Source: Ascidia mentula
Lineage: Eukaryota; Chordata; Ascidiacea; Phlebobranchia; Ascidiidae
Length of the DNA: 64,000 bases
Direction of reading: 5' to 3'
Assembly: GCA_947561715.1 (NCBI GenBank)
Contig: OX387197.1
Coordinates: 18,274,266 to 18,338,265 of the forward strand
In this document: one piece after another, positions 1 through 64,000 of the stretch
Layout of the letters: each line of letters starts with the position of its first letter
Numbering within the stretch: the first letter of the stretch is position 1
Notes under the pieces: generated by a model
Databases searched by the model: none
The model's input: only the letters and a program-made list of their open reading frames with translations
What the model was told of the DNA's origin: nothing
Made by a program: the position numbers and the translations under genes

Positions 1-706
1 GAATTGCGTCGGTGTCGCAATGCCGCTCATAAATCAATTGTCTTTCTATTTTCGCCGCTGTTGCAACCAACGCGCACAATGCTAAGCATATGCATATGCG
101 TCATTCGAAGTAGCGGGCAACAGATGCGTCAGTCGCCGGACATGGGGAACGTGAAAGCTTGTAGCGAGGCAAAGGGGAACCCCCGAACGCGTTGGGGCAG
201 AGTTTGGGCACTTGCTTGTGACTCAATCGCCTGTCAGTTAAAATTTGCGACGAGTTTTGACGTCGTTTCGCTGAATTGGTACACGGCACTCGAACGCGAG
301 GTTTAAATGGCAGCTCGGTCATATCTCCAGTAACTTCAGCGAAAGAATTTCCCGGCTGCCATAAATATCGATATCAATGCGGCGTGTTTCTAGGAACGGT
401 TGCCGATTAAAAGTTTCGACAGCGAAATATCCCTGATTATAAAAATAGTCGTTTTAAGCTGCTGTGGTGCCACTAAATTTCCCATGCCCTCGTTAAATTA
501 TTACTCGCGGCACTTGCATCGAAATTAGATATCGGGCTACTTTTAATTCAACACTCCCACCTTTGCCAAGTTTTCTTAATCTTGAGCAATACAAACTTAA
601 TTTTTTTCGGATCGACTAAAAGGCAGTTTTAACTCATTCTGAGGAACGAAACCAGGTTTTGTCGTATAGGTTTCACAGGCTTTTGTGGAACTTGAGTCTA
701 ACGTAC
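1..706. other. Window edge, presumed last intron of the MAPKAPK gene
   Basis: The kinase exon ending at 707 is followed on the minus strand by a good GT donor, so this stretch should be intron. It is locally CpG-richer than the rest of the window. I see no exon matching the expected MK2 C-terminal tail and no other gene. Confidence 0.5.
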
Positions 707-12558
<11,852 letters not shown>

Positions 12559-15530
12559 CGCATGAACTATGTAAAAAATATACATGGTATTCTCATGTAT
12601 GCACCTGTACCGACTGTTTCAACTCGTGATAGGGCACTAATATTTTCATTGGAGAATATACAACTTCCTGGAAAACTTAGCGTTGTTATAGGTGGCTTAA
12701 ACTGCCAAATGGATATTAAAGAAGGATTCCAGGTATATATGTATCTTATTTGATTGTTATTTTGCTGAGAAGAGTTGAAATTGACACTAAATTGCAACAA
12801 CACTTTTGCCACTCTTTCGGCCAACATATGGCCTAACAAGTTTTGTTTTTTAAACGAGACTGATTCGTTTGCTAATCTCTCCCGGTGTTCATTTTTAACG
12901 ATACTGAGGTTTCCTCACTAAAACAACGGGAAAGCCTCACTTTATAAGATGTGGCATAAAAACGAAATAAAATTTCCCAAAATATCTTCAGACATCGTGC
13001 AAAACTGCCAATGCAAAGGAGGTCAGCATGTGACGGCTGTGGTCCAACGGCATGGCGTGATTTTTCGTGGGGCGTTCACCTTTAAAAAAGGACGACTTGA
13101 TACCTTACAAAACTACATGCAACACTCGAATCTTACCGACATTTTTCGACTTAGAAAAAAAATCGCCACTGTCACTATCCCGAATCGACTTTTTTCTTGT
13201 CGATCGCAGCTTAATCAGGGACGTAGTAAATGTTTACATTGTCCCAGGAATTATGTCAGATCACAGTGTGCTAACCTTAGATGTTGCAATAAACCCATCT
13301 CCGAAAGGAAAGGGCTACTGGAAGCTAAATACTATGCATTTAAAAGACGAAAAATACAGGGCAACAATCAGGAAAGTCATCAACAACTTCATTCTTGAAA
13401 ACCTAGAAACAGACACAAATCCCCACACCAGATGGGACGCATAAAAAGCAGTAATTCGGGGTGAGTCGATCCGATTTGCGGCCGTACTAAAGCGCAAATT
13501 AACCGTCAAACATAACGCCTTAGAGAAGCAAAAAAACTTTAACCTAGAAAAGCTCGCGCTGCCAAAAATCACTTGCAAACAAGCGGAAAAACTGAATGAG
13601 GACACAGCAGAAGCGGAATTTTTAAATGTGATTAAAACCATGCAAAAAAAAATCGCCAGGCTTGGATGGCTTCCCAGTTGAATTTTACATGATTTTTTGG
13701 GATGATATCAAACTGGTCCACCTAAATGCATGAAAGTTTACGGTTGAAACCGGTAAAATGTCCGCGAGCCAATCTGAAGGACTCATCACCCTAATTCCCA
13801 AACCTGGGAAAGACCTTTTACAGGCCCAAAATTATCGCCCAATAACTCTGCTAAACGTTGACTATAAGATCGCCGCAAAAGTGATCAGCACAAGAATACG
13901 CGATGTTATCGACGATATCGTATCCAACGACCAAAACGGCTTTCTTCCACACCGCTATATATATGAACAAATATCCGGTTGCTGTTCGACATGATTGACA
14001 GTACGGACCATTACCGCGTTCCTGGGGCAGTACTGTCTTTAGATATTTATAAAGCCTTTGACACTTTATGGTGGTAATTTATCTACACAACTCTCTCTGC
14101 GTTCGGGTTTGGAGTCAGATTTGTCAATCTCATTAAATGCTTTTACCAAAATGCCTCTGCGAGGGTCACCAATAGCAACTTTCTCTCAGAATCTTTTGAC
14201 ATAGAACGTGGCGTCAGACAGGGAGACCCACTCTCCCCAACGTTATTCGTGCTCTGCATCGGATGCCTAGCAACTGCGCTTAGACAGGGTGATTTTGAAG
14301 GCATACGACTTAACGAATACAAAACATCCTTATTTGCGGATGATACACTCGTTTTTACTAAAGATTCTGATGCGAATTTCACCAAAATCTTTCACAGGTT
14401 GCAAAGTAAATGTGGAAAAGTCCTGTGCCTTTTTCATAGGTCCAAATCGCTCAAACCAACACAAACCATTTCAAAAGGATGGACTTCAATGGCTCTCGGA
14501 ATCTATTAAGTACCTTGGGGTTATAATACCACTCACAAAATACAAAGATGAGGAACTTATCGAACTAAACTTTTCTCCGGCACTAAAAAAACGAACATAG
14601 TAATGAACCTTTGGGCGACCAGAGGATTAACCCTTCCCGGCAAAATACAATAGCTAAGAGTCTCATTATACCTCTATTGACATATAAACTGTGCGTCCTA
14701 CCAGTGATCATCCCCAAAAAATGTATTTGTAAAATCGACCGAGCCTTATTTAAATTTATATGGGGCCCATCTTGGTAACGAATTAAAAGAGTTACCCTGT
14801 GTAAAAGTTTGGATAACGGTGGGGCGGGCATGATACATATTGAGAACTATATGTTGGCTTTAAAATTTAAAGCGCTCGAGGAACTATTTTGCGAGGAAAC
14901 AAAAAATATATAACGGGTCTTCAAACTCCATTCTTACACCCAAACAGATTGGAGGCACTATTAAACGCGACGGTAGGCCCATCAAGTACAATTTTGAGGA
15001 GCCTCATCCCATTGAGAACCCTCCGTTGTATCATAAACATTGCGAAATCAATCCTGAGCAAAACCCCGACCACGCATGCAACAGACCTCTCTGGCTCAAC
15101 AAAGCATTACAAAAACGCAGAAAACCCCTATTTCGAAAAATTTATAGACACGGGAGTAATGGCCCACAACGACCTTGGAGGCAAATATATAAAAATATAC
15201 CTCAAACTAAATTAATAAGTTTTCAAATTAAGCAAATTAAGATCAAATCTCAGGGCCATTGTGACCAATAAAAAGTTAAAGGATCTGAAGTTTACAGAAA
15301 CAGGTGCATGTGTCTTTTGCGAAAATGCCGAGGAAACTGTTTTACATTTATTTGTAAATTGCCCTATTGCAGCACATTACTGGGAAAATGTATGCAGTTG
15401 GCTCAGTGCTAAACTTCGTGTACCCTTGTATTTTTCTCCTGCGCATTTACTGTTCGGTAGACATCAAAATAACAATATTTTGGATGCTTTTAAAATTGCG
15501 CTCTTCTTTGTGCCAGATTTGTAATTTATC
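12559..15530 (+). mobile_element. Decayed L1/Tx1-like LINE (endonuclease, reverse transcriptase, zinc-knuckle tail)
   Basis: Pieces of one LINE ORF2 in order on the plus strand. Endonuclease middle at about 12590-12720 (YAP...DRALIF...VVIGGLNCQMD, where GDFN is expected). About 330 bp of unrelated sequence follows. Endonuclease end at 13170-13290 (SRIDFFLVDRS, SDHSVL). Linker at 13440-13720. Reverse transcriptase with PKPGKD and NYRPITLLN at 13790-13850, LDIYKAFDTL at 14038, RQGDPLSPTLF at 14215 and LFADDTLVF at 14330. C-terminal CVFC...HLFVNC zinc-knuckle region at 15305-15365. The frame changes several times (for example near 13150, 13440, 13720, 13990, 14400 and 14600) and there are stops, so it is dead. 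No ORF1, poly(A) tail or target-site duplication was found. Clade assignment is by motif style and is tentative. Confidence 0.88.
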
Positions 15531-16690
15531 GATGCAAATACGCTAAGAGGAAATCAACAATAACAGAATTTGTAAATATGTTGCAAAAAAACAAGATCTA
15601 TAGAACTAAACATCGCCAGTGAGAAATACCGTACCGAACCGAATTATTACTAAAGAAAGTGGCCCTACGCTGCTTGACGTGAAGCATATGCACGGTCCCT
15701 GCACTTATACCCATGTAACTTGACTCCGCATTGTGTTTAACCATTGTTTTTTGTCTTCATGCTTAGCCTTTTCTTCAATTGTACGCCTTTAGCGTCCTTT
15801 TTCAACAACAAAAAAGGACGACTGACCCTTGAAACTCTAACCACGTTTCAAGTAATTGGAAATAATTTGCGAGTTTTCTGTCTCTTCGTGTGCAAAAAGT
15901 CGTAACTGATCTCCTGGAAGTTATGCGTGACGGAGACGATCAGTAGGAGCCGTTGCGCAACCATAGAGTATACCTTGCTAAAACTGTTTTCGTATTCTAT
16001 GGTTCAATAAATATGCTGACAAAACACATTCTAATGGGGGGGGAGTCCCATTACACAACCTCAACCAACACCAGCTGCAGCTTTTCACACTCATTCTGGA
16101 AGAATTCTGGCAGCGTATTTACCATATTTTTAAAGGAACAACATGCATATAGAAAAGAATTATTGAGGTAATTGGAAATCAACGCACGAACCTGGAATTG
16201 CAAGAAACATGCAAATCCACGTCAAGCAAACCCTGATAGTCATTAAACTAAGTGAAGATACCAAAACAAACACCAAATTTAAAATTATCTTCCAATACGT
16301 GGACATAAGTTGCGACCGTAACAAAACATGCGCAGTCCAAAATTTTATCCTCTGCACAGTACATAGAAACAATTCGGAAAAGTGTGCTTGGAATATTTCA
16401 AATCATTCTCATACTATGTTTGAACCAGAGCCATAGAGTTTTCTATGGACTTTGGTTTGAACCATCGGAACTAATTTTAGCACGAGGAATTGTTTTTATA
16501 AATGCATGTTTTACCTTTAAAAATTAGGTAAACACGCTTTAATATTCTGCCAGAATGAGTGTGGTTTTCTTGCTAGTTTTGCAGTTTAGTATTGGCGTGA
16601 AATAAAAGAAATTTAGGACAATGTGTGCATCAATAGAGTGATATACGTGTGCATTATGAATGTTTGTGTTTTGCAGGAATATCATCACAG
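15531..16690. other. Intergenic between LINE remnant and first aminoacylase gene
   Basis: No coding signal. A 3' splice acceptor (TTTTGCAG) ends at 16676, 14 bp before the first aminoacylase ATG. It may be the acceptor for a 5'UTR intron or for a trans-spliced leader. The 3' end of the LINE may extend into the first few hundred bases, but no tail is recognisable. Confidence 0.5.
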
Positions 16691-19600
16691 ATGGAGGTAA
16701 TGGAACCACACTCTGTCACCAAGTTTCGTGAATATCTCCGCATAAAGTCTGTCCATCCTACTCCGGATTATGGTAAGACAATTCCCATGGGACCTATTTT
16801 GCCCTGATCTTAAAAACTAAAAATCAACATATGTTAAACACTTGCTTGTCTGCACAATAGGGTAAACGGCTGCAGAAAAATAACCTTTTCCCAAATTACA
16901 AACTTTCATAATACCACGAGAACACAAGTAAATCTGCAAATTAAATCATTTTTATTGTACACACAATAAATATGAGAACAATGGCATGGGTAAATGCTAT
17001 GCCTGCAAACCTATTGGCATGGGTGTGAATAAAAAAACATGACGGGTACATTGAGTTAAAGGTGTGCATATTGTTACAGACTCTGTGGTTGCATTTTTGG
17101 ATGAATATGGGAAAGATATTGGTCTTGATGTCAGACACGTTCAAGTAAGTATGCAATAAAAATGCTTTTGAATGCACATAAAAACGTCTACTCATTCATG
17201 CAAAAGGTCTGCAGTGAGGATACAAAAAACACAGTTGTCATCATGACTTGGAAAGGAAAAAATCCAAAGCTAAAATCTGTTCTGCTTCATTCACACACTG
17301 ATGTTGTTCCGGTGTATGAGGTGAAATTAAACACCTATTTGCCCTGTAATAACTCATTGCAAAGCTAAAGAGTTCAATTTTGTCTGTGCATTCTGCAATA
17401 TATCCAAATTGTTGTTGTTACAGGCACATCAAAACACTGTGTATTCTAGCAATCTACAATGTATTATAATTAATTTATGGGATGACATTTGATTATTGTT
17501 ATAATTATTCAGGTGCAAATAAATTAAAGGAGTTATTTTGAAGATACAATGGCAATCCTTTATTGCTGTTTTTTTCATATAGACCGCCATTTACTTTATT
17601 TTTTTTAATTGGTTGTGCAAAAAATATTGTTTCACATTGTTTTTTGTAATTTCTTCCTTCTCCATTAGGACAAATGGAAGTATGATGCCTTTGCTGCAAT
17701 AAAGGAACCTAATGGTGACATTTACGGTCGTGGCACTCAAGATATGAAATGTGTGGGTATTCAGTACCTTGAAGCAATCAGGAGACTGAAAAAGAAGGGG
17801 AAACAATTTGAAAGAGATATTCATTTAACTTTCATGCCAGGTTTTTAAACTCATTTTACTGCATCTATCGTAATCAGTATTTGTTGCATTTGCTGTTAAG
17901 TGTTAATTGAAAATCTGTTTCCAGATGAGGAAATAGGTGGCAAGTGTGGAATTGTGCCTTTTGTTAAATCGAGGGAATTCGATGAATTAAACATCGGATT
18001 TGCTCTGGACGAGGGCTTGGCCCACCCTGAAAACAAGTATTCTGTATTCTATGGGGAAAGGTGTCTTTGGTGTAAGAATTGTTGTATATGAATATGTGTT
18101 TTTGTCATCCCACTTGTCTGATCGTTTTTTCCACACAGGGGTGAGAATAAAGTGTGAAGGCAATCCTGGTCATGGGTCACGATTTATTGAAAATACTGCA
18201 GCTGAAAAACTGGTAGGTTATTTCAAAATAATTGATATGTTTCATGTTGTTTATTTTTGATCTGAAATTGTTAATGTCAATTTGATTCACTTAGTGTGGT
18301 ATTCACAATCTCCGATCAACATTGATCCGCAATCCTGGATCAACCGATCCAAGATCAAGGATCAGAACAAGTTGGTATTCAGAAACCCAGATCAGTTGAT
18401 CCAGATCTACCAAAATTTTGATCCGGGGTTTCGTGATACAACATTCGCTGTAGCAAAAAGTATCACGAATATTTATCAAATTTTTAAGGGTTGAGTAATT
18501 GTGCAAACAACAAACTGCACTGCACAAGTTCAACAGGAAGTAGGGTTACGGGTCTCGGGAGTGATTTGTTTTGACAGCAGTAGTTTTTTAAGTAGGCTTT
18601 GTGGTGTGAGTTTTTGCGGGAAGATGAAACATAAGGAAAACAAGCAAGTACAATTAATGTATGAGTGTGTGGGTTGGTAAATGTTTCTGTCCTTTGTTAA
18701 CCATTTACTTTTACATTATAAAAGCTAAATTGCTAAGAGATTTATATATCTGGCATATGTTTCGACATTTAAATAGTGCAATAAACAACCATTCTTTGCA
18801 AGAAAATGCGAATTTTTGATTGTTATTTTGACAAACTTCTGTTTTTTTGCAGGTCCAACTAATTTTTATTTGCAAAGTTGTTTTGAAACTGTTCTAACAT
18901 TCAAGGCCACCTTCGTCAGAGCAACTAGTAGAATATTTCAAGGCCAAGTGCAAGTTCCTGAAATAATAGTTGTGATAATTTTGTTTTTACCTGTTAATCA
19001 TTGTGATGAATAAACTAAAACAAGCAAATAATTTTATTTCTCTTGTTAGTGATCAGTTATCTGTCATAAGAATCACATGAACAAGTTATAAATGCATTTT
19101 GTTTAAAAACACCAATGCACAAAATAAAACTATTGACAATGTAGTTTTTAAAATAAAAATTAGGATACCAGGGACTCGAACATAAAGTTCAGTTACGGCA
19201 AAAACCATACATTCCTATAGTGTAACTGCAATTGCACAATTAAATGTTTATAATAAATTCTCTGACAAGCAAAACTGTTATATTTTGTGCAAATATTACC
19301 ATATATTCATATTATTCCGGGCATGTACTGTGTCTGTAAAATATTTGGAGCATGTGCTTGGAGCACAATAGAGTGTGTGCAAACTTTCTGTATCAAAATT
19401 AGCATTATGGGCAATCCTTGCTGGTTGCATCACAGTCAAGTGTTTTGAATTCTATGTAAAATGAAAAAAAAATAATTTGGAAATTGTATTGGTACTATCC
19501 AAAAGGAAATCTACTTTTTCAACTGGAAGTTTTTGACATATGTTGTGTAACAATCTAACCACAATCAGTGATACAACATCCTCTAGGTTAACGCAGGAAG

Positions 19601-22272
19601 TAATGCCATTGCCATAGCCATAGCCACCATCAGTGGCTGATTCAGCTTGGCTGCGAAGCCTATGAATCCTCTAGGTTAATTTTGAAAAGGTAATTGATAA
19701 TAAATGTTCAGAAACTGGCCAACCCTAACGTTTTGTTGGTTCTGTAATATTTTTTACAACATAAAACATGGTAGGTAGCAACTAATTTTACTTGTGCTAT
19801 CTAAATTTACACATTACATACAAAATTCAATACTTCCATGAAAAACGTTCGCTCATCAGCAGAATATCTGGCCGAGTCGCGTTATTACTTTTCTTTAGCC
19901 ATTAATCAAGAAATGGCAATATTGATTGTCAACACAACAAGAAACAATTAAATTAACAGTCAAATGTAACAAAAACAACGCACAAAAGTAGGATTGATCC
20001 ACCTCAAAGGTTTGAACAACATTTCAGATCAAAATGTGTCATTCTGATCTACGATCAGGTTTTATCCGAGTTTCTGAATATGGATCAATGAAAACTGATC
20101 CGGATTAATTGATTTGATTCTTGATCGGGGATTGTGAATATCACCCTTAACAGTCTGCTTGGATACTATACATTGGTTTAAAGTTAAAGAAAGGTTGTTT
20201 TGTATATCATCCTTGTAAGTAACAAAGAGTTATTCTAAATTTTTACTGGAAATTGAACTCTTGTTGGAAATGACAGTGTTCTGTGCATGTGTTTATGTAG
20301 AGAAAGATCATTGGGCTTATGCTGGATTTTCGTGAAAAAGAAAAAAATCGTTTGGAGTCAAATAGCACCTGTCTTCTTGGAGATGTCACAACTGTCAATC
20401 TAACAATGCTTGAGGTAAAATCATATATGAAAGCTGTTTGCCAATATTAGGTTAATAACTATTGCTTGATCATAAAGTTATGTATTTATGTGTGGTTGGC
20501 ATGAATAATAATCTGGTCGGTGAAAAACTGATGTTTTAGGGTGGATTGGCTTACAATATAGTACCCGCTGAGATGGCAGCTGGATTTGACATAAGAATTG
20601 CACCAACCTTGAAACTTGAGGTATTATTACACCTACATCCTCGAATACAGATATTCCCAACCTTATAGAATGATTTAATGTGAGTAATATTTCCAAGTAC
20701 CGGCCCCTCAAAAGGTGTGGCAGATGAATATATCATAAATAAAATCAACTACAGTTCTCTCTAGCACTTCATAGGAGACTTGACAAAAAAAAACAATGCC
20801 ATGCAACTGTTGCGACCTGGATTCAGTTTTCCACCTTTTAGAAATATGCATAAACATGTGCCTAAAGTTTTTCGAAGATGAAAAGTTTTCAAAATTATGT
20901 AAATGTCCAATATAATAAAACTGAAAAATCAACTATTTGTAGTGCAATCCATACACATTGCACAATCATCACTGATTTTGCTTGAAGGATTTAGGGAAGA
21001 TGTTGGATGCGTGGTGCAAAGAAGCAGGTGAAGGTGTTTCTTACACCTTTTTACAGGTAACAAAGATACAAGTAACTTATTTAAATTTTTATTGTCCTAA
21101 CCATGTTTGTTATTAAAACAATATCAGGTGCAAAATATGTGATAAAGAGTTTATTTTTGAATTGTGTAAGCTGCAGACAGATGGCCACTGTTTCGACCTA
21201 AAAGGCCTCATCAGTGCAGCTGGTGTGACTTTCAGACAACTTTGCTGACCAAACGGCCAAGCAAAGACTTCCACTTTGTGGTGACTATACAATCACCGTC
21301 ATCCATTGGGCACCACAATAGGTGATTGTACAGTCACCACAAAGTGGAAGTCTTTGCTTGGCCGTTTGGTTAGCAAAGTCATCTGAAAGTCACACCAGCT
21401 GCACTGATGAGACCTTTTAGGTCGAAACAGTGGCCATCTGTCTGCAGCCTACACAATTCATATTATTGGCTCCACTTTGCTTAGTTAATTTTTGTTTTAG
21501 AAAAATACAGATCAATCAACTACCTCCACGGATAAAGCTGACCCATGGTGGAATGCATTCAACTCAGCATGTGAAGAAATGTAAACATAAGTTGCAGAAC
21601 CTCTTTGTGATAGTGCTGTGATTATGAGTTCATTTTTAAGTGCAATTTATGGGGAGACACTGTTCTAGTGTTTGTTAAAAACATTGTTTAAACAAAAAAT
21701 ATTTTTATCTTTAAGTAAACTTAACTAAAAAATATCATTTATAATGGAAACTGAAATAATTCCTTACGATTTCAATATATTTATATAAAGGAAAAACTGT
21801 CACGCAAACAACTTAGGGTTCTATACAGGAGTTGTTCAAAAATTATGTTTCCAATTTTGTGTTGGCCATAAGCTATCAGGAGATTCTGACAATACAAAAT
21901 TTTATTTACCATTTTTTTGTCAGACTGGTGTCCCTAAATATATTTGTTAATAGTGGTGTGCCCCTGAGTTTGGAAATATTTCCAGCAGGAACAGACAGCA
22001 GGAAACTAAGAGAGGTATTTGTATATTAAAAAAAATGCATTAAATTTGTTTACATTTGCAAAGCTGTGATGAAAAACTAAGCAACCAAAATCTACTTTAA
22101 ATGAGTCTGTTTTTTAAAGGCTGGATATCCGGCAATTGGGTTCAGTCCAATAAGGAACACTCCAATACTTCTTCATGACCACAATGAGTTTCTCAATGAA
22201 AACATCTTTCTTGAAGGCATTGATGTGTACTGCAAGATTATTCCATCTCTTGCTAATGTTCCTGAACATTAA
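16691..22272 (+). CDS. ACY1: Aminoacylase-1-like M20 metallopeptidase, copy 1
   Basis: Hydrolyses N-acyl amino acids in the cytosol (known for the family). Twelve exons: 16691-16772, 17080-17144, 17207-17320, 17669-17840, 17925-18071, 18139-18212, 20301-20414, 20540-20620, 20988-21056, 21501-21580, 21954-22014 and 22120-22272. They sum to 403 residues, against about 408 in human. Active-site landmarks: HSHTDVVP (metal His and catalytic Asp), GRGTQDMKC (bridging Asp), DEEIGG (general-base Glu pair), LDEG, PGHGSRF (dimer-domain His) and LLHDHNEFL (metal His). Intron 6 (about 2.1 kb) holds a Harbinger-like transposon and intron 9 holds a hammerhead-bearing palindrome. An AATAAA lies at 22285, only 13 bp after the stop. 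It is clearly diverged from copies 2 and 3. Confidence 0.93.
18294..20146. mobile_element. Non-autonomous PIF/Harbinger-like DNA transposon in ACY1 copy 1 intron 6
   Basis: The ends are inverted repeats: left GTGTGGTATTCACAATC and right, read inversely, GGGTGATATTCACAATC, with two mismatches in 17. The similarity continues inward for over 100 bp as a GATC-rich region (left 18310-18430, right 20020-20135). Both sides are flanked by TTA (18291-18293 and 20147-20149), the 3 bp TWA duplication typical of PIF/Harbinger. No transposase reading frame is visible, so it would need help in trans. Family is inferred from the TSD and GG-type terminus; hAT and piggyBac fit less well. Confidence 0.72.
19578..19684. 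repeat. About 90 bp segment between direct repeats, nested in the Harbinger-like element
   Basis: The phrase ATCCTCTAGGTTAA occurs near 19578 and again near 19667, bracketing a more GC-rich stretch with GCCATAGCCATAGCCACC. This could be a small insertion with a 14 bp duplication, or a tandem duplication. Nothing else is recognisable. Confidence 0.4.
21170..21220 (-). ncRNA. Type I hammerhead ribozyme (minus-strand copy)
   Basis: Mirror of the plus-strand ribozyme in the left arm. Read on the minus strand: GCTGCA, CTGATGA, stem II GGCCT-TTT-AGGTC (one G-U pair instead of A-U), GAAA, CAG-loop-CTG, GTC, TGCAGC. The core is unchanged and the only stem II difference preserves pairing. This strand is antisense to the aminoacylase transcript. 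Confidence 0.82.
21398..21448 (+). ncRNA. Type I hammerhead ribozyme (plus-strand copy)
   Basis: Every conserved part is present in order. Stem I 5' strand GCTGCA (21398-21403). Core CTGATGA (21404-21410). Stem II GACCT-TTT-AGGTC (21411-21423). Core GAAA (21424-21427). Stem III CAG, loop TGGCCAT, CTG (21428-21440). Cleavage triplet GTC (21440-21442). Stem I 3' strand TGCAGC (21443-21448), fully complementary to the 5' strand. The predicted cut is after C21442. Stem III is short (A-U, C-G, A-U, G-C), which resembles minimal hammerheads of animal repeats that work better as dimers. Confidence 0.85.
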
Positions 22273-24525
22273 ATTTATGGAATGAATAAAGTGTTAATAG
22301 TGCAATTGCACCTCCAATTTGTAAATTAACTGAGTGTTGTGTATCAGCTTTATCCGACCCTCATAATTTATGTGTTCATATTTTTATGTGTGTTTTTATC
22401 AATCTTTGGCCAGATAGGTATAAAGTTAAATGTTTAAATTTGTGTTGTTTGAGTTTCAAGTGAAATCATGTGCCAAATTTGTTGTGTGAAAGCATGAATC
22501 TGTAGCTTTAATAACCAGACATGTTTTGCAGGCTAATGTTCCTCAAATAATAAGGTTTGCTTTTTGTGTAACTTCTTGCTTGTCATGGAACCATCTGAAG
22601 TTGAAAATACATTCACAACGAAACAGTTCAGGCCAAACCTAACTATGGTAAGAGCTAGAGGTTTTAAATTCAGTGAATATACATGTTCTAAGCTTTTTTT
22701 GCAGGAATGGGAATATCTTTCCTAGGTCGATAGGTGATGAGATTGGGTCAAGGTTAGTTATGTTGGATGTGAGTTGAATCTATTTGCTTCTGTTACTTAT
22801 AAGTTAACATGATAATATAATCTTTGTACTTTTTTGAAGAACTACTGCTTATGTAGGCTGTAAAAGGAGTTAGCTAAAGGATTCTGTCAGACTTGCAGCT
22901 AAATTGTTTATTTATTTTATAAATTTGGTAATGTGTTCTCTAAAATATTGGATAAAATTACAGGCATATCTATAAGTCAATTCCATTTTTGTCTCTATTA
23001 CAATATTATTGCCTCGATTAATATTTAAAGATTGATACATTTTATGCTGCAATATACCTGTGTGGATGAAAACGCAAGTAAAAAAACCTGTTTGACAAAA
23101 CATAATTTTTGATAATCTGGAAATTAGATTAGATTAACAAGCTATTTTTCTTTAGTTCATTGAACTAGAAAAAAATTATGTAGTTGACTAAGTCTGCATT
23201 CAGTAAAAACCAGGTCAGCATAAATGTTAGTATAATAAGAAATGACAGAAAGTGTGATTGAATTTTGTTCTAAAAAACAGCTGGTGGATGAAAGATGAAA
23301 CAATATACTGTTCATTTTTTGTGGGAAATGAAACTATGCAAATTGAACATACGTTTTGTAGCACTGTATTTTTGTTTATGTTATAGAAGTAAGCGGTTCT
23401 GTGAGATGTTTTAATTTTAGGCATTGCAACCCATGAAAAGTATACTTAAACTCTGAATAACACAAAAAAAATTATGAACATTTTGGCTCTGTTAAAAGTG
23501 TAGTGGAAGTGGATTATATTACATTAAAATCAGATGACCAAGTATTATTTGATATAGAAAGAATGGGAATAAGGTGCACTGGAGGATGTGAAGAAACAAA
23601 TGATGACATATAGAACAAAAGTCAGTATTTAATACCTGGAGACAAATTAAGAGGAAAAATGAGGTTTCTGGTAAGTGTCACTTTTTCTTTGTGTGTTAAC
23701 AATACAGTTAATGTAGGTTTGAATTTGCAGATACCCCTAAGAATCAATATGGAGGCAACCTTTTGGTTGGGAACCTTATTGCAAACTACCCATTATCAGT
23801 TGGAAGTCACAGTGGTGTTGCTTGCAAGAATGAAACTATTGTGTTTCTCTAGTGACATGCACAATTTATGAGTCTGCAAGATTTACATTGTATTATTGTT
23901 CTGCACTGATTGTTTAAAATACTGTTAAAATATTTCAGTGCTATGACTACAAGGCCAAAAATAATGACTACAGTGAAATATTACTCTTGCTTACAGATGG
24001 TCCAGAATTTAGAATGTGTTGGTGTGAACTGACTTATATTTAATGTTTTTGAGGTTGCTATGCCAGTATACATTTTCTACTACTTGATGTGTATGTCTAT
24101 ATAACTGAACTCTTATATTGTCTTACACTAGAGCTTATAAACCATTTTATGTTTCTCTTTTTGCAAAGCAATGTATTTTCAATATTGCTATATCCAAAAA
24201 TGTTTCATGACCATTTTACAACATTAAGATATTTTCACATAAATATAACAAAAACAACTGCTAAAAGTATACATATTAAAAAAAGGATTTGCATGTTTGC
24301 AAGTAAAATGTGTTACCTAACATTGTTGGGTAGAATATTAGTTTGTTTCATCAAATTTGATGTGTGCAATTTAATTGATTAGCTGTTATGAAGTAGCTTT
24401 GTTTTTTGGCAGTTGATTTACGTTTTTTATTAAATTTGTTTAAAAATCTATGTGTAAACAATTCAGTGTATTAATTTACACAGTGTAACAGATTTAATTT
24501 ATGTAAACCTGTTTCAAAAAATTTC
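22273..24525. other. Spacer between aminoacylase copies 1 and 2
   Basis: Holds copy 1's poly(A) signal (22285-22290), a possible broken unidentified gene (22587-23866), and from about 24120 the start of the duplicated unit shared with the region upstream of copy 3. Confidence 0.6.
22587..23866 (+). pseudogene. Possible degenerate multi-exon gene, family not recognised
   Basis: Several stretches look like old exons. An ATG at 22585-22590 starts a frame containing TTKQFRPNLTMVRARGFKF. A splice-bounded piece at about 22705-22752 reads NGNIFPRSIGDEIGS. At 23505-23670 a frame reads VVEVDYITLKSDDQ and RCTGGCEETNDD, then a stop, then GDKLRGKMRFL before a GT donor. At 23731-23866, after an acceptor, a frame reads TPKNQYGGNLLVGNLIA and ends in a stop. 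The in-frame stop and the poor joins argue for a decayed gene. I do not recognise the family. Confidence 0.28.
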
Positions 24526-27500
24526 ATGGAGCCACAAGCTGTAACAAAATTTCGAGAATATGTCCGAATAAAAACTGTCCATCCTGAACCAGACTATGGT
24601 TAGTGTTTGTGACTATGTATTTTCATGCACTTCATTTCAATTTTCTGCTACAATTTGCAGACACTGCAATTAGCTTTCTTGATGATTATGCGAAAGATCT
24701 TGGTTTGGAGGTTAATCATGTAAAGGTATGTGAAAACAAAATACAGGTTAATTTCTTCAACAAATTGTTATGGTAAACAATTGAACTTGTAATTTTGCAA
24801 TTTCTGCATGGTATGTCAATTCCTTGTATAGCAAACAGCTACTTTTGGGGTGGCTTTCTGAGGTCAGCTTTCAGAGTAAATAAGCATGATAATTAAAATG
24901 AAACAATTTGAAAAAACACCGTGTGTTTAGATTAATCAGGATGGTGTAAAAAGAACTATTGTTGTCATGACATGGAGGGGAAAGAATCAAAATCTGAAAT
25001 CCATTATGTTGCATTCCCACACTGATGTTGTACCTGTTTATGAGGTAACAAATTTGTGCGAAATTATAATAAACTGAAGTTTTTATTACTTTTTTTGTTT
25101 ATCCCTTTTTGTTATGCAGGACCAGTGGAAGTGTGATGCTTTTGCTGCAATCAAACAACCTAACGGTGATATATATGGACGTGGCACTCAAGACATGAAA
25201 TGCGTGGGTATTCAGTATTTGGAGGCAATTAGAAGATTAAAACAAGATGGGCTGCAGTTTGAAAGAGATATCCATTTGACATTTGCTCCAGGTTGTTACA
25301 ACATATTAAACTGCTTACTCATGTTTGAAAATTTTTTATGTTACAAAAACAGATGAAGAGATTGGAAGTGAGTATGGTGCAAAGGCATTCAGCAAAATGA
25401 AAGAGTTTTTTGATCTGAATGTTGGAATCATACTGGATGAAGGACTTGCAAATATCGACAACAAGTATACAGCATATTATGGAGAAAGAAGCCTTTGGTG
25501 TAGGTTTTTCTTTTAAAATATTAAAATCAATGCAGGAATCCTTTTTGATCATAAGGTTTAACTTCTTGAGTTTTCCTGCCCAGTGGCGCCAAGTCCGGGG
25601 GGCGGGAGGGGGTCATGCCCAATTTTGCACTGCGACATGCTGACGCGCTTGCTAGGAGTGGAAATTAAAGCTGTAAATAACTGGGAATGTCAGTAAATTG
25701 ACTCGCATTGTGTGAAACCTGTCGTCAAGTGAATTGGATTGTCGTGCTTAAATTTGCCATTGTTGCCAAACATGTTGCATGGTTACCAAACATGTTGCAT
25801 GGTTACCAAACATGTTGCATTGTTACGAAACATATTGCATTGTTACGAAACATTTTTATTTGCTTAACTTCAAGAAATTGAGAGTTTGATTTCTTGGAAT
25901 TACCTGTATATTCTCCATGGCTGACAGAGACTCAGTAATGGATAAGCTCAAAATGGTGATGAATAATCCTAAGTCATCTGTCTCCACACAAAGCCGAAGC
26001 CGACAGTTCAGTCGCACCTTATTTTAACATTTTTGTTACTGTTGGTTAACTTCGTTGTTTTGTTGTTTTTAGAGATACCGATGATGCCTGCAAGTCAGGC
26101 AAAATATATATGTCGAAAAAAAATAATAAAGACAGATGACTTAGGATTATTCATCACCACTTTAAGAAATTGGGTCAAAAGTGGCCTCGTAATTGCAATA
26201 GCATTGGCTTTTCTCAGTGTAAACCATTTTTTGCGCTGCGGAACAAAAATAAAAATACTTTTAATACCAGGCTACACTATGTATTTTTTTTGTATGTTTT
26301 CTTGACCTCATTAACGCACAATTAATCAATATGTTTTTAGGGATAAGGATAAAAGCTGAAGGTAAGCCAGGCCATGGTTCACGGTTTATAGAAAATACTG
26401 CAGGGGAAAAGCTTGTAAGTTCGGAATTAATATATTCAAATTGTTTCATAATTTTTTAACCATTCTGTAACTCTGTATCCACTAACAGATGAAGGTCATC
26501 AACACCATGCTGAACTTCAGAGCTGAGGAGAAGAAAAAAATGAAACAAAACTGCCGTTGTCATCTTGGTGAAGTCACAACCGTAAATCTAACAATGTTGG
26601 AGGTGCAGTAAAGTTTTCTTACTACAAAACTAATCGCCATTATGTGTAACCTAAGCTAGAAAATAGGCAAATTCCATGGGTATATCAGGGCTGGACAATC
26701 CCTTGCCGAGTCATGCAAGGTGATTATTACCAGTTTATTTTCCAATACTGTTAAATTTATTTTAAACTATTACAATTTGAAAGTAATTTTAGTATGCAAA
26801 TTCATTACCTCTTTGACATAATTACCAATAATCTTACTTGCAGGGTGGAGTTGCATATAACATAGTACCAGCGGAATTGCATGCAGGCTTTGACATTCGC
26901 ATTCCACCTTCAGTTAATTTGAAGGTTGTATTATTTAAATGTGTTTTTTTGGACAACTGTTGCATATTTTTGACTTTGTTATTTAGGATTTTGAACAAAA
27001 ACTTTGGAAGTGGTGCAAGGAGGCTGGTGATGGAGTAACCTTTGAATTTATACAGGTTTGTGAAGAATATTACATTATCCATTGTTTATAGAAGTGAATA
27101 TTGTGAAATGTTGTTACAGAAAAGTTCCAACAGTGATCTGACATCAACTGATCCAAATAACCCATGGTGGAAAGCTTTTACAGATGGAATCAAGAAACTG
27201 TAAAACACAAAAATTCTGTTGGATAATTTTTAAAAATGAAGTTTTTTTTACAGGAACATTGAGTTAACAAATCAAATATTTTCTGGAGCTACAGACAGTC
27301 GATTTTTTAGAGCAGTAAGTTGTTACATGCACTAACAACTAATGTTTGTAACTAAATTTTATTGTTAAAATAACTTATTTCATTGCCATGGTTGCATTTC
27401 ATAATTGTAACCTAAGCTCACATGTAGGCTGGCTTTCCTGCAATTGGGTTCAGTCCAATACGGAATACACCAATTTTGCTTCATGACCACAATGAGTTTC

Positions 27501-27580
27501 TGAATGAAAAGGTTTTTATGGAGGGAATTGATGCTTACTATGCAATAATACCAAGCTTAGCAAGTGTACCATCATTTTGA
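24526..27580 (+). CDS. ACY1: Aminoacylase-1-like M20 metallopeptidase, copy 2
   Basis: Twelve exons with the same structure as copy 1: 24526-24598, 24661-24725, 24931-25044, 25120-25291, 25353-25499, 26341-26414, 26489-26602, 26844-26924, 26987-27055, 27120-27199, 27254-27314 and 27428-27580. They give 400 residues with all junctions in phase. Motifs [34 protein letters not shown] and LLHDHNEFL are intact, so catalysis is expected. Intron 5 is about 840 bp, against 105 bp in copy 3, because of an insertion that includes a 20 bp tandem repeat. Poly(A) signal AATAAA at 27680. It is nearly identical to copy 3 in exons and in many intron segments. Confidence 0.93.
25580..26320. other. Extra DNA in intron 5 of aminoacylase copy 2 (origin unknown)
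   Basis: About 740 bp absent from the matching intron of copy 3. It begins with a GC-rich block (CAGTGGCGCC at 25582, then a G-run), then the 20 bp tandem repeat, then an ATG frame at 25918 reading MADRDSVMDKLKMVMNN that soon stops. The CAGTGGCG start resembles hAT-type ends, but no matching right end was found, so I leave the class open. Confidence 0.5.
25758..25853. repeat. Tandem repeat, about five 20 bp units
   Basis: Units resemble CCAAACATGTTGCATGGTTA and drift to TACGAAACATATTGCATTGT at the right. It sits inside the insertion in intron 5 of aminoacylase copy 2. Confidence 0.9.
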
Positions 27581-28150
27581 TTAACATATTTCACTTCCGC
27601 ATTGCTACTTTCGTGTTTATAGCTTTGAGTACAATCCTTTATGGTATGTTTCGCTTTGATAAAAGCTGTTGCCTAACACAATAAAATGTGGTACTTTTGT
27701 ACTAAACTCCTTTCAATGTATGACACATCTGAGCTTATGAACCTGTTTATGCTTTTCATGTAGCTAAAAAACAATGTATTTCAATGTTGTGAAATGAATA
27801 ATTTCTACCGGAGTAAGATTTAGACCAAATTCTGTAATATCCAAAATCAGTGACAGTTTTATAACATTTAGGATATTTTCATGCAAATGTAATAAAAAAA
27901 ATTATTGATATGTGCACATTGAAAATAACACATGATTGTTGAATTTGTCAAAAATTGGTAAAAAGCATATTACATTGTTTTACCAAGCACAATACGAGCA
28001 ATTATTTGGATTAATTAGCTGTTATGAATTATCTTTGTTTATAATCTGTTATTCATACTTTTGCGAAATTTGTTCCAAAATCACTTTGCAATAAGTCAAA
28101 TACATGTATTTACACAGATTTAATGTTTGTAAAACTCTTTTTAAAATTTC

Positions 28151-30655
28151 ATGGAGCCACAAGCTGTAACAAAATTCCGTGAATACGTCTGTATAAAAAC
28201 TGTCCATCCTGAACCAGACTATGGTTAGTGCAGGTAACCTATGTATTTTCATGCACTTCATTTGTAACTTTCTGCTTCAATTTGCAGACACTGCGATTTG
28301 CTTTCTTGATGATTATGCGAAAGATCTTGGTTTGGAGCTTAATCATGTAAATGTATGTGAATCTAACAATGTTGGAGGTTTAGTAGTGTTTTCTATCTAC
28401 AAAAAATTAGTACCATTGTGTGTAACCCAAGCTAGAAAATATGCAAATTCTATTGGTTTATAACAAGGGTCGGCAATCCCAGACTGAGGCATGTAAGGTA
28501 ATTGATTGTTACATGCCAAGTGATTTATCAGTTTATATTACAATACTGTTAAAGGTATGTGAAAATAAAAAGAAGTTGATCTTTTAAAAAAAATGTAATG
28601 CTTTACATTTTGCATGTTAAATGGTGTGATAGTTTATTTGTTTGGCAAACTGCTAATTTTTGACGGGTTTTCAAAGTTTGTTCAACGAAGCATTTGAATA
28701 TAAGCACGATAATGAAAAAAAAGTTTCACATGTGTTTAGATAAATCAAGATGGTGTAAAAAGAACTATTGTTGTCATGACATGGAGGGGGAAGAATCAAG
28801 ACCTAAAATCCATTATGTTGCATTCCCACACTGATGTTGTACCTGTTTATGAGGTAACAAATTTGTGCAAAATAATAATAAACTGATGTTTTTGTTTTGT
28901 TTATCCCATGTTTGTTATGCAGGACCAATGGAACTGTGATGCTTTTGCTGCAATCAAACAACCTAACGGTGATATATATGGACGTGGCACTCAAGACATG
29001 AAATGTGTGAGTATTCAGTATTTGGAGGCAATTAGAAGATTAAAAAAAGATGGGCTGCAGTTTGAAAGAGATATCCATTTGACATTTGCTCCAGGTTGTC
29101 ACAACATATTAAACTGCCTACTTATGTTTGATAATCTTTAAATACTACAAAAACAGATGAAGAGATTGTAAGTGAGTATGGTGCAAAGGCATTCAGTAAA
29201 ATGAAAGAGTTTTTCGATCTCAATGTTGGAATCATACTGGATGAAGGACTTGCAAATGTCGACAACAAGTATACAGCTTATTATGGAGAAAGAAGCCTTT
29301 GGTGTAGGTTTTTTTTCTTTTTCTACATATTGACCAACTATATTTAAAGCTTGTGGTCATTGTTGTTATGTTTTGTGGTATCTGATTAAACATTACTCAT
29401 GTTTTTAGGGATAAGGATTAAAGCTGAAGGTAAGCCAGGCCATGGCTCACGTTTCATAGAAAATACTGCAGCAGAAAAACTTGTAAGTTCAGAATTAACA
29501 TATTTTTGTTGTTTCATAATATTTTTTAACATACTTGCAGATGAAAGTCATCAACACAATGCTGAGCTTCAGAGATGAGGAGAAGAGGAAAATGGAACAG
29601 AACTGCCATTGTAATCTCGGTGAAGTCACAACCGTAAATCTAACAATGTTGGAGGTGTGTGGTAGCGTTTTTTAACTACAAAACTAAGTGCCATATATGT
29701 GTGACCCAAGCTAGAAAATATGCAAATTCCATGGGTATATATCAGGGGTCAGCAATCCCTTGCCAAGACATGCAATGTCATTGTGTGTAACATGCCAAGT
29801 AATTTACTTGTTTATATACCAATACTGTTAAATTTAATTGAAACTATTACAATGTGAAAACAAAACTATTCCTGACGTTTTCCATTTTGACATAATTTTT
29901 AAACAGCATTACAATTATATTACCTGCAGGGTGGAGTTGCATATAACATAGTACCAGCAGAACTGCAAGCCGGCTTTGACATTCGCATTCCACCTTCAGT
30001 TGATTTAAAGGTTATATCAACTTGAACGTTTTTTGTTTTTAACTGTTGCATGTTGTTGCCTTTGAGCAGAATTTTGAAGAAAAACTTTGGGATTGGTGCA
30101 AGGAGGCTGGTGATGGAGTGTCCTTTCAGTTTATAGATGTTTGTGAAGAATATAACATTATCCAATATTTATAGAAATTAACAACATGCATTGTATACAG
30201 AAAAGTTCCAACAGTGATCTGACATCAACTGATCCAACTGACCCGTGGTGGAAGGCTTTTTCAAATGGAATCAAAAAATTGTAAAATTCAATTTTTTTCT
30301 GTTAATTTTTTACCAAAACAAGTTTTTTTACAGGAACATTGAGTTAACAAGTCAAATTTTTTGTGGATCTACAGACAGTCGATTATTTAGAGCAGTAAGT
30401 TGTTGCATGCACAAGCAACTTGTAACTAAATTCTAATGTTCAGAATAACTTATTTTATTGCCATGGTTGCATTTCACAATTGTAACCTAAGCTTACATGT
30501 AGGCTGGCTTTCCTGCAATTGGGTTCAGTCCAATACGGAATACACCAATTTTGCTTCATGACCACAATGAGTTTCTTAATGAAAAGGTTTTTATGGAAGG
30601 AATTGATGCTTACTATGCAATAATACCAAGCTTAGCAAATGTACCATCATTTTGA
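28151..30655 (+). CDS. ACY1: Aminoacylase-1-like M20 metallopeptidase, copy 3
   Basis: Twelve exons: 28151-28223, 28288-28352, 28740-28853, 28923-29094, 29157-29303, 29409-29482, 29541-29654, 29930-30010, 30070-30138, 30201-30280, 30334-30394 and 30503-30655. They give 400 residues. Catalytic motifs match copy 2, except that the residue after DEEI is Val (DEEIVS); the Glu pair is kept. Two donors have lost the usual last-exon G: exon 2 ends AAT|GTATGT and exon 9 ends GAT|GTTTGT, where copy 2 has AAG and CAG. Intron 2 holds a displaced copy of intron 7 sequence. The gene may be intact but less efficiently spliced. Poly(A) signals at 30734 and 30755. Confidence 0.9.
28353..28563 (+). repeat. 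Displaced copy of intron 7 sequence inside intron 2 of aminoacylase copy 3
   Basis: The stretch from 28361 to about 28553 matches the end of exon 7 (TCTAACAATGTTGGAG) and the following intron of the same gene family (29640-29850; also 26590-26765). It is flanked on both sides by GTATGTGAA (28353-28361 and 28555-28563), which is the intron 2 donor itself. The original donor context AAAG|GTATGTG is now at the right end. Confidence 0.82.
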
Positions 30656-31246
30656 TTAACACATTTCAGTTCCGTATTGCTACTTTCGTGTTTATAGCTT
30701 TTCAGTACAACATTTTTTGGTATGTTTCGCTTCAATAAAGCTGTTGCCTAACACAATAAAATGTGGTACTTTTGTACTAAACTCCTTTCAATGTATGACA
30801 CATCTGAGCTTCAAGTTGTTGCCGCCCTAAAACACAACAAAAATTATGGTGCTTTAGAAATCGTAGGTCTAGATTGTAGATGTTAATGTACAGAAATTTT
30901 GAAGTGTTTTTCTAGCCCAGAGCCTTTAAAACTATTTCTAGCATGCCAAAACAAAGAAATTTGCAACAAAGAATTCGAATACATTCCTGCTCCTAATATG
31001 TGTTGTGACACACGAATAATTACTCCACCATTTCATGATGTGTGATTTAGCTTGTGTGACGCCTGAGCAGAAATTTGTTCAATTTTTAGGCGAGCGTTTA
31101 TTTATTCGCAAAGATAAGCACGATGTTTGTGCTTTATGCGCCAGCAGCCGAAAGCACGTGGTTACGCACGTGGATCTAGGAACTGTTTGTTTACTTCGCA
31201 GACCGTGGTATTGTCGTTGTCACAGGGAATACTGAAAAGGTAAGGA
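30656..31246. other. Intergenic between aminoacylase copy 3 and pseudouridine enzyme
   Basis: Contains copy 3's poly(A) signals. No gene is seen. A short open frame at 31035-31235 has no family resemblance and is more likely promoter or 5'UTR of the next gene. Confidence 0.6.
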
Positions 31247-34200
31247 ATGCTTCGTTGCTCACAGATATTACTGCCAACACGTACATCTTTGAGAAAATGG
31301 GCTTTCTTTTGCGCAAACCACGAATCAAAGCCGATCAAGATACACGAAGATGTGCAAAAGGCCTTGCAAAACAACCAACCAGTTCTGGCTTTGGAAAGTA
31401 CTATTATCACTCATGGCATGCCGTATCCACAAAATTTAAAGTTGGTCTATCGGTGCATATGCCTTATAATTGAGTTAAATTTACCCCACAATTTTATTTG
31501 CAGAACTGCAGTAGATGTTGAAAATATTGCCAGAAAACATGGAGTGATACCAGCAACTATTGGTGTTATTGATGGAACTATTCATGTTGGTAAGAATTAC
31601 TTCAAAAATGTTTGCAAATGGAAATTGCTCTTTCTATATGAAGGTTCAAATAAATTGTTCTTGTTAAAGGCATGAAAAATGAGCAGCTAAAGCAGCTTTC
31701 CACAAACAAAGAAGCAGTAAAGTTGTCTAAACGAGACATTCCAGTTGCATGCACAAATATGTGGTCAGGTGGTACAACTGTATCGGCTACAATGCTCATT
31801 GCTCACTGGTAACAAATGACCATTGTAATTTATCTTAGTATGGCACTGCTGTTTAATTTCAGGTGTGGAATAGAAATCTTTGCCACTGGTGGTGTTGGTG
31901 GTGTCCACAGAATGGGAGAAAATACTATGGATATCAGCACTGACCTCAGACAACTTGGACAAACACCAGTGACAGTTGTTTCTGCTGGTGTGAAATCTAT
32001 ATTGGACATCCCAAAAACCTTAGAGTATCTGGTAATTCTAATTTTGTTGATCTTGTGTGCATATAGGTTTTTGTAATTTTAGAACTGGCCAGTCTAAACA
32101 AATTAGTATTTCTGCTTGAAAGTGGTTGAATATTCTAAATTTGTTACACAGGAAAAATCCAAGACAGGAAAAATTAGAACATTTTGTATTTACTTTCCAT
32201 AACTTTATACTAATTCAATTTATCAAGCCATTTCTAGAGCTCCAAAAGGAGGAAAATACGATCACACCAGTATAAGATCTTTATTTAAAAAATTTTAATT
32301 TCGACTATTGGCATCTTCAGTTTCTGTCTGAAAACAGAAGAGCAATAAAAAAATAAATTAAATAATTAAAAAAAAAAACACAACAAAAACAAAATAAGTT
32401 ATATTGCTTTGCAAAGACAGATCCGTCGGTTATCGATCTGCAAAGGCTGATTCCTGCAGTCAAATTTCTGACGTTTTTTTCTATTTATCAAGCCATTGTC
32501 AAATAAGCCAAATCCATTTTTTAAAGGAAACAGAGGGTGTCACTGTTGCAACTTTTGGCAAAACAAAAGACTTTCCAGCCTTTTTTACACAAACCAGTGG
32601 ATCCCAGTCACCTGCAAATGTTACAACAATCGACAATGCAGTAAAACTAATTCAAATGCACAAAACTTTGAACATGCAAAGTGGTATTTTAATTGCTGTC
32701 CCAATTCCCAATGCACATGCAGATGTCGGTAAAGAAATAAACCGAGCTATTCTACAAGCAGTGGAAAAGTGCAGGTACACTCGATTGTCAGTATAAATCT
32801 GTAGTGTGGTTGTGTAAACTTCACATTAATCTATACAGAGAATTAGGAATTGAAGGAAATGCAGTGACACCTTACATACTCGATCAAGTTAATCAGATGA
32901 CCAAAGGAGCCTCCCTCACTGCAAGTAAGTTGTTGTAATAATGTCATTTAAATAAAGACTTCTTTGTTACAAATGCCTGGTTTAGTTTTATTGATGTTAT
33001 TTATTCATATGGTTGTGCAACTTTGAAAATGTGGATCCAAACCATAACTGCAGATGATAGTCTGACGATCACTACCCATTCAGTGATAATACTACACACA
33101 TGAATTATGTGAATATATAAGACTGACTGTTAAACAACTTTATTCGCACGAGCTTTCGCGAGATTGATCTCGCGAAAGCTCGTGCGTATAAAGTTGTTTA
33201 ACAGTCAGTCTCTTATAAAAGCAGTGCACAAGCAAGCATATAGTCATAGATCAGAGACAGACACGACAAACTGAAGAAAGTGAATATATAAATAAAAGAT
33301 GGGAAGGAGTTCAAATTTATTTCCTTTGTATTGTGGTTGTGCATTTTAATTTAAACAAATTTGTTATTTTGGTAGTACCAAATATTGTGGCCATATTTTT
33401 TGCAGATATTGCTTTAATTAAAAACAATGTTGACATAGCTGCCAGGATTGCTTTTGGAATGAAGAATTTAAAACAAAAACAGCATTACACATCAGCGAAA
33501 CATTCAGGATACCCAGTATGACAATGTTGTTGCATTTCACTCTTGCTTAATCATATTTTAAATTTTTCAACTTGGCAGGTTATTATTGGTGGCTGCAATG
33601 TGGACATTGTGTCCAAGTGTTTAGATGATATTCATGGTGAGGGACCTAGTAACCCAGCCACCATTACACAGTCATTTGGTGGTGTTGGACGAAACATTAC
33701 TGGTATGACACTTAGACACATGACTTTTTCTGCTTTTTATTTTGTGGGTAAAAGTACAAATATCAGTGATAGTATGTATTGTTTTCAGAAACCTTGTGGC
33801 GATTGCAAAGTAAACCTGTAATGATCACAGCAGTTGGTAATGACCTTCTTGGTGACATGGTGTCAAAGCATTTTAAAGACATGGTATGGATATACTGTGA
33901 TAGTTTTAATAGTTTGCAATAAGCCATATAAGGCTATTTAGGAAATTCAAAAGACTCAAGCAAGTCTCTGTCAAAATTCTAGATCAAACCATTTGCTACT
34001 TGTAGCACACTTTAGGATATGGTCAACAAAACAAAAAGAAATCATTCCATGAAGCCTACATTTAGTTATTGCAATGACAAGATAACACATGCACTTTACT
34101 TATGTTATGCAGGGCTTAACAGAACCTGTTAGAATAGACACACACAACACTGGTGTGTACAATGCTGTATTTAAGAAAGATGGGGAGGTGGAAGTTGGAG

Positions 34201-35340
34201 TGGATGACTCAGGAGTGCATAAAACGTAACCTTCTGGTTTAATAAAAGGATTATTAATGTGACAAAATCTGAATTGAAAAATATTCAACTAACAACAAAA
34301 AACAAGGCTTTGGCTTGTTTCCTACCGTATTTACTGAATTTGTAAAAGTACACAAAAAAGTAATTTTTCAAGGTTGGTAAAACACAAAATTCATAATTTT
34401 TAGAATAAATCAGGATTTCCTCGGACAACATGTTAATGAAATGTTGTCAGCTGGAATAATATGCGTGGATGCCAACATCTCTGCTTGTGGGATTGAATTT
34501 ATTTGTTCGGTTTGCAAACGGTAACATGGTGTATGGTTGCTGTCGTATGTTGGTTAAACTAAATCCAAGATGCTTTATATTACAGCCATAACAAACCATT
34601 GCTGTTTGAGCCAACTGGTGAACTTATTGCTGCTGAAGGATACCTGGCAACAAAAATGTACCCCAACTCATTGACATATATGACACCTAATGTGGTTGAA
34701 TTACAGGCAATGTACTGCGCAGAGACCGGGAAGGGTAAGATTTGTTTCATTGTAAAATCCTGGTTTTGTAAAATTTTTGTCTATGTTTTATGCAGTTGGG
34801 CTTATGCATAAAGGGATATCAGGATTGGTTAAAATGTGTGAAACTTTGTTGGATTCTGTTTCTTGTATTTTGGTAACAATGGGTATCAATGGTGTCCTCT
34901 GTGCTGAGATAAATGTAAGTAATCCACCAAGTGTTTTTTTATAATCTTTTAAGAAACAAGTCAAAATTTGACATAGTGTTGATGAAAATGATGGTATTGT
35001 TTTTACTAAAATGTTTACCACAACATTTATTTTTTCAAGTGCATTTTCTTAAATGCAGAATGGCAAGAAATCTTATAAAACCTACACCCTCTCCAATCCA
35101 CCAAATTTTAAATGGCTCAAAGATCCAGTGGTAAATGTCTCTGGTTCAGGGGATGGTTTCGCTGGTGGTTTTGTTTATGGTATATTACAAGGTTTCAGCA
35201 TTGACAAGTCAGTAAGGGCTGGTTTAACTGTCGCCCAGAGGAATTTAAGATCAAAATCTGCTGTTTCTGAGCAAGTACACCCACAAGATGTGCAATTGAG
35301 TGAAGATAGTTGGGCAGTAGAAGTGCTGCATGCAGTGTGA
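31247..35340 (+). CDS. Bifunctional pseudouridine catabolism enzyme: PsiMP glycosidase fused to PfkB kinase
   Basis: Fourteen exons: 31247-31440, 31504-31589, 31670-31808, 31863-32031, 32527-32774, 32839-32924, 33406-33515, 33579-33702, 33789-33883, 34113-34225, 34404-34520, 34586-34734, 34796-34914 and 35059-35340 (676 residues, all in phase). The N-terminal half (to about residue 340) resembles bacterial Yei[27 protein letters not shown], and [17 protein letters not shown] with the lysine equivalent to the ribose-binding Lys166. The C-terminal half is a PfkB sugar kinase: [22 protein letters not shown], and [10 protein letters not shown] with the catalytic Asp. Together they phosphorylate pseudouridine and then split it to uracil and ribose-5-phosphate. 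The basic, Ser/Thr-containing N-terminus ([18 protein letters not shown]) may be a mitochondrial signal; this is inference. Poly(A) signal at 35640. Confidence 0.93.
33117..33216. repeat. 100 bp near-perfect palindrome in intron 6 of the pseudouridine enzyme gene
   Basis: Two arms of about 48 bp surround a central TTGA. Outer parts read GACTGACTGTTAAACAAC and inverse; the inner GC-rich part reads CACGAGCTTTCGCGAGA and inverse. No coding or ribozyme core is present. It would form a very stable hairpin in RNA. It is likely a small fold-back element. Confidence 0.92.
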
Positions 35341-35639
35341 CTTCCAAGTGCAATAACTTTTGATTTAATCACAAAACAAGGTGTTGGTGGACTGAATTGC
35401 TACAACTATTTGCTTATTTACTTTTTTTTGTGTAATCATGTGTTTCGTTTATGCAATACCCCACTTTGCAATATGTCTTACTTCTTTAATAACCTCCACA
35501 GTGATTGCCTACTTTTACGTTTGCAAATGGTGTTGTGCTGCTGGAATTTGGTGTAATGCTTTCTCTCAGATGCTATGCAGAAATTAATTGCCACACTATG
35601 TTGTTACCTAGGTTAGACTAACCCTATAAATGCATGCAC

Positions 35640-35678
35640 AATAAACAGGCACTGTAAGCAGATTTCTGTTTTTTTATT
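35640..35678. terminator. Convergent poly(A) signals of the pseudouridine enzyme gene and SEC13
   Basis: AATAAA on plus at 35640-35645 serves the upstream gene. AATAAA on minus at 35673-35678 lies about 190 bp after the SEC13 stop. The two transcripts probably end within, or overlap by, a few tens of bases. Confidence 0.55.
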
Positions 35679-35863
35679 GCATTGCACAATACTCTTTCCA
35701 ACCCACCCACTGTTCTGAAAAACTTATGAATAAAATGTAATTTTTCCTGTTTGCAATGGCAACTCAAAAAATATGTTTGGTTGCTCCTGCAAAAACTACA
35801 TATGCCAGGCCAAGGACTGATTCCAATGGTGGAGAATTAGCTAGAAAACTAATAAACATGGTT

Positions 35864-37972
35864 TCATTCTGATGTCCCATTGGTCGTTTGCCCCTTTCCG
35901 ACATCACTGATGCGTGTCCATTCACCATTAACTCCCTCTTTCCACAGGCTTATCTGTACAAGAATAAAATAGGAGCTAAAGCTATTTAGATTTTAATATT
36001 TATTTTTAAGCATGACTGTAAAACAAATCAGCTTTAAACTAGCAGGTAATATTTTTTGTGCAAGCTCCATCAAATGCTTGAATATTCCAGTGTTGTTTGC
36101 GAATGTGTTTAAAAAAGCTTACATTTTTACGACAGGAGGTTTCAACACGACATGCCAATAAGTATATGTTAAGTGTACATGACAAAAATTCAACAATCCC
36201 ATTCCACAATACGCTGTAACTAATACTTTCAACTGTTGTTGGATAATTTAATACTTGGCTGATGAAGCAAGCTGAGTGACTGCTAAACTTATCAACAAAA
36301 TCGTTCCAACAGTGTTAAACCAAGAATAGAAAAAAATGCTGATCTTGCTTGAGCAATTGTCACAGTTACCTTATTGTTGCCTCCTGATACAGCAAGAATG
36401 TCACCGGTTATAGACCAGCTTACATGCCACACCACATCATCAAATTTGTATAAAAGTTTTGGTTGCCATTTGCTTCCAGTCGACCCATCAGCAGTCCAGA
36501 TTATTACACGGCCATCCTGACCAAAAGTTGTTGCAACATTGCTTGAGTAATTAAGGACCAAACTCTTTTGTTATCATCAACATGTTTGTATATTATACAT
36601 AAACTCAGTGAGCTAGTTTTACTTTCACAATGACAATTTAGGGATAGAAAAAAATAATTATAGTCAGGCAGTTCAGAATGTACCTGTGAGCAACTGGCAA
36701 TTTTACTGCGAGGCAGACCAATCGATGGAGCCCAAGCACAATCACGAACCCAGTCAGTGTGGCTCTCTAGTTTTTCCTCTTCTTCCCAATGTCCATCCTT
36801 TTCACTGCAAAAACATTTAAGAACATATTCTCTTCAAAGCAGACATTTGTAAATATGTTCAAGCCTTGGAAAAATTATTTTAACCTTATTTTTGTTATAT
36901 TTCTCTTTTATATAATTGTAGTTTTTTGTCTTTAGTTGAGTGATGGTACTTATCTTCTACACATTGGACATTTTGCAGTCCAGTTGCTTGCAAGGTTATA
37001 AAATATATACAGTAAAAATTCATGTCCTGAAAGGTACAGAAAGGTAAGTGGACTTGCAACTTACCACCAGATCTTTATAAGGTTATCACAACCACCAGAA
37101 ACAAACTTCTTGGTGAATGAACTCTGCTGATTCGCAGAAGGTGGTTCTATAAGGGATCCTGGAGCCACGGCGGGAGCCCAACTTACAGCATTGCATCCCA
37201 CCTATAACATACAGCTTGTGTAATGTTATGTATGACAAGCATTTGTGTTCATCTTTACAGTGTGAGCATTGTTGATTTTATTTGCCTCCCATTGGTTGTC
37301 TCCCTTATGTTTAAGCACTGAAACGCTTCCATCCGATGAACCACATGCCAACATCAAGCCAAGTTCATGCGGTGCCCAGCATACAGAGTTAACTACAAAG
37401 AGGGTGATTTTGTTATTATTTGAAACAAATTTTTCAGTACAAGTAAAATGCACCTGAAGATTCATGGTCAGTATATTCATACACTTTTGTCCACTGGCCA
37501 TCTATTTCTTTCCAAATAATTACTTTTCTGTCATACGAACAAGAGGCCAGCAAGCGGTCATATTTTGGATGCGCCCAAGCTACTTGCCATACAGGACCTT
37601 CATGGCTACACAAAAAAATAAAATACATAAAATTTCAACAACTGGAATATAAAGTTTAACCAACCCTTGCAAAGTAGATAAAAGTCTTTGGGTACCATTC
37701 TTAACTTCAAAAATCTTGACAGTTCGGTCAGAAGAACAAGTTGCTAAGTGCAAACCATAGTAATCCATTTGTGCATCATGCTAAACAAAAGAATCATCAT
37801 TCAAAATCATTACATGACCAAAAGAGTTTATACAATGCTGTACTTACAATCATGTCCTCATGGGCAGTGTCAACAGTGTTAATTACAGAAACCTGTCATG
37901 GAAAAACAAAGAAAGCACTTTCAATATAACAAAATAACACAGTGCCCACAGGGTGTTTCACAAACTTACCAT
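35864..37972 (-). CDS. SEC13: SEC13 WD-repeat protein (COPII coat, nuclear pore, GATOR2)
   Basis: Six-bladed beta-propeller subunit of the COPII cage and the Nup107 complex. Nine coding exons on minus: 37970-37972 (only the ATG), 37848-37892, 37665-37780, 37454-37605, 37259-37392, 37065-37201, 36684-36804, 36370-36516 and 35864-35953 (314 residues; human 322). The protein starts [19 protein letters not shown] and has [38 protein letters not shown] and SGGNNK. The last exon ([21 protein letters not shown]) lies 416 bp beyond the preceding exon. Without it the frame would read through a GT donor into a false C-terminus. The initiator codon alone fills the first coding exon. Confidence 0.95.
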
Positions 37973-38479
37973 TGTTGGTGTCTCCAAATGCTTTATCTGG
38001 TTGAAAAATTAACAGATAAACTTTGCTATATGCATGCCCTAAATGCCAACATAAAGAAAGGCAACCTAAATGTAAAATATGCAATGTTGGTGTCTTTTAA
38101 CTAGACCCACTTAAAAGTAAACCAAGGGTGCCTGTTTACATGTTCGCTTGGTTTGGATTTGGTATATACCAATTTCAACCACCTCTCACCTTTGCTTGGC
38201 AATAGGTAGTTGGGAAAGAAGTCAATTGTTATACTTACTTGCCAACTTGAAACAACAAGTACAAGCACAAAATTATGTTTGCTCATTAACAGTACACAGG
38301 CTAGAAATAACATGCTTCTTTCAAGTTCCATTTTTTGTACAAAAGTAAAATGCAGAAAGTTTGTGTTAAAAATTAAAACAAATTGCATGTGAAATCAAAC
38401 TAATAAAATATAAAAACCTGGCAAAATTGTTAAAAAGCACTTAAGGCAATTTTCAGCTCTTAAGCTGTTCACAAACATG

Positions 38480-39127
38480 TTATCGTCTTCTGTAGGGACG
38501 TTTTCGATAATCTTTATCACTGGGCGAATGGTCTGAAAAACTACGGTTCATATTCCTGTGTCTTTTTCTTCTGTTCTGGCCATCAGGGGTGTAATATTCA
38601 TCAGACTCATGGTGGCGGTCATTATGCGAACGTTGTCGTGGTGTATGATTTTGATGTTGACCAAACCGCTCATCCATTTGATGGTCTTGCCCCATCCAAG
38701 GCGAATTCATTGCAGGAAGTTGCTGATAATAAACAGCATGCATTGGCTGAAAATTAGCATGTAGCATAGGTGAATTGTGAAGCATTTGTTCATTCATAAC
38801 ATGCATTCTCAGGTCTCTAGGTGGGCATTGTGGCCGTTCATCATTCACTGGTTGTGGACTTTCAGCACCATTTCTGCTTTTCTTTTTGTTGAGATTCAAG
38901 TGCATGTTGAAGAGCTTTATTCTATTCATGAGGTCGATTGAGTACTTTACAGACACTTCATGCTTAAAAGTAACAAAACCAAAGTTCCGCTGCCTTCCTG
39001 TTTTGTTGTCTTTAGGTATGCAAACAGTTTTAACAGGCCCAGCTTGTAAAAACAACTCGAACAAGATTTCTTCGGTAGCCTTTTCACTTAAATTACCGAC
39101 GTACAAAGTACAATTTGTTTCTTCCAT
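38480..39127 (-). CDS. RBM7: RBM7-like RNA-binding protein (NEXT complex subunit)
   Basis: Intronless 215-residue protein. In vertebrates RBM7 binds RNA in the nuclear exosome targeting complex with ZCCHC8 and MTR4. One RRM occupies about residues 7-82, with RNP2 LYVGNL and RNP1 RNFGFVTF. LFELFLQAGPV and FKHEVSVKYSIDLMN follow the vertebrate RBM7 pattern closely. The tail is low complexity: Met/Gln/His-rich, then Arg/Ser/His-rich, ending KRPYRRR. RBM11 is the alternative; a single ancestral member is likely. It lies 507 bp upstream of SEC13 on the same strand and diverges from ZCRB1 across 689 bp. Confidence 0.9.
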   Translation of the reverse strand: MEETNCTLYVGNLSEKATEEILFELFLQAGPVKTVCIPKDNKTGRQRNFGFVTFKHEVSVKYSIDLMNRIKLFNMHLNLNKKKSRNGAESPQPVNDERPQCPPRDLRMHVMNEQMLHNSPMLHANFQPMHAVYYQQLPAMNSPWMGQDHQMDERFGQHQNHTPRQRSHNDRHHESDEYYTPDGQNRRKRHRNMNRSFSDHSPSDKDYRKRPYRRR

Positions 39128-39816
39128 TTTGTGTCAATTACTGGCAAACGCAAGAAGATCGTGAAAATTTTTATTACGCTTTTTCCGACAAAAAGTAAAA
39201 CCTAAGGTACTTCTTAAAACACTAAAACATATTGACAAGTCAAGATAATAAAAATTTTTTATGTGTTAAAAGAAGACAAACATACACACCAATCCGAGCA
39301 GACAATACACGTAATCCGTAATCAGGTACTGCGGGTTTACGAAACTTAATTCTCTACCAGTGTACGGCAACATACTTTAACGCATTACTTTGAGGCATAA
39401 CAATTTTTTTTTTCAAAAATATTTACACCAATCATGAGCAATCTACATAAAAAATTTTTAACAAACATTAGTAAAAACAATATATTATTCAAAGCAAACT
39501 ATTTCGTGCATATTTTGGGGAAAATGCGCCAAAAACGAAAGCAATCGAAAAATTGCCAAATTGTATGCACATTTGGCGACGTGTCAAATTAAATTCATGG
39601 CGATATTTGTACAAAGCGACATTTGAATCATGTAAAATCAGCAAAAATTAAGTAGTCACAAAACAAAAATTGTTTACACAATTTATCATGTTTTATGACA
39701 TATATGAGTTATCAGATTTTCACAATATACGCAGGTACTTTCCCCTCATAAGGGAATTTTCCCCAATTTCTTCTGTACTATTTCCCTGTTTTTCGCCTTT
39801 GAACGCAGTTTTCGCT

Positions 39817-40904
39817 ATGTCTAGTGGTGGTATCGCACCAAGCAAAAGTACAGTTTATGCATCGAATCTCCCATTTTCTCTGACAAATAATGATTTGAAC
39901 AAGGTAAGCTGTTATCTGTAGAATTTTGTAATATTTTATGCACTTTTATTTAATTTGCAGATTTTTAGCAAGATGGGCCGAGTTGTCAAGTAGGTTGCCC
40001 ATACACATAAACAATTGAATTATGCTTTTTATATACCTTCAATAATAATGATTTTAGGGTAACAGTTGTCAAGGACAAAGCAAACAGAGAAAGCACAGGT
40101 GTTGCTTTTATTTTGTATTTAAAACGTGAAGATGCTCACAAGGCCGTGGACATTTTAAATGGAAAGGAGGTACTGACATTGCAATTTAGATGTTTGCTAG
40201 TAAATTACACATTTATACAACTTGAATTTGTAGATTTTTGGTAGAACTATGAAATGTAGCATTGCAAGGGACAATGGCCGCACAAAAGAATTTATCCGAA
40301 GAAGAGAATACAAAGACAAATCAAGATGCTATGAATGTGGGGTAAAAAAATTTAATTTAATTGCTTTGTTGTATTACCTTGACCAAACAGGAATGGGTTT
40401 ATATACTTCTAGGAGCATGACCACCTTAGCTACCAGTGTCCAAAAAACAAGCTTGGTGACAGACAACCACCCCCCAAAAAGAAAAAACGGTCTCATGTGA
40501 AACCATTTTATCAACTCAATCAGTATGTTTATAAATTTCCAAATGAAAACATAAAGTTGTCCAAATGTAAACATAAAGTTGCACAATGATTGTTGCACAG
40601 GACCAAACCAAGTTCTTCCAAAACCTACAACCATAAAGCTGCAGATGACTCAACTATTGAAGATGATAACCCTGAAGTTGAGTGGGCAGCAATGGAAAAT
40701 TTAGGTCAAATCATTGCAGAAGAGGCAAGATTTTTTTTGTCAGCCGTTGTAACTTAACAATGCTTGAAATGCAAACTGTTTTATTTTCCATCATAGTCAC
40801 ATAAGGTTGAAATCAGTCAGAAACAAGGGCCCTCCATGAAGAAGAGGCAGTTCAAGAAAAGCTCTTACTTTAGCGATGAGGAGCTGGAAAGTGATGATGA
40901 ATAG
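39817..40904 (+). CDS. ZCRB1: ZCRB1, U11/U12 snRNP zinc-finger and RRM protein
   Basis: Component of the minor (U12-type) spliceosome di-snRNP. Seven exons: 39817-39903, 39961-39989, 40058-40169, 40234-40341, 40413-40522, 40601-40724 and 40797-40904 (225 residues; human 217). The N-terminus [19 protein letters not shown] is almost the vertebrate sequence. RRM RNP1 is TGVAFILY. The CCHC knuckle [14 protein letters not shown] is split between exons 4 and 5. Acidic C-terminus [14 protein letters not shown]. The intron after 40724 starts with GC (GAG|GCAAG), the common non-canonical donor; all others are GT-AG. Poly(A) signal at 41107. Confidence 0.95.
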
Positions 40905-41211
40905 AAGATTGAGGAAAAAGTGGAATTTTTTGGAGTGCCTATTGAGGCTGAAATGGCTGTGCGAGGTGGCACAATGAGAATCAAAGAACGGTGTCCAAGA
41001 AATACTCTGATATCTACACAACTTTTTAGATTGAAAACATCTAAAAATGTATTACAGTTACACGATATATGACAGTAATAATGAGCTGTTTTGGAGAGAG
41101 TTATACAATAAATATATTATTTCACAAGTATTCATAACACACCCGAGTAAATTTTCTCTCATTAAAAAATCTGCCCAGTACCACCACACCACTACAAATA
41201 CGCTCTCAAGA

Positions 41212-42899
41212 TCAAAAGTCCATTTGACAAATTGGGCTGTTGTAGACCATTTGAAGGTCAACTTTGTGGCCAACCAAGTCTCTGATATTATCAATACCTA
41301 GTTTGATCATTGTAGGTCGTTCCAGCGAAAGTCCCCATGCAATCACATTCACATCTTCAGGTAGTCCCATGGGCCGAAGCATTTCCGGACGAAACACTCC
41401 TGAGTTTCCAATTTCTACCCATTTTCCCAAACCGTTGTGGTAACCGAAAATCTCCATTGAAGGCTCAGTGTAGGGATTATAGGCTGGTTTGAAACGGAGC
41501 TTGTAAATTCCCAATTTCCTGAAGAATTCCCGCAAGATACCCATGAGATCACCAAGTGTCACACTTTTGTCAGCCACCACACCCTCAACTTGATGAAATT
41601 CAGCTAAATGTGTTGAATCAAGAGTTTCATTTCTGAAAACCCTGTCAATAGAGAAGTATTTTACTGGTTTAAACTCTGCTTGTTGGGCCAGGGCATAAAG
41701 CATTCTGGAGCTGACTGCTGTAGTGTGTGTTCGAAGGACATTTTTTTGAGCCTCTTCAATCTTCCAGTTATATCTGTATCCCTGAGAAAAAAAATATTGA
41801 AAAATCAAAATATTTTTTATGTTGGAAACATTTCTGTGCCGATATTTAAATCATTATTAATTTAATATTTTTTTCTATATAACACCAACATAATATTTAT
41901 TTACAAACCTGCGAACCATAACCCCCTTCAGAGTGAACCTTTTTCACTCTTTCCAGATACTCCATTGGAAACTGTCCAGAGGTAGCTGGTTCCTTGATAA
42001 AGAAGGTGTCATGTGCATCTCTTGCAGGGTGCTGCTGCGGTTGAAACAGAGCATCGAAATTCCAGAAAGAACTTTCAACAAAATTGTTTGTCGGCATTTC
42101 TGAAAAACCCATTTCTAGAAAAATTTGCCTGTATGCAGACCGTACTTTCATTAGCGGATGCAAGTGTCCTGATGAAGGTGGCACCCCCAGAGCATTGTAG
42201 TTGTAATCCTTGAAGGTCTTGTTCTTCCAGGAGCCATCAAGCAGCATTTGGGCTGTCAGGTCTGCCTCTGGTTTTTCCAAATTTGTAGTGAACCCTGTTC
42301 CTTTTTTCACATAAAAACTTTTTATTGTCGTCTCTGAAGCAAGCTTCCGTTTCTTCAAATCATTCAGAACCTTGGTGTCTATTTTTTCAGTTTTACCTTC
42401 ATCAAGTAAAATCAAATTAGATCTAATATCATCTTTGACATTTTCAATGTTTCTAAAGCACTTTGGGCCCCCTTCACATTTCTTATCCACTTTAATCCAC
42501 TTGTTTGACATGGCTTTGCTGAAGCCAATTTTTGAATTAGGAACTAGCTTCATGATTTCTGATTGTAATATTCCTTCTGGTGGTATTACAGAAAAAATGT
42601 TAAACTCATAGCTGCCATTTTGCGATATCTGTAACACACAAAACACAAAATATACTACAAGCAATAAAAACTTTGCATTGTAACTTTTCACGTCATACCT
42701 CTTTGCCTTCATGGGAAAGTTCCCATCTCTTTACACTTCGGGGCTCGACTTCAATAAGGTCCTTAAAGCATTGCAAGCTCTTGATCACACCAACAACACT
42801 TTGATGGTCTGTTTCCAAAGCCGCAGCAAGAACATTGGAGTCAACAGCTTCATACCCATCCAGGTGTTTTAATATGAGCTCCTGCAGATTCTTATCCAT
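41212..42899 (-). CDS. FARSA: Phenylalanyl-tRNA synthetase alpha subunit (cytosolic)
   Basis: Charges tRNA-Phe as an alpha2-beta2 enzyme with FARSB. Three exons on minus: 42699-42899, 41909-42628 and 41212-41781 (496 residues; human 508). N-terminal winged-helix DNA-binding-like fold, then [20 protein letters not shown] at the start of the catalytic core, class II motif 2 ([20 protein letters not shown]) and motif 3 ([14 protein letters not shown]). Downstream of ZNF330 by 259 bp, with an acceptor just before the start codon, consistent with being the second gene of an operon. Convergent with ZCRB1. Confidence 0.96.
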
Positions 42900-42931
42900 T
42901 ATGAATCAAACCGAAACTTTAATGCATTAAA

Positions 42932-42967
42932 TCTGTAACAGATAAACATAATTGACAACCATTTATT
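42932..42967 (-). promoter_or_regulatory. Poly(A) signal followed by 3' splice acceptor between ZNF330 and FARSA
   Basis: On the minus strand AATAAA (42967-42962) is followed 28 bp later by TTTATCTGTTACAG, whose AG is 42934-42933, and 33 bp further by the FARSA ATG. There is no room for a separate promoter of usual size. This spacing is the known signature of spliced-leader trans-splicing sites within Ciona operons. Confidence 0.6.
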
Positions 42968-43158
42968 ACAGCTAAAAGTAAAACATTATTGAAGTGGCAA
43001 TAAACCTGTTTGGCCAATACCAAGCAGGCCTATTAGAGATTTTCACCAAATTATTTTATGAAATAGTGTTGCAAAAATACATACAAGTAAAGCATTTTTG
43101 ACAAATAAAAGAGTTTCAAGCAAATTTATACAAATCATGGTTTTATAAACTTAGTGTT

Positions 43159-45590
<2,432 letters not shown>

Positions 45591-48500
45591 ATGGATACCT
45601 CTTCAAATGACAAAGTCAAATGTACTGCTCAATCCAAATCAACTGGCGACATCGCAAAGGAAGGTAGCGATCATGGTTGTGAGTCCCAGTCCAGTTCGTG
45701 TATTCAAGTTGTCGAAAACACAGAACAGCTAAGTTTAGAAGCTTGGACAGGCATGGTAAGTCCAGCTCTCTTTCTCTGCAACTAGTTAAAGCAACAACCA
45801 ACTTTTTTCATCGATAACAGCAAGAAATGCATATCGGAGACAAACATATACACACCTCAGGATCGGTGTACAATGCCCAAGTCGTAATGCAGAACCCAAT
45901 TGTTATGATGAATGCTGGCCACTGTGGAACTCTATTAGCGGAAATAAAAGAAACTGCAGTAAAGCTGCCTGTTACGTCAATACAGGACAATCAACCATTG
46001 TCAAATGTTGATCAAATATGTAAGTACTGTAATGTTTGTTTCCTTTATACGTTAATCGTATGTGGAGAACGATATTTTTTGTAACCACATTACTGACAAT
46101 GCTAACACCTATTTTATTTATTTTAGGTACTTTTTTTTTATTTTAACTTTACCTATAGGTAGCCTATACTTAATATATAAAATAAAAGTGTATATATATG
46201 TAAACGAAAATTGTGTTTAATTTTTATTCCAGTGTGGAGCTTTTTCAACAATAAAATTGTTCCAAATGCATTTTTAGGGATTTGCGCGTAAAAGAATAAA
46301 TCACAACATAAATAGAAAAATGGACTTCAGGTTAACAAGAAAAGGCCTGGCCCCCTTTTTATGGGAACCTATATACTTTCAATTTATATAATTTAACACG
46401 GTTTATGTTGAAAATATCGTTATCCATGTTTCAGGCCAAAACCTCAAGTCGTCGTTAAACGAAAGAGTGAAGACCATAGCCAGTGAGGAGTCATCACTTG
46501 CAGAATTTTCCCAACAACCCATTACACCTGTTGACCTCGCGATAGTCGGCCAGCCTCAACGATTAAACGAAAAGTACACAGCAAGAAAAACTGACAACAC
46601 ACACAGAAAAGATGTTGAGGTAACATACAGCGAAGAGACTGGTGAAGAGATTTCTTTTGAACAGCTTTTCACGCAAGCAAAACTAGCAGCCGAAAACGAG
46701 TCTCGGCAAAAGTTTCCTTCCAGCAATCCGGACGCAAGGCGTGAATATGTGGAAAAACATGGAAATGTCGTAGGCGTGGTTGGTCCAACCGGCATCGGGA
46801 AAACAACGTCCAGTAAGAACTGGGCATTGAAGGCGCTATGTGGTGAAATATTTCAACCCGTGTCGTTTATCTTTTATATTGTCGTAAGATTAATCGCGTT
46901 TCGAGAAAAAATGACATTTTTGCATTTTCTTTTATCAACTCTGCTTCCTGACTGGAAGTGCGTTTCCAACGTTACGCACGACATTCTTACCGCTATTGCC
47001 GAAGACAGGGACGTGCTTTTAATATTCGATGGTCTGGACAAGGCTGACTTCGAATCGTTCTCTACTTCGGTCCCTTTACCACCTTTGTACGCCAAATCAA
47101 AACCGGAAAACTTTCTGAAGCATCTGGCCGGTGGAAATATACTCCCACGCGCTAGAAAAATCTTTACCTCGCGCCCAGATCAAATGTACAAGCTCCATCC
47201 CTTGTACCGACCGAAATTTATCGTCCAGATACTCGGCTTAACTCCAAAATCACAGGACCAACTTGGACGCCAAATCTGCGGCCCGACTTATACTCATATA
47301 CGGGAGCAAATGGTGCTCAACTCCAACACACAAGCGTTCTGCAGAGTCCCTGCCAATTTCGTACTTACCCTGAATTTCCTGATGAACTCCAGCGAGAAAA
47401 TTCAACCTGTGTCGCTTACTCGCATTTTGACCTTCACAAGCTGTCAGTATTCAAGGACGGGGCATATGAAAAGTCAGGAGTGTCAATTCGCAGAACTGTC
47501 TACATTGGCTTGGAACGGCCTACTGGACAAAAAGCTGGTTTTCTATCCACATGACTTTCAAAAGCTTCGGATACGAATACGTTCAGTGGACACCTTCCTG
47601 GTAACATCAATTGCAAAACAAGCTAATCTCAAGCACCAAATTTTGAGTCACGACAAAGCATGCCACTTCTCACATCTCATCTGGCAGGAATATTTCGCCG
47701 CTGTCTACATAATGCTGCTTATGCCGTTCAAAAAGTTCAAGGGGCACTACAAACAGCTTTGCGAGATGGACAGGTGGGAAGTTGTTGTCAAGTTTTCCCT
47801 GGGCATTAGCGCGGCAGTGTCTGTGCTTCACGAGCTGAAGCATCTCGTTGCCGGATGTTCCCTGGATGATTTAGGCAGAAAAACGTCGTTGCTTAAGGAA
47901 CACATTCTGACGTTGCTCAAACAGCGCAACAAAGATGATGTGGTCAAGCGGGTCCTGAGCTGGACCAGAGAAGCAGAAGACCCGGATATGACGTCACGCG
48001 TGTCGGATTATCTCACTGATCGAATCGAAAGGTCATTCGCACAAATTCTGCCAACCGATGTTGAAAACCTTTCCTTCGTACTTCAGGCAGACAGAAATAC
48101 CAGAGTATGTGCTTAGTTTATTATAACTGTACGACAAATTTGTGAAGGGTGTAAATCGAATGGCACTTTTTAAAGAAATTACGTAGGGCAACTTTTATGA
48201 ATTTTTTTCTCAATTAGGCATGCAAGTATTTATTTGTTCCTCATTAAATCGTAGGTTAAAACACTCGATTTGTCATGGAACAACGTGGGGTTGCTCGGCG
48301 CTTCATCACTGACAAGATGTCTCCATAATATTAACTCCCTAATTCTACGTCACAGCGATATCGATTGTCGTGCCGTGGATAAATTGTCGGAGGCAATATC
48401 AGCTTTGCCAAGATCGGTCAGTGGTAGCTTACAACCAACATTATGTCATAAACAATCATTTACAGATGCTGGAAACTACAAAATACTGGTTTGGTAAACA

Positions 48501-49748
48501 TACAATAATAAGGGTAACGTGCAGGGGGATGGTTATATGTTGTTAAACCAAAGACAATGTGGCCAGCCGAAAAGAATTTTTTTGTATAAGCGATATGAGT
48601 GTTGGTTTTGGCACTGTTGGTTTTAGCTTTTTCCTGCCCACAGTATTTCCATCATGGTTGGTTTCCGGCGGGTTACACCTAGTTTGGTACCCAATGTCTA
48701 ATGACGCTGACAAGATCGTTATAAGTCACATCATAGCTGCAGTTATGAGACCTATTGGGTCTGCAGCTCACTATGGTGAGTTTACTGTTTAATTTTGTAT
48801 TAGATGATGGTTCTTGATCTATCATGGAACTTAATTGGAGACGCCGGGGCTTCTTATCTGTCTAGATGTGTCCACAACGTCAATCTTCTCATATTGTGTC
48901 ATTCTCATATTGGAGCAGAGGGCGTCAAACATCTGACCAACGCAATAACAAATCTTTGCTTTCCAGTAAATACATTATACCTATATATTTTTTTGCGTTC
49001 GGATTTTGGATTATATTTGTGTATAGGCCTACAACCGCCTCAATTATCTGATTAGCAGTTTACATATTGTCTGTAGGCGAAATTTGTGTTGTAGGGCTAA
49101 ATTGTTATCTCAACTGAACTCAGATATCTTTCATATAGATGAAAAGGTTGAATCTGAGTGGAAACAAGATCGGAGACGATGGGGCCATTTCACTCGCGGG
49201 ATGCGTTCACAACCTGAAAATGCTGGAACTTGTCGACTGCGGTATTGCGAACAGCGGTGCTCAAATCATTTTTGAGAAGTTGCAAGCGGTCCCTGCACCG
49301 GTAAACTGTTTCTTTGTATATAAACATGTGTTTGGATAAGCATCCAAGGTTCGAATGAACGTAGTCCAAAACCTGTTTTTTGTTGCATAACCATTTTCAT
49401 ACACATGGAAAAAATGTTTTTGCGTGACTTACAGGCTACAAACTAGCTGTCACTTCCAGTGACAGTTTTGTTTCTGTTGTAGTTTCTTTAAATGTGATAA
49501 AAGGTGTTTTTATTCTCACAACACCACTATCAGACGTTGTTTCTACGTCATTCAGTTTTCGTTCTGTGTTGCAGATGGAATGTCTGAAGTTATCTTACAA
49601 TCCTGGTATTACAGACGACTGTCTTAGCTCCCTGCTGGGTTGCACTGACAACCTAAAAATTGTGCATATCAGCTGGTGCTCTTTGACCGACAACGGCAAA
49701 AAAATTCTGGCTGCGAAGTCGCATCAAAACTGTTCACTCACATTTTAA
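45591..49748 (+). CDS. NLR (NACHT-LRR) innate immune receptor with an unclassified N-terminus
   Basis: Seven exons: 45591-45755, 45821-46019, 46435-48104, 48255-48416, 48804-48965, 49139-49300 and 49575-49748 (897 residues). The first ~120 residues have no Death, CARD or TIR fold I can recognise and include HIHTSGSVYNAQVVMQNPIV. NACHT: Walker A GPTGIGKTT, Walker B VLLIFDGLDKAD, sensor KIFTSRPDQM, and winged-helix FSHLIWQEYFAA as in vertebrate NLRs. Four LRR exons follow. The first three are exactly 162 bp, phase 0, each beginning with a leucine repeat such as LDLSWNNVG or LNLSGNKIG. Cytosolic sensing is inferred from the family; the ligand is unknown. Poly(A) signal at 49765. Confidence 0.9.
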
Positions 49749-50700
49749 GCAAATCTTACAGCACAATAAAAAATAACAAGATTTCTTTTGTCGTAAACAT
49801 TATACATTTTGAAAAAAACGTCATTTTTCAGTTATTTTTTAAATGCAAAAAACTGTGCACTTTTTACTTTTTTTGCCATTGATAATTGAGATATATATTT
49901 TACGTAAATCCAATAAACTACTATTGCTCTTATGTGTGTGTTTGGCTTGGGAATATATTGACTGAATATGGCGTGACGATTGCAAGTTAGATTGTGACCC
50001 TTGTGACAAATATCTGCTCCACTTTGGCCCCAACTTCTGAGGCAGTAAACGATGGGAATGATATACCGAATAACATTATCACGACCACAAAGGAGCGTTT
50101 TTTAAACAGTGACAGCATATCAACACTTTTATTGTGGCAAAATGCAAAGAATGTTCCGGTGTTCTTGCAAATTACTTTTCAAAGTGCAGACTATATTGAT
50201 GACGTTAAAAAGGATTTAGACATTTTACGTCTGCTATTTCATTTGCTAGTGCTGGCGGCCTTACATGTTTTGCAAACATTCAGTTGAATAATTTTTAGTT
50301 TCGATCAAATGAAAAGTAAAACGTGACTGATCGTTTTAGCGCATATTGAAATAAATTTATGTTTTGTTACACACCTGGTTCACGTGACGATGCAAGCGGT
50401 GCCAGTGTTATCTATTCCTTTTTCCTTGTGTTTTTCCTGCGTTTTTAGTGTTTTTTTGTGCGTGATGCTTCACTGTTGACATAACCCTGAAGAAGTCTCG
50501 CCGGATGGCAGACGAAACGTTGGTTTCCAATAAACACTTTAGAAACTAAGTGCCAGAAGAGCAATTCCGATTAATTATGTTTTGTTGTTGCAGTTCTAAC
50601 TGATTTTTGTGAGGTGGGTGGTTTCTGCTAGTTTTGTTTGGACTCCCAAAAAGGATCATTTTCCACCTCATTTTCTTTGCGACATAAGACCAATTTAGCC
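49749..50700. other. Intergenic between NLR and FAM3-like gene
   Basis: Contains an ATG-less open frame (49993-50287) preceded by an acceptor-like TTAG and ending in a hydrophobic run; I do not recognise it. A hammerhead-like retroelement end lies at 50483-50521. Confidence 0.5.
50483..50545 (+). repeat. Hammerhead-like motif resembling a Penelope-type retroelement end
   Basis: CTGAAGA (50487-50493) and GAAAC (50514-50518) flank a hairpin made of GTCT/AGAC and GCC/GGC with a GGAT loop. AAC (50483-50485) pairs with GTT (50519-50521), and AATAAA follows at 50529. This resembles the hammerhead motifs reported at Penelope-like element ends. One extra A sits between the core and stem II, and no cleavable upstream site is evident, so activity is doubtful. 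Confidence 0.5.
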
Positions 50701-53700
50701 ATGAGATGCAGTGGTAAGACATTACTATCAGATAAATATATTTTAACTTCCTGGTAATATTGCGTGTGATTTTTCAGTGATATGTGTGGTATGTATAGAA
50801 ATTAATGTTGTGTTTACATCTAAATAGGTTAACTAGGCCGTATTTTTTTAACAATGTCTTTGTCCATAGGTGTATTTCGCATATTGCTCGTGGGGGCTAT
50901 CATGCTACTAGCCTGGTATACCATTCACCTGTATGCTCAGCTGTATGATCGGCTACAAACCAGCGAACACAAATCTGATGACAAAGTGGAAGTCATAGGT
51001 TTGAAACTTGTTTAAACAACATAGATGCTTGTGTGGAGTGGCGTGAAAAAAATGATGAGGAAAACTTTAATATTGAGGCAGACTTCTGTGTAATTGTCTT
51101 GCTAACTTTTGTAAGCACTGTAGAAAGTTTATCATCTGTGTTTGATAATTGTCCTATATTAATGTGTCCAATCTACAAGCTACAACTCACAAAAGAATAT
51201 TGACCATAATTTTAAATCTACCTTTCTATTAATAAACTAGCAGGTTGACATTCTTCTGTGGTTTAGTGACTTTATTTAGTAATGTTAACATTTTTATCAC
51301 ATCTTCTGATTTTTGATGGCTGCTAATGTATCTATGTTAAATGTGTATACAGTGTATATTGAAATTACTACTTAATATCCAATCTGGTTTAAATGTTTAG
51401 TTGAAAAGAAGGCTGACCCAGTCAAAGTTGAAGATCCTGACAAGTTGGTTGACCAAGAATCGATCAAAAAAGCTGAAGAGGATTGGGACCAGAAGCAACA
51501 AGGAAACCCTGGTAAGTGACATGAGTTTCTTCAGTATGTCTGCGCCAATTAGTTCGTAATGTTGCAACATGTTGTATGATATGTATTGGTTTCCCATTCT
51601 CTGTGGCTTTACCCGAGCTTGTTAATATGGAATTATATCATACATTGCTAATGGTATAGCTCAATAGCTGCATTATGATTTTGATTTACTGTGTATATGG
51701 AGGTAGTATTACTGATAAACACTTCAATGCCAGGCAAAGTTAAATTTTTAAAAATGTTTTTACATTTATCAGACAATGTTCGTATTGATTCACATGTCTA
51801 CTTTATTAGTTTCAATGAGAAAGCCACTGAAAGATCCATGCAAGGTTGATGTTAGTTGTCATGATGGTAAAGTCAGTTTTAAAATCATCACTGGAGCTGC
51901 TAATGTGATTGGACCAAGCATCTGTATAAACAACTCCATGTAAGCAGTTTCCAAGATTTTTTTATTGACATGTATTGTTAATAGATTTGGCAAACCTAAA
52001 AATAATATATAACAGTAAAATACTGAGCCAAGGCCTTTTTCCATTTTGTCAAATACAATAACTGATCACATTGTTTAAAATTTACACATATAGTAATCAT
52101 AGTAAAACCGTAGTTAGTGGGTTTGGTGGAGCATTTGGTCAAACTGTGATTATCCTACCTGTGTCCTGTTGCAGTTACTGGTGCTACGTGGTTGTGTCAT
52201 GAGTTTCTTCCTGTGGTTGATTCATTTGTTTGTTGTGATGGTAACATTAATTTGCCGTATGTGTTGAGATATATCATAGGGTTGCAAGTATTACTTTTAA
52301 ATAATCACAATGTACAGCCAGTGTACACAACAAACTCTTGTAATTTCAATATTTATATATATACCAAGTTTAGGATCTTCCTTTTTATAAGTAATTTGTT
52401 GATAAGCATCATGTGATATTTACTTGATATGAAGTTAAATTACCAGCAGGTTGCTGACACAACAAGGTCTGAGTAAGCAACAACTAATTGATTTCTTTGG
52501 TTTAATGAAAGGGTTTTAAACTTTTAACTACTGAGCATTTGAATAGTAAAGAATCCATTTACTTAACAACTGCATCTATCACGTCATATTGGAGAACAGC
52601 TACTAGTTAAAAGAAAAGTTCTCATGCTTATTCTTAGAGCAATCACAGCCCAACAACACAAATAAAAAGGGTTTCAGAGCAACATTGACAAACACATGTG
52701 TATATCACTAGCACGATTAATTACTTGCACTCATTAATGACCAATATGCTATATCCATATTCAAGAGATTTATGCTCAATAACTAAAAAGGGGGTTGGCA
52801 TTTTTATATGTGGTTTCATTTTTTTTTTGTGCTATACATAAACCTTTGTGATGGTGTTATTGTTACTAAGATTAATTGTAAGCAGTACCTTTGCAAATAA
52901 TAACCAGCTCATTTACGCTTGAGCCAGATTGACAACAGGATGTAACCTTAACGTTTCTTCCTTCACATTTGTGTTTGTAACGTTTTATACAGGCGTGACG
53001 GGTAGGTTTTGTCTCCTTTTCTGACCATCTTATGTTATTATTCGAACAACTGGGCTACCGCAGAAAACCGTTATTCAATACGGGTGCACCCAGGCGAATA
53101 TTATTTTATTGTCAAAACGCGTCCATGTGTCTTTGCAGAGTTATGAGGAATTCTCTGAATAACGTGGACCGTGGAATGAACGTGGCGGTTGTGGATGGAA
53201 AGACGGGAAAGTCCACAAAACAACTTGTATTCGATCTTTACGGAAAGGGTAAGACGTTGTGGAACTTGATTGTTTTGCGACAAACACTATTGAAAGAATT
53301 TATTTTTGTGACTAATTTAGTTAAATTTATGTGAAACTGCATCAACAGACAGCACAGAGCTCATCAACTTTCTTGATGCATTAAAACCCGACGAAATCAT
53401 ACTTGTAACCACCTACGATGATGCGGCGTTCAAGTAAGCCCGTTAATCAAATACATTTCCTTTGTTTTGAGCAAACGAAAGTACGGCTGTTTGATTTTGC
53501 TCGACTGTAGCAGTAGCCCGTCGGCTTAAAAGGTGACGAAGCAACCAACACTTTTGGTTATCGTTACATGCGTCATACTTTCAATATCAAGCGTGCTTGG
53601 GGTTTTCATATACACATGAGTGAATTCATATGCACACATGCAGTTAACATTATCAAATACCACCTAAAAACTCAGAAAAATTTAGTGTGCAACGATTCGG

Positions 53701-54422
53701 TAAATAAACGTCTATTGGCGTTCGATGACATGTTATATTTTATAACAAAAATATGTGGAAATTATGGATGTATAAATACATATATTACATTGGTCAGCAG
53801 TTCCTAATTATTTTCCAGACTTGACGACAAGGCGAAACAGAAGCTGACTGACCTGGGAAGTAAACACGCTGCTAAATTATCCTTCAGAGACAATTGGATT
53901 TTCGTCGGTGGAAAGAATATAAAAAAGCCAACAGATTTAGAACAGGTAAGTGTCAAATTGGTTAGAATGATGCAAAGAAAGTTTCATGTCAAATAGTTGC
54001 CATAGAGTTGTCAAAATAAACACTATTGGGATGTTTAATCTACATGGGTTATACGTGTGAAAATTGCCCACATCCTTCGCTTTTGTTGCAACGGTGCGTT
54101 TTTTATTTGCGCTGCCAGCTGACTACTAAATCATTTATATATTTTGCCTTCGTGTTATGTTTGTGCTGTTTATGACCTCATAAACTTGGGAACTATTATT
54201 ACGGCGAAATAAGTGCGGATGATTAAGACATTTACTTTCTTGATTGTAATTTGTAATTAAAACGATCCGTTTGTGAGGTTATTAAAACCGTCCGCGACTT
54301 TCCCAAGCACATTTTACTATTTTGCTTCCGAACAGATTTTGCAAAACGACAAAGAGAAAAACAAGTACGGCGAATGGCCAGAGGCCTTTTCGTTGGAGGG
54401 TTGCTTGCCCCTGACCAGATGA
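50701..54422 (+). CDS. FAM3/ILEI-like secreted or Golgi protein
   Basis: Eight exons: 50701-50713, 50870-50998, 51401-51511, 51810-51939, 53139-53248, 53349-53433, 53819-53945 and 54336-54422 (263 residues; human FAM3C 227). An N-terminal hydrophobic segment (FRILLVGAIMLLAWYTIHLY) acts as signal or anchor, followed by an acidic/Lys-rich linker of about 60 residues absent from FAM3C. The beta-beta-alpha FAM3 fold shows SFKIITGAANVIGPSICI, GMNVAVVDGKTG, VTTYDDAAFKLDDKAKQ, FRDNWIFVGGK and WPEAFSLEGCLP. Four cysteines fit the conserved disulfide pattern (CKVDVSC, SIC, EGC). FAM3 members act as cytokine-like factors in vertebrates; POMGNT1 shares the fold but is much longer. Confidence 0.9.
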
Positions 54423-56340
54423 TGTTCCAAATGATCAGGACTTTGCCCTACACGCATAAGCGTAAAAAGGTTCCGACACCGTTACCAGAGGTGCGGTATC
54501 GCATCCAATTAACACTTTTCCACTATAGTTAGGAATGCTTGTGTATGCCCTGTTTACTTTAATGCAAGCCCACCCCTTGCCCGCAAACATGATTGTGATT
54601 ATGTGTCCCTTGTTTGTAATTTCCAGAGAAATTAGCTCAGAAACAGTGTAACACTTTTCGAAAGTAAAAAACGCTGTTTGATGTTTAAGTGGGCAAATAT
54701 TTCATTGTTTATGGGAGCCACCCATAAACTTTGCGCACATTGAAAGTTTGTGTTGCCAATTTTTTTCTATTGCCTCTCTTCATGGTGTAAGTTTGGCAAA
54801 GACTCGCAGGAGGTTTAGCATTTTGCGGTCATCTGCGTGATTCGCACTTGCGCGCAAATTATAAGAGATTGTAGATTATTAAATACCAATGCGGAATTCG
54901 GTTTTTCTGCAACAGATCGTCAAATTTATGCGCCGGCGTAGTTTTAAAACTGACTGCATGCGACAGCGACTTTGCGAGAGTGTTCTACCCACATGCTGTA
55001 ACTATAATTTGTATGCTTTATTCCTTTCCTGCCTTGTCATTAATTGCGTATGTTAAATTCGTATGTTACGGCCTGAATGCTTTTTTAAGCTGGCAATTCA
55101 CGACGTTGGACATCGAAGACATTCAGTCGCAAATTGTTTTTGGGCAGAAACGTCCATTAGTCGGAAAGCGTGTACCGTGTACTATTTATCACATCAATAT
55201 AGTGTGCAATTTCAATGTAATAACAGTAGGTATAGCGTTCGGATTTAGGATTGGTTGTCTCTGATATTTTTTGTGTTCTGTTTTATTTCGTAACCTGGGT
55301 AGGTAATGCTCACTTCTCCAGTTTTGCATCACATTTTGACGTTCGACATTTTTATGGCTCTACCACGGTGCTTTCACCCCCAGGAATGTGGTGGGTGCAT
55401 CGTTGAACAATTCTGCTGCTTACTCGGGGATAGCCCATATGTTTAATTTAAAGTATACGCTGTCCAAACCTTTCCACGCCACGTGCGTTCATTAAATAAA
55501 CAATAAACTTGAATTATATTGTTCGTAAACGTCAACGACTGGATAACCTTTTTTGTATAACGTATACATCTACTGTGCAAATGTTTTCTTAAATCAAACC
55601 TAAATTCTATTGCATTTTTTCTTGTTCACTATGACACGTGATTTGCTGTATATCTGGTGGCAATCCCACGAATGCCGAATTCTTGACAAGAGTTGCTCGT
55701 TTCTCATGTAATCATTTACAATGATCACAGCTAAAGCGTGTGTTCGCAACATTTTCATAGCTTGTAAATAGCTGCACACCTGTCAGCAACATATCACAAT
55801 TAATGTAAATGCTTTCCAGAATGCATTGTAATTTTGCCGGGAGCTGAATGCATTTTAAGTGACATGTGAGCTTAAAACGAATCGTTTTATATTTTGTTAT
55901 GGTTTGGTTTAGTTGAGTGCATACCTATTAATGTTTGCGACAAAGTGTTTCACATGGAAAAAGTGCTTGTTAAATATTTGACCCTTTGCTAGTTCAAACG
56001 GAAAACTGTTGTAATGGACAATATATCTCCACTGCTTTATTCGGCTAAATTTTTGCCAGGAGGCCCTTATCGCTTTTCCATTAATACATACAAAATCTTT
56101 TTTTTGTTTGTTGTTTGCAGCAGGTGTTTTGTTTGCCCGCGCAAACAAGCATGTTCATATTTCAGTTTGGAAAGTAGGAAAAAAAGAAACTGACACAAAT
56201 AAATATGGTCGGTAATTTGTTTTTCGTTGTTCACCAATCTACAGGAATGCGCACGCAATATATTTAGCTTCCAGCAAACCCAAGCTTTCCAAAAGGTAAG
56301 AAGCGACTGTGCCGGTCCGCGTGGCTTAACTGTCTTCACG
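54423..56340. other. Intergenic between convergent FAM3-like and PUS7 genes
   Basis: No gene seen. Several short frames lack family resemblance or splice support. Possible FAM3-like poly(A) signal AATAAA near 55495. Confidence 0.6.
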
Positions 56341-59300
56341 TCACGCGTTCTGCGGATCAGATTTTGGTTGTTTTGCGAGATATTCCCTAACTTCATTCTT
56401 GTGTTGATCACTCAGAGCAAGCTGATCAACAGGAGACAAATCTTGTTTCAAAACCTCTCGAAGTGCCATTGTTGCGTAACAGGAGGTGGGGAGGCTGAAT
56501 TTGATCCGCAAAGCTCGGTAGGGTCCGTCTGAACAATACGGAAACTTTGTAGAAGCAAGTCGAATGGCACGAGAGCGATCGAGGATATGTTGTAATAAAA
56601 GCCGAAGGGACAGTTGAGCATTTACAATATATCTGGGATGGGTCTAATATACAAAGACTTATGCTTACAAACAGATATATAGCATTACCTTCACCCTGTT
56701 GTTCTGTTTTTCCTTCCATTCTTTCCAAATCTGAAACCAGAAGAGGTGCCTCATAGTCTTGGTAGTTCACAAGATTCCATTCCACCATATCTGGCTTCAC
56801 TATAAGCTTCCTGTATGCTCCCGGAAGTCGATATTCCCTGTTGTAATACCACAGATACAGAACTTAATGAACATGTGTATTGTGGAACTTTAACACTAAC
56901 TAAAAACACATGTTGTTAAGACATGTTTATATAACAACACCAAATCTGGAGGACACCTAAGTGACCATGCTATGTTTCTAATGGTACAGTTAGACCTTGT
57001 TAATTTGAACTACTTGATTTTCATATAATATCTGTTTAGTGGGGTGTCCGGCATACAATCTCAAAAACAGGGTGAAGTATGCTTTTAAAAGTTTGGTGCT
57101 GCATAGCGGATTAGAGATATAAGATAATACAAATAAGCTAATGTTTTTTGGAATAGCAAAACAGTATTGACACTCATGTTACTGTTTACTAAAATTCAAC
57201 TTACTTGACTCTATGGTCAAAGTCAGTATCTTGAATGTCATCCTCTTTTAGAATTTCTTCATACCAACAGTTCATGCCGCTACCTGGATACGTAATTTGG
57301 AAACCAGGCAAAGGCAACACCACATCATTGATGGAATAAGAAGACAGGTCATCCTCTTCCAAATGTTTAACTTCAATTACGTTATCTTTCCTTCGCTTTT
57401 TGGTTGGGGGCCCGCTGTCATCATCTTCCAGTGTAAGCCTGTGAAAGAGGAAATTTGTCAATAATTTTTCGAATAATGCTTTCATGGCAAACAATTTTAA
57501 ACGAATGCTTTTGTTTCTACATACACAGTGACATGTAAATGATACACAATTAAACAGTTTTAATTGTTGCAAAAAAAAAACTTACTGTTGTTTGGAGTTG
57601 AGTAAAACCAAGTCTCCAACAACAGGTTGTAAACCACTGTGGCGAATACGTCTGCTTGCTGCTTTATTCCACACTAAACTTTGGTAGCTGTGAAGATACA
57701 TGGTGCGCACATTTCTTGGCATAAACGTTAGTGCCTGAACTAACTGGGTTGTTCCTAGATAATGAAAATTATTGCACAGTCCAAGGTAACAAACCAAACA
57801 AAACTCACCATATTTTTGAATGCCCTGTAGCAGGAGTCTTTCTAAAGAATGTTTGCGGTCCAATGTTTTAAGTATTTTTGTTGCCTTGCCAGCTTCCCTC
57901 CAGCCCTTGGCAGAAACCAGGGCATCACCTTTAAGCCCTGCATGAAAAGCAACATATAATGAAGACATGCCACATTGTACTTGCACTCATATATACAGAA
58001 TAAAACGCTAATACACTTTTGTGGCATATTCATGTTTCTGTAGACTGTAATTAAACAGAGTCAGTGTCACAAAAGTTGGCCATTAACCTGAATAAACTGC
58101 AGAAAGGATCTGATCAACAGCTTGATCCCACTTTTTCTTCAGAATTGATTTTCCAATTTCATATGTTGGGAGTGAAGTTGACCCGAATCGCTGCATTCCA
58201 AAGTAGTTTATGAAACCTAGATGCTCAAAAGATTGGACAGCACATGAAATATCACTTTCCTTGGCATCTCTTATGTTTCTGCAAAAAAACGTAATATCCA
58301 TAAAAACATATTTTTCTACATTTTTATTAATTTACATTTACAAAAACATATTGTCTCTATATTAACACAACTCCTGTAAAAGAAGTATGTATACATATAA
58401 CATGGCCCAGGTGAACATAAATCTGCAATACCTTACAATTGCTGCAAAGTAATTTCCACTAAGGTCTCCTAAACTTAAAGGTTGTGCTCCAAGACTAAAA
58501 TTTCCAATTGTTAATTTTCCTCTTTGTTTTGTTAAAAACGCCAGTCTGTGGTATGGCAGAGATGTTGTGATCTCCTAAACAAACATCATAAACTATTAGA
58601 AAATATTAAAGCATATTAGTGTATGGTATATATATGTTTTTTGTAAAAGAAACTGTTTTTACCTGGACAGTTATTCCTTGCTTGTCTTTGTTGCCAGCGT
58701 ATTGAAAAGCTTTCGGATGCTTTAAGGATAGTTTGGATGTGATGAGATTGATAGCACCTGAAGTGGCGATATTTTGCTTGTGCAAAACAAATCTGCAATA
58801 CGTCTTTTTTTCATGTCTTTTGCGCATGTAGTGTCCATCACCTAATGTAAAGTGTATTGTCGTATACAAATAAACATAAAAGAATATTAATTTTTACCTT
58901 TGTTAAATTATTGAACAAATTGTAGCATAATGTACATAGTTAAGGAAAGAAATACATACAAAGCATTGACTATCTAGCTACCAGATTTAGATCTGCACAC
59001 TTTGATTATTTTATTTCCACTCTCAGTATCGTCCACAGTTGAGCTTTCAAGGTTTGGGTAAAGGCATCTTATGGCTTTGTGAATTTCTGCTCGCCCTGTT
59101 TTGTCACAATCCACCTGAATTATGATTGTTTATGAAAATAGAAACAATTATTGTTGTTATTTGCTGAAATTACTAATGAATATACCGGTTGTCACATTGA
59201 TAACTCACTGATATATGTGTACACAGATTTGTTAGGATCAAGCAATAGTTTTGTACCTTTATTAGAACCTGATTAGGTGATTCACTCGTATTTTGGTCTA

Positions 59301-59612
59301 AAGCCATCAACAACAAGTTGTCTGCAGGGTCAACAATGCTTGGAAGGACTATTTTCTGAAAAAAATTCATGTTCAACAATGTGTATTAGGCTTAGGTACA
59401 AAATAGTTGGGGATTTTACAAAAAATTACTTCCGATTCATTTTTATCCGGTGATGGAGGTGGATCAAATGTAGTGAGATGAACGACCTTTCCACAAGACG
59501 AGACTTCGTTCACCAAAAAATCTTGGCACCGAAGCTTCACAATTCCGACAAAACCTTTGGCGTTTCCAACAAACTCAGTAATTCCAACGTCTTTTTCTCG
59601 CAAAGTATTCAT
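56341..59612 (-). CDS. PUS7: PUS7 tRNA/mRNA pseudouridine synthase (TruD family)
   Basis: Converts U to pseudouridine at UNUAR-type sites in tRNA and mRNA. Eleven exons on minus: 59430-59612, 59257-59355, 58982-59114, 58663-58841, 58432-58574, 58088-58278, 57809-57937, 57586-57754, 57205-57438, 56689-56837 and 56341-56528 (598 residues; human 661). Motifs: VGITEFV near the N-terminus, AGNKDKQGITVQ with the catalytic Asp, GFINYFGMQRFG, YLHSYQSLVWN, GDLVLL, LPGFQITYPG, LPGAYRKLIVKP, and ALRIKFSLPTSCYATMALREVLK in the last exon. The start was set at MNTLREKD; upstream in-frame Mets exist, but the longest frame would overlap POLM. The long acidic N-terminus of human PUS7 is missing. Confidence 0.94.
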
Positions 59613-59802
59613 ATCTTTCGCATTGCACAATCTTTTCACAAATACGTAAAATTCAAGGACGGTTCGCATTCGCAACGCATATTGCACGTGTTGGGTCACG
59701 TGATTAAACAAACTCACAACACATTTACCATCTAGCGGACATATTAAATGCATTATCTGTGTGTGTGTACAAGATAAGTGCGTCTTTAAAACTACCTTTG
59801 CA
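59613..59802. promoter_or_regulatory. Shared 190 bp upstream region of PUS7 and POLM
   Basis: The two start codons point away from each other across about 190 bp with no other feature, so both promoters must lie here or within the first exons. No TATA box was seen. Confidence 0.6.
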
Positions 59803-63109
<3,307 letters not shown>

Positions 63110-64000
63110 TTTTTCTTTTTTACGCCACATTATTTTTTTTCAACAAATTGCGCTTCGTCATTTCATTTTTAAATGGCTATGTAATATATTTGTGTACGAA
63201 ACCGTCCATGAAATTATTGTCCATTAGGTCGTTATATACAAAGAAAACTGTATGGTGTTTGTTATCGACAGGCTATAATTGTCAATTTTCAAAGCATAAA
63301 TTGTTCAATATGATAACCAGATAAACTTAACAGTGAACAAACTGTTATTTTTTCCTTGTCGTATATTTCTTTCTATATTTTTCCCGCAAAAACGAGATTT
63401 ACCGGAATTTTTCCGAGGCTTTGGGGTTTTTTGCATGTCTATCCCAAAAGTTGTCCACATAAAATAAATAAACATCACTGGTATTGCGCAAAAGAAATAT
63501 TGGAGGACTATTGACAACTACCAGCGACCGCAATACAACACACACAAATTAAATCTTCGATTGGATGGCGTTGATTTGTGATGATGGTGGATGTTTTGTG
63601 GCAACCGATTTGCAACTGACAATTAAGAAAATGTACATTTTAAAGCAAGAATATCACACTTGTTTTTAATCGACTTTCCCCTTGGTACACTTACAAATAA
63701 ATACAAATATGCAAGATGCGTTTTTATTACATTTTTGCTTGACTTTTCAAGTGTTTGTCAGTTAAATACCTACGCAAACAAGTTCTAGTTTGCCTACTGA
63801 ACATAGCAATATCACCATACAAGCAATTTCGTAATATTTATGACCTGATAATTAAAGACAGGGCGTTTGAAGCGAGTAAGCCAGTGTGTACTTTATTCAA
63901 AACAAGGTGATTTATATAATATTATAACCAGTTATTACAATTAATGCTGTTCGTCTGATTTGAATTCAGTTGCATAGATTTTCACAGATGGAGTTCTAAT
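63110..64000. other. 3' flank of POLM to window end, no gene seen
   Basis: AT-rich. Possible POLM poly(A) signal AATAAA at 63463. Remaining open frames are short and featureless. Confidence 0.55.

What the first reader, a model, noticed from the sequence alone, without database searches (positions are those of the whole stretch)
21158..21460. Palindrome encoding two outward-facing hammerhead ribozymes in an aminoacylase intron
Both arms of a 140+23+140 bp inverted repeat carry a complete type I hammerhead, one per strand. Self-cleaving ribozymes are known in animal satellites and retrozyme-like repeats, usually as direct tandem copies. A head-opposed pair inside one fold-back is unusual. Such RNA could switch between a long hairpin and two ribozymes, and either strand of transcription would yield a cutting site. 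It could be a new non-autonomous element family, or one frozen unit of a larger one.
Basis: partly seen in the sequence, partly recalled or inferred. Interest (0 to 1): 0.9.

Follow-up and report, generated by a model that had tools for sequence, protein, structure and literature searches.

The report
Sea-squirt retrozyme inserted as a palindrome
The palindrome is one copy of an abundant tiny ribozyme-bearing mobile element in a sea squirt, and its mirror-image shape with two unequal tails is the same mark left by Penelope-like retrotransposons, which suggests how these ribozyme elements jump.

Summary
In detail: 140+23+140 bp arms, each with a hammerhead core, one per strand. The assembly matches Ascidia mentula, not Ciona. 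The window copy (21160-21482, imperfect 12-bp target duplication) belongs to a dispersed family: the 44-nt core occurs 1379 times (up to 3 mismatches; reversed control 0). The unit is a 285-bp monomer, also in tandem, as in animal retrozymes. Palindromic copies share one plan: ribozyme tails outward, one end about 15 nt past the cleavage site (A), the other about 45 (B), with AT-rich duplications. Of 31 two-armed copies examined, 28 have one A and one B end, none A+A or B+B, three have one unreadable end. Three Penelope-like insertions read in this genome show the same plan. In 9 of 19 palindromes neither arm can be a copy of the other, which argues against fold-back priming and for priming from both nicked target ends. 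Best reading: a non-autonomous retrozyme moved by Penelope-like machinery. The RNA 'switch' idea is unsupported: the transcript is predicted to be one long hairpin. New variant of a known kind; cleavage, RNA circles and helper are untested.

The parts
21148..21159 (.). left target-site duplication, AGTTTATTTTTG
   Evidence: matches the right copy 11 of 12; random placements reach this score (9) or more in 16 of 500
21160..21322 (-). arm 1 of the retrozyme (sense RNA on - strand), ends at site A (about 13-21 nt past the cleavage site)
21169..21221 (-). hammerhead ribozyme motif, cleavage predicted between 21176 and 21175
   Evidence: sequence; family alignment
21321..21324 (.). junction of the two arms (4-nt overlap of the two family matches)
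   Evidence: arms 21163-21324 and 21321-21483
21323..21482 (+). arm 2 of the retrozyme, ends at site B (about 44 nt past the cleavage site), i.e. with the about 30-nt tail
21397..21449 (+). hammerhead ribozyme motif, cleavage predicted after C21442
   Evidence: sequence; family alignment
21483..21494 (.). right target-site duplication, AGTTAATTTTTG
20988..21056 (+). aminoacylase-like (ACY1) exon piece upstream of the host intron
21501..21581 (+). aminoacylase-like (ACY1) exon piece downstream; host intron is 21057-21500 (splice sites read by eye)

Best explanation
It is one insertion of a non-autonomous, non-coding animal retrozyme (285-nt monomer with a type I hammerhead). Proposed working: transcripts are cut by the hammerhead and circularised (inferred, not shown here; shown for other animal retrozymes in PMC7229834). 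A Penelope-like RT/GIY-YIG protein nicks both strands of an AT-rich target about 12-14 bp apart (TSDs and AT bias shown; the enzyme inferred). Both freed 3' ends then prime reverse transcription inside the RNA, one at site A and the other at site B about 30 nt further 3' (A/B ends shown; priming inferred). Each cDNA runs upstream through the cleavage junction, sometimes for more than one lap, which gives tandem copies, and the two cDNA ends are joined, perhaps by short matches (inferred). The product is a head-to-head palindrome with both ribozyme tails pointing out. The copy in the window is such a product, now in an ACY1-like intron and probably inert as a ribozyme because its transcript should snap into a long hairpin.
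For: Copies and tandem unit. Outward orientation: hammerhead family 1, 10 '-+' and 0 '+-' neighbour pairs (within 1.5 kb) among the first 100 listed of 1379 places; GIY-YIG places, 22 and 0 (within 6 kb) among 150 scored of 382 candidates; family 2, 11 and 0 after setting aside 6 whole palindromes whose order the query imposes. One A plus one B end in 28 of 31 two-armed family-1 copies, 0 A+A, 0 B+B (ends of L019, L022 and the nine assigned by eye); the nine chosen only for having two exact cores are 9 of 9, each with a 9-14 bp exact duplication. TSD score 10 or more in 16 of 20 copies (one- and two-armed) against 8 of 500 random placements; 22 TSDs average 13.0 bp and are 76.7% AT against 61.2% background. 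Target-RNA overlap at 30 ends 2.2 nt against 0.7 with swapped targets. Reach test: in 9 of 19 copies the A arm reaches 27-510 nt further upstream than the B arm, so neither can be a copy of the other. Arms of one copy are on average more alike than arms of different copies (Wilcoxon p 0.013, 16 copies). Same architecture, TSD and one-sided tail in three Penelope-like insertions of this genome: L037 (2405+9+2405 bp, 100%), the five-unit C67 array, L054; the L037 ORF has RVT_1 (7.1e-10) and GIY-YIG (3.4e-6). Independent biochemistry: an anole Penelope-like protein cleaves and extends both target strands, starts internally at two adjacent sites, prefers AT-rich DNA (PMC11167929, main text read).
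Against: No shared sequence was found between the retrozyme tail and the Penelope-like tails I could read, so the helper is not identified. Rfam does not accept the hammerhead at its cut-off, and free folding of the arms does not single it out. No RNA evidence of cleavage, circles or expression. The window's own TSD is imperfect (11 of 12). Three two-armed copies (L007, L025:3097, L049) lack a recognisable tail at one end; L007 and L025:3097 also lack a TSD, L049 was not tested. L022:4753 has A/B ends but no TSD was found. Five one-armed copies with TSDs (L022:5159, L023, L025:4862, L044 with only 7 bp, L048) show no second arm long enough to read; others (L026, L043, L046, L047) gave no clear TSD or were not tested. 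In 3 of 16 copies (L007, L019, L045) the two arms are no more alike than arms of different copies. A deletion at the junction after insertion could mimic the reach test in single copies. Part of the target-RNA overlap excess may come from how TSD edges are drawn. The PAc paper saw no difference in start site between strands, which does not by itself predict the A/B rule.
Confidence: 0.8

Rival explanations
1. Self-priming: a single RNA (sense or antisense) or cDNA folds back at its head end and is copied into a head-to-head inverted repeat before integration. This is the explanation offered for rotifer Penelope palindromes in PMC3846280 (antisense template; passages seen).
For: Gives head-to-head palindromes with alike arms; arms of L037 are 100% identical; compatible with the reach of the arms in 10 of 19 copies, in which the B arm is the longer.
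Against: The second arm can only hold what the first holds. An A-ended arm cannot template the B tail, and in 9 of 19 copies (L008, L009, L011:3978, L019, L022:4753, L024, L045, L052, window) the A arm holds upstream sequence absent from the B arm. It also predicts equal tails, against one A plus one B in 28 of 31.
Confidence: 0.07
2. Two separate insertions or post-insertion inversion/recombination between copies made the palindrome.
For: The family is abundant, and duplicated copies exist (L049-L051, L015/L021).
Against: One TSD brackets the whole two-armed unit; no '+-' neighbour pair was seen; arms of one copy are on average more alike than copies in general; a five-unit Penelope-like array (2 minus, 3 plus) is bracketed by a single 12-bp TSD.
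Confidence: 0.05
3. A MITE or fold-back DNA transposon that happens to carry hammerheads in its terminal inverted repeats.
For: Palindrome with TSDs.
Against: The two ends are not the same sequence (A versus B), arm length varies from about 30 to about 790 nt, one-armed and tandem forms occur, TSD length varies 9-17 in the two-armed copies.
Confidence: 0.03
4. Mobilised by a LINE-type element by target-primed reverse transcription with twin priming rather than by Penelope-like machinery.
For: Twin priming (recalled, LINE-1) also primes both target ends; the window holds ORF pieces that look LINE-like at about 12949-15215 (judged by eye, not tested).
Against: Both ends here start at two fixed sites about 30 nt apart, without a poly(A) by eye; the one-sided tail and head-to-head tandem form match the Penelope-like insertions read in this genome and the description in PMC3846280.
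Confidence: 0.07

Closest known systems
Metazoan non-LTR retrozymes (Cervera and de la Pena 2020, PMC7229834; abstract and sections 13, 14 and 17 read)
   Same: Type I hammerhead, short tandem unit (285 bp; theirs 150-450), TSDs longer than 4 bp, thousands of copies.
   Different: Head-to-head palindromic copies, fixed A/B ends and a one-sided tail: a term search of that paper found 0 of 'inverted', 'opposite', 'tunicate', 'ascidian', 'urochordate'. There the Penelope link is suggested from co-existence and shared features; here it rests on insertion anatomy.
Penelope-like elements (PMC3846280 passages; PMC11167929 main text; PMC8969392 passages)
   Same: Head-to-head inverted copies, about 30-nt 'tail' on one inverted repeat only, TSDs, AT-rich target, hammerhead in the repeat, tandem units.
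   Different: The retrozyme encodes no protein and has a hammerhead with a 4-bp stem III by eye, unlike the minimal hammerhead-like motifs of the PLEs read here.
Plant LTR retrozymes (PMC4918200, search listing only)
   Same: Non-autonomous, hammerhead-bearing, circular RNA.
   Different: Type III hammerheads, LTRs and 4-bp TSDs (as stated in PMC7229834).
Schistosoma W elements (PMC8490949, passages)
   Same: Type I hammerheads in short repeats, possible TSDs and inverted repeats.
   Different: The passages describe satellite-like elements, not TSD-bounded two-armed insertions with A/B ends.

Membership tests
Metazoan non-LTR retrozyme | type I hammerhead with intact catalytic core | tested here: met
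   core letters intact in 42 of 49 aligned copies; Rfam gathering score not reached
Metazoan non-LTR retrozyme | short non-coding unit in direct tandem | tested here: met
   285-bp laps in L011, 284 and 268 in L018; no closed ORF of 100 aa or more overlaps 21160-21482
Metazoan non-LTR retrozyme | TSDs longer than 4 bp | tested here: met
   16 of 20 copies against 8 of 500 random placements; 9 of 9
Metazoan non-LTR retrozyme | no LTR, PBS or PPT | not tested
   no dedicated search made
Metazoan non-LTR retrozyme | self-cleavage and linear/circular RNA | not testable with these tools
   no RNA data or bench
Penelope-like element | encodes RT plus GIY-YIG | tested here: not met
   the element is 323 bp without a long ORF; the PLE of L037 has both domains
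Penelope-like insertion mode | head-to-head inverted copies with tails outward | tested here: met
   10 to 0 (family 1), 11 to 0 (family 2), 22 to 0 (GIY-YIG places)
Penelope-like insertion mode | about 30-nt tail at one end only | tested here: met
   28 of 31 two-armed copies A+B, 3 with one end unreadable
Penelope-like insertion mode | retrozyme RNA is used by the PLE protein | not testable with these tools
   needs a purified protein
MITE / fold-back transposon | same terminal sequence at both ends | tested here: not met
   one end A, other end B
Rfam hammerhead families | gathering score | tested here: not met

The most novel reading that the evidence does not exclude
Penelope-like machinery brings both nicked ends of the target to one circular RNA at the same time, one end at site A and the other at site B 30 nt away, so a single RNA circle bridges the break and is copied into both arms, once or in several laps. 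Retrozymes are parasites of exactly this step, and palindromic 'pseudo-LTR' structures of Penelope elements in general are its product, not self-priming.
Probability: 0.35. Interest if true: 0.88.

Novelty: new variant of a known kind. Interest (0 to 1): 0.74.

Why it matters
How retrozymes move and why Penelope-like elements so often form head-to-head palindromes with one optional tail are open questions in the papers read. A small, abundant, non-coding element with many readable insertions turns both into a counting problem: the A/B rule and the reach test separate two-ended priming from self-priming in genome data alone, and name two sites and one protein class to test at the bench. It would also tie ribozyme-bearing circular RNAs to a specific class of reverse transcriptase.

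Tried and rejected
Considered and dropped: (1) a regularity x+y about 306 in the arm junctions, first seen in the copies found by similarity to the window; the gaps of the ten head-to-head pairs in the positional listing do not show it by hand calculation, so I take it as search bias. (2) The microRNA-like and sRNA Rfam matches at the centre of the palindrome are what a long hairpin would give. (3) Sequence similarity between the retrozyme tail and Penelope-like tails: in the loci scanned only the second retrozyme family shares the tail motif. (4) Free folding of the arm RNAs (z -0.6 and -1.5) neither supports nor excludes the hammerhead; the + strand hammerhead is 1.4 kcal/mol above the predicted minimum. 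(5) Craig et al. 2021 on Penelope-like elements could not be read.

Rows dropped before counts: L021 (same flanks as L015), L050 and L051 (same flanks as L049), L035 (like L028) and L001-L006 (same places as longer loci). In one search six whole-palindrome matches are set aside because the query fixes their order; some of the remaining 11 pairs look like segmental duplicates, so about 8 are independent. Most of the first 22 two-armed copies come from a similarity search with the window copy and are biased towards its form; the nine plus L018 are all the two-core head-to-head pairs within 1.5 kb in the first 100 listed places. The reach test used the 19 A/B copies whose inner arms were fetched, not the nine. 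GIY-YIG places were not each checked for a reverse transcriptase.

Full report
What was checked. The inverted repeat is there at the stated place (140 nt arms, 96%, 23 nt apart) and each arm carries a hammerhead core, on opposite strands and pointing outward. Rfam does not call it at its gathering score, only weakly. It is not chance: the 44-nt core with up to 3 mismatches is found 1379 times in the genome against 0 for the reversed pattern. The host intron is 21057-21500 of an aminoacylase-like gene. The assembly's nine large contigs have the lengths published for Ascidia mentula (PMC11109543, passages seen), so it is an ascidian but not Ciona.

The family. In other places the unit is a 285-bp monomer in direct tandem. 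The two full laps of L011 printed are identical, while arms of different loci differ by about 8% on average. The arms of the palindromes start past the predicted cleavage site and, except for the short B arms of L024 and L052, run back through it, so the template was not the cut linear monomer but a circle or an uncut multimer (inference). As a circle one monomer is predicted to be well folded (-91.4 kcal/mol, z -3.1, 1 of 100 shuffles as low). The catalytic core is intact in 42 of 49 aligned copies. A second family with about 293-bp spacing shares the hammerhead and the tail motif and also makes palindromes.

The plan of the palindromes. Every close pair of opposite strand that I counted is '-' then '+': 10 to 0 in family 1 (first 100 of 1379 places, within 1.5 kb) and 22 to 0 for GIY-YIG places (150 scored of 382 candidates, within 6 kb), and 11 to 0 in family 2. 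In sense coordinates from the cleavage site, one end lies at about 7-28 (site A) and the other at about 40-58 (site B), as far as alignment can place them. I examined 31 two-armed family-1 copies: 22 from the first sets and nine from a list chosen only for two exact cores. Twenty-eight have one A and one B end, none has two of a kind, and three (L007, L025:3097, L049) have one unreadable end. TSD scores of 10 or more occur in 16 of 20 copies against 8 of 500 random placements; 22 TSDs average 13.0 bp and are AT-rich (76.7% against 61.2%). The nine list-chosen copies all share 9-14 bp. The window copy's TSD matches 11 of 12; random placements score as high in 16 of 500. Ends overlap the target by 2.2 nt on average (30 ends) against 0.7 with swapped targets; part of this excess may come from how TSD edges are drawn.

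Penelope-like elements in the same genome. L037 holds a 2405+9+2405 bp palindrome, arms 100% complementary, each with a 699-aa ORF; the + one has RVT_1 and GIY-YIG. It has a 12-bp TSD and a tail on one side only. An array on C67 with five GIY-YIG places, two minus and three plus, is bracketed by one 12-bp TSD, with the tail on the left only; its interior was read only in part. L054 shows the same plan. A second family on C52, three minus and three plus, has one end about 72 nt longer and a low-complexity 14-bp repeat at its edges, by eye. So whole multi-unit arrays look like single insertions.

Mechanism. Fold-back copying cannot make a copy in which one arm has the tail and the other has more upstream sequence; that is the case in 9 of 19 copies, by 27 nt in the window copy and 31-510 nt in the other eight. 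Later deletion in the B arm could imitate this in single cases. Two separate primings, one from each nicked end, explain it directly. An anole Penelope-like protein does cleave and extend both target strands and starts inside the RNA at two adjacent sites that bound the genomic 'tail' (PMC11167929, main text read). The rotifer paper that describes head-to-head palindromes and the 31-bp tail on one repeat prefers self-priming on an antisense template (PMC3846280, passages). What is shown here is the anatomy; that a Penelope-like protein does it, that the RNA is circular, and that both ends sit on one RNA are inferences.

The window copy itself. Its sense transcript is predicted to form one long hairpin (-257.7 kcal/mol) that uses up both hammerheads, so a ribozyme role in the aminoacylase intron is unlikely.

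Print status. Searches of the held library with combinations of hammerhead, retrozyme, Penelope, inverted, palindromic, twin priming, head-to-head, tunicate and Ciona listed no paper whose title or abstract start reports palindromic or A/B-ended animal retrozymes. The listings were capped at 20 of 36, 31 and 26 papers, and Craig et al. 2021 is not held. The Didemnum genome paper mentions 9 type I hammerhead loci (PMC8704543, one passage).

Noticed in passing
G000 C67:about 6133720-6147180 (L041, L042, L053): Five Penelope-like units with 2870-bp spacing within each arm, two minus and three plus by their GIY-YIG places, bracketed by one 12-bp TSD: about 13.5 kb that looks like a single insertion.
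   Followed up: partly
G000 C52:9243979-9259647 (L038-L040): Three minus and three plus Penelope-like units, 3493-bp spacing within each arm, open frames of 953 aa in four of six by the listing; one end about 72 nt longer than the other.
   Followed up: partly
L037:7250-7557: Second retrozyme family, about 293-bp spacing elsewhere, with its own palindrome, 10-bp TSD and A/B ends by eye; its stem III loop holds a palindrome.
   Followed up: partly
window 12949-15215: ORF pieces that look like a decayed LINE-type retrotransposon (by eye).
   Followed up: no
window 48610-48711: Weak match (72.5%) to retrozyme positions 75-168, a part without the hammerhead.
   Followed up: no
G000 C1:1926436, 1956152, 1975077 (L049-L051): Three places with the same retrozyme fragment and right flank, about 19-30 kb apart, so a repeated segment.
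   Followed up: no
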